From Rhodopirellula sp. (GTDB lineage Bacteria > Planctomycetota > Planctomycetia > Pirellulales > Pirellulaceae), in assembly GCA_024644085.1 (NCBI GenBank), contig JAHELS010000018.1, forward strand, positions 1 through 52,752: a stretch of 52,752 bases of DNA, in the 5' to 3' direction. Within the stretch, counting starts at the first letter, position 1. The number at the start of each line of letters is the position of its first letter. A program made the translations under genes and the position numbers. Shown one piece after another: positions 1 through 52,752 of this stretch. The notes below the pieces were generated by a model. That model was not told the origin of the DNA and did not search any database. It worked only from the letters and a program-made list of their open reading frames with translations.

Positions 1-1509
1 GCCGACAACGCAACCAAGTCGCCGGGCACCTACGAGGAATTCGGCGATGACATCAAGGCACAGATTGTCCGGGCCGAGCCCAACATCGACCTGCTGCTCA
101 ACCACCACGCCTACAAGGTTGATATGGAGGGGAATTCAATCACGGCCGTTCACGCGTTTGACACGCGGAGCGGCGCGCAAGTCAAGGTACTCGGAAACCA
201 TTTTTCCGACTGCACCGGCCACGGCTGGATCGGCACCTGGGCCGGCGCCGACCTCGAAATGACGCCCGAGGGCCGGATGGGCATGAGCAACATGTGGGCA
301 TGGGATGAACTCGACAAGCCGGTCAAGTTTCCCGAAACACCCTGGGCGCTTGATCTCGAGATGGCTGACTTTCCCTATCCGCGCGACCACCACGGACAGT
401 GGTTTTGGGAAAGCGGATTTGACAAGGATGCGATCGGTGACGCCGAGGGAATCCGTGATTGGAATTTACGCGCCGTCTACGGCGCGTTCAACGCGATGAA
501 GAACCGTGACGGTGCGGACCAACACCAGAACGCGGTTTTGACCTGGATCGCATTCGTCGGCGGCCCGCGCGAAAGTCGCCGCTTGATGGGGGACGTCGTG
601 CTGACCGAAGAGGACATCGTTTCGAAACGAGAGTTTCCCGATGGATGCGTGCCGAGCACCTGGTCAATCGATCTGCACTATCCAAAAGAGCAATACGCGG
701 TGAAGTATCCCGACAATCCGTTTATCTCCAAAGCGGTGCATGGAAAGGGCGTTGACCGATCGTACGGGTATCCCGTGCCCTACCGATGTTTCTACAGCCG
801 TAACATCGACAACCTGTTCATGGCCGGGCGATGCATCAGCGTCACTCACGAGGCACTCGGAACGGTCCGGGTAATGAAGACTTGTGGAATGATGGGTGAA
901 GTCGTTGGCAAAGCGGCTTCCATCTGCGCACTCAACGATTGCAATCCACGCGACGTCTATGAAGACCATCTCGATGATCTACTCGACCTGTTGCGGTTGC
1001 CCGGCAAGGCCCGCCGCAGCACGCCGTCCGGCGAAATCGTGATTCCGGCCGATGCGATGCCGCTGGCCGGTCCACACGGTCCGCCGGATGGACTCGACCC
1101 GGCCAAGTTGGACGGTATCGTGGTCGATGACAAGGCCGCAGTGTTTAGGGGTGACTGGACCGGCGGCACCGGATTGAAGAACTACGTGGGGTACGGGTAC
1201 CAGTACACTTCGCCGGACAACGGAGCCTCCGCGACGTTCAAGCTGAAGCCGCCAAAATCGGGCCGTTACATGGTTCAGATTTTCACACAGGCACATCCGA
1301 ACCGATCAACCTCGACGCCGGTGTCGATCGGTCGCGGCGACCTGGTGCGCAAGTACACGATCGACCAGCGGACAAAGACGGCGGACGACGTCGTGTCGGT
1401 CGACGAAGTCGAGCTTGCGGAGGCTGAGGAGGTGACGGTCACGATCTCAACGGCCGGCGCCGACGGCACGGTTCACGTCGACGCCGTTCGCTTGCTCGAA
1501 CTGGAATGA
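1..1509 (+). CDS. FAD-dependent oxidoreductase with golvesin-like C-terminal domain (5' end missing)
   Basis: The frame is open from base 1, so the gene begins outside the window; the ATG at 124 is internal. The visible part looks like the C-terminal half of the FAD-dependent oxidoreductase family (PF12831 type): segments such as HFSDCTGHGWIGT and NLFMAGRCISVTHEALGTVR are typical of its FAD-contacting core. The GxGxxG dinucleotide-binding motif expected near the N-terminus is not in view. The last ~130 residues (from about base 1110) form a beta-rich module starting GIVVDDKAAVFRGDW and ending VHVDAVRLLELE, which matches the golvesin/xanthan-lyase C-terminal-like domain often found at the end of planctomycete exported enzymes. 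That suggests an extracytoplasmic redox enzyme, substrate unknown. The next gene starts 12 bp downstream and is also a flavoprotein-type redox protein, so the two may work together (inference). Confidence 0.88.
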   Translation, partial: ADNATKSPGTYEEFGDDIKAQIVRAEPNIDLLLNHHAYKVDMEGNSITAVHAFDTRSGAQVKVLGNHFSDCTGHGWIGTWAGADLEMTPEGRMGMSNMWAWDELDKPVKFPETPWALDLEMADFPYPRDHHGQWFWESGFDKDAIGDAEGIRDWNLRAVYGAFNAMKNRDGADQHQNAVLTWIAFVGGPRESRRLMGDVVLTEEDIVSKREFPDGCVPSTWSIDLHYPKEQYAVKYPDNPFISKAVHGKGVDRSYGYPVPYRCFYSRNIDNLFMAGRCISVTHEALGTVRVMKTCGMMGEVVGKAASICALNDCNPRDVYEDHLDDLLDLLRLPGKARRSTPSGEIVIPADAMPLAGPHGPPDGLDPAKLDGIVVDDKAAVFRGDWTGGTGLKNYVGYGYQYTSPDNGASATFKLKPPKSGRYMVQIFTQAHPNRSTSTPVSIGRGDLVRKYTIDQRTKTADDVVSVDEVELAEAEEVTVTISTAGADGTVHVDAVRLLELE

Positions 1510-1521
1510 TCCGACGCAAAC

Positions 1522-3225
1522 ATGACGCCTCGACCAAAACGACGGCCGCTTCGCGCGAAGCTGGTCCACGCGGCGAGAGTGCTTCTGGTCGTCGTCCTGT
1601 TGCTCGCGATCCCCGCACCATCGAGAACGGCTTGGCCGGAAAAGGGTGCCGCGCCTTCGATCGCCCGGTTGCGAATTGACGATTTCGACGGCGGCGACCT
1701 CACGATCGACCAGGAATCCGACGCCAACGCGATGTGGTCGCTCCGTGATGCCGGCGGCAAGACCGTCGCCACCGTCGCTCGAACACTTCCGGCCGCCGCG
1801 GATGTGGTCGGTTACCGCGGACCGACCGAAGCGTCGATCGTGATCGATGCCAACGAACAAGTCATCTCAGTCTCTTTATTGAGCAGTGCTGACACCGTGG
1901 AACACGTCGACGCGGTCATGCGTGACGAATCGTTTTTTCGCCAATTCCAAGGATGGCCGTGGGGCGGACCAGCCGGGAACCCGCAGGTCGACGCTGTCTC
2001 CGGTGCCACGTTGACATCGCTGGCGCTGGCCGAAGGTGTGTTAAAACGGATGGGTGGCGCGAGACCTTCGCTCGTTTTCGGCCAACCAATCACTTTGGAC
2101 GAGATTCGTGACTGGTTCCCGGGCGCAACCGCCGTTGACGACTCCAGTGGTGAAGTCCGCGGACCTGGTGGCGATGTAATTGGTCTCGCAATTCGGACCG
2201 GACCCCATGCGGACGATCTCATTGGTTACCAGGGGCCTACCGAAGTGCTCATGAAAGTTTCAACCGATGGGAACGTGGAATCGATTCGCATGCGACGATC
2301 CTTCGACAACGAACCGTACGTCGATTACGTTCGTGTCGAAGCGGGTTTCTGGGCGATCTTCAAGGGAAAAACTCTTGCCGAGTTATCGTCATTCTCGCCC
2401 GTCGATGAGGGAGTCGAAGGGGTTTCCGGCGCGACGATGACGAGCTTGGCCGTCGCGGACACAATCGTGGCCGCAGCGCAGGCGGTCCAGGCCCAGCCCG
2501 CTCGCGACGATCGACGCCGCTCGGCATGGTACGAGTCGATGCGGTGGACACGGGCCGACCTCGCAACAATCGCAACACTATTGGTTGCGGCACTGATCAG
2601 CCGTCTTGGATGGTTTCATCGTCGGTTCGCCCGACGTCTGTGGTTGATTCTGGTGGTTTCTGTGATCGGACTATGGTCGGGCAACCTGGTTTCGATGGCT
2701 CTGATCGCCGGGTGGTCAGCCGAAGGAGTTGCATGGCGGCTCGCACCCGGGTTGTCAGCGATCGCGGCGGTGACACTTTTGTTGCCGCCGTTGACCAAGA
2801 GCAACGCGTACTGCAATCACCTTTGTCCGCACGGCGCAATCCAACAATTGATCCGCCCAACTTCCACTTCGCGACGTCATCGGCATCTGACCCGCAAAGC
2901 GACCCGCCATCTGACCTGCATACCCGGCGCGACGCTGGTCCTCGCTTATGTTTCGCTGATCGTGATACCAACGATCGATCTTGCCTCCTGGGAACCGTTT
3001 CATGCCTACCTTTTCCGAATCGCGCCATGGGGCGCGATGGTGTTTGCATTGGCAAGCCTGGCCCTGGCGGCGGTGATTCCGATGGGTTATTGCCGGCTCG
3101 GTTGTCCAACGGGTCGGCTGCTTGAATACCTGCGCCGAAATGCTGTGAGCGATCGCATCTCAAGAGCCGATTATGTCGCCGTTGGACTGCTCTTGATCAA
3201 TGTGACCGTTCGCCTTGTGCGGTAG
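1522..3225 (+). CDS. Membrane FMN-binding / 4Fe-4S protein, NosR-like, with two flavinylation motifs
   Basis: 567 residues. An N-terminal hydrophobic segment (about residues 15-30) is followed by two FMN-binding domains in tandem. The first carries DAVSGATLTS (Ser160-Gly-Ala-Thr163), the second EGVSGATMTS (Ser302-Gly-Ala-Thr305). Both resemble the SGA[T/S] site where ApbE attaches FMN covalently to a threonine in NqrC/RnfG-type domains. The C-terminal third has several hydrophobic helices and two CxxxCP motifs (C431NHLC435PHG and C524RLGC528PTG), the pattern of the polyferredoxin-like part of NosR/YccM membrane proteins. The family moves electrons across or along the cytoplasmic membrane. It follows the oxidoreductase gene by 12 bp with no clear Shine-Dalgarno, so translation may be coupled. 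No apbE gene is seen in the window. The electron donor and acceptor cannot be read from sequence. Confidence 0.85.
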   Translation: MTPRPKRRPLRAKLVHAARVLLVVVLLLAIPAPSRTAWPEKGAAPSIARLRIDDFDGGDLTIDQESDANAMWSLRDAGGKTVATVARTLPAAADVVGYRGPTEASIVIDANEQVISVSLLSSADTVEHVDAVMRDESFFRQFQGWPWGGPAGNPQVDAVSGATLTSLALAEGVLKRMGGARPSLVFGQPITLDEIRDWFPGATAVDDSSGEVRGPGGDVIGLAIRTGPHADDLIGYQGPTEVLMKVSTDGNVESIRMRRSFDNEPYVDYVRVEAGFWAIFKGKTLAELSSFSPVDEGVEGVSGATMTSLAVADTIVAAAQAVQAQPARDDRRRSAWYESMRWTRADLATIATLLVAALISRLGWFHRRFARRLWLILVVSVIGLWSGNLVSMALIAGWSAEGVAWRLAPGLSAIAAVTLLLPPLTKSNAYCNHLCPHGAIQQLIRPTSTSRRHRHLTRKATRHLTCIPGATLVLAYVSLIVIPTIDLASWEPFHAYLFRIAPWGAMVFALASLALAAVIPMGYCRLGCPTGRLLEYLRRNAVSDRISRADYVAVGLLLINVTVRLVR

Positions 3226-3292
3226 CGCACCATTGCCGTGGTCAAGTACAATGCGGCCCGATTCATCCCGCACTGCCCGATCACGGTAACCC

Positions 3293-4768
3293 ATGAGTGT
3301 CGTCCTTGTTGTCGGTTCCGAAGAAGAACTCAGCAGCGGTGCCGCCTGGTGCGCGACACTCGCCACTGCGGCCGGAACGTCGGCGCAAGTGATTGTGCTC
3401 GGCGAGGATCGCAAGACGCTCGCCGAACACGCCAAGCGGCGATTAGCAGAGAAAACCGGCGTTTCGCCGGAGGACGTTCGCGTCGAGATGGTCGCTCACG
3501 AAGCCGCCGATGTGATCACCGTCGCGCACAACATCGGTTGTGAGACGTTGATGATCGTCTACAAGACCGACGAAAAAACGTTTCAGCGCGGACTTTTCGA
3601 GGCGTCGATGACCGAGACGTTCTGGGTCTCGATCGGCACCTCGGCGCGGGACGCCCCCGAGCAATCGACCAGCCCGCCGTCGCGTGTGTTCGCAATGTGT
3701 TCTCTGCCCACGATGCTTTCCGCAGTCATCTCGCAACGATTGCTGGGCATAACGGTGACAGAAACATTGTGCGCGGCCCCCGACCTCGAAAGCCAGGATG
3801 TGCCGTCGGCCGTCAAGGCAGCCATGAAGGAGCAGGATGTCGGCGGCGGCGACCTGGTGCTTTGTGGCGTGGACGATTTCGACTCGAATAATCGCATCTA
3901 TCGAACCGCACTCGCACTGCTTGAACCCAATGGGGGCGCGAACTTCGCGCTCGTGCATGTCGGTCACTCCTTTGTTGAAACGATTGCGGCCTCGATCCAA
4001 CTTTGGGCTGCCACGGTGGCGCCGCCGATGGAGCGAGAGCAACGAATTGAGCTGGCCACCGATCTGAAAACGGGTTCAGAACCAAACGTCGAGTTTTTCG
4101 GACTCATTTCCGCCTCCGCGATGCTCGCTGCGTTCGGATTGCTCCAGGATTCGGCGGCGGTGATCATCGGCGCGATGCTGATTGCGCCACTGATGACGCC
4201 AATCGTGGGTGCCGGACTCGCCCTGGCCCAGGGCAACCGTCCGCTGTTTCAACGGGCTGTCTGGACGGTGCTGCTGGGTTTCTGCAGTGCGCTTGTAGCA
4301 AGCATTCTTTTTGGCTGGCTCGTGTTGCTGTTCCAGGAGCCGAGAATGACTGGCGAGATGTTGGCCCGCAGCCGACCATCACCATTGGATTTTTGCGTTG
4401 GATTGGTCGGTGGAATTGCCGCGTCGTATGCGCGCACTCGAAAACACCTGTCCTCTGCGCTGGCGGGTGCTGCGATCGCGGCGGCGCTCGTACCGCCGAT
4501 TTCAACAGCCGGATTGCAGATTGCTTTTCATGTCTGGACCTGGGAAGAGTCGCCCGACGGAGTCCCGGTCCTCGGTCCGCTGCTGCTGGTCTCCGCCAAC
4601 GTGCTGACGATCATGATCGGGTCATCGTTCGTGCTTTGGGCCCGCGGAATGCGCAGCGATCGCGCATATGGGTTCACCGATCGATGGACGCTACGAACCA
4701 TCGCGCTCCTGTTGACGCTGATCCTGCTCACACTGATCTGGATCATTTATCCCCGTTACAGCACGTAG
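3293..4768 (+). CDS. DUF389 family membrane protein with universal-stress-like N-terminus
   Basis: 491 residues in two halves. Residues 1-~255 are soluble alpha/beta sequence, beginning SVVLVVGSEEEL, and resemble one or two degenerate universal-stress-protein folds; no clean ATP-binding G-2x-G-9x-G motif is evident. Residues ~265-490 are strongly hydrophobic with the signature of the DUF389/TIGR00341 family (FFGLISASAMLAAFGLLQDS, AAVIIGAMLIAPLMTPIVGA), probably five to seven membrane helices, ending just after IWIIYPRYST. Function of DUF389 is not established. The start at 3293 is preceded by only a weak ribosome site; the 67-bp gap from the previous gene could hold a promoter. It converges with the amidohydrolase gene on the other strand, the stops being only 9 bp apart with no visible terminator. 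Confidence 0.9.
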   Translation: MSVVLVVGSEEELSSGAAWCATLATAAGTSAQVIVLGEDRKTLAEHAKRRLAEKTGVSPEDVRVEMVAHEAADVITVAHNIGCETLMIVYKTDEKTFQRGLFEASMTETFWVSIGTSARDAPEQSTSPPSRVFAMCSLPTMLSAVISQRLLGITVTETLCAAPDLESQDVPSAVKAAMKEQDVGGGDLVLCGVDDFDSNNRIYRTALALLEPNGGANFALVHVGHSFVETIAASIQLWAATVAPPMEREQRIELATDLKTGSEPNVEFFGLISASAMLAAFGLLQDSAAVIIGAMLIAPLMTPIVGAGLALAQGNRPLFQRAVWTVLLGFCSALVASILFGWLVLLFQEPRMTGEMLARSRPSPLDFCVGLVGGIAASYARTRKHLSSALAGAAIAAALVPPISTAGLQIAFHVWTWEESPDGVPVLGPLLLVSANVLTIMIGSSFVLWARGMRSDRAYGFTDRWTLRTIALLLTLILLTLIWIIYPRYST

Positions 4769-4777
4769 ATCGACGCG

Positions 4778-6127
4778 CTATTTTCGTGAATACTTCAGTT
4801 TGTACTTTTCGTACAACGACTTGTGCCGGCTGCCCAAGTCGACGGCGCGACCCTCGATGTATGCGGCAGTCACGTTCGATACCGTTTCCAAAATATCACC
4901 GTCGGTGATGATCAACGTTGCGTCCTTTCCGATCGTGATCGATCCAATGCGATCGTCCACCCCAAGGATTTCCGCGGCCGACAACGTGATTGCGCGAAGC
5001 CCGTCGTCATGAGGCAAGCCGTGTGCAACCGCGACGGCTGCATGGTACGGCAAATTGCGTGCGTTCGCCGCGCCGCCCGGGGAACCCGCTCCCTCGCCGC
5101 CAATCGCAAACTGAACCCCCGCCCGGCGCAGTCGATCGGGAAGCGTGTAAGACGCATCAAACGGATCGTCGCGACGTCGGGGAAGTCGATACGTGGATGC
5201 AACGATCACAGGCACCTTGTATTGCTTCAGCAATTCCGCACAGCTCTCCGCGTCATACCCGCCGTAGATCACCAGTTTCAACTTTTGGGCCTGGGCATAG
5301 GCGACTGCGGATTCGATTTCCGATTGCTCGTCTGCCTGGGCGATGATCGGCAGCTCACCCGAGATGATTTTCAACATGCTTTCCAAGCGCAGATCACCGG
5401 GCGTTGGTTGCTCGCGATGAAGACGTGCCTCGCCATAGCGCCGCGCCTCTTCGAGCAGTGCATCGAACTCGGCAAGTTTTTCCTCCCGTTTTTCACGCCG
5501 CTTCTTATCGTCATCCTCTCGCGGATGCATGGCGCTCCAGTCGACATAAAGCCCCGCCGGGGCGACCAGCGTCATTTCGTCGACAGTCCAACCGTCGAGC
5601 GCGATCACAGCACTCTGTCCGCGTAACCAACGGCCCCGTGGGGCGGTCATGGCCACCAATACACCACCCGCCCGGGCAACCGGTATCAGCTCGCTGTCGG
5701 GATTCACCGCAATCCACGAGCGTGCATTGGGATTGCGGTCACCATGCTCGGTGCGGTCGTCGGTCTCTTCCACCGCGCTGATTTCACGCAAGCCAATGTC
5801 CGACATCGACTCGATCAAGCCGGGGTAAACATGCTTGCCGGTCGCGTCAATTTCGATCGCGTTCTCGGGAACCTGCACGGTCTTGCCAACTGCGGCAATG
5901 CGGCCTTGCTCGAACAGCACCGAACCGTTGTCGATCGCCGCACGGTCGATCGGATGAATGGTGGCTCCGCGAATCACGATGGGCCGGGTCTGCGGAGCAC
6001 CGGGAATCTGATCGTGAGCGGTTGCCGTGGTGAGCAAGGCGAAGGTCGATAGCCACAGCAACGCCGCATTGAGAATCAATCGAGAAAATAGGCGTCGATG
6101 CTGCTCGGGGCTGATAAACGTTTTCAT
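4778..6127 (-). CDS. Exported amidohydrolase-fold protein lacking the HxH metal motif
   Basis: 449 residues with an N-terminal hydrophobic export segment (LILNAALLWLSTFALLTTATA, split around residues 17-37). The core follows the metal-dependent amidohydrolase plan: IVIRGATIHPID at the start, GKHVYPGLIE where the first metal ligands normally sit, and the C-terminal IGSITIGKDATLIITDGD. However, after PGLI the usual D-x-H-x-H is replaced by ESMSDIG, so the binuclear metal site is apparently incomplete. A charged Lys/Arg/Glu-rich stretch lies mid-protein. The ATG overlaps the TGA of the 1076-residue gene upstream (ATGA), so the two are translationally coupled and probably form one complex or act on the same substrate (inference). 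It may be a non-catalytic or altered partner. Family placement is firm, activity is not. Confidence 0.85.
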   Translation of the reverse strand: MKTFISPEQHRRLFSRLILNAALLWLSTFALLTTATAHDQIPGAPQTRPIVIRGATIHPIDRAAIDNGSVLFEQGRIAAVGKTVQVPENAIEIDATGKHVYPGLIESMSDIGLREISAVEETDDRTEHGDRNPNARSWIAVNPDSELIPVARAGGVLVAMTAPRGRWLRGQSAVIALDGWTVDEMTLVAPAGLYVDWSAMHPREDDDKKRREKREEKLAEFDALLEEARRYGEARLHREQPTPGDLRLESMLKIISGELPIIAQADEQSEIESAVAYAQAQKLKLVIYGGYDAESCAELLKQYKVPVIVASTYRLPRRRDDPFDASYTLPDRLRRAGVQFAIGGEGAGSPGGAANARNLPYHAAVAVAHGLPHDDGLRAITLSAAEILGVDDRIGSITIGKDATLIITDGDILETVSNVTAAYIEGRAVDLGSRHKSLYEKYKLKYSRK

Positions 6128-9100
6128 TGGCTCCCTCCCTGGTGCTCGTGCTGCAATTGTCCGTGCGTGGCGCAGAAGACATCACGTCGCACCCATCGAT
6201 CCTCTTCCGCGACTTCGGTCTTCTCGGCACGATCCGGCGATTCTTCGTCAGCGAGTACTTTTTGAATCAAGCGGGCACGCAGTGCCGCATCGCGCTGGCG
6301 GACCTGCAATTCGGACTGTCGATCGAAATATTTCTTTCCGTCAATCCACGTTTGTTCGCAACGTGAAAGTGTCGAAAGGGGGCGCCCGTTCCAGACTACC
6401 AAATCGGCGTGTTTGCCGATCGCGAGCGAGCCGACATGCTCGTCGATGCGTAATTGTCGGGCAGGATTAAGCGTGACGAATTTCAACGCCTCCTCTTCGG
6501 GTACGCCACCATACTTTGTCGCCTTGGCGGCTTCGGTGTTCAGCCGGCGCGCCAGTTCACGATCGTCACTATTGAATGACACGACAACGCCGCGGTCGTG
6601 CATCAGTGCGCCGTTGTAGGGGATGGCGTCGAAGACCTCGAACTTGTACGCCCACCAGTCCGAGAAGGCCGATCCCATCGCCCCGTGGCGGGCCATGCGG
6701 TCGGCAACCTTATAGCCTTCGAGAATATGCTGGAGAGTTCCGATCTGGATGCCGAACTCTTCCAGCACATCGAGCGTCGCAATGATCTCATCTTGTCGAT
6801 AACTGTGGCAATGAATCCAGCGGCGACCTTGTTGGACTTCCGCCATCGCTTCGAGTTGCAAGTCGATCCTCGGTGGCAGCGAATCGCGCACTCCTTCGCG
6901 CCAACGCTGGTGCTTCGCCGCGTACTGGCGAGCAGCCAGCAGTTGGTCGCGAATGATTTGCTCGACACCCATGCGGGTATTCGGATAACGCGTCTGGTTT
7001 CGCTTGACGTTTTCGCCAAGGGCGAATTTGATTCCCGGTGGAGCTTCCTTCATCCGCAATCCGTCCATCGACTCGCCCCACCGCAACTTGATCACCTGGT
7101 TCTGTCCACCGATCGGATTTGCCGACCCGTGCAGGATGTTGGCGATCGTCAAACCCCCGGCGAGTTGTCGGTAGATGTTGATGTCACTGTTGTCGATGAA
7201 ATCACCAATGCGAACCTCAGCCGTGACCGCCTGGCCCGATTCGTTCACACCACCATCGGTTCCCATATGAGAATGACAATCGATCAAGCCGGGTGTGATA
7301 TGTTTCCCGCGGGCATCGATAATCTGACAACCCGAGGGAACCGCTAACTGCGTCCCGATCTCGGCGATTCGACCATCGCCAATGAGAATGTCAGCATCAA
7401 CGAGCGTGCCGGTTTCGTCACAGGTCCAGATCGTCGCCCCGCGAAACATGACCGTGGGTTGCGCCGACGTTCTTTCCGCGAGGCCATAGGCGCCAAGCGG
7501 AGACAGGATCGGTGTAGGTTCCGGCGTCGACTCGGCCGCGATGTCATCCGGCGGTCGCGAATCGGCTGTCTCGTCGTCCTCGGTGCCGTTCTCGGTGACC
7601 TGCTCAGATTGCTCCGGTGAGGATTCCAATTCTTCTTGCGGCTTCTCGGTCTGTTCGTTCGTCTCTGCTTCTTTCTCATCCGGGATCTTGCGTACCTCGA
7701 TCGTGCGCACGACTCCGTCGGGAAAGGTGATTGAAGCGAAGATATCGAGTGTTGCGTCGATACCGATGGTCACCCAGGTCAACCGTGAAGCTCCGCTTGG
7801 CCATGCGGGATCGATCTGACTAAGGTCGACCGTCGCGGTCAATCGGTCGCGCTCGCGGACGATCTCTTTCAGCTTTACTTCTTCGCTTGGTTTCGGATCA
7901 TCGGTCTCGTCGTCCGGTGCATCTGAAGATTCCTGCGGCAACGTCAAGGTGCCCGAGAGCTTGTTGTCTTTCTCTGTCAATTCGAGTTGCAGCGAGACTT
8001 TCGAATCCGGGACGCGAAATTCGAGGGACCAATTGCCGGCAACCTCCGAAACGTGCACGTCATCCGGCGGGGTGATGACGAATTGCTCGCCACCAACCCA
8101 ACACTCCAGGATTTTTGTGTCCTGATCAAACAGATCGCCACCGGCGATGACCAGGTTCGCCAACATCCCCGCTTTGATGCGTCCGGTATTTCGATCGATC
8201 CCGAGCAGCCGCGCGGGCGTGGTTGTCATCGCGGCCAGTGCTGTGTCGGGATCCAGTCCTCGCTTGACCGCCACTCGTACTTGCTTCAGGAAATCGGCGG
8301 GATTCTCGAGCCCGTCGGTGGTCAGACAGATCGCCACTCCTGCGTCGGTAAGTCTCGCTGGATTCTCGGGTGCGAGATCCCAGTGCATCAAATCCTGGAG
8401 CGTCGTGTTGCGCGCCGCGCGATCGGTCGTGACGTCTGGTTTTGCGGGAAAATTGACCGGGACAAGGACCGGTCGATTCAGCGCAGAGATTTCCGCCAGC
8501 TGGCGATACTCGCGTCCCGATCCTCGCACAATCATTTGCAACGAGAACTCGTCCGCGATTGCCCCGGCACGCACCGCCATTCGTTCATTGGGTGCGTCGA
8601 TGACGAAGGTGTCATGCTTGATCGCCTCGGCGAGCGTTTCGAGGGCAAGGTTCGTTTCCGGGCGTGGGTGGCGTGCGCCGGCGCGATACGCAGTGCGGGC
8701 ATCTAGGTACCAAGTGGCGTCGTACATCGATTGCCGCAGCAGAGCGACGGCACCCATCGGAGAATTCGGGTACCGCGCTCGTGATGGGGAACGGGGCACG
8801 GTCAATTGCAGATGTTGCCACGCATGACTGTTGAGCAATCGGCTTCCGGCGCCTGAGTCATTCAACAACACCACCACGCTGCTGCCCTTGACGATTCCTC
8901 CCGCCGGTGCGATCAGTCTTGCCGTGATGCCTTGGGATCGCAACTTATCGCCTTGCTCGACCCTTTTCGCTGCGACCGAGGCCGCAGTTCGATGCGGTGT
9001 AACGTTGGCATTCCAGTAGGCCGGCGATTCGGGGGAGGGCACATCCGTTTCGCTGAAGGCATCAATCAGCCCGGCATAGATGGTTTTGCCGGAGCAGTCC

Positions 9101-9354
9101 AACGTCATGTAACCGCTGGGTACCTCGACCTCGGTCCCCACCGCAGTGATCGTGGTGGCCTCGACGAGGATCGTCGCGTCATGCAACACGCGGCCCGGTT
9201 CGATAACGACCGTGGCATGCTCAAACGCGTAATCGCGGGGTCGGTTGTCGCGCAGCCCGACGACCGGTTCGGCGGCGATTTCACTTTGCCCCTGCGCAAG
9301 GGAGGGGAAGATGGCGGCAAGGAACAGTCCCGCGTTTATCAGCCGTTTCAACAT
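6124..9354 (-). CDS. Exported double amidohydrolase (degenerate N-terminal domain, metal-competent C-terminal domain)
   Basis: The longest frame starts at 9483, but the ATG at 9354 is preferred: it follows a GAGGGG ribosome site and opens a clear signal peptide (MLKRLINAGLFLAAIFPSLA). The mature protein (~1076 residues in all) holds two amidohydrolase domains. Domain 1 (about 30-430) has GKTIYAGLIDAFSET where HxH is expected, so it lacks the first metal ligands. A beta-rich insert (about 440-560, from EVAGNWSLEFRVPDSK) and an acidic Glu/Asp/Ser/Pro-rich linker (about 560-645) follow. Domain 2 (about 650-1070) keeps GLIDCHSHMG near residue 693, plus IHCHSYRQDE, LQHILEG and FNSDD, the set expected of a functional metal site. 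Imidazolonepropionase/dipeptidase-like relatives hydrolyse C-N bonds; the substrate here is unknown. It is first in a two-gene unit with the 449-residue protein. Confidence 0.88.
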   Translation of the reverse strand: MLKRLINAGLFLAAIFPSLAQGQSEIAAEPVVGLRDNRPRDYAFEHATVVIEPGRVLHDATILVEATTITAVGTEVEVPSGYMTLDCSGKTIYAGLIDAFSETDVPSPESPAYWNANVTPHRTAASVAAKRVEQGDKLRSQGITARLIAPAGGIVKGSSVVVLLNDSGAGSRLLNSHAWQHLQLTVPRSPSRARYPNSPMGAVALLRQSMYDATWYLDARTAYRAGARHPRPETNLALETLAEAIKHDTFVIDAPNERMAVRAGAIADEFSLQMIVRGSGREYRQLAEISALNRPVLVPVNFPAKPDVTTDRAARNTTLQDLMHWDLAPENPARLTDAGVAICLTTDGLENPADFLKQVRVAVKRGLDPDTALAAMTTTPARLLGIDRNTGRIKAGMLANLVIAGGDLFDQDTKILECWVGGEQFVITPPDDVHVSEVAGNWSLEFRVPDSKVSLQLELTEKDNKLSGTLTLPQESSDAPDDETDDPKPSEEVKLKEIVRERDRLTATVDLSQIDPAWPSGASRLTWVTIGIDATLDIFASITFPDGVVRTIEVRKIPDEKEAETNEQTEKPQEELESSPEQSEQVTENGTEDDETADSRPPDDIAAESTPEPTPILSPLGAYGLAERTSAQPTVMFRGATIWTCDETGTLVDADILIGDGRIAEIGTQLAVPSGCQIIDARGKHITPGLIDCHSHMGTDGGVNESGQAVTAEVRIGDFIDNSDINIYRQLAGGLTIANILHGSANPIGGQNQVIKLRWGESMDGLRMKEAPPGIKFALGENVKRNQTRYPNTRMGVEQIIRDQLLAARQYAAKHQRWREGVRDSLPPRIDLQLEAMAEVQQGRRWIHCHSYRQDEIIATLDVLEEFGIQIGTLQHILEGYKVADRMARHGAMGSAFSDWWAYKFEVFDAIPYNGALMHDRGVVVSFNSDDRELARRLNTEAAKATKYGGVPEEEALKFVTLNPARQLRIDEHVGSLAIGKHADLVVWNGRPLSTLSRCEQTWIDGKKYFDRQSELQVRQRDAALRARLIQKVLADEESPDRAEKTEVAEEDRWVRRDVFCATHGQLQHEHQGGSQ

Positions 9355-9696
9355 TGATTCCCCTCGCAAGTACCCGTTCCCATCCGCCGAAACAGCATAA
9401 CTACGGGGCCGCCGCGGTGTGTTGAATTCGACCACGGCCCACCCGGCGATGGGATGCTTCCGATGAACCGGAATCCTGCTCAAATCGTAGAAAACGACGG
9501 GCCGATCTGTGCCGCTGGTTCGTCACACGCAGCGGGCCTGTGCCCATTCTTCTCGCTCTTGGGGCAACGTTTGTAGAATATCTCTTGACCTGTGCCGGTG
9601 ATCCTACTAGTTGTGAGATTCAGGCACGGCGGGGAATCACAATCACGCCACACGACAGGTAGGATCCTTCAAAGCCTGAACTTGGGAGGCTGAGTC

Positions 9697-10245
9697 ATGG
9701 AGCCCGACAAGACGACACCGAATTCGCCAAATCGTTCGACGATCGAACGGTTTTTTAGCGGTCTAAGCGAGTACATCTTCGAGTCCAGACTCGGAGTGGC
9801 TGACGTTCAACTCGTCGATTACCTCAGCGACATGTTGCTGAGGTTCGTACGGGTCGACTCGCTTCACAAGGTGCGGCGTACCAACGGCCGTCCGGCGACC
9901 GAAGTCTTTGAAATGCTGTGCGAAGCCGAGCAAAGGATTGGACTCGCCCGCCGTGAAGTCCATCGGCATATCGGTGACTTCACACTCTTTTGGTCAGGCA
10001 TGTATCCGGAGCGATTGAGAAAGATTCAACCGCACGAGTCGGCGGACGGGTTTCTGGATTATTGCCGCCAGGGTAAACGAGCCTACGCGATCGCAGCGGA
10101 GATCGAAGGAGGCGAAGACCGACCCTCGAGCGATCTTTTGCATCAGTTGAGCGATCAGTTCGAGATGTGCGCCTACGGCCTCCGCGAAGTTCGCCGCGAA
10201 TGGGAAGAAGGCGGTTCGGACGACAGCGGATTGCTGCTTTCGTGA
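9697..10245 (+). CDS. Conserved-looking hypothetical protein, helical, coupled to cytochrome P450
   Basis: 182 residues, no recognised domain, no signal peptide or membrane segment. The sequence is mainly helical and charged (for example VFEMLCEAEQRIGLARREVH and REVRREWEEGG), so it is probably a small cytoplasmic protein. The ATG follows a good GGGAGG ribosome site. That site lies inside a small inverted repeat (AGCCT at 9673-9677 and AGGCT at 9687-9691), so a weak hairpin could mask it. The stop codon overlaps a GTG (GTGA at 10242-10245) that probably starts the P450, arguing that the two products are made together. It could be a partner or regulator of the P450, but no homologue of known function is recognised. 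Confidence 0.8.
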   Translation: MEPDKTTPNSPNRSTIERFFSGLSEYIFESRLGVADVQLVDYLSDMLLRFVRVDSLHKVRRTNGRPATEVFEMLCEAEQRIGLARREVHRHIGDFTLFWSGMYPERLRKIQPHESADGFLDYCRQGKRAYAIAAEIEGGEDRPSSDLLHQLSDQFEMCAYGLREVRREWEEGGSDDSGLLLS

Positions 10246-11819
10246 GCCGAACTGGTCTGCGGCAGAATTGGGTTGGTCGGTTGGGGCGGTTGCCGAAACA
10301 GTTGATCGGGAAAAACCCGTTTGGCGGGGACTGTCAACCGACGCGCGTGCCGGTGTTGCTTGCGTCTGGACGACCTTGTGTTCCGTTTCCGCATCCTTGG
10401 AACTATCGTCGGCCGATCGATATTCTGCAGACGTACTTTTGCGGCGCAGAGAAAGAAAACGGCTGCGGTCGGCACAATCGCTATCTGGATGTGCCGGGCT
10501 TTCCGCCGGTACTCGTCTCGCGCGACCCGGGGATCATTCGTGCGATCCTGACCGCGACCGGTGATCGAGAGGGTCAGTTTGAGCGCGATACGCTGCCATC
10601 GACCGGCATCGCCCGAGCTACTGGCGAAGACACGTTGCTGTTTGGAAACGGTTCGATTTGGCGGCGGCAACGCAAGGCATCCGCGTCGCCCTTTGGAAAG
10701 ACGGCACTTTTCCAGCCCGAGATTTTTACCGGCTTCGAGGAGATCTGTCGAGAAACGATTCGTGGACGCTTGCTCGTGCTGCGCAAGCACGTTGCCAAAA
10801 GCGGCCAGGAGCGAGTTCGTATCGCGGTCGAGCCGGAAATCAAAGCGTCGATGTTGGAAATGCTGGTGAAGTGTTTCTTCGGTACCTCGATCGAGTACCA
10901 AGAGCTGCGAGACAAGTACGTCCCGGCGCTCGAGCGAGTGATTGATCACATCGTGCGCGATACCGTCACCAATCGACTGGGATTATCACGAGATTTTCTG
11001 GCAAAGTTCCTGCGTGGATACGCTCAGGCCCGTGAAGATTTCCAAGCTTTCGAGGAACTGACCGACCGTGTCCTGGCCACTCGCGGCAGTGACCGCGGTA
11101 TGTGGAAAAAGCTGCGGACGGAAGCTCCCGACGAAGCATTGCGGAGCAACATCAAAGTATTCATTGCCGGTGCGCTGGAAGCAACAACGTCATACGCAAC
11201 CTGGGCCATCTCGCACTTGGCGCGGAACGAAATCTGGCAGCAGAAAGTTTTTTCGGAAGTGGAATCGATGTCCGGCTATTCACCCGACCAACTTGACGCG
11301 GCGCCGATGTTGAACGCCGTCTTGAATGAAACGCTGCGTCTGACGCCATCACTCTATTTTCTGCCACGCAAGGCGACAGTCGAGACGCGGGTGGAAACCG
11401 CCGACGGGCGTGTGATGGTCATCCCTGCCGATACTCACATCCTGCTCGACGTTTGGCACGCCAACCGCCACGAGGATCACTGGGGCACTGACGCAACCGG
11501 ATTCCCCGCAAACGAATTTGCGCCGGCACGTTGGGAAACGATTGCTGCGCAGAAGGGCCAATCGAAAGATTTCATGCACTTCGGTTTCGGACATGGCCCG
11601 CGAGTTTGCCCGGGTAAACATTTGGGACAACTCGAAGTCGCCCTGGCGGTTGGCGCGTTTGTCAAATTGTTCAAGTTCACCGCCGTGAACGAAGAGAACA
11701 CCGTATTTGCTGGAGTGAGCACGAAACCGGCGGATGGAACGATGGTGGATTTGCAGCTGCGAAAACCGTCTCCGGGAATGATGAGTGAAGCGGATTGGGC
11801 GACAGAACTCGGAGAATGA
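10242..11819 (+). CDS. Cytochrome P450
   Basis: A haem-thiolate monooxygenase. The frame is open from 10167, but a start there would overlap the previous gene by 79 bp; the GTG at 10242 overlapping its TGA is preferred, giving 525 residues. Landmarks: I-helix oxygen-binding region FIAGALEATTSYATW (near residues 307-321), the ExxR pair in NETLR (about 363-366), and the haem loop FGFGHGPRVCPGKHLG with the axial cysteine near residue 456. No N-terminal membrane anchor is obvious, so it is likely soluble as in most bacteria. No ferredoxin or ferredoxin-reductase gene is adjacent, so the electron donor must be elsewhere. A stem-loop begins 9 bp after the stop. Family is certain; the start and the substrate are not. 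Confidence 0.93.
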   Translation: MSRTGLRQNWVGRLGRLPKQLIGKNPFGGDCQPTRVPVLLASGRPCVPFPHPWNYRRPIDILQTYFCGAEKENGCGRHNRYLDVPGFPPVLVSRDPGIIRAILTATGDREGQFERDTLPSTGIARATGEDTLLFGNGSIWRRQRKASASPFGKTALFQPEIFTGFEEICRETIRGRLLVLRKHVAKSGQERVRIAVEPEIKASMLEMLVKCFFGTSIEYQELRDKYVPALERVIDHIVRDTVTNRLGLSRDFLAKFLRGYAQAREDFQAFEELTDRVLATRGSDRGMWKKLRTEAPDEALRSNIKVFIAGALEATTSYATWAISHLARNEIWQQKVFSEVESMSGYSPDQLDAAPMLNAVLNETLRLTPSLYFLPRKATVETRVETADGRVMVIPADTHILLDVWHANRHEDHWGTDATGFPANEFAPARWETIAAQKGQSKDFMHFGFGHGPRVCPGKHLGQLEVALAVGAFVKLFKFTAVNEENTVFAGVSTKPADGTMVDLQLRKPSPGMMSEADWATELGE

Positions 11820-11827
11820 GTGCGAGG

Positions 11828-11866
11828 CGCCGTCGCCAAACCTCCGCTGTAATTTGGCGGCTGGCG
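11828..11866 (+). terminator. Stem-loop after the P450 gene
   Basis: Two near-complementary arms, CGCC-GT-CGCCAAA (11828-11840) and TTTGGCG-GCT-GGCG (11853-11866-ish), enclose a ~12-nt loop just beyond the P450 stop. The stem is strong but is followed by AAAACCC instead of a T-tract on the + strand, so a classical intrinsic terminator is doubtful; it may protect the 3' end of the message or help Rho-dependent termination. Confidence 0.35.
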
Positions 11867-11991
11867 AAAACCCTCTGACCCGTCATTCCGCCGCGCCAAG
11901 CGGATTTCCATTGCCACGTGATGGCGCGGGACTCTACGGACGCTAAGTTGCAACCCTGACAAATCAGGATGGCATTTCGGAGCGGTCGCAA

Positions 11992-13524
11992 ATGGCGTTG
12001 GATCGGGAACTCTTTGAATCGTTATGTATCCGTGCGCGCGAGGCGATGCTGCTGCATTCCGCCGCGGATGCATTGGAATGGGACGAACGAACGGGGATGC
12101 CGATCGCCGCGGGCCCCTACCGTGCCCAACAGGTCTCGACGCTCCGGGCCAAGGTACACCGTATCCGCACCGACGCGCGGTACGGCGAGGACGTTCAACG
12201 ACTTATGGAAACGGCCGGCGATGAAGATCCCCACGGGGATGTCGGCGCGACGGTGCGCGAGTTGCACCGTGATTGGAATCGTGACCGCAAACTGCCTGAA
12301 ACGCTGGTCGAACAAACGGCTCAGGCAACTGTCCGCGGTCAACAGGCCTGGGATGCAGCGCGAAAGGCCGACGACTTCGGCATGTTTCGCGACACACTGC
12401 ACACTGTGCTGCAGTTGAAACGCGAAGCGGGCGAGCGTTTGAGCGAAGACACCGATCAAACCGTTTACGAAGCATTGCTGGACGAATACGAACCGGGCGC
12501 AAAGGTCGATGAGATTCAGCGCGTCTTCGATGAGGTTCGAACCCCCTTGGTCGATTTGATTTCGCAAATCAAGAACGCACCCCGCCAACCCGACACCGAG
12601 GCGATCGAGCGCACATTCAACATCGATCGGCAACGGGATTTCAGCCATCACGTGGCTGAGGCGATCGGCTTCGATTTTGACCGCGGTCGACTGGACGTAA
12701 CTTCACACCCGTTCTGTACGACGCTCGGACCGGATGACTGCCGAATTCTGACGCGGTACGACCCACATTGGTTGCCCTCGGGATTGTTCGGGACTCTCCA
12801 CGAAGCGGGTCACGGAATGTACGAACAGGGGCTGCGCGGCGGAGAGTGGTTCGGATTACCGCCGGGATCGTACGTGTCACTGGGGATTCACGAATCTCAA
12901 TCGAGGCTCTGGGAAAACCAGGTCGGCCGCAGCCGCGCTTTTTGGGATTGGCTTTTTCCGCAAACGCAGCAAGCGTTTTCGCCCGAGCTTGATCACGTTT
13001 CTCTCGACACCTTCCACTTCGCCGTCAACGCTGTCCGACCGAGTTTGATTCGTGTCGAAGCGGATGAAGCGACTTACAACCTGCACATTCTCATTCGCTT
13101 TGACCTGGAACGGCGCCTGATTGAGGGAACTCTTTCGGTCGACGAATTGCCCTCGGCGTGGAACGAACGTTACGAAAGTGACCTTGGCGTCCGACCCGAT
13201 TCGGATGCCGACGGTGTGCTTCAGGATGTTCACTGGAGTGCTGGTCTATTTGGTTACTTCCCGACCTATACGCTGGGGAATCTTGCCGCCGCACAGTTGT
13301 TCAAAGCGGCGAGCGATCACATCGGTGACCTTGAACCCATGTTCGCCCGCGGAGAGTTCCGGCCGCTGCTTGATTGGCTCCGCGAACGAATTCACTATTT
13401 CGGACGATGCTACAGCGGTCCACAGCTTGTCGGGCAGGCAACCGGTTCGCCGCTGTCGGCCGATCACCTGGTGACCTACCTCCGGTCGAAATTGGAGCCG
13501 TTGTACGGAATCTCGCCAGCGTGA
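11992..13524 (+). CDS. M32-family metallocarboxypeptidase (carboxypeptidase Taq type)
   Basis: 510 residues, the usual length of the M32 family. The zinc motif LHEAGHGMYEQG is present (His270-Glu-Ala-Gly-His274) and the third ligand region IHESQSRLWE follows (Glu301), exactly as in carboxypeptidase Taq; these enzymes remove C-terminal residues with broad specificity in the cytoplasm. There is no signal peptide. A GGAG about ten bases before the ATG supports the start. The 172-bp gap upstream separates it from the P450, so it probably has its own promoter. The N-terminal helices (VSTLRAKVHRI and similar) and the C-terminal YFGRCYSGPQLVGQATG segment are intact. Nothing suggests a link to its neighbours. 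Confidence 0.95.
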   Translation: MALDRELFESLCIRAREAMLLHSAADALEWDERTGMPIAAGPYRAQQVSTLRAKVHRIRTDARYGEDVQRLMETAGDEDPHGDVGATVRELHRDWNRDRKLPETLVEQTAQATVRGQQAWDAARKADDFGMFRDTLHTVLQLKREAGERLSEDTDQTVYEALLDEYEPGAKVDEIQRVFDEVRTPLVDLISQIKNAPRQPDTEAIERTFNIDRQRDFSHHVAEAIGFDFDRGRLDVTSHPFCTTLGPDDCRILTRYDPHWLPSGLFGTLHEAGHGMYEQGLRGGEWFGLPPGSYVSLGIHESQSRLWENQVGRSRAFWDWLFPQTQQAFSPELDHVSLDTFHFAVNAVRPSLIRVEADEATYNLHILIRFDLERRLIEGTLSVDELPSAWNERYESDLGVRPDSDADGVLQDVHWSAGLFGYFPTYTLGNLAAAQLFKAASDHIGDLEPMFARGEFRPLLDWLRERIHYFGRCYSGPQLVGQATGSPLSADHLVTYLRSKLEPLYGISPA

Positions 13525-13617
13525 GCCCGGGCGGCGCCGCGGGCGAGGTCCCGGTATGCCTGAATTGGCTCCGAGTGTCGGTTACAATCGAGGGACTTCG
13601 TCGCCCCAAGGTGTTCC

Positions 13618-15006
13618 ATGATCGTTTCCAATTGCCCCCATTGTCACGAAGCATTTCGAGTCGCTGCCGGAGAGCTGCCGGAGGATGCGTACGCTCAATG
13701 TCCGTGGTGTCACGAGACGTTTCCAGTTTCTGATTTTCTGGAACGGCTGCCGCCAATCCTGGCGGTGTTTTCATCCGACGGGCAACCTATCACGCCGATG
13801 CAGCAAGTCGCGGCCGCGGGTTTGGCGGCGGGAGGCTTTGGTGCCCCGGCGGCAATGGATCTCGATGTTGCCGACGATTCCGAGACGATGTGGCCGGATC
13901 GATCGATTTCCAACGAGAACATTCAATTCGGTGCCGATTCGAGCGATGCCGCAGCGTCGGCAATGAAAGTTTCGTCCGCAGCGCGACGGTCTCGAAGCAA
14001 GGGATCCCCGATTCGATCGGTGATCGGCGTCGTGCTCGGCGGCGTCGCGGCGATTCCGATCGCCGGTGGTTTGCTGATGGCCCTTGGCAAAACGCCCGAT
14101 TGGGGATTCTGGCCGTTCAACGGAGAGGGTACCGCAGCACCGAGTCGCTCGGCAGCCGCGCCGCTGCCGGATCGTTCGACGCTGCCACGTACGACAACGA
14201 GGTTGAACGGCGCGCGAGGTTCCGGCTTGACCGCGGGGCTCGATCCCTCCGATTCCGCACTCCAGCAGATCACCGGAGATTCACTTTTAGAGCCTGAGCC
14301 GGTCGAAGATCCGAGCTTTCCGGAACCCACTCTGAGTGAGATCGAGATCGACATCAGCGACCCGAGTGACGTGGAAACGGAATCCGCCGAAGACCCCGAA
14401 ACCTCCGATCAAGATCGCGTACCGCCGATCGTCATGCCCTCGGCCGATGGTGACCCGTCGTCCGTCGCGGCAGACGCTGCTGATGCTTCGTCGCCGACCG
14501 GTGACGTGCCGGATAAATCGGATCCCCCCTCGCCCACGGCGGAGCCGGGGACCGCCACCGACCAAGGGGATGAACAGATCGTCGCGCTACTGAGTGAGGC
14601 CCGTCAATCGATCGACGCGTTGACGATTTTCGAAGGGACGGAAAAGGATCGCCGTCGACAACTTGCTCAGGTTTACTCCAAAATCGCGACGGCCTGCGAA
14701 GTCTCATCAAGCAACAGCGACGGTCTTCGCGCGATGGCGTCGCAAATCGCAAACTCACCGATCATCGATGACGTCGCTTTCGCCGGTGCGGAATGGCTCA
14801 AATACAGTGGCCGTAAAACCAATGGCATCGCACTGGTTGGCGAGCCGGGCGGAGGCGACGAACCGACGTTGACACTCGACTCGGGCAAAGAACTTTCGCT
14901 GATCTACGCCGGTGAATTACCGCAAGCCGACCGGATCCTCGCGTTGGGACGGATCACCGCGGATGAATCGGCAGTCGAGGTCATGGTGGCTGAGCCGCTG
15001 CCTTAG
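13618..15006 (+). CDS. Zinc-ribbon membrane protein of unknown function
   Basis: 462 residues. The N-terminus is a zinc ribbon of the MJ0042 kind: C6PHC9 and C28PWC31, separated by 18 residues. About residues 134-156 (VIGVVLGGVAAIPIAGGLL) form a single membrane helix. Between and after lie long Ser/Pro/Asp/Glu-rich low-complexity stretches (about 170-315). The last ~140 residues look folded again (LAQVYSKIATACEVSSS to ADESAVEVMVAEPLP). With the ribbon before the helix, the ribbon is probably cytoplasmic and the acidic tail extracytoplasmic. Such proteins are common in planctomycetes but no function is known to me. It begins a tight run of three + strand genes ending with a histone-deacetylase-family enzyme (gaps of 57 and 25 bp), which may be an operon. 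Confidence 0.82.
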   Translation: MIVSNCPHCHEAFRVAAGELPEDAYAQCPWCHETFPVSDFLERLPPILAVFSSDGQPITPMQQVAAAGLAAGGFGAPAAMDLDVADDSETMWPDRSISNENIQFGADSSDAAASAMKVSSAARRSRSKGSPIRSVIGVVLGGVAAIPIAGGLLMALGKTPDWGFWPFNGEGTAAPSRSAAAPLPDRSTLPRTTTRLNGARGSGLTAGLDPSDSALQQITGDSLLEPEPVEDPSFPEPTLSEIEIDISDPSDVETESAEDPETSDQDRVPPIVMPSADGDPSSVAADAADASSPTGDVPDKSDPPSPTAEPGTATDQGDEQIVALLSEARQSIDALTIFEGTEKDRRRQLAQVYSKIATACEVSSSNSDGLRAMASQIANSPIIDDVAFAGAEWLKYSGRKTNGIALVGEPGGGDEPTLTLDSGKELSLIYAGELPQADRILALGRITADESAVEVMVAEPLP

Positions 15007-15063
15007 ACCCGCGCTATTTGCGTGTGTTCGGTGAGCCCCCGAAAGTTTCAGGAGTCTACTTGG

Positions 15064-16086
15064 ATGTCCGATACCCCCGAACCGCGTGAAGCACCACCGT
15101 CGGTGCCTCCGCAGAATGAATCCACATCGGGCGGTTCACTTCGTGAGACGTTGATCTACGGACTTTCGTTGCCGGAGCGCACCGCGCGCAGCGCTTCGGC
15201 GGTGGTCGGAGGGCTTGTCAATGAAACGGCGGCCCGCTTGATCCCGGCTGCCTTTCGCACCTCGCGGAGCTACAGCGTCTTCATTCAACAAGCATTGGAC
15301 ATGATGGTCCACGACGTCGGCGGCGTGAAGAATGATAAACCCGATGCCGAGTCGGCCGAAGAAGCGATGCTTGCCCAAAAAGCGGTCGGCGGCTTGCTTG
15401 ATGTCGCTGGTGCCGCGACGTTGCACTTGTCGCCGATGACTGTTTTGGCGGTGTTCAGCGACCTCGCCTACGGCTCGGGTTACTACCTGGGGAAACTCAG
15501 CGAAGAACTCAAGCGAGAAGGGATCATCGATGCCGATTCGAGCATCGATGAGGTTTCCGATCTTGTCGAAGCGCTTCGCCGAACCAGTGGGTGTGCCGCC
15601 GACGCAGCCGACAAGCCGCCAATCAGTATCGACGGATTGACCGAAACGATTTCGCAACTCCGCGACGAAATCGGCAAGGTCGATCCTCGCAAATTGATCC
15701 CTCAAGCGGAGGTCCAACGGATGTGGGGCGAAATGGAACAGGCGGCGACCGATTCGAACGTTGGACTTTGGGACGTCAGCACGACGATGACGATGTTTGC
15801 AATGAACCGAATCTCGCTAACAACCCGCGGTGCCCTTTCGACGATCAATGTCGCCAGCAATCTGTTTGATGAACATATCATCCAGCACTACGGTGACGCT
15901 TTGGACGAGATCGGCGAGAATGGACTCTACGCAACCCTGTCCGACGTATCCACGCCCTACGTTGAGGCGGTGTGGGAAAATTTCGAAGACGGCCGCGAAA
16001 CATGGACCGAAGAGTTGGTCACCGGCCGAATGTTCGGTAAAGCTTGGAACGGCGTTCGCGGATGGTGGTCCGGCGAGTCGGACTGA
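15064..16086 (+). CDS. Hypothetical helical protein
   Basis: 340 residues from the ATG at 15064, chosen over the upstream in-frame ATG at 15022 because AGGAG sits nine bases before it. The N-terminal ~25 residues are Pro/Ser/Glu-rich, the rest mostly helical. A moderately hydrophobic stretch (about 100-130, VGGLLDVAGAATLHLSPMTV) could be buried or membrane-associated, but no classical transmembrane helix or signal peptide is evident. I recognise no domain. Its position between a zinc-ribbon membrane protein and a histone-deacetylase-family enzyme, all closely spaced, suggests a shared transcript. Base composition resembles its neighbours. Confidence 0.78.
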   Translation: MSDTPEPREAPPSVPPQNESTSGGSLRETLIYGLSLPERTARSASAVVGGLVNETAARLIPAAFRTSRSYSVFIQQALDMMVHDVGGVKNDKPDAESAEEAMLAQKAVGGLLDVAGAATLHLSPMTVLAVFSDLAYGSGYYLGKLSEELKREGIIDADSSIDEVSDLVEALRRTSGCAADAADKPPISIDGLTETISQLRDEIGKVDPRKLIPQAEVQRMWGEMEQAATDSNVGLWDVSTTMTMFAMNRISLTTRGALSTINVASNLFDEHIIQHYGDALDEIGENGLYATLSDVSTPYVEAVWENFEDGRETWTEELVTGRMFGKAWNGVRGWWSGESD

Positions 16087-16111
16087 ATCGCTTGCGCACA
16101 CTGGATCACGC

Positions 16112-17053
16112 ATGCGGATCTACTACACCGATCACTTCGAATTGCCTCTGCCCGCTGGTCATCGCTTTCCGATGGACAAGTATCGCTTTCTGCGGCGGCG
16201 TGTGGTTACCAGTTCGCACCATGCGGATGATACACTGATCGTTCCCCCCGCCGCGACCGACGAGCAATTGCTTTGCTGCCACACACAGCCGTACGTTGAT
16301 GCGGTCGTCGCCGGCACTCTTAGTAATGCCGAAATCCGACGCATCGGGTTTCCCTGGTCGACGAAAATGGTCGAGCGGTCAAGGCGTAGCACCGGCGCGA
16401 CGATCTCCGCAGCTCGAGCGGCGCTCGGCGAGGGCGTTTCGGTGAGCTTGGCCGGCGGCACCCATCATGCGATGAGTGACACAGGCGAAGGCTACTGTGT
16501 TTTCAATGACGCCGCGGTGGCGATTCGGACGCTGCAACGTGAAGGACTCATTACCCGCGCCTGCGTCATCGATCTCGACGTACACCAGGGAAACGGCACG
16601 GCCCAGATTCTGGCCGCAGATTCAAGCGTCTTTACCCTGTCGATGCACGGGGTGAAGAACTTTCCACTTCGCAAGTGTCCCAGCGACCTCGACGTGGCGC
16701 TCGCCGACGGCACGGGTGATCGAGAGTACCTCGCGGCCCTTACCACGGCACTCCAACAACTCAAACGGGCCGGCCCTTTCGATCTGGCAATCTACCTGGC
16801 GGGCGCTGATCCTTTTGTGGGGGATCGTTTAGGGCGGCTGGCACTGAGCAAAGATGGCCTTCGAGAGCGCGACAAGGTTGTGCTCCGGTGGTGTCGCGAT
16901 TCCGATCTACCGGTGGCAATCACGATGGCCGGAGGCTACGCGGCGATCGACGATATCGTTGATATTCACGCATCAACGGTCAAAATCGCCTCGAAACTGC
17001 ATGTTTCGCTCCCTGGTGGAACCGACCCGTCGCCGGGATTCCTGGCTCGATAA
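16112..17053 (+). CDS. Histone deacetylase superfamily protein (AcuC/HdaH-like)
   Basis: 313 residues from the ATG at 16112, where MRIYYTDHFELPLPAGHRF gives the expected family N-terminus; an earlier in-frame start at 15830 would overlap the previous gene. All the hallmark motifs of zinc-dependent deacetylases are present: GGTHHAMSDTGEGYC (His-His dyad near residue 118), the metal site DLDVHQGNGT (near 153), the second metal aspartate in YLAGADPF, and the glycine-tyrosine GGYA near the end. Bacterial members deacetylate acetyl-lysine proteins, acetylpolyamines or small amides. The short length without the mammalian extensions matches bacterial enzymes. No acetyltransferase is nearby. Substrate unknown. 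Confidence 0.93.
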   Translation: MRIYYTDHFELPLPAGHRFPMDKYRFLRRRVVTSSHHADDTLIVPPAATDEQLLCCHTQPYVDAVVAGTLSNAEIRRIGFPWSTKMVERSRRSTGATISAARAALGEGVSVSLAGGTHHAMSDTGEGYCVFNDAAVAIRTLQREGLITRACVIDLDVHQGNGTAQILAADSSVFTLSMHGVKNFPLRKCPSDLDVALADGTGDREYLAALTTALQQLKRAGPFDLAIYLAGADPFVGDRLGRLALSKDGLRERDKVVLRWCRDSDLPVAITMAGGYAAIDDIVDIHASTVKIASKLHVSLPGGTDPSPGFLAR

Positions 17054-17187
17054 GGCATGCCTGATTCGATCCCTACGCATTCTCAGTTATTCTATGAAGA
17101 GTGATAGTCATACGAGATCGCGCCCAGTGCTTTATGAAAGCAGGATATCATTGTGCGGTCGAGATCATTGGCGAAAGCGGTTTGAGC

Positions 17188-17790
17188 ATGCCTTCAATTA
17201 CTGAGCTACTTTCTCGCAGCACGGAAGGACAACCGATCGAAACCGATCAGCTGTTCACGCTGATGTACGAGGATCTGTGCCGGTTGGCAGGCCGCTTTCT
17301 GCAAAACGAGCCGATGCGACATCGCCTCAGTTCGTCCTCGCTGGTCCATCAGGCCTACGTGCGGATGGTCGATCAGTCGCGAATCAATTGGCAAGGCAAA
17401 ACGCATTTCTTTGCAATCGGTGCGACCGTGATGCGCCGGATCCTGGTCGATCATGCCAGGAAAGTCCGTTCGCTCAAACGGGGCGGCGGCTGGGAACGCC
17501 GCCAATTGACCGACGAAGTGACGTTCCAACTCACGCATGATGGCGACGTGATGGCGCTCGACGATCTACTGCAGACGCTGGCGGATCTCAATCCCCGCCA
17601 GGCGAAGATTGTCGAGTTGAGGTTTTTTGGCGGCATGACGATGCGCGAGATCGCGACTGAGATGAACCTGGGGTTACGAACCGTTGAAAAGGAATGGGCG
17701 ATGGCGCGGGCTTGGATGCGACGCGAACTTCGCAAGGATGACGATGTCTCCGATTCAGACGCCGGCGCCGCCGAGGCTGGGGACGGCTGA
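17188..17790 (+). CDS. RNA polymerase sigma factor, ECF-like, TIGR02999 (sig-70 X6) type
   Basis: 200 residues from the ATG at 17188; the frame is open back to a GTG at 17101 but the family normally begins just before the ITELLSRSTEGQ-like segment. Region 2 (LFTLMYEDLCRLAGRF to LVDHARKVRSLKRGGG) has the SLVHQAYVRMVD and THFFAIGATVMRRILVDHAR signatures of this planctomycete/acidobacterial group. Region 4 follows (LNPRQAKIVELRFFGGMTMREIATEMNL, in two adjoining pieces) with a helix-turn-helix. The downstream kinase gene starts 2 bp after the stop. In this group the sigma factor and a partner Ser/Thr kinase are usually neighbours, and the kinase is thought to control the sigma factor; no classical anti-sigma gene is seen here. 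Confidence 0.93.
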   Translation: MPSITELLSRSTEGQPIETDQLFTLMYEDLCRLAGRFLQNEPMRHRLSSSSLVHQAYVRMVDQSRINWQGKTHFFAIGATVMRRILVDHARKVRSLKRGGGWERRQLTDEVTFQLTHDGDVMALDDLLQTLADLNPRQAKIVELRFFGGMTMREIATEMNLGLRTVEKEWAMARAWMRRELRKDDDVSDSDAGAAEAGDG

Positions 17791-17792
17791 GA

Positions 17793-20234
17793 ATGGACGC
17801 AGCGCGATACGCTCGCGTACGAGAGTTGTTTCTCGCGGCCGAAGAGTTGCCAGCGGAGCAGCAGGATGCCTTCTTGAAAGTGCAGGCCGGCGCCGACTCG
17901 GAACTGCTCGACGAAGTTCGCTCGCTGTTGACCGAGCACGATCCCGACTCCGCACGGATCGAGGGCGAGCGGGCTGTTCCGGTCGCTCCGCCAACTTCAA
18001 TCTCGTCAAGCTCGATCGCACCGCGTCAACCTTCCTCAAAAACGTCGACGGGCCAGCGAACCACGCGAGGAAACCCCGTCGGCGCTACTCAAGGCACGGG
18101 GAAAAAAAAGAAGGGTGCGGAAATCACCCAGCAAGGCGCCCAACGAACCCACGCTTCGCCACGTCACGCACAGCAGCGAGCAGAGACGCGCAAGTCTCCC
18201 GGTTCATTGTTGTGGGACCATCGGACCCGACGCAGCCGGCGACGTACATCACGATGGCTGTGGGTCGGTGCGCTGTTGCCGACCGCATTGATCGGATGGT
18301 GGACGTATCGCCAAGTCGATTCAACGATGAATCAAACCGTCCAAAACGAACTCGTGGGCATCGCCGACAGCGTCACGCTCGCGTCGAATCGTTATCTTGC
18401 CGACAAAGCTCAGCTCGTCGAATCATGGTCGCGACAACCGAGTATCCAAAGTGCGATCATCGACCTGGTCGAGCTTGCCGACCAAAGAATACCGAACGAC
18501 GATCTCCGAGCCGCCGAAGATTCAGATCAGATCAGGTCCGAGTTGCAAACACTCAGTGGTTTCGAGGACGTCAAGTTTATCGTCTGGAGTGATTCCTACC
18601 GCACGTTGGCAAGTTCGCTTCCCGACCGCTCAGATGTTGGAACCCCGGTTCCGCCCAGCGGGGCAGAGAACCTGGCGCGCGTGATGGCCGGGGAAACCGT
18701 GCTGTTCGGACCAAGCCGGCTCGAGACCCGCGAGGGCGAAACCTCATCCGAACCACATCCGGTGATGGCGATCATTGTCCCGGTCCAGAACGGTGAGGGC
18801 CAAACAGTCGCCTCGCTGCTGGTCCGCGGTATCGGCATGTTCGAAGAATTCCGGCGGATGTTCGTCGATGTGGCGATGGCCGGGAACCTGGACGCGTACG
18901 CGGTCGACCGGGATGGCGTGATGTTGATCGACAGCCCGAATGCTGCAGCACTGGCGACACAGAACAGACTCGATCTTGCGCCGGATCGAATCGCGGCAAC
19001 GCTTCGTGTGGCCGATCCCGGAATGGTAGTATCGCCCGAAAATCGATCCTCGGTCTTTCGTGCGATTTGCCCATTGACGATTGCCGTCGCCGGCGCGACG
19101 AGCGGGAATTCCGATGTTCGCATTCGGCCCTACAAAAACTACGCTGGCCAGGATGTTGTGGGCGCGTGGCGTTGGAATGACGATTGGAATCTCGGAATCA
19201 TCGTTGAACGCGAAGCCGACCGGGCTTTCGCGCCCGTCCGTATCGTTCGATTCGGATTTCTCTCACTCGGAAGCCTACTCTTTATCACAGCGTTCGTGGC
19301 GGCTGCGAAAATCGCACGCACATCCACCGCCGAACAGGCCGCCGTCCATCCTCTAAGCCGCTACGACGTGATTGGCGAACTCGGCAGCGGAGGGATGGGA
19401 GTCGTCTATCGCGCGCGGCACCGTCAACTCGGTCGCGATACCGCGCTGAAAGTGTTGATCGGCGACCGCCATAATAAAGACGATCAGTTGCGGTTTGACC
19501 GCGAAGCGAAACTGGCGGCAACGTTGAGCAACCCGCACAGCGTGATGATCTACGACTACGGGCACAGTGAAGAGGGTGAAGCGTTTTGCGTGATGGAGTT
19601 CCTGCGTGGCTTGACACTGCAGGAAGTTGTCGCCCGCAGCGGCCATCAACCTATCGGCCGCGTGCTTTTTATCCTTAGCCAGATTTGTGATGCGCTCTCG
19701 GAGGCCCACAGCTTGAATCTGCTGCACCGCGACATCAAACCTCAGAACATCATGCTCTCGCTCGACGCCTCGGTCGGCGACTGGGCCGTCGTGTTCGATT
19801 ACGGGTTGGCCAAACCGTTAAGCCCGGTCTCGGGTGTTTATCAGACATCGGAAACGATTTGGTCCGGAACGCCGATGTACATGGCTCCCGAGCGATTTCG
19901 CGAGCCGTCGGCAATGGATCCGCGTTCGGACATCTATAGCGTCGGTTGCGTCGCCTACTACCTGCTTTCCGGCCGTGCCCCGTTCATTGAGTGCGATCCC
20001 GAATCTCTGTTCGCATTGATCATCAGCGAACAACCACTCAGCATTGCAATCCATCGAAATGAAGACGTCCCGAGCGAGATTTCCGATCTGGTTCTCAAAT
20101 GCATGGCCAAGAATGCGGATGACCGGTATTCGACAATCCAGGAACTCAGCCGCGTTATCGATTATCTTCGATCCCGTTTCCCTTGGAGCGTCGACGAAGC
20201 TCGCGTCTGGTGGAAACACCACGGCAACGAATGA
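17793..20234 (+). CDS. Transmembrane serine/threonine protein kinase with extracytoplasmic sensor
   Basis: 813 residues. Residues 1-60 (MDAARYARVRELFLAAEELP, then LLDEVRSLLTEHDP) form the small helical module that normally precedes the kinase domain in sigma-X6-linked kinases. A Ser/Thr/Arg/Lys-rich linker (60-150), a membrane helix (~155-176), a ~300-residue extracytoplasmic region with Cache/PAS-like character (~177-483, for example IVPVQNGEGQTVASLLVRGI), and a second helix (~486-508) follow. The kinase is C-terminal (~523-800): GSGGMG (531-536), Lys553 in ALKVLI, HRDIKPQN with Asp647, D669YG in place of DFG, and MAPE. All catalytic residues are present. It lies 2 bp after the sigma gene, so sensing outside the cell could be passed to the sigma factor by phosphorylation (inference). 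Confidence 0.92.
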   Translation: MDAARYARVRELFLAAEELPAEQQDAFLKVQAGADSELLDEVRSLLTEHDPDSARIEGERAVPVAPPTSISSSSIAPRQPSSKTSTGQRTTRGNPVGATQGTGKKKKGAEITQQGAQRTHASPRHAQQRAETRKSPGSLLWDHRTRRSRRRTSRWLWVGALLPTALIGWWTYRQVDSTMNQTVQNELVGIADSVTLASNRYLADKAQLVESWSRQPSIQSAIIDLVELADQRIPNDDLRAAEDSDQIRSELQTLSGFEDVKFIVWSDSYRTLASSLPDRSDVGTPVPPSGAENLARVMAGETVLFGPSRLETREGETSSEPHPVMAIIVPVQNGEGQTVASLLVRGIGMFEEFRRMFVDVAMAGNLDAYAVDRDGVMLIDSPNAAALATQNRLDLAPDRIAATLRVADPGMVVSPENRSSVFRAICPLTIAVAGATSGNSDVRIRPYKNYAGQDVVGAWRWNDDWNLGIIVEREADRAFAPVRIVRFGFLSLGSLLFITAFVAAAKIARTSTAEQAAVHPLSRYDVIGELGSGGMGVVYRARHRQLGRDTALKVLIGDRHNKDDQLRFDREAKLAATLSNPHSVMIYDYGHSEEGEAFCVMEFLRGLTLQEVVARSGHQPIGRVLFILSQICDALSEAHSLNLLHRDIKPQNIMLSLDASVGDWAVVFDYGLAKPLSPVSGVYQTSETIWSGTPMYMAPERFREPSAMDPRSDIYSVGCVAYYLLSGRAPFIECDPESLFALIISEQPLSIAIHRNEDVPSEISDLVLKCMAKNADDRYSTIQELSRVIDYLRSRFPWSVDEARVWWKHHGNE

Positions 20235-20276
20235 AGCAAGCACCACAATCGTTTCCTCATCACGAAAGATACCACA

Positions 20277-21173
20277 TTGAGATTCTTCGCCCTCTTCATG
20301 ACCCTGCTGGTCGCCTCGGTCGCGCTGGCTGATGCGAAAAAAATTGTGCTGGTTGCGGGTAAACCTTCGCACCCGCCGCGCATGCACGAGTTCAATGCGG
20401 GCGTCCAGCTTCTCGCAAAGTGCCTCGAGGACGTCGCGGAAATCGACGCCCACTTTGTGCTCAATGGGTGGCCGGATGACGAATCGGTTTTTGACGACGC
20501 CGACGCGGTCGTGTTCTTCATGGACGGTGGCGGCCGGCACGAGGTTGTCCAGGAAGAAGGAAGGCGACTGGCCATGATCGACCAATGGGCATCGCGCGGT
20601 GTCGGACTTGGTTTCATGCATTACGGGGTCGAAGTCCTCGCCGACCAGGCTGGTGATCACTTCAAACGCTGGATCGGAGGACACTACGAACACATGCACT
20701 CGTGCAATCCGATCTGGGAACCGAGTTTTACCGCCTTCGCCGATCACGTGGTCACGCGCGGCGTCGAACCGTTCCAAATCAAGGACGAATGGTATTTCAA
20801 TATGCGGTTTGTCGCAGATCTCAGCGGGAACGAACCAACCAAAACCGAAAGCATTCAGTTCGTACCGATCCTGGTTGCCACGCCGCCCGACGAAGTTCGC
20901 GACGGGCCGTATGTCTACCCCAAGGGCCCGTACCCGCATATTCAAGCTGCCAAGGGCCGGGCCGAAACCATGATGTGGACCGTCGAGCGCGCCGGCGGCC
21001 GACGAGGGTTCGGGTTCACCGGTGGCCATTTCCACGACAATTGGGGAAACGATGCATTCCGCAAAGTCGTTCTCAACGCGATCGTCTGGATCGCCAAAGC
21101 TGAGGTCCCGCCGCAGGGTATCGAGTCGACCGTCATACCCGAGCAACTCGACGCGAATCTTGATCCCAAGTAA
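20277..21173 (+). CDS. ThuA-like exported protein
   Basis: 298 residues. The best start is a TTG at 20277, giving a short signal peptide MRFFALFMTLLVASVALADA; the ATG at 20298 would leave only a stunted one. The body matches the ThuA-like (trehalose-utilisation, class-I-glutamine-amidotransferase-fold) family: KKIVLVAGKPSHPPRMHEF, DAVVFFMDGGGRHEV, VGLGFMHYGVEVL, and RRGFGFTGGHFHDNWGND near the C-terminus. Such proteins are abundant in planctomycetes, where they accompany sugar or glycan breakdown; the reaction is not established. It lies 42 bp after the kinase gene on the same strand, but nothing else links the two. An 18-bp tandem repeat begins 91 bp after its stop. Confidence 0.87.
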   Translation: MRFFALFMTLLVASVALADAKKIVLVAGKPSHPPRMHEFNAGVQLLAKCLEDVAEIDAHFVLNGWPDDESVFDDADAVVFFMDGGGRHEVVQEEGRRLAMIDQWASRGVGLGFMHYGVEVLADQAGDHFKRWIGGHYEHMHSCNPIWEPSFTAFADHVVTRGVEPFQIKDEWYFNMRFVADLSGNEPTKTESIQFVPILVATPPDEVRDGPYVYPKGPYPHIQAAKGRAETMMWTVERAGGRRGFGFTGGHFHDNWGNDAFRKVVLNAIVWIAKAEVPPQGIESTVIPEQLDANLDPK

Positions 21174-21264
21174 CGCTCCTACCCACGCGTGGTTTCGGTT
21201 TTCCACATCGAGAAACCACCCCGATCGATCCGATGATTCAAACGGGTGAACCCCGATTCGTCTT

Positions 21265-21390
21265 TTGGAATTCTCGCAGTCCTTGGAATTCTCGCAGTCC
21301 TTGGAGTTCTCGCAGTCCTTGGAGTTCTCGCAGTCCTTGAAGTTCTCGCAGTCCTTGGAGTTCTCGCAGTCCTTGAAGTTCTCGGGGCAA
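21265..21390. repeat. 18-bp tandem repeat, about seven copies
   Basis: Six full units of TTGGAATTCTCGCAGTCC and a seventh degenerate one (ending TCGGGGCAA) lie head to tail with no spacers. Units differ only at two purines, reading TTGGAATTC, TTGGAGTTC or TTGAAGTTC. Because 18 is a multiple of three, all frames stay open across the block: the reverse strand reads D-C-E-N-S/F-K repeated, the forward strand V/I-L-A-V-L-G/E. The block lies between the ThuA-like gene and the end of the OsmC-like gene on the other strand, and no supported gene covers it. It is a minisatellite-like array, likely variable in copy number between strains. Confidence 0.9.
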
Positions 21391-21458
21391 CCGGCACTCG
21401 GCGGCAAAGCACCTTCCCAGATGCATCACGCCACCGAGTGCCGGGAGAACCGATTGAC

Positions 21459-22043
21459 CTACGCCAAGCTGACGTTGCCCTTGATCTCGATCGACTCGGC
21501 GATCAATCCATAGACAGGCGAGCATTTGCAAAGTTCACGGATCTGATCGAGTTGTGAGTCGGTCACGTTTCCGGTGACTTTCACGTCATACTCGACCGTA
21601 CCAAGGCAGGCACAATGATCTTCCGGACCCCTGATCGCAAATAACACGCGAGGATCAACCGTGGTCCGGATTTTTACTTCCAGCCCTTCGGTGTCGATCC
21701 CCAAGCGTGCGGCGTTGAAGGTGATGGAATTAACCACGCAAGCCGCCGTGGCCGCCAACGTCATCTCAACCGGCTCCATCCGGTCGGTGGGCCCGGGAAT
21801 TCCGATCATCTCCTCGACTTCGCGCCATGCTCCAAACGGAAACGTGTAATGGCGGGTTTCTCGGTCGACCCGTTGGCCATCGAGTTCGTAGGGGCCCACA
21901 TGCACGGTGCTTCGGCCGACCTGGCCTTCGTACAGCGCGCAAGCCTCGAGACGCAATTTTCCCTTTTCGGGGTTGTTCACCAGGAACTCGCGAAATGCAT
22001 CCAGCTTTTCGAGATCCACGTTTTGATTCAGCGTCGCAGTCAT
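21459..22043 (-). CDS. OsmC family protein
   Basis: 194 residues from the ATG at 22043, supported by AAGGAG seven bases upstream; the longer frame to 22070 adds nine unlikely residues. The protein has the OsmC/Ohr fold features: GPYELDGQRVDRETRHYTFP early, the central helix with PVEMTLAATAACVVNSI (first cysteine) and the C-terminal helix region IRELCKCSPVYGLIAESIEI (second cysteine pair). OsmC-type proteins reduce organic hydroperoxides with two cysteines and electrons from dihydrolipoyl groups or thiols; many members of this looser group are uncharacterised. It lies downstream of the MoxR gene on the same strand, but 297 bp away, so it probably has its own promoter. Confidence 0.87.
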   Translation of the reverse strand: MTATLNQNVDLEKLDAFREFLVNNPEKGKLRLEACALYEGQVGRSTVHVGPYELDGQRVDRETRHYTFPFGAWREVEEMIGIPGPTDRMEPVEMTLAATAACVVNSITFNAARLGIDTEGLEVKIRTTVDPRVLFAIRGPEDHCACLGTVEYDVKVTGNVTDSQLDQIRELCKCSPVYGLIAESIEIKGNVSLA

Positions 22044-22340
22044 CTTTGCACTCCTTGAACAGAAACACAAACAACAGGCGACAGGGTGCCGCCGTGAAAA
22101 ATGACTTCGTTATTCAACGTCATCGCGAATCGATCGGCGTTGATCGACCGTTTGCCGCAAGCTGGGACGTTTCAGAAGTCCCCAGGCGATGGAAGGTTCA
22201 AGAAACGGCGACAGCAAGTTTGCGATTGATTGGCGATTCGACGCCCATCGCAACAGATCGCTCCATCGATCTCGACGCTCAAACTATCTCTGTGATATCA
22301 AAGCGGAGAATCACAGTCAAACGCGTTGCGTCGACCTGTT
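22044..22340. other. Intergenic region between MoxR and OsmC-like genes
   Basis: 297 bp with no supported gene. A forward frame starting at a GTG near 22094 runs through it but has no recognisable product and continues antisense to the MoxR gene. The region most likely holds the promoter and leader of the OsmC-like gene, whose ribosome site is clear. No convincing -35/-10 pair or terminator could be picked out. Confidence 0.5.
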
Positions 22341-23345
22341 TCAGTCGCTCTTCTCAGGCACTCGTTCAAGAATATCGAGCAGCACCTGATCGGGGTCGAT
22401 TCCTTCGGCCTGAGCTTCAAAGTTCAACAGCACGCGGTGCCGCATGGCGGGCAAAAAGACGCGCCGCACATCCTCGAAGCTGACGTTGTACCGCCCCTCC
22501 AGAAGGGCTCGTACCTTTGAGGCAAGGGCCAACGTCTGGGCTCCGCGAGGGCTGGCGCCCCAGCGAACGTAGTTGTTGGTCGCATCGACGCTGTGAGGCC
22601 CATCGGGATGAGTCGCGAGGTTCAATCGAACGAGATAGTCCTGGACATGGGGCGCCAGAATTACCTGTCGCACCATCTCCTGCCACTTCAAGATTTCCGC
22701 TCCATCCATCACTTTTTCAAGCTCGATTTTCTCGCCACGCGTGGTCCGATCGACGATCGTGTTGAGATCCTCGCGGTTGCTGTAGCCAACGACGAGTTTG
22801 AACAAGAACCGGTCGAGCTGGGCCTCGGGCAACGGGTACGTGCCTTCCTGTTCGATCGGATTCTGGGTTGCCAGCACGAAGAATGGCTTCGCTAGTTCGA
22901 ATCGAGTGCCGCCGGCTGTGACGGTGCCTTCCTGCATCGTTTCGAGCATGGCCGATTGGGTCTTCGGCGTCGCTCGGTTGATTTCATCAGCCAACAGGAT
23001 CTGCGTGAAGACCGGACCCCGTTGAAATTCGAAAGCCCGCCGGCCCTCGGAATCTTCGACGATCATGTTCGTCCCGAGAATATCAGCCGGCATCAGATCG
23101 GGAGTGAATTGGATTCGGTTGAATTCAAGATCCAGAACTTGCGCCAGGGTTCGCACAAGCATCGTTTTGCCGAGGCCGGGCACGCCTTCCAACAAACAAT
23201 GCCCGCCGCACAAAACCGCTGTCAACACGCCGTGCACGATGTCCTCGTGCCCGACGATCATGCGGCCGATCATCTCGCATATCGCGTTGTACCGGTCGCG
23301 AAATTGCTCGGCCTGGGCCTGCATCGATTCAACAGTAGTACTCAT
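22341..23345 (-). CDS. MoxR-family AAA+ ATPase
   Basis: 334 residues, typical for MoxR. Walker A is GVPGLGKT in LLEGVPGLGKTMLVR, Walker B is ILLADEINRA, sensor-1 region FFVLATQNPIEQEGTYPLPE and the following AQLDRFLFK arginine-finger region are all intact; the C-terminal lid carries YVRWGASPRGAQTLALASK. MoxR ATPases act as chaperones that help insert metals or assemble VWA-domain protein complexes, and are usually followed by DUF58 and VWA/BatA-type genes. None is present here: the next gene on the strand is an OsmC-like protein after a 297-bp gap, and upstream lies an unrelated flavoenzyme. Its partners must be elsewhere or absent. Confidence 0.95.
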   Translation of the reverse strand: MSTTVESMQAQAEQFRDRYNAICEMIGRMIVGHEDIVHGVLTAVLCGGHCLLEGVPGLGKTMLVRTLAQVLDLEFNRIQFTPDLMPADILGTNMIVEDSEGRRAFEFQRGPVFTQILLADEINRATPKTQSAMLETMQEGTVTAGGTRFELAKPFFVLATQNPIEQEGTYPLPEAQLDRFLFKLVVGYSNREDLNTIVDRTTRGEKIELEKVMDGAEILKWQEMVRQVILAPHVQDYLVRLNLATHPDGPHSVDATNNYVRWGASPRGAQTLALASKVRALLEGRYNVSFEDVRRVFLPAMRHRVLLNFEAQAEGIDPDQVLLDILERVPEKSD

Positions 23346-23432
23346 TAGCGATTGGGCAATTACGAAGGTGCGGGGACAAGGACAGCGGCGTTTATCATAG
23401 CCGAAAGAGGTCCGCCGGGGCGACGACGAGAC

Positions 23433-24857
23433 TTAGATCGATTTTTTCACCGCTTTGAGCTGATCCCGTTCCGGACGCTCCTTGTAAAACGGATCGAGCG
23501 GATAACAACCGCTGATGATTCCATTTCTCGGAGCCGTCGTGCAATCGCTGAACGTACGACACACGATCTTTCGCGTCATCACCCTTCCGGCCAACACATC
23601 GGCCGGTAAATCGGGATAAGACAAGACCATCCGTCCCAACCCCACCGAATCAACCATCCCGGCGCCAACCACAGCCTGGGCGACATGCGGCAGGTAATCT
23701 TGCAGGTAAGTGTAACCCGATCCAACAAAAACAAGTTTGCTGAACCGGCGCTTCAGTTCCGCCGTCGCGTGAATCTGTCGAGCCACTCCGACCAACGGAT
23801 CCTCAGGCGGATCGTATCCATCGCTGGGAGGGAAGTAGGCCGGCCGCTGGATGTGTGGATTGTAATAGGGGCTTCCCGCCGACGTGCAGACGAGTTGAAT
23901 GCCCAGATCTTCCAACAAGCTCATGAACCTCGCAGGTTCTTCGAGGTCAATCCCACGACCGCTGGTATCCGCACCAAAGGCAAGCCTTGCTTCGCCATCC
24001 GCCTCAGGCACACCAACGCCATCCGCGCCGCGACAATACGGTATGAAATCGAAGATGCTTATTCGAACGGCGATTTCCAGCGACGGAGCCAATGCCCGGA
24101 TCCCAGCTGCGATCTCCCGAAGGAAACGTGTGCGATTCTCGAAACTGCCGCCATAACGTCCCGCGCGATCCACACCGCTCAACAATTCATGACCGAGATA
24201 ACCATGACAATGCTTGATATCAACAAACGCGAAACCCGCCTTCTCGGCGTGAACCGCCGCGGTCACGAAATCATCACTTAATACTTGCAACTCGTCGTCG
24301 CTGAGCGTCGCCGAATCATCGTGGATCCCGACTCGCGAATCGAGCGCCGCGTTTCGATGAGCGATTCTGGGTTCCCGGTGATTCTTCTCATTGGGACAGG
24401 CGAAGCGTCCCGAGTGCGTCAGTTGCAAACCGACAAGAAGGTCGTCGGTCGTATCAAATCGCTCCTGGTGCACCTCACACAGTTCAACCCGCAACGATTC
24501 AATCTCAGATAGGTTTTTCTCGTTGATCAACAATTGATTCGGGTTGGCTCGACCATCGTGGCGCACCGCAACGGCTTCGCCGCCCCAGATCAGCTTCGCA
24601 CCGCTGAGTCCAAAATTACGCCATCGCCGGCGAGTCATCTGCGTCGGTCGGCCATCGCGCGTACCATCCCAACCTTCCATCGGCAAAATGCAAAACCGAT
24701 TTCCAACGACGACATCACCAACCGCCAACGATTGGGCCAAGGGCGATTGGTCGGCAGCCAGGACCGATGCATCGCATGGCAACTCGACTCCAAGCTCGGC
24801 AAGATAGCCGGTGAAATCAGACTGCGTCTTGAAACTTGCTATCCGCCGGTACGCCAT
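23433..24857 (-). CDS. Old Yellow Enzyme-like NADH:flavin oxidoreductase
   Basis: 474 residues from the ATG at 24857, whose A is shared with the TGA of the upstream DapA-like gene (TGATG), so the two are coupled. The FMN-dependent TIM-barrel signature is clear: [17 protein letters not shown] at the start of the barrel, [15 protein letters not shown] (catalytic-tyrosine region, equivalent to HGAHGYL in the family), [16 protein letters not shown], and [18 protein letters not shown] near the phosphate-binding end. It is about 100 residues longer than classical Old Yellow Enzymes, with an N-terminal extension of ~45 residues. Relatives reduce activated C=C bonds or demethylate. Pairing with an aldolase-type enzyme and a divergent AraC regulator suggests an inducible catabolic pathway for an unknown carbon source. 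Confidence 0.88.
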
Positions 24858-25822
24858 CAATCCGATGCCTCAAGCAGCTTACGCAAATCGCGCTCGATGA
24901 GTTCCAGAACCGCAACATCACTCTGCCCGCGATGCGGTGAATCGGGGTGCGCTCGATTGCTCGCTAACATTCCTCGCAATTTTAAGAACGTGGCTGCGGA
25001 ATGCTTGTAGGCCGGTGCCGGATCACGGAACGCGAATGCACCGAGATACTGCAACAGGTCATTCATTTCGTAGAATCCCGGATCACCCGATTCCCACATT
25101 GCATCACGTCGTGCGAAGGCGTCCGGCGCAAATGTACTCAAACCCAGCAGGTAATCACTGCCGTACATCACCATGTCGATCGCGAGATCGTTTCCGGTGA
25201 AGACCTTGAAATCGGGTCGAATCCGGTTGCGCAGCTCGAGTCGCTGCCACTCGGGCAACCGGCGCAGCGAAGAATGCTTGGCGCCGATCGCGTTGGGAAT
25301 CTGCATCAACTGTTCGTACACGTCGAGCGAATAGATTCTACCGAACGGCGCGAACATCGTGCCGAGTTCGAAAAACAAAAACGAGTCACACGCCCGGGAT
25401 AGTTTGCGATAAGCGTCGACCAGGTCCTCATCGGGCAATTCAATCAAACCGAACGACTGAAAGAAAACGGGTGTGCCGGAGTGTCGCTGAATCTGATCGA
25501 TACCATTGCGATATGAATCGGCGTCGAACGCAGCTCCGGAAGAGTCACCGACGAAAACACCGGCGACGTATTGCCGCCCCTCAGCCATCTCGCAGGTGCG
25601 TCGCAGCACTTCCTCGCGTGTGGAATCATCGATCAGATTGGCATACCCTGTGTCCATGTTGACGGCGGGAATCAATCCGGCATCGAACGTCCGCCTTAAG
25701 TGATTGGTGAAGCCCGACCAATCAACATCATCATCTTCGGCATAGGGGAGCAAGATCGCCGAGATACCGGTGATCTTGCGGCGCGGCGTCAACAATAAGT
25801 TGGGATCGATTGCTGCAGTCAC
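24857..25822 (-). CDS. Dihydrodipicolinate synthase (DapA)-family aldolase/lyase
   Basis: 321 residues, GTG start at 25822. It matches the DapA/N-acetylneuraminate lyase TIM barrel: [17 protein letters not shown] at the N-terminus and the Schiff-base lysine in [10 protein letters not shown]. The GTGYANLID-type threonine motif is degenerate ([11 protein letters not shown]), and the usual catalytic tyrosine region YYN.P is replaced by [10 protein letters not shown], so the enzyme is unlikely to make lysine precursors; it probably cleaves or dehydrates a sugar acid or related keto acid. It is the first gene of a two-gene unit with the Old-Yellow-Enzyme-like protein and is divergent from an AraC-type regulator, with palindromes in the 150-bp gap. 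Confidence 0.85.
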
Positions 25823-25926
25823 AGTGCTGATTCCGGCCTGACGCGAAGATTCGGCGCGGTGCGGGTCCCGCTTTGCGCCTGAAACAAACCGCTCAAGTTA
25901 CTTGCACTTCGCGCTCCGGTCTTGGA

Positions 25927-25957
25927 AAATTGGGCGATCGGCCAATTTGCAAATCGG
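25927..25957. promoter_or_regulatory. Two overlapping palindromes, candidate operator
   Basis: Positions 25927-25948 form a 22-bp palindrome with arms AAATTGG and CCAATTT around GCGATCGG (20 of 22 positions symmetric). It overlaps a second 16-bp palindrome, 25942-25957, with core ATTTGCAAAT flanked by CC and GG. Both lie upstream of the AraC-type gene's preferred GTG (25973) and 105-135 bp upstream of the divergent DapA-like start. The position is that expected of an operator shared by regulator and target operon. AraC proteins more often use direct repeats, so a second regulator is possible. Confidence 0.55.
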
Positions 25958-25972
25958 GCAAGCGGGGGTTTT

Positions 25973-26812
25973 GTGACGACCAATCTGACAGATCGTGCAC
26001 TACCCGAAGAACTGCCCCCCTGGGGCGTTCTCGTGCTCGAAAGCCATCACAGCGCGCAATTCACGATGGAATGGAGGACCCACCCATTCATCAAAGTCGT
26101 CTACGTGCTGCAGGGGAAGGGAACATTTCATCTCGGAGAAGCCAAGGAATACTTTTCGGCGGGCGACGTGATCATCGTTCCACCAGGGACTCGCAACAGG
26201 ATCGACGATGACCCCGCCGCGGCATCGAGTCTGTATGTGTGCTGTGTCGCGAAGTCTCTTGTAAGCTTCGATCCAGTTCTCGCCGACCAATTGCCGTGCC
26301 AGGTGCTGCGCGGCGACGGCCACTTCGCAAATCGGGTCGCATCGCTCCTGCGGCGAATGGTTCACGTCCAGGTTCTGGAGTCGCCCTCGCGAGCGATCAC
26401 GATGGTTGCCGATGCGATGAAAATGATCCAGGCGGTTTTGGATCGCAATCAAAAGCGAACGAAAAACGAGAAGCCGACAAGTGATGAAAGAATGGCGATC
26501 CAGCGCTATGTCGATCGGCTGCCGAGCAATTTTTTTGATGAAACGTCGATCGATGTTGCGGCCAGCGGTCTGGGGATCCCCCGCCGCACGTTCACGAAAC
26601 TATTCGTCGAGGTCACCGGGGACACGTGGCTGAATCACATTCGCTGTCTCGCAATCTCTCACGCCAAGCGGCGATTGCGGGAAACCGACTTGCCAATCAC
26701 ATCGATCGCGTTTGAATGCGGGTTCAACGACCTGTCGACATTCTATCGGCAATTCAAAAAGCATTGCGGTGTGACGCCGCGTGAATATCGATCAGCGGCC
26801 GATTCGGTATAG
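25973..26812 (+). CDS. AraC-family transcriptional regulator with cupin sensor domain
   Basis: 279 residues from the GTG at 25973, which follows a GGGGG run; the frame is open to a TTG at 25922 but that would translate straight through the palindromes. The N-terminal half is a cupin (HPFIKVVYVLQGKGTFHLGE, YFSAGDVIIVPPGTRNRID), the usual ligand-binding part of AraC regulators. The C-terminal ~100 residues hold both helix-turn-helix motifs: IDVAASGLGIPRRTFTKLF and LPITSIAFECGFNDLSTFYR, ending VTPREYRSAAD. Divergent from the DapA-like/Old-Yellow-Enzyme-like pair, it is probably their activator (inference). Its 3' end overlaps the convergent PQQ-propeller gene by 21 bp. Confidence 0.9.
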   Translation: MTTNLTDRALPEELPPWGVLVLESHHSAQFTMEWRTHPFIKVVYVLQGKGTFHLGEAKEYFSAGDVIIVPPGTRNRIDDDPAAASSLYVCCVAKSLVSFDPVLADQLPCQVLRGDGHFANRVASLLRRMVHVQVLESPSRAITMVADAMKMIQAVLDRNQKRTKNEKPTSDERMAIQRYVDRLPSNFFDETSIDVAASGLGIPRRTFTKLFVEVTGDTWLNHIRCLAISHAKRRLRETDLPITSIAFECGFNDLSTFYRQFKKHCGVTPREYRSAADSV

Positions 26813-28063
26813 TGCGTCGGACGTGCGCAGCAGGATGTCATCTTCCACGACTGCCAATGAAGCGAGTGTCCGCTCGCCTATCTCGTTCTCGGAGACTTCC
26901 TTGAACTTTCGGCCGCTGCGGATCACGGTCGTAACGCCACGCTCGCTGGTGTAGTAAATGTGGTCGCCCGCCATCAACGGCGACGCCGAAAAATTTCCAC
27001 CCACTCGTTCCTGGTAAACGACTTCACCGGACTCCCCATCGACGCACTGCGCGATTCCGTTATCGCTGATCGAGTAGATCAATCCATCGTGCGCAATCAT
27101 CGATGGTGTCTTCGGTACATTCTTGCTCAAACGCCACTGAACATGGGTGTCGGTCACCACCCCGCGACCACTTGGACGGATCGCCAGCATCTTGCTGCTG
27201 TCGAAACCGGTCGAGATGTATACCCGGCCCCGATCGTAGACCGGCTTGGGAACAACCGAATAACCGGTGTAGCGAACGTCCCAGACAATCTCGCCAGTTG
27301 CCGGGTCGAGTGCCAACACACAATCGCTGCCGGGAGCGATGACTTGAGTGTTTCCGCCGACGTCGATCACGGCCGGTGTACAGAACGAAAAGGTTTTTGC
27401 GGCCTCGACCGGGCGCGGAGTCTCCCAGACGATCTGGCCCGTGCTGGCATCGAGCGCGACCACTTTCGGCTGCTTGTCGCCATCGCATGTGAAAATCAGA
27501 TGGTTGCCAACCAGTACCGGGCTGCCGCCATTTCCGTGCGTCGGTCGAAAATGCAAGTCACGATTGGTCCAGATGACATCGCCATCGAGAGTCAAACAGG
27601 CGGTGCCCTGGTATCCGAAGTGCACGAAGATCCGATTCCCGTCGACGATCGGCGTGGGGCTCGCGTGAGAGTTCTTGGAATGGATTTTGGCTGGCCGCTC
27701 GGTAGACTGTTCCATCACCTCGACCTTTTTGATAATCACACCACTTTTCGCATCGATCACGATCATCGAGAGCGAGTACGCCTCGGGCTCGACGTCATCG
27801 ACGCTGTTCGCGTTGAACGGTTTGGCGATGGCTGCGGTCAAGTAGATGCGTCCGCCGCTGACAACGGGCGACGACCAGCCTTCGCCGGGCAATCGCGTAC
27901 GCCACCCAATGTTTTTCTCGGCGGACCATCTCGTCGGCAGCGACTTGTCGGTAATGCCATCCCCTCGCGGACCGCGAAACTGCGGCCACGAATCGTCGGC
28001 ACTCAGGATTCCCGGGGATATCAATGAACAGATGGTGACGGCTAGAATTCGACAGTTCAACAT
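26792..28063 (-). CDS. Exported PQQ-like beta-propeller protein
   Basis: 423 residues from the ATG at 28063, which begins a signal peptide (MLNCRILAVTICSLISPGI, cleavage near LSADD). The mature start SWPQFRGPRGDGITD is the hallmark of a large planctomycete group of quinoprotein-like propellers. Several blades can be traced by repeats such as WSSPVVSGGRIYLTA, SHASPTPIVDGNRIFVHF, VALDASTGQIVWETPRP and VLALDPATGEIVWDVR. Relatives include BamB and PQQ alcohol dehydrogenases, but the catalytic residues of the latter are not seen, so it is more likely a binding or scaffold protein of the periplasm. A paralogue lies at 51331-52617. The reading frame up to 28135 is rejected because it would put 24 residues before the signal peptide. 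Confidence 0.9.
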   Translation of the reverse strand: MLNCRILAVTICSLISPGILSADDSWPQFRGPRGDGITDKSLPTRWSAEKNIGWRTRLPGEGWSSPVVSGGRIYLTAAIAKPFNANSVDDVEPEAYSLSMIVIDAKSGVIIKKVEVMEQSTERPAKIHSKNSHASPTPIVDGNRIFVHFGYQGTACLTLDGDVIWTNRDLHFRPTHGNGGSPVLVGNHLIFTCDGDKQPKVVALDASTGQIVWETPRPVEAAKTFSFCTPAVIDVGGNTQVIAPGSDCVLALDPATGEIVWDVRYTGYSVVPKPVYDRGRVYISTGFDSSKMLAIRPSGRGVVTDTHVQWRLSKNVPKTPSMIAHDGLIYSISDNGIAQCVDGESGEVVYQERVGGNFSASPLMAGDHIYYTSERGVTTVIRSGRKFKEVSENEIGERTLASLAVVEDDILLRTSDALYRIGR

Positions 28064-28182
28064 GGATCGTTTCCGAGGTTGCTCGGTTTTGTTTACAGGG
28101 ATGGAATTGGAACCGTACATGATACGGTCCCGCACATGTTTCTCGCCACAACTTTGCCGACGTTTCGACGCCGGACATCTTC

Positions 28183-28380
28183 ATGCCGTCAGATCCAAGC
28201 AAGCCGGATGAATCTTCACCTTGCATTGGGATTTGCAGGGCCAATGCAAACGGAATCTGCGAAGGCTGTTTTCGAACCCTCCGTGAAATCGCGCAGTGGT
28301 CGGTCATCTCTCGTGACGAACGTGTGGAAATCAAACGGATTGCCGGGGAGCGTCGTCTGAAAAACGGGGCGGACGACTGA
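28183..28380 (+). CDS. Small cysteine-rich DUF1289 protein
   Basis: 65 residues with the DUF1289 signature: CIGICRANANGICEGCFRT followed by LREIAQWSVISRDERVEIK. The four cysteines (about residues 14, 18, 26, 29) could bind zinc or an iron-sulfur cluster; proteins of this family are usually 50-80 residues and of unknown function, often described as Fe-S or zinc binding without proof. It is divergent from the PQQ-propeller gene (gap 119 bp, which must contain promoters for both) and its stop is only 2 bp from the end of the convergent hydrolase gene. Confidence 0.88.
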   Translation: MPSDPSKPDESSPCIGICRANANGICEGCFRTLREIAQWSVISRDERVEIKRIAGERRLKNGADD

Positions 28381-28382
28381 GT

Positions 28383-30566
28383 TCACTCGTTGTCTCGAAT
28401 CAGGGATGCGATCTCACCGCGACGATTCCGGTCAATATAAACGAGTCGATCGGACGCACCGGCCGCATCGTAGGTCTCTCTAACGACTCCTGACTTGCCC
28501 GCATTGTCGATCACCACAAGTTCGGCCGGCGCGCAAAGCGAGAGCAAACCATCAACATCGAGGTATTTGACTGCGGCGGGTACGAACATCGGATCGTCGT
28601 GCTTTTCCAAATCGATGAACTGAAAACGTTCAACGTCGAGGATCGTCTTTCCGATGGCATCTCCTGACTGGCTTCGTGCCGCGGCGACCAGAGGCCCCGC
28701 GGTACTGCCGAGTCCGACCAGGTGCACGTCGCCGTCGCTCGTGGAGTGCGCGTAGCGAATCAGCGACAAAATGTCGTGCACTCGCTTCGCGAACAGGCAG
28801 TTGTTGAATCCGTAGGTGTAACCGGAAAATCGCTGCCACCCCTCCGTGCCGTCGCGCTGGTACCACATCCTTTGCGCGGCGACAGGTTGACCGTCATCGG
28901 TAAATTCCCCCTGACCAAACAGATCAGCCGTGATGACCTCGAATCCATCTTCGACAAGATCTCGCACAGGCGTGATCAGATGGTCGGCGTCCATCACCGA
29001 GGATTTTCCGGAGTCGCCGATCCATATGACCTTGCCACGTTGTTTCTTTCGAGGCGCTGCGATGCGATAGGCTGGAAGCTGCTCACCCCGGTCGACGTGA
29101 TCAAGGAACCCTATGTGCACATCGACGTCATCGACCGCGACCGAGTCCGTCTGGGTGAAGGTGACGTCGCCGACCTGGTCCAACCGGCGGCCCAGAATCG
29201 TCTCCCACGCACCGCCGACAATATTTTTATACCTTCTCAGATCATCGGCAGTGCTGGGCACCAGCGACGTCATCTGTTTGTCCGAATCGGCCGTCGCCAT
29301 TTGCAGCAGTTTCACTTCGTGTGCATCACCAACCTGGTCGCCCGAGGGTCGCGGGTGCTCGTCGGTCCAAACGGTCGCTTCTTCGCGCGTGAGGGGTACG
29401 AGATCGCGCTCTTTGATCGGCGTCTCAAATCCGAGCTGGAAATGCCGATTGAAAAACGAATACATCGCCGCCCGATTGACCTGGTTGTAGTTGTGCTTGA
29501 ACTGCGTGTGAAAAACGGCGGTCAAACGGTCGGTGTGGCCAAGCATCTCGTACAAGCCGACCAGATCCGGATATCCCTTGGTTTCCAATTCAATCGTCCA
29601 GTCGTCGGCCGCGGTCAATCCGAGAGGCCGTGGCGCCGTTGCCGCCGCGATATCGATGTTCCCCTGGTCAATTCGCAACAGCGGCGCGTTCTCACAGGTG
29701 CAGCCTCCCTGCATGGCCGTGGAAACCATCACACAAGGCATCGCGGCGGCGATTCGGTCATCGATCGCGGAGATGATCATTGATTGGGTGCCGCCGCCGC
29801 TGGCGCCAGTGACACCGATGCGACTCGGATCGGTCTCTTTCAATTCGAGCAGAAAATCAATTGCGCGGATCGAGTTCCACGTTTGCAGACCCATCATGTT
29901 CTGCTGTCGAAGGTCAGCTTGGACGCTCATGAAGCCCCAGTCGTCGGCCTTGTCCAGGTGCGACCACTTCGACGGCCGATGTTCGATTTGTATCGAATCG
30001 GCGTTGCCCGTCATGTCATAGACGAATACCAAACATCCCATCCTTGCCAACTGCACCGCCCGCGCCTGGATCGGATAACGGCCCCCAATTTTGAACTGCT
30101 CGGCGCCGCTCTCTAGATCGCCGCTGACCTGCTTTTCACCCGCGTCATAGAACCGTCCCTGGTTCCAATGGCCGTGCGGCGACAGAATCGCCGGCATCGG
30201 ACCCTTCTGGTCGACCGGCCGATAGAGGCTACCGGTAAGAAAGTGCCCCGGTGCCGACTCAAGGTAGACTCGGTCAACGACATAATCGTCTCGCTCAACG
30301 CGGCCATGAATGACCGCCCGCATCGGTGTTTTCGTCGGCAATGGCCAAAGACCTTGCGAGACCAGGATGCGACGGCGAATCTCGGCTTGACGATCGTCCC
30401 ACTGCCGCGTCGTCTCGACGCGCTGGAACGGAAAATAGCCGTTCAGGTTTCGCAGTTCGCCAGTCCGGATGTCACTGGGTCCGCCTTCGGGAAAGGCGCG
30501 AGGCATCTCGCCGGCGCAATGGCCCAGCATGCAAACACTGATCAACATTCCTGCGGCGTATCGCAT
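28383..30566 (-). CDS. Exported double alpha/beta-hydrolase (acetylxylan-esterase-like)
   Basis: 727 residues with a signal peptide (MRYAAGMLISVCMLGHCAG). The first hydrolase domain (about 90-400) has the nucleophile elbow GVTGASGGGTQS, with HGHWNQGRFYD ahead of it as oxyanion region and an FHTQFKHNYN segment that could supply the histidine; this pattern matches acetylxylan esterase / cinnamoyl-esterase-like proteins. The second half (about 480-720) again looks like an alpha/beta-hydrolase (KVIWIGDSGKSS, GFEVITADLFGQGEF) but its elbow reads LVGLGSTAGPLV, not a clean GxSxG, so it is probably non-catalytic. The gene is the last of a minus-strand run (methyltransferase, TIM-barrel protein, hydrolase) with short gaps of 23 and 53 bp. 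Deacylation of a polysaccharide or glycoside is the likely role. Confidence 0.85.
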   Translation of the reverse strand: MRYAAGMLISVCMLGHCAGEMPRAFPEGGPSDIRTGELRNLNGYFPFQRVETTRQWDDRQAEIRRRILVSQGLWPLPTKTPMRAVIHGRVERDDYVVDRVYLESAPGHFLTGSLYRPVDQKGPMPAILSPHGHWNQGRFYDAGEKQVSGDLESGAEQFKIGGRYPIQARAVQLARMGCLVFVYDMTGNADSIQIEHRPSKWSHLDKADDWGFMSVQADLRQQNMMGLQTWNSIRAIDFLLELKETDPSRIGVTGASGGGTQSMIISAIDDRIAAAMPCVMVSTAMQGGCTCENAPLLRIDQGNIDIAAATAPRPLGLTAADDWTIELETKGYPDLVGLYEMLGHTDRLTAVFHTQFKHNYNQVNRAAMYSFFNRHFQLGFETPIKERDLVPLTREEATVWTDEHPRPSGDQVGDAHEVKLLQMATADSDKQMTSLVPSTADDLRRYKNIVGGAWETILGRRLDQVGDVTFTQTDSVAVDDVDVHIGFLDHVDRGEQLPAYRIAAPRKKQRGKVIWIGDSGKSSVMDADHLITPVRDLVEDGFEVITADLFGQGEFTDDGQPVAAQRMWYQRDGTEGWQRFSGYTYGFNNCLFAKRVHDILSLIRYAHSTSDGDVHLVGLGSTAGPLVAAARSQSGDAIGKTILDVERFQFIDLEKHDDPMFVPAAVKYLDVDGLLSLCAPAELVVIDNAGKSGVVRETYDAAGASDRLVYIDRNRRGEIASLIRDNE

Positions 30567-30619
30567 TGCCTTACCTTTGACGACAAACGTGAACCAGACA
30601 ATCTCGAAACGAGCATTGG

Positions 30620-31501
30620 CTATTGGATGGTCTTCAGCAGTGCGGCCAGACCTTCGAGATTCTGGCGCAATGATTCTTCGGCATCCATTTCGTTTCGATG
30701 ATCGAGAATTCCAATGGGTCCGCCATATCCCTGTCTGATCACCTGAGCGATCATCGCGCGTTCGTGTTTCCCGCTGCCAATCGGAAGAATCTTGTTGGTG
30801 TGGCCATCCACGGAGTCAGGATCGGCCATGCCGTTAAGGTTCAAACAAAGCAAGTAAGGAAGCATTTGCTCGAGCGCCTTCGAAAAACCGTCGATGTGTT
30901 CGTGGCCGTGATGAAAGTTGTAGACGATTCCAACGTGGTCGGCGTCATGATGCTCGCGCAGATGCTCGCAAACCGCTACCAGGTTGTCGGGCTGGCCCCC
31001 CCAGCCACCATGATTGTAGAGACCAAGTTTCAATCCCAATTGGCGCGTCTTGAGCACCATCGGCAACATCGATTCAGCGGCAAGGGCAACCATTTCGTGC
31101 TGCGAGCCCTCGCTTGGTGATCTCAGCGTGATCCAAATCTGAGGGCGGATCTGTCCGCCGCGAATGAAAGGTTCAATCGCGTCGTGCCAACTCCAAAACG
31201 CAAAGAACTCGATCCCATGTTCCCGGTACTGCTTGACTTCTTCGGGGAAACTTTCGACGTGCTGGGCGCGCCAATCGTAAGCAACACGGCGCATTCCCAA
31301 TCGCTTGATCATTTCGGCGCGCTCAGCGGGCGTCCGATTCCTGGCATCAAACGGAACAATGCACCAGGCGACCAAATTCGTTGGCCGCAGCGAGTCCGGC
31401 ACGCCATCGGTTTCGGCCGCGGCGACTGGTTCGATAAAAAATATCGGCGTGATGGTGAAAAGGATGCACGCTACGACCAATGCGGCGAATGACTGTTTCA
31501 T
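30620..31501 (-). CDS. Exported TIM-barrel protein, sugar phosphate isomerase/epimerase-like
   Basis: 293 residues from the ATG at 31501, with AAGGAG upstream and a signal peptide (QSFAALVVACILFTITPIFF). The frame open to 31555 would overlap the previous gene. The barrel resembles the xylose-isomerase-like / AP-endonuclease-2 superfamily: RLGMRRVAYDWRAQHVESF, LGLKLGLYNHGGWGGQPDN, HVGIVYNFHHGHEHIDGF, GPIGILDHRNEMDAEESL. His, Asp and Glu residues suitable for a metal site are visible. Many secreted members in planctomycetes occur with Gfo/Idh oxidoreductases and ThuA-like proteins in sugar degradation; no assigned reaction. It lies between a methyltransferase and an exported hydrolase. Confidence 0.86.
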   Translation of the reverse strand: MKQSFAALVVACILFTITPIFFIEPVAAAETDGVPDSLRPTNLVAWCIVPFDARNRTPAERAEMIKRLGMRRVAYDWRAQHVESFPEEVKQYREHGIEFFAFWSWHDAIEPFIRGGQIRPQIWITLRSPSEGSQHEMVALAAESMLPMVLKTRQLGLKLGLYNHGGWGGQPDNLVAVCEHLREHHDADHVGIVYNFHHGHEHIDGFSKALEQMLPYLLCLNLNGMADPDSVDGHTNKILPIGSGKHERAMIAQVIRQGYGGPIGILDHRNEMDAEESLRQNLEGLAALLKTIQ

Positions 31502-31524
31502 TGCTGAAGAATCTCCTTGGACGT

Positions 31525-32370
31525 TTACTTGACGGCAACGATATAGCAAATCCAACTCGGATCACTCGGCGCATCCTCGCTGCGTTTCCACTCGCCGAAA
31601 TCTTCATCGTCTTCGTCTTCGATTTCCCAGTAGACGTGGCTTTCCCGGAAGCCGGCCTCGGCGAGCATCTCACGCACTTCGGGGATGGTCCAGAAACGCC
31701 AATGGTACTCAAAGGCGCGTTTTAACTTGCTACCATCGGCAAACTTGAAACTGATGTAAAAACTGGCATCCGCATTGACCGGATTAAAACTCGCCTGTTC
31801 CCAGTGATACTTGAATCCCTTCTTGCCTTTTTTGATCGTCCGCTTGTCGATCAATTCCTCCTCGTAACATTCGCCTCCGCCCATCATGTCCATGATCATG
31901 ATGCCTTGCGGATTCAGGTTCGAGCGGGCGATCTTGAAGTATTCGATCACCTCCGCGCGGGTCTTGAAAATCCAGAAAGAAAAATTCTGGGCGGCGAGAA
32001 TATCGGCGGCGGGGCGGTTACGTTTACGAACATCTTGCTCGATCAATCGGACACGCTTCTGTTGCGTGGGAGCTAATTTCGCCAGATTGTGCTCGCGTCC
32101 CCATTGCAGGGTCTCGCCGCAGAGGTCAACGCCAATAGCAGTTCTCTTGGGGTGCGACGCCACCCACCGGCAGCAGACCGCAAACGTACCGCAAAAATCT
32201 TCGCGCAACGAATATGGTTTGCGGCGGAACGCCTCGCGATACGCCTGCTCGAAGAATTCGATCTCGTGATCAGGTGTCTGTACCGATTTTTGATAACAAT
32301 CAAACTTGTCTGCTCGATCGGCCAGCGTCTTGTGTGCCGAATTGCCTTTTTTTTGTTTCGTTCCTGCCAT
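31525..32370 (-). CDS. Class I SAM-dependent methyltransferase
   Basis: 281 residues from the ATG at 32370; a TTG at 32397 is the only alternative. The SAM-binding motif is atypical: REDFCGTFAVCCRWVAS replaces the usual D-x-G-x-G-x-G, followed by TAIGVDLCGETLQWGREHN (acidic residue after strand 2) and ADILAAQNFSFWIF. This FCGTF variant belongs to a recognisable group of uncharacterised bacterial methyltransferases. The C-terminus is acidic (IEDEDDEDFGEWKRSED) and ends WICYIVAVK. Substrate unknown. It is the first gene of a tight minus-strand run; the ~390-bp region upstream presumably contains the promoter. Confidence 0.85.
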   Translation of the reverse strand: MAGTKQKKGNSAHKTLADRADKFDCYQKSVQTPDHEIEFFEQAYREAFRRKPYSLREDFCGTFAVCCRWVASHPKRTAIGVDLCGETLQWGREHNLAKLAPTQQKRVRLIEQDVRKRNRPAADILAAQNFSFWIFKTRAEVIEYFKIARSNLNPQGIMIMDMMGGGECYEEELIDKRTIKKGKKGFKYHWEQASFNPVNADASFYISFKFADGSKLKRAFEYHWRFWTIPEVREMLAEAGFRESHVYWEIEDEDDEDFGEWKRSEDAPSDPSWICYIVAVK

Positions 32371-32763
32371 CGCTTGGTGTGTTCTCTTGAGGTGCAAAAA
32401 GTCGTGTGCGGCTTGAGAAGCATAGTCTGAGTGTCGATGTCTTTTGCGAGTGGTTCAAATTGTCGCAGCTGACGGCTTCGAATCCTAACGGACGGGCCGC
32501 GTACCACCAGAGTCCCAAATGTCAAAAAACTGGAGGGCATTCGCCAACTGTGCGGATCGGCACGACGTTGATGGCCCCCTACCGCGGCGGAAGAGGCACC
32601 AAACCCTCTCGCAAAATCGGCCCGTTTTCACTATGGTTTACGCAAGTGTGGCAGCTTGCTGTCGCGCTCGCGTCCGGGGTGTTTTGCCCCAATGCCCCGG
32701 GCGCTCTTTTTTTCTCGCGGGAACTCCCGCCCTCTACTCACCACTCTCGGTGACTCACCACTT
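32371..32763. other. Intergenic region with stem-loops, no supported gene
   Basis: 393 bp between the methyltransferase start and the rhomboid stop (both minus strand). It contains a terminator-like hairpin facing the + strand (separate entry), a short hairpin GCGGG-AACT-CCCGC at 32717-32730, and a 10-bp direct repeat AGTGGTGAGT near the rhomboid end. A forward frame of 115 codons crosses it but looks non-coding. A TTCGAATCC string near 32481 recalls a tRNA T-loop but no tRNA fold can be built around it. The left part likely carries the methyltransferase promoter. Confidence 0.5.
32674..32713 (+). terminator. Orphan intrinsic-terminator-like hairpin
   Basis: Arms CCGGGG (32674-32679) and CCCCGG (32695-32700) are followed by GCGC, TC and seven T residues (about 32707-32713), the order of an intrinsic terminator on the + strand. 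A shorter alternative stem GGGG/CCCC lies inside. No + strand gene lies upstream for several kilobases, so it either ends an unannotated small RNA or is fortuitous. Confidence 0.4.
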
Positions 32764-33360
32764 TTAGCGTCTGAAAAAAGCTCGCTCCGACCTCGCGTAG
32801 GTTGTGCTTCCATAAGCCACCACCACGCCGGCGACGGCTCCGCACAAATGTCCGTCCCACGAAACCTCACCGCCCCATCGCGGAAGCACGCCACTTAGCA
32901 AAGTGCCTCCGTACATCACGGCGACCACGATCGAAATTGTTAACGGTATCAATCGCTTCTCGAGGATTCCCGAAACAATCAAGAACGCCGAGAGTCCAAA
33001 TACCAATCCGCTTGCGCCGACATGCGTCGCGGCGCGACCGAAGACCCATAACAGGCTGCCGCTGATGATCACGATCCAACACGTGACCGCACCGCCTCCG
33101 GCCCGCGACCCGGCGAGCAGACCCAACAAGATGGCCAGCGACAACGTATTGCCAAGTACGTGAGTGAATCCATCATGAAGCAGGGGCATCAGTGGGATCC
33201 CGATCAACCCCACCAACGTCCGTGGTCGCAGTCCCCAGTCCGTCAAGGTAGCGGGAATCACAGAATCAACGATGAACACCAACCAAATCACCAGCATGAA
33301 TATTCCGATCGAATAGAATTCGCTGCGCAGGTCATGGCGGCTTCGGAAGACGGAACTCAT
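32764..33360 (-). CDS. Rhomboid family intramembrane serine protease
   Basis: 198 residues, almost all hydrophobic, with about six membrane helices. The rhomboid catalytic elements are present: HDGFTHVLGNTLSL (His and Asn of helix 2), the nucleophile motif HVGASGLVFGLSAFLI (GxSG) and the histidine of the last helix in SWDGHLCGAVAGVVVAYG. The family cleaves membrane-anchored proteins within the bilayer. The length matches the basic six-helix bacterial form with no cytosolic domain. GAGAAG before the ATG serves as ribosome site. It is divergent from a DUF1501 gene; the shared 125-bp gap contains a double palindromic repeat. Confidence 0.92.
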   Translation of the reverse strand: MSSVFRSRHDLRSEFYSIGIFMLVIWLVFIVDSVIPATLTDWGLRPRTLVGLIGIPLMPLLHDGFTHVLGNTLSLAILLGLLAGSRAGGGAVTCWIVIISGSLLWVFGRAATHVGASGLVFGLSAFLIVSGILEKRLIPLTISIVVAVMYGGTLLSGVLPRWGGEVSWDGHLCGAVAGVVVAYGSTTYARSERAFFRR

Positions 33361-33426
33361 GCACTTCTCACTTCATGACCGGGCGCAGTTTCGACAAAAT
33401 CGATGTAAAATAGCGAATCCGGCCTC

Positions 33427-33459
33427 GTTCGCTCCGCGGAGTTTGTTCGCTCCGCGGAG
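33427..33459. repeat. Two direct copies of a 15-bp palindrome-bearing unit
   Basis: GTTCGCTCCGCGGAG occurs at 33427-33441 and again at 33445-33459, an 18-bp period. Each copy contains the perfect palindrome CTCCGCGGAG, extended to GCTCCGCGGAGC in the second. It lies in the 125-bp divergent gap between the rhomboid and DUF1501 genes, 27 bp before the latter's ATG. It could be a regulatory site for one or both promoters or a small dispersed repeat. Confidence 0.6.
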
Positions 33460-33485
33460 CATGATCGATATCACGCAGGGACCCA

Positions 33486-34907
33486 ATGATACACTCGAAA
33501 ATGTCCACCCGACGCCAGTTGTTTCAGACCTGTGGAGTCGGGTTGGGCAAGCTCGCTTTGGCGTCGTTGATGGTACGCGAGTTTGGTTCGCAAAGTGCGA
33601 GCGCAGCGTTTGTCTCTGCGCGCGGGTTTCATCATCCGCCGCGGGTCAAACGGGTGATCTATTTGTTCATGGCCGGTGCACCGAGCCAGTTGGACCTGTT
33701 CGATTTCAAACCCAAGCTTACCGAGCTCGAAGGCAAATCCATTCCGCCTTCGGTGATCGCGGGCCAGCGTTACGCATTCATTCAACCCGATGCTGCCGTG
33801 CTGTCCCCGCGATTCAAATTTGCGAGACACGGCCAATCGGGTGCTGAGATTTCCGAGGTGATGCCGCATCTCGGGTCGATCGCTGATGACATTGCCATTG
33901 TTAAGAGCGTCCACACCGATCAATTCAATCACTCGCCGGCACAGCTGTTCGTCAACACGGGCAGCCCCATTCCCGGTCGTCCCGCAATGGGGTCGTGGCT
34001 CAGTTACGGGATCGGCAGCGATACCGACGACTTGCCCGGTTTCGTGGTGCTCAACAGCGGCGGAAACCTCTCCGGTGGTGCTGCGATGTGGAACGCCGGG
34101 TTCTTACCCGGTGAACACCAGGGGGTGCCCTTTCGCTCCAACGGCGATCCGATTCTGCACGTCGCCAACCCGCCCGGCATCGATACCCAGGTGCAACGAG
34201 AGACGATTGACCTGATTCGACAACTCAACCAGCGCCGGTTGGAGAAAACGGCGATTGAACAGATCGAGACGCGGATCGAATCGTACGAGATGGCCTACCG
34301 AATGCAAGCGCGGGCACCGGAGCTGATGGATTTCTCATCCGAAAGTCAATCAACCCTCGATCAGTACGGTGTTGGCAAAGACGACAAGGGATCGTTCGCC
34401 AAGAATTGCCTGCTCGCTCGACGGTTGGCCGAACGGGGTGTCCGCTTTATCCAGCTCTACCATTCCGGTTGGGACCATCACAGCAATGTCGAGAACGGGG
34501 TCCGAAACCAATGCGGCCAGACCGACCAGGCCTGCGCGGCTCTGGTCAAGGACCTCAAACGACGTGGAATGCTCGACGAAACGCTGGTGGTCTGGGGAGG
34601 CGAATTTGGGCGAACACCGATGGTCGAAGCCAGCGCCGCCCTGGGGCGAAAGCTCGGGCGCGATCACCATCCTCAGGCGTTCACGATGTGGATGGCCGGA
34701 GGCGGGATCCGCGCCGGCCAAACCGTCGGCAAGACCGACGACCTCGGTTTTCATCCCGTTGAATACCCCGTTCACGTCCACGATATTCAGGCAACCATCC
34801 TGCACCAACTGGGAATCGATCACGAGCGGTTAACCTTTACCTATGCAGGTCGACCGTTTCGATTGACCGACGTACACGGACACGTGATCGAAAAGCTTGT
34901 CAATTAA
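33486..34907 (+). CDS. DUF1501 domain protein with Tat-type signal
   Basis: 473 residues. The N-terminus has a twin-arginine export signal (STRRQLFQTCGVGLGKLALA). The rest matches DUF1501, a sulfatase/alkaline-phosphatase-fold family very common in planctomycetes: VIYLFMAGAPSQLDLFDFKP, AEISEVMPHLGSIADDIAIV, GVRFIQLYHSGWDHHSN, LVVWGGEFGRTPMVE, DHHPQAFTMWMAGGGIRAG. Members usually sit next to a DUF1549/DUF1553 gene; this one does not, unlike its paralogue at 39343-40617. Function is not established; roles in sulfated polysaccharide use have been suggested for the group. CAGGGA upstream of the ATG is a reasonable ribosome site. Confidence 0.92.
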   Translation: MIHSKMSTRRQLFQTCGVGLGKLALASLMVREFGSQSASAAFVSARGFHHPPRVKRVIYLFMAGAPSQLDLFDFKPKLTELEGKSIPPSVIAGQRYAFIQPDAAVLSPRFKFARHGQSGAEISEVMPHLGSIADDIAIVKSVHTDQFNHSPAQLFVNTGSPIPGRPAMGSWLSYGIGSDTDDLPGFVVLNSGGNLSGGAAMWNAGFLPGEHQGVPFRSNGDPILHVANPPGIDTQVQRETIDLIRQLNQRRLEKTAIEQIETRIESYEMAYRMQARAPELMDFSSESQSTLDQYGVGKDDKGSFAKNCLLARRLAERGVRFIQLYHSGWDHHSNVENGVRNQCGQTDQACAALVKDLKRRGMLDETLVVWGGEFGRTPMVEASAALGRKLGRDHHPQAFTMWMAGGGIRAGQTVGKTDDLGFHPVEYPVHVHDIQATILHQLGIDHERLTFTYAGRPFRLTDVHGHVIEKLVN

Positions 34908-34965
34908 TGCGCGGCCGGGCATTCGATTACGCATGACGTTGATCACGGATCACATCGGGGACCGC

Positions 34966-35691
34966 ATGAAAGAGAACCCATCGAGCGCGCAAACGCGAAC
35001 CGAGGAGGACGCCCACCGCGAGCTGTTTGTGATCAATGATTTTCGGTCGATGCCCGCGAAAGAAATGCGACCGATGTTCGACACGTTTGGCCGGTGGTTG
35101 GCCGCATGGTGGCAATACAAGATCCGCGGAAAGAGCGACCACCCGGAATTTGTTCTCGAGATGCGTCGATTGACCAGGGCAAAGCACGTTCCAAAGCGAA
35201 TTCAAAAGAACTTTGACCCCTATCTCGAAAAACTCAAACGCAGCGGCTTCGTCCACAGCTTCGATGCCACCGTTGGGGCGCTGGGTCCCTACTCCTGTGG
35301 ACTGCTGGGGATGACCGACGAAGAAACCTATGTTCATTTTGTCGCCTTCCACGCCGTGACCCAAATCGAGGGCCGCATCGCAGATGACTCTTTTTTCAGA
35401 TTCCTGTCCTGGCTCGACGACGAAACTTTGATCGAAACGATTTCCCGTGGACAACACCCCTCCCCGCGCCGCGGAATCGATCGCCTCGAGTTTGCCGCGG
35501 ACGATCCGATCACAATGCTCCGGCGGCACCGCGAGCGACTACGCAAGAAATCGGTCCAGAAAATCAATCCCAGTGATTTATGGGCACGTATCGAGGCAGA
35601 GCATCAAAGTCAGGTCGACGATTTTATCGCCAGGGGCGTGATCCGGGCCGCCACGCCTGCCGAGGTGACTCGGATTCGGCGGAGCTTGTAA
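34966..35691 (+). CDS. Hypothetical protein
   Basis: 241 residues from the ATG at 34966, preferred because GGGGA lies just upstream; an ATG at 34933 in the same frame is possible and would give 252. No signal peptide or membrane segment. The sequence is mixed helical with many charged residues; visible stretches are MFDTFGRWLAAWWQYKIRG, RSGFVHSFDATVGALGPYSC and RHRERLRKKSVQKINPSDLW. I recognise no domain. It lies between a DUF1501 gene and moaA, 13 bp before the latter, so it may be co-transcribed with moaA. No role in molybdenum cofactor synthesis can be inferred from sequence. Confidence 0.75.
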   Translation: MKENPSSAQTRTEEDAHRELFVINDFRSMPAKEMRPMFDTFGRWLAAWWQYKIRGKSDHPEFVLEMRRLTRAKHVPKRIQKNFDPYLEKLKRSGFVHSFDATVGALGPYSCGLLGMTDEETYVHFVAFHAVTQIEGRIADDSFFRFLSWLDDETLIETISRGQHPSPRRGIDRLEFAADDPITMLRRHRERLRKKSVQKINPSDLWARIEAEHQSQVDDFIARGVIRAATPAEVTRIRRSL

Positions 35692-35704
35692 GTATGATTC
35701 ACGC

Positions 35705-36709
35705 ATGATGCCAAATCCGCAAACTCCGCTCGTCGACTCTCTGGGACGCATCCATACCAGCGTCCGGCTGAGTGTCACCGATCGCTGTAATATCCGTTGC
35801 TTTTATTGCATGCCGGAAACGGACATCCCATTCGCTCCGCGCGAACGAATTCTCACTTTCGAGGAAATCCATCGTCTTGCCCGATTGTTGATTCAGCAGT
35901 GTGGGATTCGTGATCTGCGGATCACGGGCGGCGAGCCATTGGTGCGACGTCAACTCAATCGTCTGGTTTCGATGCTACATGAAATTGACGGCCTCGAGGA
36001 TTTGTCGCTGACGACAAACGGCATCTTGTTGGTCGACCAGGCCCGCGATCTTCGGCAAGCCGGATTGAAGCGAATCAACATCAGTTTGGATACGCTCGAC
36101 GAAACGGTCTTTCGCCAGATCACGCGGCGCGAGGGCGTCGAGAGAACGATTGCGGGAATCGATGCTGCAATCGCGTGCGGTTTCGACTCGGTCAAGCTCA
36201 ATGCTCTGGCGATTCGCGGAATCACCGAAAACGAGGTCGTACGATTGGTCGCCTTCGCGCTCGAACGAAGCGTGATGCTGCGATTTATCGAATTCATGCC
36301 GCTCGACGCTGATCGAGCTTGGGAAAAACAGAGTGTGCTGACCGGCGACGAGTTGCTCGGCATCCTCCGCAACCATTTCGGAAAGATCGAAGCAGCCACT
36401 CGCCCCGATCCATCCCAGCCGGCGGAAGAGTTTTTGATCGAAGGAGGTAAAGTTGGAATCATTCGATCGGTGACCCAGCCGTTTTGCAGCGCGTGCAACC
36501 GCATTCGCATCACCGCGGATGGCGCGGTGCGAAATTGTTTGTTTGCCCGGGGAGAGACACCGCTGCGTGAGCTGATGCGAAGCGGCGCAACCGACGATGA
36601 ACTACTGCTTGAAATACGCAACTGCATGCTCAGCAAGGCACCGGCCCACGGGATCGATCGCGAAGGTTTCGTGGCACCCGAGCGGGCGATGTACGCGATC
36701 GGCGGTTGA
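35705..36709 (+). CDS. moaA: GTP 3',8-cyclase MoaA (radical SAM, molybdenum cofactor step 1)
   Basis: 334 residues, the normal length. The radical-SAM cluster motif is C28NIRC32FYC35 in VTDRCNIRCFYCMPE; the second, C-terminal cluster is formed by CSACNRIRITADGAVRNC. SAM- and GTP-binding features are intact (DLRITGGEPLVRR, LSLTTNGILL, RINISLDTLD), and the protein ends in the Gly-Gly tail needed for activity (YAIGG). It converts GTP to 3',8-cyclo-7,8-dihydro-GTP, on the way to cyclic pyranopterin monophosphate. The partner genes moaC, moaD and moaE are not in the window. Its stop is 76 bp from the end of the convergent anti-sigma-like gene. Confidence 0.97.
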   Translation: MMPNPQTPLVDSLGRIHTSVRLSVTDRCNIRCFYCMPETDIPFAPRERILTFEEIHRLARLLIQQCGIRDLRITGGEPLVRRQLNRLVSMLHEIDGLEDLSLTTNGILLVDQARDLRQAGLKRINISLDTLDETVFRQITRREGVERTIAGIDAAIACGFDSVKLNALAIRGITENEVVRLVAFALERSVMLRFIEFMPLDADRAWEKQSVLTGDELLGILRNHFGKIEAATRPDPSQPAEEFLIEGGKVGIIRSVTQPFCSACNRIRITADGAVRNCLFARGETPLRELMRSGATDDELLLEIRNCMLSKAPAHGIDREGFVAPERAMYAIGG

Positions 36710-36731
36710 CACGCCGGAGGCTGGTTTTTTT
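36700..36731 (+). terminator. Possible terminator of moaA
   Basis: A short stem CGGCG/CGCCG (36700-36704 and 36712-36716) spans the moaA stop and is followed by GAGGCTGG and seven T residues (36725-36731). The distance between stem and T-tract is longer than usual, so this is only a tentative call; the gap separates two convergent genes where termination is expected. Confidence 0.35.
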
Positions 36732-36785
36732 CCGACGGAGGCGTACCGAATGCGTCGCTCGGTTGGGACAACCGAGCCACAATCG

Positions 36786-38708
36786 CTACGGCCGCAGCAT
36801 CCACCAGACGCGGTGCAGCAGCAACTCGGGGCTGACGTTTGCCTCTCGCATCGCATCGGCGGCCGTGGCGACAGTGTCCGGCACAGAGCTTCGTCCGGCA
36901 AGGTAGGCGAGGTGCTCGACCTTGCTCTGATCATCCTCGATCAGGGTCAACCACTGGACGGGCAACGATTCGGCCCGGCTGGGGAAGTCCAGCGAGAGTC
37001 GTTTGACGTCGACTTGGTTTCGTTCCCCGTTGTCCGGGGCGTCACCGATTTGGCCGACAAAGGCCGGGTTATCTGTATCAATCGACGCCCCGATCGCTCG
37101 CATCGTTTCGTCCAATCGGTCTCGCATCGAAACGTCGGCCCGCGGAGGCAGCGCGGCGGCAAATGCATCGACCGCATCCATCGCCGCTCGCGTCTCAGCT
37201 TCGCCGGCTGAGAGGACGTTCCCAGCGAGCAACGGAGGGGGCACCGCACGGCGGGTCGCCGGTGAAGCGATGACCAATGCGAGGGTGCGTGCCACGTCGA
37301 ATCCCGAATGCATCAAATCGCGGGTCAAGTTTTCTTCGAGCCGATCGAGTGCTTCGTTATGCGGAGCGCTGATCGGATCGACAACGCGTCCCCGCAGCGG
37401 TTGGCCATGGACGAGTTGCCACAGTGAATTAACGACACCCTGGGCCAACTCCGGAGAGCCATTCAAATGCTGGGTCCATTGGCCGATCGTATCGATCGGT
37501 TGATCGGATTGCCCGTCAATCCAACTCGATGCAATGGCGGGCTCGGCAACCCGTTGGCGTCCGTCGGTCAATTCATAGAAAACCGAGTCGTCTGAATTCG
37601 AAGACGCATCGATCGCGAATTGATTCCCCGCACCCCGAGTCACGCCTCGTCGCAGAAACGCGGTGAACGCCCAATAATCTTCCTGGCGACCGTTGCCTTC
37701 GATATAGGAATCGTGGCACCGGGTGCAGCGAAGATCGACATTCATGGTCAACGATGCCAGACGTCGGACGATCGCGCTATCATCACCATTGACGTTCGAG
37801 CCAACCGAGATCGCCTGGTAAAACGCCGGCGAATTGGAGCTAGTGCCGTTGATCCAGCCGGAGATCGTATGATCAAAGCGTTGCTGCAACTGGAAACAGG
37901 CAACCAATTCATCGATCAATTCCTCCTTTGCTTGCGCGTCGATTCGCGCCAGCCCGCGTTCGGTGATCTGCTGTAACCAACGCGTCGCGACGGCACGCGA
38001 CAACTCGTCTTTGCCGATCTCGACGCGCAGCCGTTCAGGATCATCGACAAGTTCCATGGGCACCGTAGCGCCGAGCAACATCGAAAGCCGGTCCACGACT
38101 TCTTCGGCACTGGCATCGCCCACTGGCTCGATCCCGATCGCATCCCAGTAACCACGCAGCTCCGAATCGACTTGACTGGATACGAGCGATACGGCCTCGA
38201 GGGGACCGGGAGCGACCTGCTCGATGACGGAACCGTTGCGCTCGATCATTTCAGGATCATCACGACCGGAATCAACGACCAACGGGATGCCTTTGGGGGG
38301 CTTTCTGGTCGGAGTCGATTCAGCCACGGCCCGATCGGGAACGACAATGGGTGTGCGAGGTTCGATTGATGGTGATGGGATCGCCGGTTGACCACCATCG
38401 CTTTCGGCCAGCGCAGGCGAGGAGTCGTTCAGCCATTGTTGCGGTTCCAACCAGACGGCGATCATCACGGTCGCCGCAATTGCCGCGATCACGGTCGCCG
38501 CAACAGCAAGATGATTCCTCGACGCCGGCCGAACATCACGGCGGCCGGGCGATCGATTGGTACGCACGAATGATGCGACCTCGGACGGCGAATCGTGCAG
38601 CGACGTCAGGATGTCGCGCGACAAATCGGGCGGCGCCGCGTTGCCGAGCGTCTCGCCAAGCATCGCGTCGATCGCTTGCTCTTCGACAGGTGTCAGGTCT
38701 TCATTCAT
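36786..38708 (-). CDS. Membrane anti-sigma-like protein with DUF1549/DUF1553-like c-type-cytochrome region
   Basis: 640 residues from the ATG at 38708, which overlaps the sigma gene's TGA (ATGA). Residues 1-65 are cytoplasmic and helical (MNEDLTPVEEQAIDAMLGET, PPDLSRDILTSL), in the place where anti-sigma domains bind. A single membrane helix follows (~67-87, HLAVAATVIAAIAATVMIAV). The long extracytoplasmic part has a Pro-rich spacer, then a region aligning by eye with DUF1549/DUF1553 proteins: LRCTRCHDSYIEGNGRQ (near residue 328), DSVFYELTDGRQRVAEP, GVVNSLWQLVHGQPLRGRVV and RDLMHSGFDVARTLALVIAS. The CxxCH suggests covalent haem binding, although only one such motif is seen. It is the last gene of the operon whose first gene encodes a full DUF1549/1553 protein. 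Anti-sigma function is inferred from position and layout. Confidence 0.82.
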   Translation of the reverse strand: MNEDLTPVEEQAIDAMLGETLGNAAPPDLSRDILTSLHDSPSEVASFVRTNRSPGRRDVRPASRNHLAVAATVIAAIAATVMIAVWLEPQQWLNDSSPALAESDGGQPAIPSPSIEPRTPIVVPDRAVAESTPTRKPPKGIPLVVDSGRDDPEMIERNGSVIEQVAPGPLEAVSLVSSQVDSELRGYWDAIGIEPVGDASAEEVVDRLSMLLGATVPMELVDDPERLRVEIGKDELSRAVATRWLQQITERGLARIDAQAKEELIDELVACFQLQQRFDHTISGWINGTSSNSPAFYQAISVGSNVNGDDSAIVRRLASLTMNVDLRCTRCHDSYIEGNGRQEDYWAFTAFLRRGVTRGAGNQFAIDASSNSDDSVFYELTDGRQRVAEPAIASSWIDGQSDQPIDTIGQWTQHLNGSPELAQGVVNSLWQLVHGQPLRGRVVDPISAPHNEALDRLEENLTRDLMHSGFDVARTLALVIASPATRRAVPPPLLAGNVLSAGEAETRAAMDAVDAFAAALPPRADVSMRDRLDETMRAIGASIDTDNPAFVGQIGDAPDNGERNQVDVKRLSLDFPSRAESLPVQWLTLIEDDQSKVEHLAYLAGRSSVPDTVATAADAMREANVSPELLLHRVWWMLRP

Positions 38709-39337
38709 GATTCGGAATCGCCCCGCAGTCGCTGCTCCACACATTGGCGGAGTTGTTGTTTGGCTCGTTGCATCAGATTGCGGGCTCCGTGATCAGAGAT
38801 GTCGAGTGATTTTCCGATGTCGACTCGGCTGACCTGGTCCGCAAATCTCAATTTCAATGCTTGCTGTGCTCGTTCGGATAGGGTTGAGAAACATTCACGC
38901 AATGCTTCGATGGCGAGATCGCCGGTCAAATCTTTTCCTGCCCAGCGGTCCCAGGTTTCGTCCAACAAGGCCGGTTCGGCGATCGTCTGGACTCGACCCT
39001 GCTTACGATGTTGGGACACGAGCAGGTTGTATGCGGTTCTCCGCAGGTAACTTGATGTAGCGGCGTCGCTGTGTTGCACGAAGCTGTCGCGCCGCAGCAC
39101 TCGTAAAAAGGTCTCCTGTGTCAAATCATCGGCGGTCGACGAGTCACATCCCAGCATTCTCAGGTAGCGCCAGATTCCGCGTTGGTGACGCGCGACCAGT
39201 TCGGCCGGCCCCAATTCAACCGCTTCGCCAGATGAGGGGGCGTCGCTCTGGGCGCTCGCATCCTCATTTTGGCTGGGCGATTCCGAATGGGACAGGGTTT
39301 CCGAGGGCCGGTCTTGCGATCCCTGCGGCTCTGCCAC
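38705..39337 (-). CDS. ECF sigma factor
   Basis: 210 residues from a GTG at 39337, five bases after the DUF1501 stop, so translation is probably coupled. The first ~45 residues are Ser/Glu/Gln/Asp-rich and probably unstructured. Region 2 is ELVARHQRGIWRYLRMLGCD then TADDLTQETFLRVLRR; region 4 is LSERAQQALKLRFADQVSRV followed by GKSLDISDHGARNLMQRAKQ. This is a standard ECF arrangement with no extra C-terminal domain. Its stop overlaps the start of the membrane anti-sigma-like protein. Being embedded in a DUF1549-DUF1501 operon, it may control that operon itself and further genes of the same type elsewhere (inference). Confidence 0.93.
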   Translation of the reverse strand: MAEPQGSQDRPSETLSHSESPSQNEDASAQSDAPSSGEAVELGPAELVARHQRGIWRYLRMLGCDSSTADDLTQETFLRVLRRDSFVQHSDAATSSYLRRTAYNLLVSQHRKQGRVQTIAEPALLDETWDRWAGKDLTGDLAIEALRECFSTLSERAQQALKLRFADQVSRVDIGKSLDISDHGARNLMQRAKQQLRQCVEQRLRGDSES

Positions 39338-39342
39338 TTGGT

Positions 39343-40617
39343 TTACGCCACAAGTTCGCTGATGATCTTTCCACCTCCAGCAATTTTCATCGGTCGACCA
39401 TTTTTACTGGTGAACGTTTTCTCGGTTGAAATCCCTAGACCGCGACAAACGGTGGTCATCAGGTCTTCGCTGCTGAACGGTTCAGTTTCGACCGCCATGC
39501 CATCGCTGCTGGTTTCGCCAACCGCGAGGCCTCCCTTGATATCGCCGCCGCCGACGACACAGGACCAGGCACGGGCGAAGTGATCACGACCGGCATTCTG
39601 GTTGATGCGGGGCGTGCGTCCGAATTCACCCATCCAGATCACCACGGTGTCCTTGAGCAACTCCCGCTGCGCCAAGTCTTCGACCAGGGCACCCATGGCG
39701 CGGTCAAGCTGCGGCAACTTGTTATCCGACAGGATGGTATGGATCCCGTTGTGGTTATCCCAACCGCCGAGATCAACTTCCACAAACGGCACACCCGCTT
39801 CGACCAATCGACGAGCCAACAGGCAACCCTGGCCGAAGCCATCGGTGCCGTAGCGCTCCTTGACCTCTTCCGGCTCTTTCTCGACTCGGAACGCTTCCAT
39901 CTGGTCGCTGGTCATCAAGTCAAATGTCTTCTTGAGAACCTTGGCATGTTCGCTGGCAGGCAAATCGCGCGTTCGCTTTGCGAATCCAGTTTCGATTGTG
40001 TCCAGCGCCGCCATCCGCTGCAGCAAGCGGTTGTCCTCAAGCTTCATCTCGAGGTTCCGGATACGCCCGTTGCTGGTAACCGAAAACGGAGACCATGCCA
40101 TGCCGAGGAATCCAGGTCCCGCACTGGCACCGCCGATTGAGACGAACGGAGGGATTTCAAGGTGCGGGCGCTGGTCCATCGTTTCGTGTGCGATCACCGC
40201 CCCGTAACTGGGATGCTCGATGTTCGGGTTGGGAACAAAACCGGTGTGCATGTAATAGCGGCCGCGGTTGTGATCCGCTTCACGCGTCGACATGCTTCGC
40301 ACGATCGACAGATGCTTCATCTGCTGGGCGACGTTCGGCATGTGTTCACAAATCTGCATGTCACCGGTGGTCGAAATCGGCTTGAAGGGCCCGCCGGTCG
40401 GGGCACCGGGTTTCAGGTCCCAGATATCGATCGTCGCTGGTCCACCACCCATCCACAGCAGGATGGCCGACTTGCCATTCTTCTTGAGTTCGTCGGAGTT
40501 CGCGTAGATCGCGTTGCCCATTGTCATCGATGCGGTAACCGCCGCGGATGAACCGGCCAGGTGTTGCATGAAGTGCCGTCGCGTCATGCCGGCGGGGGTT
40601 TGCCAATTGCTAATCAT
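39343..40617 (-). CDS. DUF1501 domain protein with Tat-type signal
   Basis: 424 residues. A twin-arginine signal is near the N-terminus (MTRRHFMQHLAGSSAAVTAS). DUF1501 features: AILLWMGGGPATIDIWDLKP, GDMQICEHMPNVAQQMKHLS, FVEVDLGGWDNHNGIHT, VVIWMGEFGRTPRINQNAG and DHFARAWSCVVGGGDIKGGL. It is shorter than and clearly paralogous to the protein at 33486-34907. Here it follows a DUF1549/1553 gene, the usual planctomycete pairing, and is followed after 5 bp by an ECF sigma gene, which is not usual. The 154-bp gap upstream contains a long hairpin. The ATG at 40617 has only a modest GGAAA ribosome site; an internal ATG ten codons on is an alternative. Confidence 0.92.
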   Translation of the reverse strand: MISNWQTPAGMTRRHFMQHLAGSSAAVTASMTMGNAIYANSDELKKNGKSAILLWMGGGPATIDIWDLKPGAPTGGPFKPISTTGDMQICEHMPNVAQQMKHLSIVRSMSTREADHNRGRYYMHTGFVPNPNIEHPSYGAVIAHETMDQRPHLEIPPFVSIGGASAGPGFLGMAWSPFSVTSNGRIRNLEMKLEDNRLLQRMAALDTIETGFAKRTRDLPASEHAKVLKKTFDLMTSDQMEAFRVEKEPEEVKERYGTDGFGQGCLLARRLVEAGVPFVEVDLGGWDNHNGIHTILSDNKLPQLDRAMGALVEDLAQRELLKDTVVIWMGEFGRTPRINQNAGRDHFARAWSCVVGGGDIKGGLAVGETSSDGMAVETEPFSSEDLMTTVCRGLGISTEKTFTSKNGRPMKIAGGGKIISELVA

Positions 40618-40695
40618 CGATAGGTTTCCAAGGAGGAGTTTAAGCGTGTGTCAGTAAGTGAAAGGGAAGGGTGGTGAAAAAGATGAACCAGGCTT

Positions 40696-40755
40696 TGTCT
40701 CAAAAGGGGCCTGACCCTCTCCATGCAACTAAAGGGTCAGGCCCCTTTTGAGACA
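40696..40755. repeat. Perfect 23-bp inverted repeat (REP-like hairpin)
   Basis: Arms at 40696-40718 and 40733-40755 are exact reverse complements (arm core CAAAAGGGGCCTGACCCT) around a 14-nt loop. The element lies between the DUF1549/1553 gene and the DUF1501 gene of the same operon. No T-tract follows on the minus strand, so it is unlikely to stop transcription by itself; it could stabilise the upstream message, attenuate, or be a dispersed REP-type element. GGGGYCTGACCC-type palindromes resemble those I associate with REP/RAYT elements in several bacteria. Confidence 0.8.
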
Positions 40756-40771
40756 TGGTGCGAAAGATGGA

Positions 40772-42415
40772 CTAGTGCTGCATGATGAATTCGTTGCTGT
40801 TAAGAATGGCCCACCACATGTCCTGGAGCATTTCTTTTTCGTCCCCGCCGCGGGCGGCAAGAAGCTTGTTGGCGACGGTCATTTCACTGCGCGTCGGCCG
40901 CCGTGCCAGACCCGACATGAACAACTCGGTCAATCGGTCTCGTGGTGATCGTCCGGTGGCGGCGATGCGGTCGATGAAGCTTCCCTTGTCGGTGCTGGTG
41001 GCCTTCTTGGTCAAGTCGCCGTTGAACAACATCAGCGCCTGGGGGATGGAACCATTGAACGTCGTGGCTTCGTCACCTTCGTCGGTCCCAAAGGCGACGA
41101 CGAACTGCTGCAACCATCGGCGTCGCTCCTGCTCCTGCTGCTCGTAACTGCCCGAACCTGCCGCGTCGGTGGCGGTGACCATCGACTGGTACAGTTGCTC
41201 GGCCGTCATCTGGCGGAGATAAAACCGCGAGAACTTGGGCATCTCCCCGATCGATGGATCATCGATTTCGTTGTTCGATCCCAGCACCGGCGACAATTGG
41301 TACGATTCGCTCAAGGTGATCCAAGTGATCAACTGCTTGAGGTCATAACTTGCCTGGCGAAACTCCTTGCTCAATTGATTTAACAATTCGGGATGGGACG
41401 TCGGGTTGTGGGGACCCAGGTCGTCGACCGGCTTGGTGAACCCGTATCCAAGAAACAGCGACCACATTCGGTTGACCGCCATCTTGTCCAGGTTCTCGCT
41501 CTCCATCATCAATCGACCGAGTTCGTTACGGCGATTCACGTCGCTCACGAAACCGCTGACGTCGATCGCTGTGCCGTCGGTGAAAACTGGGTAGGCAACG
41601 CGGGTCAATCCATTGCGAAGTTCGTAGAAAACCAATGCATCGAGGGGATCGTTGGCTTCGCCCGCAAAATCTTCATTGACCAGCTCGGCATGATCGATGT
41701 CACGCGTCCCGTCGACAAATCGACGCAGCGAACGAGTTTGCCGGAAGAACGAGTTGAACTCCCAGAACATCTGCTGCTTCCACTGGTTGAACGGGTGATT
41801 GTGACACTGTGTGCACTGCACCTGTTGCCCGAGGAAAATTCGCGATGTGGCACTCGCCGCGAGCACGCCCTTTTCTTCGTTGACCTTGTCGACCAGAAAA
41901 TTCACGGCGCCGTTGAAATTCGGTGCTCCCGGCTTGGTCGCGCCTTCGGCGGTCACAAGCTCGAAGACCATCGTGTTGTAAGGCTTGTTCATCGCGAACG
42001 AGTCACGCAGGTACTTCTGCATCCCATCGCGGCTGGTCATCGAACGCCGATCGGTGCCACCGCTGCGGCCGATCAGAATATTCGTCCAAACGGTGGCCCA
42101 GTGCCCGGCATACTCTTCGGTGTATCGATCGTCGTACAACAACTTCTCGACCAACTTGGCGCGGTTGTCACTGCCACGCTCGTCAAGAAACTCCTGCAAT
42201 TCGTCGTGGCTCGGAATCCGCCCGATCACGTCGAGGAACACGCGTCGACACCACGTGGCATCATCGACCTCCGGTGCAGGTCGAATCTGAAAATCACGCC
42301 ATCCCTGTTCGATGATCTCGTTGATCGCTTCGACCTGGGCGGGGACCGCCCTTTCGGCAGCCACGGCGGGGCCGGCAACCAGAACAGCAAAACAGAGAAG
42401 TGTGTGGCGGACCAT
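40772..42415 (-). CDS. DUF1549/DUF1553 domain protein (planctomycete cytochrome-like)
   Basis: 547 residues with a signal peptide (MVRHTLLCFAVLVAGPAVA). DUF1549: WCRRVFLDVIGRIPSHDELQ, KLLYDDRYTEEYAGHWATVW, and the haem-type motif QCTQCHNHPFNQWKQQMFW near residue 200. DUF1553: LDKMAVNRMWSLFLGYGFTK, DDLGPHNPTSHPELLNQL, LKQLITWITLSESYQLS, and SGLARRPTRSEMTVANKLLA. It lacks the N-terminal PSC/cytochrome domain found in the longer relatives. It is the first gene of the operon with a DUF1501 protein, an ECF sigma factor and the anti-sigma-like protein. The biochemical function of the family is unknown; the CxxCH motif suggests haem and so redox activity in the periplasm. Confidence 0.92.
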   Translation of the reverse strand: MVRHTLLCFAVLVAGPAVAAERAVPAQVEAINEIIEQGWRDFQIRPAPEVDDATWCRRVFLDVIGRIPSHDELQEFLDERGSDNRAKLVEKLLYDDRYTEEYAGHWATVWTNILIGRSGGTDRRSMTSRDGMQKYLRDSFAMNKPYNTMVFELVTAEGATKPGAPNFNGAVNFLVDKVNEEKGVLAASATSRIFLGQQVQCTQCHNHPFNQWKQQMFWEFNSFFRQTRSLRRFVDGTRDIDHAELVNEDFAGEANDPLDALVFYELRNGLTRVAYPVFTDGTAIDVSGFVSDVNRRNELGRLMMESENLDKMAVNRMWSLFLGYGFTKPVDDLGPHNPTSHPELLNQLSKEFRQASYDLKQLITWITLSESYQLSPVLGSNNEIDDPSIGEMPKFSRFYLRQMTAEQLYQSMVTATDAAGSGSYEQQEQERRRWLQQFVVAFGTDEGDEATTFNGSIPQALMLFNGDLTKKATSTDKGSFIDRIAATGRSPRDRLTELFMSGLARRPTRSEMTVANKLLAARGGDEKEMLQDMWWAILNSNEFIMQH

Positions 42416-42719
42416 TTGAAGGGGATCCCGGGAGAGAAAGAGAGGTGTCGCGTCTGATTACAGAACGACCCCGGATAACTGATGTACCCAGAACCAACGC
42501 TTGAGGGGGCCATTCCGGCGAACTTCATTCTATTCGACGGCAACACGTCCCACAAAGACCCGCGTTTCACGGCACTTTCGACGACCAACGCCCAGGATGA
42601 AATCCGATTGAGATGGCTGCGGGAATGCCAGATCGGCTCGCCTCCCCCCAATTGGACAAGAATTGCTGCGGCGGTAGAGCGCACCAGCGCGTGCCGAAAC
42701 GGTCCAGCCGGGGGCGGGC
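42416..42719. other. Intergenic region upstream of the DUF1549-sigma operon
   Basis: 304 bp between the start of the DUF1549/1553 gene and the stop of the phosphatase-like gene, both on the minus strand. It must hold the promoter of the operon. On the minus strand a TAGAAT string (near 42530) could be a -10 hexamer with only weak -35 candidates, and no clear ECF-type GGAAC motif could be assigned. The first ~60 bp upstream of the ATG are rich in C/T (CTCTCTTTCTCTCCCGGG). No gene or repeat was recognised. Confidence 0.4.
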
Positions 42720-43307
42720 TTAACCGATCGCGGCCTCGATCAAATCCCAACTCGCTGAGTCGGTTTCGGCTTTCCACAAGTCGGACAGCTCTTCGCCTCG
42801 CAGAATGCTGCCAACCACCCAGGCCATTGGATCGGGGATCACGATTGCGATCACCCTGTCACCATTCTTGCGAATGACCTTGCGGACCGCTTTGACCACT
42901 CTGGCCTGAGCGTCACGGATCGTTTCACCGCCGGGGGGACAGATATCGGTGGGCGAGTCCTGGCCCTGGCGATAAACGCGGGGCAGATTCCGGCGAAGTT
43001 CATCGATCAATTTGCCGTGCCACAAACCGTGATCGATATTACGAAAGGCATCGACCACCTTGATCCGTACATCATCGCGTCCCCTCGCCAAGCGGTCGGC
43101 GGTCTCGCGCGCCGATTCGCAGGGGGATGAATAAATCGTTTTGACGTCGAACTCGGCCAATTGCTCGGTCAGCGAGTTCACTTGCTCGTGACCGCGCTGG
43201 CTCATTGGCATGTCGAGCGACCCTTTGATGCGACCCTGGTCGTCAAAGTCGGTCGCGCCGGGTCGTATCAGCAGCACACGGGTCGCGGTTGGTGTTTTTG
43301 CGATCAT
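42720..43307 (-). CDS. Histidine-phosphatase-fold protein without catalytic histidines
   Basis: 195 residues from the ATG at 43307, which overlaps the rpe TGA (ATGA). The fold of the phosphoglycerate mutase / histidine phosphatase superfamily is clear: VLLIRPGATDFDDQGRIKGS, LDMPMSQRGHEQ, KTIYSSPCESARETA, CPPGGETIRDAQARV. But the residues that define catalysis are gone: Pro16 stands where the phospho-accepting His of RHGE/T belongs, Ser65 replaces the arginine of SSPLxRA, and the second histidine (VSHGG) is replaced by VIPDPMAW near residue 158. It therefore cannot work by the phosphohistidine mechanism and may bind a ligand or regulate its partner. Coupling to rpe suggests a role near the pentose phosphate pathway or Calvin-type sugars (inference). 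Confidence 0.85.
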   Translation of the reverse strand: MIAKTPTATRVLLIRPGATDFDDQGRIKGSLDMPMSQRGHEQVNSLTEQLAEFDVKTIYSSPCESARETADRLARGRDDVRIKVVDAFRNIDHGLWHGKLIDELRRNLPRVYRQGQDSPTDICPPGGETIRDAQARVVKAVRKVIRKNGDRVIAIVIPDPMAWVVGSILRGEELSDLWKAETDSASWDLIEAAIG

Positions 43308-44014
43308 GATTGGCCCATCCTTTCCTTGCCACCGGCCGCGTTGATCGCGCCGGTCAAATCCGTCATCGATTGTCCGTAATCGCCACTTCGGAATATGGCG
43401 GAGCCGACGACAAACAGGTCGCATCCGGCGGCACGTGCCGGACCGATCGTCGACGCGTCGATTCCGCCGTCAATCTGCAACAGCAAATCGGGATACTGCT
43501 GGCGCAGAGTTGTCAGTTTCTCCAACGCCACTGGATTGAATTTCTGGCCGCCAAACCCAGCTTCCACACTCATCACCAACACCATGTCGACCAGCGGCAA
43601 ACATTCGCTGATCGAGCCGAGCGGTGTGTCGGGATTGAGCGCCACGCCAACTCCAACGCCGAGCTGCTTGATCTGTGCGGCGATCTCCGATGGATTCCGC
43701 ACCGATTCGACATGAAATGTCAAAAGGTCCGCCCCCGCATCGACCATCGGCCCCGCATAGGCCAACGGATCACTGATCATCAAATGGACGTCCAACGGCA
43801 TGTCGGTGTGGCGTCGAAGTCCTTCGACGATCGGCATCCCATAAGTCAGGTTGGGGACGAAATGCCCATCCATGACGTCAAGGTGCAACACGCGCGCACC
43901 CGCCTCGGCCAACCGTGCTACTTCGCCCTTGAGGTCGCCGAAGTCGCACAGCAGCAGGCTGGGAAGCACCGCCGGTGCAGCATCACGAATTACGTCGAGC
44001 GCAATTCTCGCCAT
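43304..44014 (-). CDS. rpe: Ribulose-phosphate 3-epimerase
   Basis: 236 residues from the ATG at 44014; the frame open to 44062 adds 16 residues of no family character. All signature elements are intact: APAVLPSLLLCDFGDL, VLHLDVMDGHFVPNLTYG with metal-binding His and Asp, MPLDVHLMISDP, TFHVES, VLVMSVEAGFGGQKFNP, LLQIDGGIDAS and LFVVGSAIFRS. The enzyme interconverts D-ribulose 5-phosphate and D-xylulose 5-phosphate in the cytoplasm. It is the first gene of a coupled pair with a degenerate phosphatase-fold protein. The 316-bp upstream gap contains an 8-bp-arm hairpin 27 bp before the start. Confidence 0.96.
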   Translation of the reverse strand: MARIALDVIRDAAPAVLPSLLLCDFGDLKGEVARLAEAGARVLHLDVMDGHFVPNLTYGMPIVEGLRRHTDMPLDVHLMISDPLAYAGPMVDAGADLLTFHVESVRNPSEIAAQIKQLGVGVGVALNPDTPLGSISECLPLVDMVLVMSVEAGFGGQKFNPVALEKLTTLRQQYPDLLLQIDGGIDASTIGPARAAGCDLFVVGSAIFRSGDYGQSMTDLTGAINAAGGKERMGQS

Positions 44015-44330
44015 GCAAGTTGTCTCGGAAGGGAATGGGAGGTCGGTGCTGAACGTGAACACCGACCGACTTCAATCGGGGCACCAGATTGGTCGGCCCA
44101 CCAGTCGATTGTCAATTACGCAATCATCAAGTCGGACCCACCCGCACAGGGGGAAACGTCGCGGTTTTGATCCGAGTAAACGGGGTTTTCGCAAATGCGA
44201 ATCGGCCCCAAGGGTTCCACAGCTGCCCTAAAAAATCTGTTTTCGGCGTATCCCGCTCGATCGACCGACTCGAACGGGAAGATCATCGATACACCCGACC
44301 TGTCTCCGACCGTCGGGACAACCTTTCACA
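44015..44330. other. Intergenic region with two hairpins upstream of rpe
   Basis: 316 bp between the epimerase gene and rpe on the minus strand. A perfect hairpin GGTCGGTG/CACCGACC (44041-44048 and 44060-44067, 11-nt loop) lies in the likely rpe leader. A second, TGTC-CCGAC/GTCGG-GACA with a one-base bulge (44301-44320), sits 10 bp after the epimerase stop and may help end that transcript, though no T-tract follows. No known riboswitch or gene was recognised. Confidence 0.5.
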
Positions 44331-45311
44331 TCACAGGTGTCGCTCTTTGATCCACTCGGCCGCGGCGTCGAGGCTCTCGGCCGAAACGCGGGTCTGATAG
44401 CTGAGCTCCTGGCGCGCACGGGTGCTGTCGTACCAGTGGTATTGGCTGCTCATCTTCACACCCGCGCTGTTCAAATCGGTCTCCCGTGCCACCGCCGCCC
44501 AAAGATCGCCCGCGGTGCTGCCGAGCCATCGTTGTAGCGGACCGGCCGGCATCAGCGGTGCACGTCTTCCCATCCGCGCCGCCATTTCGGACCACAAATC
44601 GAAATAGCTCCAATTCTCGCCGGCGAGAATGTATTGACGCCCGCTTTGCACATCAGCCTCGAGCGCCGAAATCGCCGCCGCGGCCACGTCGCGGGAATCG
44701 CACAGCGAACATCCGCCCGAGGGCGCGATTGGTTTCCAACTGCGACCAACCTCGAGCATCATCCGTCCGCTGCTCGGTTTCCAATCCCAGGGGCCAAGCA
44801 TGAATCCGGGATGAACAATGACCGCACTTAATCCCTGCTCAACCCCCTTGAGCACCTCGGTCACGCCCGCTCGCTTGCTGAGCACGTAGCTGCAGGGGAC
44901 CTGTCCACCTGCGTTCTCGAGCGACGTTTCCTCGTCGGCAGGTTGCTCGCGTGTTGCGATCGCCAGAGTGTTGACAGTGCCGACGTGCACCAATTTGCGG
45001 GAATGGTTCAAACAGGCTTCGACCACCACCCGTGTCCCATCCCGGTTGACTTGCATCGATTCTTCGAGCCGTTTCCACCCGATGTGAATCAGTCCCGCCG
45101 AATGGATCACTCCATCGGACCGTGCTACCGCATCCGAAATCACTTCGGGTGAGTTCAAATCGCCACTCACGAACTCGGTGTTGATTCCCTCGAAAACTTC
45201 GGCGGTTGGCTCGCCGCGCACCAGCGAAATGAGTTCGTCACCACGATCGGACAACTGGCGCAAGATCGTGTTGCCCAACAAGCCCGTTCCACCGGTGACA
45301 AAGATTCGCAT
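44331..45311 (-). CDS. NAD(P)-dependent epimerase/dehydratase (extended SDR)
   Basis: 326 residues. The Rossmann motif TGGTGLLG is at residues 7-14 of MRIFVTGGTGLLGNTIL, the early strand ends in LISLVRG, and DGVIHSAGLIHIG marks the next nucleotide contact. The catalytic serine/threonine region HVGTVNTLA and the YxxxK pair in CSYVLSKRAGV are present. It belongs with dihydroflavonol-reductase / 3-beta-hydroxysteroid-like and hopanoid-associated sugar epimerase-like SDRs; the exact substrate cannot be read. The start is 15 bp after the neighbouring hydrolase stop on the same strand, so the two may be co-transcribed. Confidence 0.9.
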   Translation of the reverse strand: MRIFVTGGTGLLGNTILRQLSDRGDELISLVRGEPTAEVFEGINTEFVSGDLNSPEVISDAVARSDGVIHSAGLIHIGWKRLEESMQVNRDGTRVVVEACLNHSRKLVHVGTVNTLAIATREQPADEETSLENAGGQVPCSYVLSKRAGVTEVLKGVEQGLSAVIVHPGFMLGPWDWKPSSGRMMLEVGRSWKPIAPSGGCSLCDSRDVAAAAISALEADVQSGRQYILAGENWSYFDLWSEMAARMGRRAPLMPAGPLQRWLGSTAGDLWAAVARETDLNSAGVKMSSQYHWYDSTRARQELSYQTRVSAESLDAAAEWIKERHL

Positions 45312-45326
45312 GATGAATTGTGGTAA

Positions 45327-46328
45327 CTAGTGGACGGGTTCGCCGTTTGCCGGGGAAGCGGAATGGCGGCGGATGAATTCGATCACACGTGCGGGATCGG
45401 GGTGGTCGAAATGATGACCCTGTGAGTCCTCCGTCCCTTTGGGGACTGAAATGATTTCCATGTCGTGGCCCGCCTTTCGCAGAGCATCGCGCAAAAGGTA
45501 GGTGTTCTCCGACGGTGGCACCACGCGATCGTTCTCCGCGACAATGTGCAAAATGGGTATCTTTGCCGAAGCGATGATCGGTGCTTTGTCGATCGGTTGC
45601 CCCCGGTACCGGTCTGCTTCGTTCGCGCTCAAGCCGTACGCAGCCAAACACTTTTTCCATGCCGCCTCGCTGCCGATACCGGTTCCCTTGCCGCCGGGCC
45701 AGCTTCGGAAATCACAAACCGGTGTGTCGCAGTAAATGCAAGATACAAGTTCCGGATTGGCCGCAGCCCAGTTGTAGACGAAAAGTCCTCCGCGGCTGAC
45801 TCCCTCGAGCACAACCTTCGGTTGCAAATCATGGCGATCGACCAGCTCGTCATAAAATGCCCTCGCAGCCTCGATCACTGCGGGCGCCCCGAATTGGTCG
45901 GCGACGTCGAGGTAGGCGAGGTGGTATCCGCCGCGGACCAATTCGACGTCCATCGCGTCGTGATAGCCGGGAAAGCGGGCTCGCCAAATCCAAGGCCTAT
46001 TCTCGAGCGGCGTGGCCGGAACCACGAGATAGGCGTTGCGTCCACCGGCGACAAAATGAAATTGATCAAACCCGTGCCAACTTGCCGTGCGGGTGTACCA
46101 CGACTCGCCATCCCCACCCTGCTGCTGTGGATGGGCCTTCGCTTGCGCAGGAGGTTCGTGCGAAGGGGGTTCGTGCGAACCGACCGGCTGCAATCCGGTG
46201 ACCATCGTCAACATCGCGACGGCGAGGATCGCGGCGGTCGAGGGGGATCGTTTTGACAGCAAAACCGCTGGGCTCCGGTGTAAGAAATTGGACTCGCTTG
46301 AGCCGCGTCGGCATTGGTGCGGGCCCAT
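45327..46328 (-). CDS. Exported alpha/beta hydrolase
   Basis: About 333 residues if translation begins at the ATG at 46328; the frame is open for a further 96 codons but that extension is Arg/Ser/Cys-rich and lies across the start of the divergent AsmA-like gene. A hydrophobic export segment (TAAILAVAMLTMVTGLQPVG) follows within 30-50 residues, so a TTG a few codons upstream of SKRSPSTA is another candidate start. After a His/Pro/Gln-rich linker, the hydrolase has RGGYHLAYLDVADQFGAP, the nucleophile elbow VLEGVSRGGLFVYNW (GxSxG), PILHIVAENDRVVPPSENTY (acid) and QGHHFDHPDPARV (histidine). Likely an esterase or peptidase-like enzyme of unknown substrate. Confidence 0.82.
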   Translation of the reverse strand: MGPHQCRRGSSESNFLHRSPAVLLSKRSPSTAAILAVAMLTMVTGLQPVGSHEPPSHEPPAQAKAHPQQQGGDGESWYTRTASWHGFDQFHFVAGGRNAYLVVPATPLENRPWIWRARFPGYHDAMDVELVRGGYHLAYLDVADQFGAPAVIEAARAFYDELVDRHDLQPKVVLEGVSRGGLFVYNWAAANPELVSCIYCDTPVCDFRSWPGGKGTGIGSEAAWKKCLAAYGLSANEADRYRGQPIDKAPIIASAKIPILHIVAENDRVVPPSENTYLLRDALRKAGHDMEIISVPKGTEDSQGHHFDHPDPARVIEFIRRHSASPANGEPVH

Positions 46329-46425
46329 TCTAACTCGGATAAATCCATCTTGCGCCGGGAGCGGAATAAGGACTAGACTCCACTCGCAAGCCTCTCTTCG
46401 CACCGACGGCAACAAGGACGTGACC

Positions 46426-49400
46426 GTGACGACCGATGATTTCATGCTCGACCAGGTCGAGCGTTCCCAGCGACAACAGACCCGCCGTCGACGGGACCAT
46501 CGATCCCGGCGGCACCAGCTGTACTTGTTTGGAGGGTTGGCTTTCGTGCTGATGATGTTGCTCGTTGCGCCGAGTATCGTCAGCCATTCGTCGATCGGTC
46601 GGTCCATTCTCGTCAAAGCGCTGCGTGGTTACGGATTGGACGGGGATGTCGACTCCGTCCGTGTTGGCTGGATCACGCCCTTGCGATTGACCGGTTTGAG
46701 GGTTCATGGTTCGGCCGGCAGCGAAGTATCGGTCGACCAATTGGACATGGATTTCACGGTGACCGATTTATGGGGGAACCTGGGCAACGAATTAGGCGAG
46801 ATCGCGGCCCGTGGTGTAACCGTCTCGTGCGAGGTCAGCGAGGGCCGGTGCAGTCTCGAAGACGACTTAAACGCCTTCCTTGGCTCGTCGCAAGAACCGA
46901 GTAACACATCGGCGCTGTTGAAGCTCCAGGACATCTCATTGTCGATCGCTGACGTGACGAGCGGAGCAGCGTGGCAGATCGCACAATCCAACGCCGACGT
47001 CGAAATTTCGCCAGAGCGGACCGTGGCAACTTTCGCGGGCGTGTTGAGTGAGCCCAATGGCAGTGGCGGATCGCTGCAAGGCGTCATTGACATGGCAGGC
47101 GCCGAGGGCCGCGGCGAGTCGGGCCAATGGCGTCTCGACATCGACAGCGAGTCGTTGCCACTGTCGGTGGTTTCGCTGCTGCGGCGTCGATTTCCCGAGA
47201 CGGGTTCATCGATCCCGCAAACGATACATGGCGACGCCACCGGGACGCTGCGAATTGTCGGTACCAGCGACGGTGCGATCGAAATGGCCGTGCGCGGATT
47301 GAAGGTCCGAAACCTGACCGCTGCGGAACAGGGCTCACGGGTTTGGAACAATGGACTGGCGACGCTTGACGGTGACTTGTTGCTGGTCGGCAACCGCATC
47401 ATCGGGAGGCAGCTCAAGGCGTCGACCGATTTTGGTGCGGCCACGATCGATGCTGCCTTCTCGCGAACCTACTCCCTGGTCGGAGCCAATGACAATCCAC
47501 TTCGCTGGTTAGAGGCGATTGAGGGGACTGCCACCGCCGAGATCGATCTGGCCGCATTCGATCGTTCTCTGCCGGGAATCTTGCCACTGCGTGATGAGGC
47601 CCAGATTAAATCGGGTCGCGCGGTTGCACGGGTCGACTCGTCGATCGCCGGCGGTGTTCGGCGCAGCCAATTGAATCTTCGCAGCGATGCACTACGGGCG
47701 CTCGCTCACGGGCGCGCAGTGGTGATCGATCCGATTGAACTCAACGCGACCGTTTCGCGGCACCAGGGACAACTCCGAGCCGAGCGGTTCGAATGGAAAA
47801 GCACCTTTGGATCGGCGATTGGACAAGGCGATCTCCGTTCGGGTAATGCCGACTTTGATGTCGATTTCGGACGGTTGACCGCGATGCTGCGCCCGATCGT
47901 GCAGATCTCCGAAACGACGCTGGCCGGTATCGCCCGCGGAAATGTACAGTGGAACGCGTCCGATGATGATGTGTGGCGGCTCTCGGGGAGTGGGTATGCA
48001 TCGAACCTGTTGATCACCCTGCCGGGCGGCCAAAGTTTGAAACGTCCGTCGATCGAAGGCGAAGTCGAAGCTGTTGGGAGGTGGGGTGGAGAATCGCTTG
48101 ACGAATTGACGCGCGCAAAAATCACGCTCGGCAGCAGCGGTCTCGATCTGCAAGCCGAATTGGTCAATCCCGTCCCTCGACCCTCGGCGATCGTCCCGAT
48201 GCCGATTCAAATCCGAGGAAGCGGCCGGATCGAAACTCTCGTCGATGCGCTCGGCCCCTGGCTGCCCACACCAATCCACAGTGCCTCGGGCGGATTCACG
48301 CTCAATGCCGTCGCCGAAGCTTCGACGCTGACGACCCGTTTGACCAACGCGGCCCTGGAACTGACCCAGCCGCGAATCGCCTACGGTGAACGGCACTTCA
48401 GCCAACCGGCCGTCAAAGTTCATTTTGACGGCGACTATGCATTGCCCTCCAATGCCTTACAAGCACGGTCCATCACCGTCGCGGGTGATGCATTTTCGAT
48501 GGCGGCCAAAGGTGATCTCTCACCGGATCACGCAAACATGGAAGTCAAGTGGCGCGCCAAGCTCGAGCGAATCCAGGGCAGCGTTCGCAAAAGGATTGCC
48601 AACCGCAACTCGACGATTCAACAGGTTGGATATCGACCGGGCACCAGCATTGATACCGAAGACTGGCTCGTGATGGGTGACTGCGAAGGAGCATTCGTCG
48701 TCACCCACCACGACAAACATGTCAACATCGACGTCGATGCACTCGGCAGCGGTATCGCCGTTGTCCAACCTCCACGTGAGAGTGCCGGATTTCAAACGGT
48801 CGGCCCGATGCCTCAGCGCGCCGCGACCGGCAACCTGGCCCGGGACAGTCAATCGCGTGTCGTGTGGTCCGAGCCGAACCTGAAAATCAACGGATCGTTC
48901 ATCTATGATCCCGCGACCGGTGGAATGATCGCCGATGCGATGCAGGTCGCCGGAGACTGGTTTGCGACCACGTTGTCCGGACGTGTGCTGTGGAACGAAA
49001 GGGCAGGCGACGTACAACTCGATGGTCCGGCCCGATTGAAAATGAATGAAGTCGCACACCGCCTCTCGTCGTTGGCCGGAACATCGATCCATGCCCAGGG
49101 GATTCAAGAAACGCCGCTGCACATTCGGGTGCGACGCCAAAACAACGACATTGCCTTGGCAATCACGGCTAACCTTGGATGGGAATCGGGCGAGATCGCA
49201 GGCGTCGTCTTTGGTCCTGCGTCGGTCCCGGTGCGATTGACCGAGACGAGCGTTGAAATCGCGCCATCGCGAATCCCGGTTGGCCAGGGGAACCTGAATC
49301 TTGCCGGCCAGGTCCACTATCGCCCCGGACCTCTCTGGATGCGGCTCGAGCCAGGCGTGGTGGCCGAATCGATCCGCCTGACCCCCGAGATGACCGACCG

Positions 49401-50016
49401 CTGGCTCAAGTACCTCGCCCCGCTGGCGGCCGACGCCGCTCGAATCGACGGGTCGATCGGAGCCGAAATCGATCAGGCGGTGATTGTCTTTGAGCAACCC
49501 GAACAAAGTCGCGCCTCGGGACGATTGAATATCGACGGCGTCCAAATGGTCGCCGGCCCAATGGCCAACCAGATTCTTGGCGGGGTCGACCAATTGAAAT
49601 CGCTGGCGCGAAACGTCACCGCACCGAGTGGCACGCGCAATGACCGCGAACTGATCACGATGCCGGCGCAAACCGTTGATTTCTCTGTCGACCGCGGAAT
49701 TGTGACCCATGATCGACTGTTCTTCGAAATCGATCGGGCGCAAGTCGTGACCAGCGGCCGCGTCTCGCTCGATGGCAGGTTGGACATGATCGCTCAAGTC
49801 CCGCTCGATGCGCGATGGCTCGGAAGCGACTTGCAAGGCATGGCGGGACAACCCGTCACGCTTCCGATCAACGGCACACTCTCGCGGCCGAATCTCGATT
49901 CATCGGATGTTCGCCAGGTGGTCACGAGACTTGGCGTCCAGGCGGTCCAGAGCACCGCCGAAAACTATCTCCAGCAACAACTCAACCGGGGAATCGACAA
50001 GATTTTCGGCCGGTAA
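46426..50016 (+). CDS. Very large AsmA-like membrane-anchored protein
   Basis: About 1196 residues from a GTG at 46426, supported by AAGGA seven bases upstream; the frame is open from 46087 but the extra 113 residues are Cys/Gly-rich junk antisense to the hydrolase. A cytoplasmic, arginine-rich start (QRQQTRRRRDHRSRRHQ) leads to one membrane helix (~31-52, LYLFGGLAFVLMMLLVAPSI). The rest is long, repetitive beta-structure typical of AsmA/TamB/YhdP proteins, with an N-terminal segment resembling the family (VRVGWITPLRLTGLRVHG, VDQLDMDFTVTDLWGN) and a C-terminal AsmA-like end (VTSGRVSLDGRLDMIAQVPL, PVTLPINGTLSRPNLD, then YLQQQLNRGIDKIFGR). Such proteins bridge the periplasm and are thought to carry lipids to the outer membrane. 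It is divergent from the hydrolase and followed by a REP-like doublet. Confidence 0.88.
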   Translation: MTTDDFMLDQVERSQRQQTRRRRDHRSRRHQLYLFGGLAFVLMMLLVAPSIVSHSSIGRSILVKALRGYGLDGDVDSVRVGWITPLRLTGLRVHGSAGSEVSVDQLDMDFTVTDLWGNLGNELGEIAARGVTVSCEVSEGRCSLEDDLNAFLGSSQEPSNTSALLKLQDISLSIADVTSGAAWQIAQSNADVEISPERTVATFAGVLSEPNGSGGSLQGVIDMAGAEGRGESGQWRLDIDSESLPLSVVSLLRRRFPETGSSIPQTIHGDATGTLRIVGTSDGAIEMAVRGLKVRNLTAAEQGSRVWNNGLATLDGDLLLVGNRIIGRQLKASTDFGAATIDAAFSRTYSLVGANDNPLRWLEAIEGTATAEIDLAAFDRSLPGILPLRDEAQIKSGRAVARVDSSIAGGVRRSQLNLRSDALRALAHGRAVVIDPIELNATVSRHQGQLRAERFEWKSTFGSAIGQGDLRSGNADFDVDFGRLTAMLRPIVQISETTLAGIARGNVQWNASDDDVWRLSGSGYASNLLITLPGGQSLKRPSIEGEVEAVGRWGGESLDELTRAKITLGSSGLDLQAELVNPVPRPSAIVPMPIQIRGSGRIETLVDALGPWLPTPIHSASGGFTLNAVAEASTLTTRLTNAALELTQPRIAYGERHFSQPAVKVHFDGDYALPSNALQARSITVAGDAFSMAAKGDLSPDHANMEVKWRAKLERIQGSVRKRIANRNSTIQQVGYRPGTSIDTEDWLVMGDCEGAFVVTHHDKHVNIDVDALGSGIAVVQPPRESAGFQTVGPMPQRAATGNLARDSQSRVVWSEPNLKINGSFIYDPATGGMIADAMQVAGDWFATTLSGRVLWNERAGDVQLDGPARLKMNEVAHRLSSLAGTSIHAQGIQETPLHIRVRRQNNDIALAITANLGWESGEIAGVVFGPASVPVRLTETSVEIAPSRIPVGQGNLNLAGQVHYRPGPLWMRLEPGVVAESIRLTPEMTDRWLKYLAPLAADAARIDGSIGAEIDQAVIVFEQPEQSRASGRLNIDGVQMVAGPMANQILGGVDQLKSLARNVTAPSGTRNDRELITMPAQTVDFSVDRGIVTHDRLFFEIDRAQVVTSGRVSLDGRLDMIAQVPLDARWLGSDLQGMAGQPVTLPINGTLSRPNLDSSDVRQVVTRLGVQAVQSTAENYLQQQLNRGIDKIFGR

Positions 50017-50080
50017 GTTTGTACTACGGAACTTTCGAATTCAGATCGGTCTTACACGGTTAGAAAAACAAGACCAGCTT

Positions 50081-50161
50081 CGTAGGCCGGAACGAGCTTC
50101 GCGAGTTCCGGCATTTTTTTTGTGTGATCACCGGAACTCGCGAAGCTCGTTCCGGCCTACG
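50081..50161. repeat. Perfect 31-bp inverted repeat, REP-like doublet
   Basis: Arms at 50081-50111 and 50131-50161 are exact reverse complements, separated by a 19-nt T-rich loop. Each arm is itself a partial palindrome (GCCGGAAC ... GTTCCGGC around GAGCTTCGCGA), so the element equals two REP-like units in opposite orientation, as in BIME elements. It sits between two convergent genes, 65 bp past the AsmA-like stop and 43 bp past the Gfo/Idh stop, and the run of T after the left arm would let it act as a terminator on the + strand. Confidence 0.85.
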
Positions 50162-50204
50162 ACTACGACTCTACTTCGTCGCGCGTCGGTGAAGACTCAT
50201 GAAT

Positions 50205-51206
50205 TCACATCTGCATCTCGCAGATGGCTAGCGCGTCCGCGGCGGTGAGGGCATCGAGAATCGGCGAAATCTCTCCTCCGTCAACGCAGCGGGCCGCGGT
50301 GTCGATCTCGTCGACAAAGGCGCTCACAGGATCGCCGTCGCCCAGCTCCGGTTTTTCGACCGTTCCATCGTTGTTCATGACCGTCACGGGAATCACCGCC
50401 GAGGAACCATCGGCGTAGGCAGCAAATTCGAACTGAATGGTGGCGCGTTCGAAGCTCACTTCGTAGCCATGGGTGAAGGGACGTCCGGGCGAATCGATCA
50501 CGCCTCCGCCGGCAGAAACCGCCAGACCTGGTGAGTCGAACTCGAACACGCTTTCGTAAAACATCGGCAAGCCATCTTTCTTACGGCAAACCGTGTGCGC
50601 TCTCCCTGGCATTCCGAACAACAATCGAATCAAGTGGGCGTCATGCACGTGCAAGTCAACCAGCGGACCGCCCACTCGCGAGGCATCATAAAAATCGGGG
50701 ATCCAATCGGGCGGGCCAATGGTTCGTTTGAAACGTCCCGCGAGGGGTCGACCCCAACGCCCATCGGCAACCGCGTCGACCAAAATTTTGAACTCAGGCA
50801 TCATCGGCAGGATATGCGCAACCATCAACTGGCCTGGCTTCGCTTCCTCGGCAAGTGCCCGCGCCGTGGCGGCATCGAGCGCGAGCGGTTTTTCGCACAA
50901 CACATTTTTCCCCGCGGCAAGGCAGGCGCGAATCGCTTCGGGATGCAGACTCGGGGGCAAACAAATGTCGATCAAATCAATCGAATCATCGGCAATCATT
51001 TGCTCGAGTGACTCGTAGACATTCATTCCCGAAACGTCGATCTGTTCGCCTGGGGGGCCAAAGTTTCCCTTGATCCCGCGCCAATCACCCGCTCGCTTCA
51101 CCGCATCACGGCTGCAAAACGAGACCATCTCGGCAAGCTCGCTCCGCTGGTATGCCAAATAGTGGATCCAGCTCATGAATCCGACACCGACCACTCCCGC
51201 CCGCAT
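50205..51206 (-). CDS. Gfo/Idh/MocA family oxidoreductase
   Basis: 333 residues from the ATG at 51206; a longer frame to 51254 adds 16 residues without family match. The Rossmann start is MRAGVVGVGFMSWIHYLAYQ, the cofactor/catalytic motif is NVLCEKPLALDAATA (EKP), and GGPLVDLHVHDAHLIRLLFG carries the catalytic histidine/aspartate region of the C-terminal domain. The family oxidises or reduces sugars and cyclitols with NAD(P). No Tat or Sec signal is seen, so it is cytoplasmic, unlike many planctomycete relatives. It is divergent from a PQQ-propeller gene across 124 bp. Confidence 0.92.
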   Translation of the reverse strand: MRAGVVGVGFMSWIHYLAYQRSELAEMVSFCSRDAVKRAGDWRGIKGNFGPPGEQIDVSGMNVYESLEQMIADDSIDLIDICLPPSLHPEAIRACLAAGKNVLCEKPLALDAATARALAEEAKPGQLMVAHILPMMPEFKILVDAVADGRWGRPLAGRFKRTIGPPDWIPDFYDASRVGGPLVDLHVHDAHLIRLLFGMPGRAHTVCRKKDGLPMFYESVFEFDSPGLAVSAGGGVIDSPGRPFTHGYEVSFERATIQFEFAAYADGSSAVIPVTVMNNDGTVEKPELGDGDPVSAFVDEIDTAARCVDGGEISPILDALTAADALAICEMQM

Positions 51207-51330
51207 TTGGTCCACTCCGCGATTTGCAACCACCGACACCCGTCTGAACACCACGCTTTGTAAGGGCTATGATCGTCGATCGTTGGCCGCTAAGAAAGAT
51301 GGTGCGGGGCGAACGGGTCAAACACGGGCG

Positions 51331-52617
51331 ATGAAGGCGAACGCAATGAAAAGCCGGACAACATGCTCAACTGCGGTTTTCGCCATATCAATCGTGATGG
51401 CTGCGCACGCGAAAGCGGACAATTGGCCCTGTTGGCGCGGCGTCGAGGGGAACAACCACGCGGCCGAAGATACCGACGCACCGCTGCGTTGGGATCTGGA
51501 AACCGGGCAAAACGTCGTTTGGAAGACCGCGCTTCCAGGCCACGGCCACTCATCACCGGTGGTCATCGGTGACCATATTTTTTTGACCACCGCGGATACC
51601 GCTGCGCAAACCCAATCACTGCTGCGGCTTGACCGGGAAAGCGGACGGTTGATGGACAACTGGATTTTGCACCGGGGGACCTTGCCCGCGCGAATTCATT
51701 CGAACAACTCGCATGCCTCACCCACGCCAGCCTTTGACGGCGAAAGTCTGTTCGCCTGCTTCCACACCGACGACGCCATCTGGGTGACCGCCATGACGAA
51801 TTCCGGCCGCGAGGTCTGGAAGACCCGGGTCTGCGAGTTCAAGCCGTCGGCGTTTCAATTTGGTTACGGGGCCAGCCCACTGGTCGAAGACGATCTGGTG
51901 ATCATCGCGGCCGAATACGACGGGCGCGACAGTGGTTTGTACGCGCTCGATGCGCGGACGGGGAAAAGAGTTTGGAAGGTGCCACGCCCGATCAACTTGA
52001 ACTTCAGCTCACCGATCGCCGCCACGATCGCCGGGCAACGACAAGTGCTGTTGGCCGGTGCCGACAAGATTGTCGCCTACGATCCTCCCACCGGTCGCGT
52101 GCTGTGGAAAGTTGACGCGAGCACCGAAGCGATCTGCGGGACGGTTGTCTGGGACGATCGCCGTGTCATGATCAGCGGCGGAAACCCCGTTAACGGAACG
52201 TGGTGCGTCCTCGGCGACGGATCACAGGCCCAACTTTGGCAAAACCGCGTGATGTGCTACGAGCAATCGTTGCTGGCGATCAAGAATTTTGTCTTTGCCA
52301 TCGCTGATAACGGCGTTGCCTATTGCTGGCGGACCGGCGACGGTGTCGAGATGTGGAAGAAACGCCTGTTCGGCGGCCCGGTCAGCGCCTCGCCGCTGCT
52401 GGTAAAGGATCGTCTTTACATCGCTTCGCAACGGGGTACGGTTTACGTCATCGCGGCGGTGCCCGACCGGTTCGACCTGTTGGCCGAAAACGCGACCGGC
52501 GATTCGATGCACGCGAGCCCCGTGGCCGTGGACGATCGGCTGTTCCTGCGATGTGCCGTCGGCACCGGCGACGATCGCAAGGAATATCTCGTCGCCACCG
52601 GCAACGTGACAAACTAG
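51331..52617 (+). CDS. Exported PQQ-like beta-propeller protein
   Basis: 428 residues from the ATG at 51331 (an ATG five codons later is equally possible); the frame open from 51175 would overlap the divergent gene. A signal peptide (CSTAVFAISIVMAAHAKA) precedes the mature start DNWPCWRGVEGNNHAAED. Blades show GHSSPVVIGDHIFLTTAD, SHASPTPAFDGESLFACF, LYALDARTGKRVWKVPRP, AYDPPTGRVLWKVD, SASPLLVKDRLYIASQRG. It is a paralogue of the protein at 26792-28063, sharing the W-P-x-x-R-G start and the HSxNSHASPTP segment. Probably a periplasmic binding or scaffold protein; no catalytic residues of PQQ dehydrogenases are evident. Confidence 0.91.
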   Translation: MKANAMKSRTTCSTAVFAISIVMAAHAKADNWPCWRGVEGNNHAAEDTDAPLRWDLETGQNVVWKTALPGHGHSSPVVIGDHIFLTTADTAAQTQSLLRLDRESGRLMDNWILHRGTLPARIHSNNSHASPTPAFDGESLFACFHTDDAIWVTAMTNSGREVWKTRVCEFKPSAFQFGYGASPLVEDDLVIIAAEYDGRDSGLYALDARTGKRVWKVPRPINLNFSSPIAATIAGQRQVLLAGADKIVAYDPPTGRVLWKVDASTEAICGTVVWDDRRVMISGGNPVNGTWCVLGDGSQAQLWQNRVMCYEQSLLAIKNFVFAIADNGVAYCWRTGDGVEMWKKRLFGGPVSASPLLVKDRLYIASQRGTVYVIAAVPDRFDLLAENATGDSMHASPVAVDDRLFLRCAVGTGDDRKEYLVATGNVTN

Positions 52618-52728
52618 CGTCGGAACGAAACCAAATTCGAGGTAGGCGGGCCACGATTTGAGTATTCTGTCGGTGCCGCTCGTTGTGCGCCAAATCCTGC
52701 TTTCCCTTGACTGCCCGGAATCTCCTTG

Positions 52729-52752
52729 ATGCTTCGATTCGCCATTGGCTTG
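52729..52752 (+). CDS. Possible start of a further gene (truncated by the window)
   Basis: An ATG at 52729 opens a frame reading MLRFAIGL to the window end, which could be the start of a signal peptide. It lies 111 bp after the stop of the PQQ-propeller gene on the same strand. There is no strong ribosome site (CTCCTTG directly upstream), and only eight codons are visible, so this is tentative. Confidence 0.3.

Follow-up and report, generated by a model that had tools for sequence, protein, structure and literature searches.

A planctomycete ECF sigma operon with a probable membrane anti-sigma sensor related to its own DUF1549/DUF1553 enzyme

We analysed a 52,752-nt stretch of a Rhodopirellula sp. 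genome (GCA_024644085.1, contig JAHELS010000018.1; hereafter the window) and found on its minus strand an operon in which a DUF1549/DUF1553 gene, a DUF1501 gene, an ECF sigma gene and a membrane-protein gene follow one another. The membrane protein carries a domain homologous to the product of the first gene, and we consider it quite probable that this domain, a degenerate paralogue of the enzyme, is the sensor of a membrane switch through which the enzyme-DUF1501-sigma-sensor operon regulates itself.

The gene order, coordinates and junctions given in an earlier note on this DNA were all recovered, and all features below lie on the minus strand. The first gene (40772..42415) encodes a 547-residue DUF1549+DUF1553 (PSCyt2/PSD1) protein (Pfam PF07583, E 2.6e-46; PF07587, E 6.8e-27), a presumed enzyme with a putative signal peptide, recognised by eye, and a CxxCH at residues 201-205; its AF2 model has a pLDDT of 88.6 and a pTM of 0.88. 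The second (39343..40617) encodes a DUF1501 protein of 424 residues (PF07394, E 4.4e-105) with a weak Tat-signal match (TAT_signal, E 0.18). After a gap of 5 nt, a GTG opens the gene for the 210-residue ECF sigma factor (38705..39337; Sigma70_r2, E 9.1e-12; r4_2, E 3.4e-8), which also matches TIGR02989 at E 2.1e-22, under that model's cut-off. This sigma factor was matched at E<=1e-22 in 185 of the 241 genomes of the window's family; its R. baltica orthologue is encoded at 6,860,277-6,860,795 on the minus strand of a 7,145,576-bp genome, which we take to be that of strain SH1. The last gene is an open frame of up to 652 residues (36786..38744), within which the ATG at 38708 shares the sequence ATGA with the sigma stop codon and gives a protein of 640 residues, the membrane anti-sigma-like sensor.

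Three parts can be told apart in this sensor. Residues 19-52 (38589..38690) form a module that is predicted to be cytoplasmic, residues 79-97 (38454..38510) a single transmembrane helix with a hydropathy of 2.58, and residues 183-652 (36789..38198) a putatively periplasmic domain. The AF2 model places a helix at 79-98 (blocks at pLDDT 63-66), in agreement with the hydropathy, and the two together point to a short N-terminal cytoplasmic part, one membrane helix and an extracytoplasmic sensor. From residue 181 on, the 10-residue blocks of the model reach a pLDDT of at least 90, save 311-320, 341-350, 411-420, 451-460, 531-540, 551-590 and the two C-terminal residues.

The homology of the sensor half to the enzyme was observed at two levels. 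BLASTP aligned the sensor with its own operon's enzyme at E 2e-10, with 22% identity over 344 residues, and the alignment passes through all four blocks that the earlier note had matched by eye. The profile comparison which that note had suggested extends the homology over both domains of the 547-residue protein: with hhalign, 66 sensors and fusions matched the enzyme alignment (56 rows, including three enzyme-like fusions) with probability 100 and E 2.4e-81 over 473 columns reaching the C-terminus. Pfam recognised in the window's sensor a short DUF1549 stretch alone (E 5.1e-5; 23.7 bits, below the PF07583 gathering score of 29.8), while the enzyme-like and intermediate relatives scanned do reach that score. 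On these sequence comparisons, the extracytoplasmic part of the sensor is identified as a DUF1549/DUF1553 homologue. Pfam FecR (PF04773) did not match the window's sensor, a sequence search of the PDB gave no convincing relative (best E 0.66), and a Foldseek search of the PDB with the enzyme and sensor models returned nothing at E<=0.001. In Foldseek, the enzyme model gave just weak matches resembling phycobilisome linkers.

The N-terminal module spans 34 residues with the consensus DxxLxExLGGxxPPDLSxxILxxL and is modelled as two helices (residues 19-33 and 42-50), the confidence of the 10-residue blocks being middling, at 59-82. A profile HMM of the module recognised 133 of 144 fusion and sensor proteins (L120, L253, L255, L257 and L258 left aside) and none of 120 enzymes; it found no recognisable module in the other 11 of the 144. 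Eleven sensors carry the module in tandem duplicate. In six genomes there was one match each at E<=6e-10, always in the sensor gene. Of 149 genomes sampled from the phylum, 16 contain the module, and at all 20 loci of this wider set an ECF sigma gene lies directly upstream of the module protein, 19 of these proteins being without DUF1549. The sensor domains that it heads vary (FecR, vWA-YfbK, LRR, DUF1549), FecR following it in 3 of the 18 phylum loci run on Pfam (L330, L331, L340). Because the module stands directly behind an ECF sigma gene at all 20 phylum-wide loci, mostly with other sensor domains, genomic context suggests that it is probably the sigma-binding part; the association with sigma that had been proposed for this N-terminal region is supported. 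No Pfam anti-sigma domain matched the window's sensor or the relatives scanned, and the NCBIfam model NF052375, 'anti-sigma factor', matched weakly, at E 0.0023 for the window and 5.6e-4 for L063, far under its cut-off.

The linkage expected in other planctomycete genomes was also found. All four genes occur together at 110 of 159 loci, a count that sets aside L120 and the six distant-sigma loci L253-L258, and a frame of at least 550 residues directly follows the sigma gene at 139 of the 159 (110+9+20). Besides the window, the four-gene operon is present in 18 stretches of the same genus, two of which are cut by contig ends, and in R. maiorica. In 81 of the 110 four-gene loci, BLASTP still pairs the last protein with the enzyme of its operon at E<1e-5.

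The relatives form a graded series. At one end stands a fused protein that adjoins the sigma gene and shares 53% identity with the enzyme; at the other are sensors in which no identity to it is detected. Distant sensors are as little as 17% identical to the window's sensor in the alignment, and the similarity of the R. baltica sensor to its own enzyme is not significant (E 0.02). We aligned 140 fused proteins, setting aside L253, L255, L257 and L258, which are not DUF1549 proteins, L202, L166, L148 and L227, which are incomplete or odd, and L120, which shares a contig with L038. Of 137 positions invariant in the enzymes, 84% are kept in 30 enzyme-like fusions, 57% in 16 intermediate fusions and 23% in 94 diverged ones, and of 38 positions invariant across the whole family the diverged sensors keep a mean of 38%, against 95% in the enzyme-like fusions. 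The adjacency counts for the same classes are 13/30, 9/16 and 92/94; the diverged sensors of L144 and L230 have neither an enzyme nor a DUF1501 gene within 5.6 kb upstream.

The loss of residues is selective. The diverged sensors retain tryptophans and the CxxCH, and their polar invariant residues are gone; they would no longer be catalytic. Five elements are near-invariant among the 94: W200 (94/94), the CxxCH (93/94; residues 340-344, 37713..37727, in the window's sensor), H611 (92/94), Q565 (91/94) and W442 (88/94). H611 (36912..36914) is specific to the sensor side, being present in 16 of 16 intermediate and 14 of 30 enzyme-like fusions but in 19 of 131 enzymes. The CxxCH is kept in 138 of the 140 fused proteins, although the diverged sensors have shed most enzyme-invariant residues. 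The near-invariant residues and the sensor-specific histidine argue for continued selection on the sensor.

As to origin, the earlier note had proposed that the sensor arose by copying the enzyme of its own operon, and this was not borne out. A 46-row tree from which the diverged sensors were omitted unites the 11 fusions of the window's family in a single clade (99/95), separate from the family's enzymes. A 33-row tree that includes five diverged sensors, one of them the window's, groups all 12 enzymes in a clade (100/99) to the exclusion of the sensors. The likelier topology for the 33-row set joins the sensors with the fusions, and a grouping of the diverged sensors with the enzymes was not formally rejected (p-AU 0.128). 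Tests of the deeper order gave p-AU 0.051 for the fusions as one clade and 0.37 for the enzymes as one clade. A 97-row tree was set aside as unreliable because of the long branches of the diverged sensors. The sensor thus looks like an old paralogue of the operon's enzyme rather than its copy. At some loci an enzyme-like fused protein adjoins the sigma gene with no enzyme gene upstream, and fusion therefore probably preceded the decay into a sensor. The ancestral state would probably have been a sigma gene beside a fused, membrane-anchored, enzyme-like protein, in some genomes with its own DUF1501 gene next. The enzyme-DUF1501 pair may then have come to sit upstream of sigma in the window's family, and the fused protein may have shed its enzyme residues and kept sensing alone, a direction of change that we infer.

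A predicted ECF promoter, TGGGTAC-N16-CGTT, lies 48 nt ahead of the ATG of the first gene (42464..42490). The pattern RGTAC-N15-17-CGYT precedes 98 of the 116 operons from which it was derived and was not found before the other 18; controls for this set gave 0-4 in ten shuffled sets and 2 on the opposite strand. In sets that had no part in its derivation, it stands before 27 of 31 sigma genes for which no upstream enzyme or DUF1501 gene was found (L173 and L185, operons cut by contig ends, left aside). Among 17 unlinked enzyme genes it precedes 9 and is missing from the other 8, against 0-2 in shuffled sequences. None of 11 other DUF1549 paralogues has it. These counts support a shared predicted ECF-type promoter at the operon head. 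Over whole genomes, exact matches are no more frequent than chance would give (8 in the window's genome, 15 in a reversed control), and the pattern therefore does not reveal the regulon.

From these observations we infer the following circuit. The last gene would encode a single-pass membrane anti-sigma factor. In the cytoplasm, its two-helix module would bind the ECF sigma factor encoded just before it, and its periplasmic half would be a degenerate paralogue of the operon's DUF1549/DUF1553 enzyme. This pseudo-enzyme would perceive some condition in the periplasm and in response free the sigma factor; the likeliest candidates are the substrate or product, the redox or ligand state of a cofactor bound at the CxxCH, and how much DUF1501 partner is available. 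Once free, sigma would act at the TGRGTAC-N16-CGYT promoter at the operon head, giving more enzyme, DUF1501 protein, sigma and sensor.

A narrower form of this circuit, which we put forward tentatively, makes the sensor a haem-c pseudo-enzyme in which a periplasmic redox change, gas or ligand at haem c frees the sigma factor. A cytochrome-like enzyme would have been fused to the sigma-binding module and have shed its catalytic residues while keeping the single CxxCH, and the newly fixed H611 might be a second haem ligand. The CxxCH lies in a putatively exported domain in 138 of 140 proteins, and a cytochrome c assembly protein (PF01578) is present in three of three genomes searched. Pfam cytochrome c families did not match the window's proteins or the relatives scanned. 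If this reading is true, these genomes preserve the path from an enzyme-like fused protein to a pure sensor.

The signal could also be a protein. The sensor half might be a decoy subunit that reads free DUF1501 protein, or the stoichiometry of enzyme and DUF1501, and not a small molecule, a variant of the proposed circuit that differs in the signal and that we regard as rather unlikely. Among the 26 unlinked fusions for which 500 nt or more could be read behind the gene, 9 are followed immediately by DUF1501, and none of the 159 loci has a DUF1501 gene in both places, ahead of sigma and after the fusion; the fused protein may therefore have been a partner of DUF1501 in the past. The kept tryptophans and CxxCH, with the polar residues gone, would fit this reading, but the retained residues could equally be the core of the fold, and 17 of the 26 fusions have no DUF1501 gene behind them.

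Alternatively, the membrane protein might be a paralogous enzyme or subunit that is tethered to the membrane and simply belongs to the same operon, with an N-terminus that serves as an anchor and exerts no sigma control. The enzyme-like fusions, with 95% of the family-wide invariant residues, may indeed still be catalytic. This explanation nevertheless appears quite improbable, given that the module lies directly behind an ECF sigma gene at every phylum-wide locus, mostly without DUF1549, that it is joined at three of them to FecR, a known sigma-regulator domain, and that it persists in the fused proteins even as the diverged sensors shed most enzyme-invariant residues. That the sensor half is a relic without sensing, with the signal arriving by proteolysis or through another protein, would fit the low similarity of the distant sensors and the R. 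baltica result but is very improbable in view of the residues held near-invariant in the diverged sensors.

The proposed autoregulated switch has partial counterparts. In BlaR1 and MecR1, as in the planctomycete sensor, the sensor domain is related to the class of enzyme induced, but the signal passes through a metalloprotease and a repressor and no sigma factor takes part. FecR-type regulators at L330, L331 and L340 carry the same kind of N-terminal module before FecR and behind an ECF sigma gene, and differ in their FecR domain, which Pfam did not find in the window's protein. The closest logic appears to be that of RsgI6 of the cellulose degrader Clostridium thermocellum, which the planctomycete switch resembles by analogy: a membrane anti-sigma factor in which a single membrane segment connects a sigma-binding region in the cytoplasm to an outer domain of an enzyme family under control of the sigma factor. 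As excerpted, its account describes a GH10 domain 57% identical to Xyn10D, with very low activity and ligand binding kept, and a sigma factor, SigI6, that is autoregulated (PMC4711584). RsgI6 differs in that its SigI partner is not of the ECF type, that its N-terminus is like that of B. subtilis RsgI, a type of domain to which the window's sensor had no Pfam match, that the enzymes are cellulosomal glycoside hydrolases, and that the excerpted description contains no graded fusion series (PMC4711584). In the SigP-RsiP-PbpP system of Bacillus thuringiensis, a penicillin-binding protein likewise serves as sensor for an ECF sigma factor, but sensor PbpP and anti-sigma RsiP are distinct proteins in the excerpted account (PMC8092216).

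In R. baltica, the ECF sigma factor RB10049, induced by heat, cold and salt, was proposed to regulate the PSD1-PSC2 (DUF1549/DUF1553) gene RB10051 (Studholme et al., cited in PMC2754498), and the excerpted description mentions no enzyme-mimicking anti-sigma factor (PMC2754498). This locus is probably not the orthologous one: it lies on the plus strand near 5.4 Mb, by an estimate from linear numbering, against 6.86 Mb on the minus strand for the orthologue of the window's sigma, and the window's enzyme had no match at E 1e-10 in five 20-kb R. baltica stretches from 5.32 to 5.42 Mb. A literature search of titles and the starts of abstracts returned no paper naming this sigma-sensor-enzyme circuit, which is no proof of absence.

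DUF1549 and DUF1553 occur in 41 copies each in the R. baltica genome, according to the excerpted text (PMC2754498), and a 2017 study of Verrucomicrobia, likewise as excerpted, described the functions of such genes as wholly obscure (PMC5615132). The module described here would be a small, exchangeable domain, associated with sigma, that stands at the head of several kinds of sensor beside their ECF partners. For the DUF1549/DUF1553 proteins of this operon, the circuit would provide a dedicated switch whose sensing half is of enzyme descent; a promoter is predicted for it, and its relatives grade naturally from enzyme-like proteins to sensors alone. The question of enzyme function thereby becomes testable, since the ligand of the sensor would point to the target of the enzyme.

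The earlier note had read the minus strand as four genes in the order DUF1549/DUF1553 protein (the presumed enzyme), DUF1501 protein, ECF sigma factor and membrane anti-sigma-like protein (the sensor), and the order and positions are as it described on this contig (C14 of a 6.9-Mb, 468-contig assembly, G000). Pfam assigns families to the first three genes, while the fourth product matches only over a sub-threshold DUF1549 stretch (E 5.1e-5). In a direct BLASTP comparison, the sensor aligned with the enzyme over 344 residues at 22% identity (E 2e-10). A profile of 66 sensors and fusions, which typically carry an N-terminal module, a membrane helix and a DUF1549/DUF1553 part, matched an enzyme profile of 56 rows, three of them enzyme-like fusions, over 473 columns (probability 100, E 2.4e-81). 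The proposed resemblance of the sensor's outer part to the enzyme is thus borne out, and at the level of sequence it is homology, chance being excluded. Structure searches with the enzyme or the sensor returned no solved relative, and neither did one further search with the enzyme alone. The enzyme model (40772-42415, minus) gave many low-scoring Foldseek hits to phycobilisome linker domains, and the fusions L243, L063 and L066 weakly matched the linker family PF00427 below its cut-off (E 5e-4, 0.048 and 0.012). A second DUF1501 gene (33486-34907, plus; 473 aa; Pfam E 1.1e-160), with no DUF1549 gene noticed adjoining, converges with the operon and lies beside it in many same-genus loci.

Among 60 relatives searched, full-length or nearly full-length sensor orthologues were found in 18 of the 21 other genomes of the genus and partial ones in two more (G002 and G008); none was found in the incomplete genome G014. 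Three other genera also have orthologues (G034, G032 and G027), and the sensor is present in Rhodopirellula maiorica. Of 241 family genomes, 185 have a match to the sigma factor (E ≤ 1e-22), as do 87 of 246 genomes sampled across the order (E ≤ 1e-20). We fetched 170 stretches and processed 167 loci by script (165 stretches, the window and L038), detecting the sigma gene in 166; removal of one duplicate and six loci with distant sigmas left 159. The linkage holds in other genomes: 110 of the 159 loci have enzyme, DUF1501, sigma and a long frame in this order, and in 81 of these the product of the long frame has a match (E < 1e-5) to the enzyme encoded in the same operon. Nine loci have sigma followed by fusion and then DUF1501, 20 have sigma followed by fusion with nothing further detected by the script, and 20 have partial layouts. 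In a recount that also accepted short frames at contig ends, sigma had neither an enzyme nor a DUF1501 frame upstream of it in 31 of 159 loci; for 27 of these the sequence read covered 1,500 nt or more.

Ranked by BLAST score against the window's enzyme, the fused proteins form a graded series. At the top, L243 and L245, from other families of the order, are 53% identical to this enzyme; fusions from many genera of the family follow at 32-45%, then the window's own sensor at about 22%, and at the bottom the R. baltica sensor, whose similarity is undetectable (E 0.02 against its own enzyme). In Pfam scans of eight relatives, all five enzyme-like or intermediate fusions reached the cut-offs for both DUF1549 and DUF1553; among the three diverged sensors, L155 passed for DUF1549 alone, L043 matched below the cut-offs, and L140 had no match to either family. 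There are 137 positions that 97% or more of 131 enzymes share; the 30 enzyme-like fusions retain 84% of these, the 16 intermediate ones 57% and the 94 diverged ones 23%. In the same three groups, sigma is preceded by an enzyme or DUF1501 frame in 13 of the 30, 9 of the 16 and 92 of the 94 cases, so that adjacency goes with divergence, in related sequences that are not independent events.

Of 140 fused proteins, 138 carry CxxCH, and the 94 diverged sensors retain W200 (94), CxxCH (93), Q565 (91), W442 (88) and W358 (86). Enzyme-invariant polar positions are gone from them (H207 kept in 6%, D331 in 1%, E406 in 3%, N465 in 0% and E542 in 1%). The position of residue 611 in the window's sensor is histidine in 19 of 131 enzymes and 14 of 30 enzyme-like fusions, against all 16 of the intermediate fusions and 92 of the 94 diverged ones; this histidine is present in 100 of 102 fused proteins without H207, related sequences and not a count of events. 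The CxxCH motif and the Pfam name PSCyt2 suggest that the DUF1549/DUF1553 family may bind haem. Cytochrome c assembly genes (PF01578) were found in all three genomes searched, and the window's genome has them.

The earlier note had also derived the sensor from a copy of the operon's own enzyme. While the core of its interpretation stands, the trees favour an old paralogue over this origin. A 46-row tree that left out the diverged sensors groups the fusions with operon-type enzymes (100/100), separately from four other DUF1549 paralogues; within this group, the family's 11 fusions are one clade (99/95), and a separate one (100/100) holds 15 enzymes, all from the family except L267, which belongs to another. 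A second tree, of 33 rows, included five diverged sensors, one of them from the window; its 12 enzymes group together (100/99) with no sensor inside. The topology placing sensors with fusions scored 11 log units above the free-search result (p-AU 0.72), and that placing sensors with enzymes had a p-AU of 0.128 and is not rejected. We therefore prefer to see the sensor as an old paralogue of the enzyme, although the long branches call for caution. The fusions may have arisen once or several times (p-AU 0.051 for a single clade in a separate test).

Searches with the window's enzyme bear on the direction of change. In 18 of 20 genomes the sigma locus lacks the enzyme, and 15 of these 18 have a free relative (54-63%) elsewhere; in G361 it was matched in two pieces (52%), and in G050 and G270 the fusion is the sole match above 50%. 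Among 17 readable free enzymes, 11 are followed by DUF1501, three run into the end of their contig (L271, L273 and L274) and three show no adjoining DUF1501 as far as the stretch extends (L259, which lies in the longer L286 as well; L269; L272). Where 500 nt or more could be read behind an unlinked fusion (26 cases), DUF1501 follows in 9, and no locus was found with DUF1501 on both sides. The simplest reading starts from an unlinked sigma-fusion pair, in some cases with a DUF1501 gene of its own, and an enzyme-DUF1501 pair at a separate site; the two would later have been joined, after which the fused protein decayed. In G222 (L199 and L286), a sigma-fusion-DUF1501 set lies ~60 kb from the free enzyme on the same contig.

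The N-terminal module (residues 19-52) comprises two predicted helices (19-33 and 42-50) ahead of a predicted membrane helix (79-98), all of middling confidence. Its profile matches 133 of 144 fused proteins and none of 120 enzymes. Each of six genomes searched gave one match at E ≤ 6e-10, always in the sensor gene, with three further weak matches in all (E 0.01 to 0.08). Across 149 genomes drawn from the phylum we found 21 matches in 16 genomes, and an ECF sigma gene lies directly upstream at all 20 loci other than the window's, just one of which encodes a DUF1549-like module protein. Pfam scans of 18 of these module proteins (leaving out L326 and L335) identified FecR in three (L330, L331 and L340, with the module ahead of FecR and behind the ECF sigma), vWA-YfbK in six, leucine-rich repeats in one, a weak glycan-binding match in two and nothing in six. 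The membrane proteins with the module and vWF_A/VWA/YfbK_C behind an ECF sigma are those at L332, L334, L336, L338, L342 and L343. At four distant-sigma loci (L253, L255, L257 and L258) the module likewise precedes vWA-YfbK domains; the other two have no long frame behind sigma. This genomic context is strong evidence that the module is a swappable, sigma-associated unit. Eleven sensors carry it in tandem, nine from one genus (L121, L123, L125 and L128-L133) plus L181 and L187, as if its dose were tuned; L121 has perhaps three copies by eye, and L162 was rejected as a twelfth case, its second copy being a weak internal match. The profile has no match at the N-terminus of sensors still adjoining sigma in genus g11 (L167, L172, L176, L188, L194, L202, L206, L207 and L216) and genus g67 (L203 and L208), which may reflect a changed sigma-binding mode or lost regulation.

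In a gapped word search of 116 operon sequences ahead of the enzyme gene, GGTAC-N16-CGTT turned up in 35, compared with at most six for any word in three shuffles. Over the 480 nt that precede enzyme codon 28, the relaxed pattern RGTAC-N15-17-CGYT occurs in 98 of the same 116 sequences (opposite strand, 2; ten shuffles, 0-4), which are its source and thus no independent test; the window's predicted promoter is at 42490-42464 (minus). The pattern also precedes 27 of the 31 sigma genes without an upstream enzyme or DUF1501 frame (23 among those 27 for which 1,500 nt or more were read) and 9 of the 17 enzyme genes that are unlinked; shuffles of these sets gave 0-2 matches. It was found at none of six distant sigmas and before none of 11 other DUF1549 paralogues, two with 82 nt only. 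Among 119 loci in which enzyme and DUF1501 lie upstream, 22 have it within 420 nt before the conserved part of the sigma gene. Exact matches genome-wide showed no excess over chance.

The best account of these observations is an autoregulated local circuit, in which the anti-sigma factor would have a pseudo-enzyme as its periplasmic half. ECF sigma control of a DUF1549/DUF1553 gene was proposed earlier for another pair in R. baltica (PMC2754498). The closest precedent found is RsgI6 of C. thermocellum; its GH10 outer domain is 57% identical to Xyn10D and has very low activity, and sigma-I6 controls xylanase genes and itself (PMC4711584). The principle is therefore already known, while the planctomycete system differs from RsgI6 in its sigma class, its module, its enzyme family and its preserved series from enzyme-like to sensor-only proteins.
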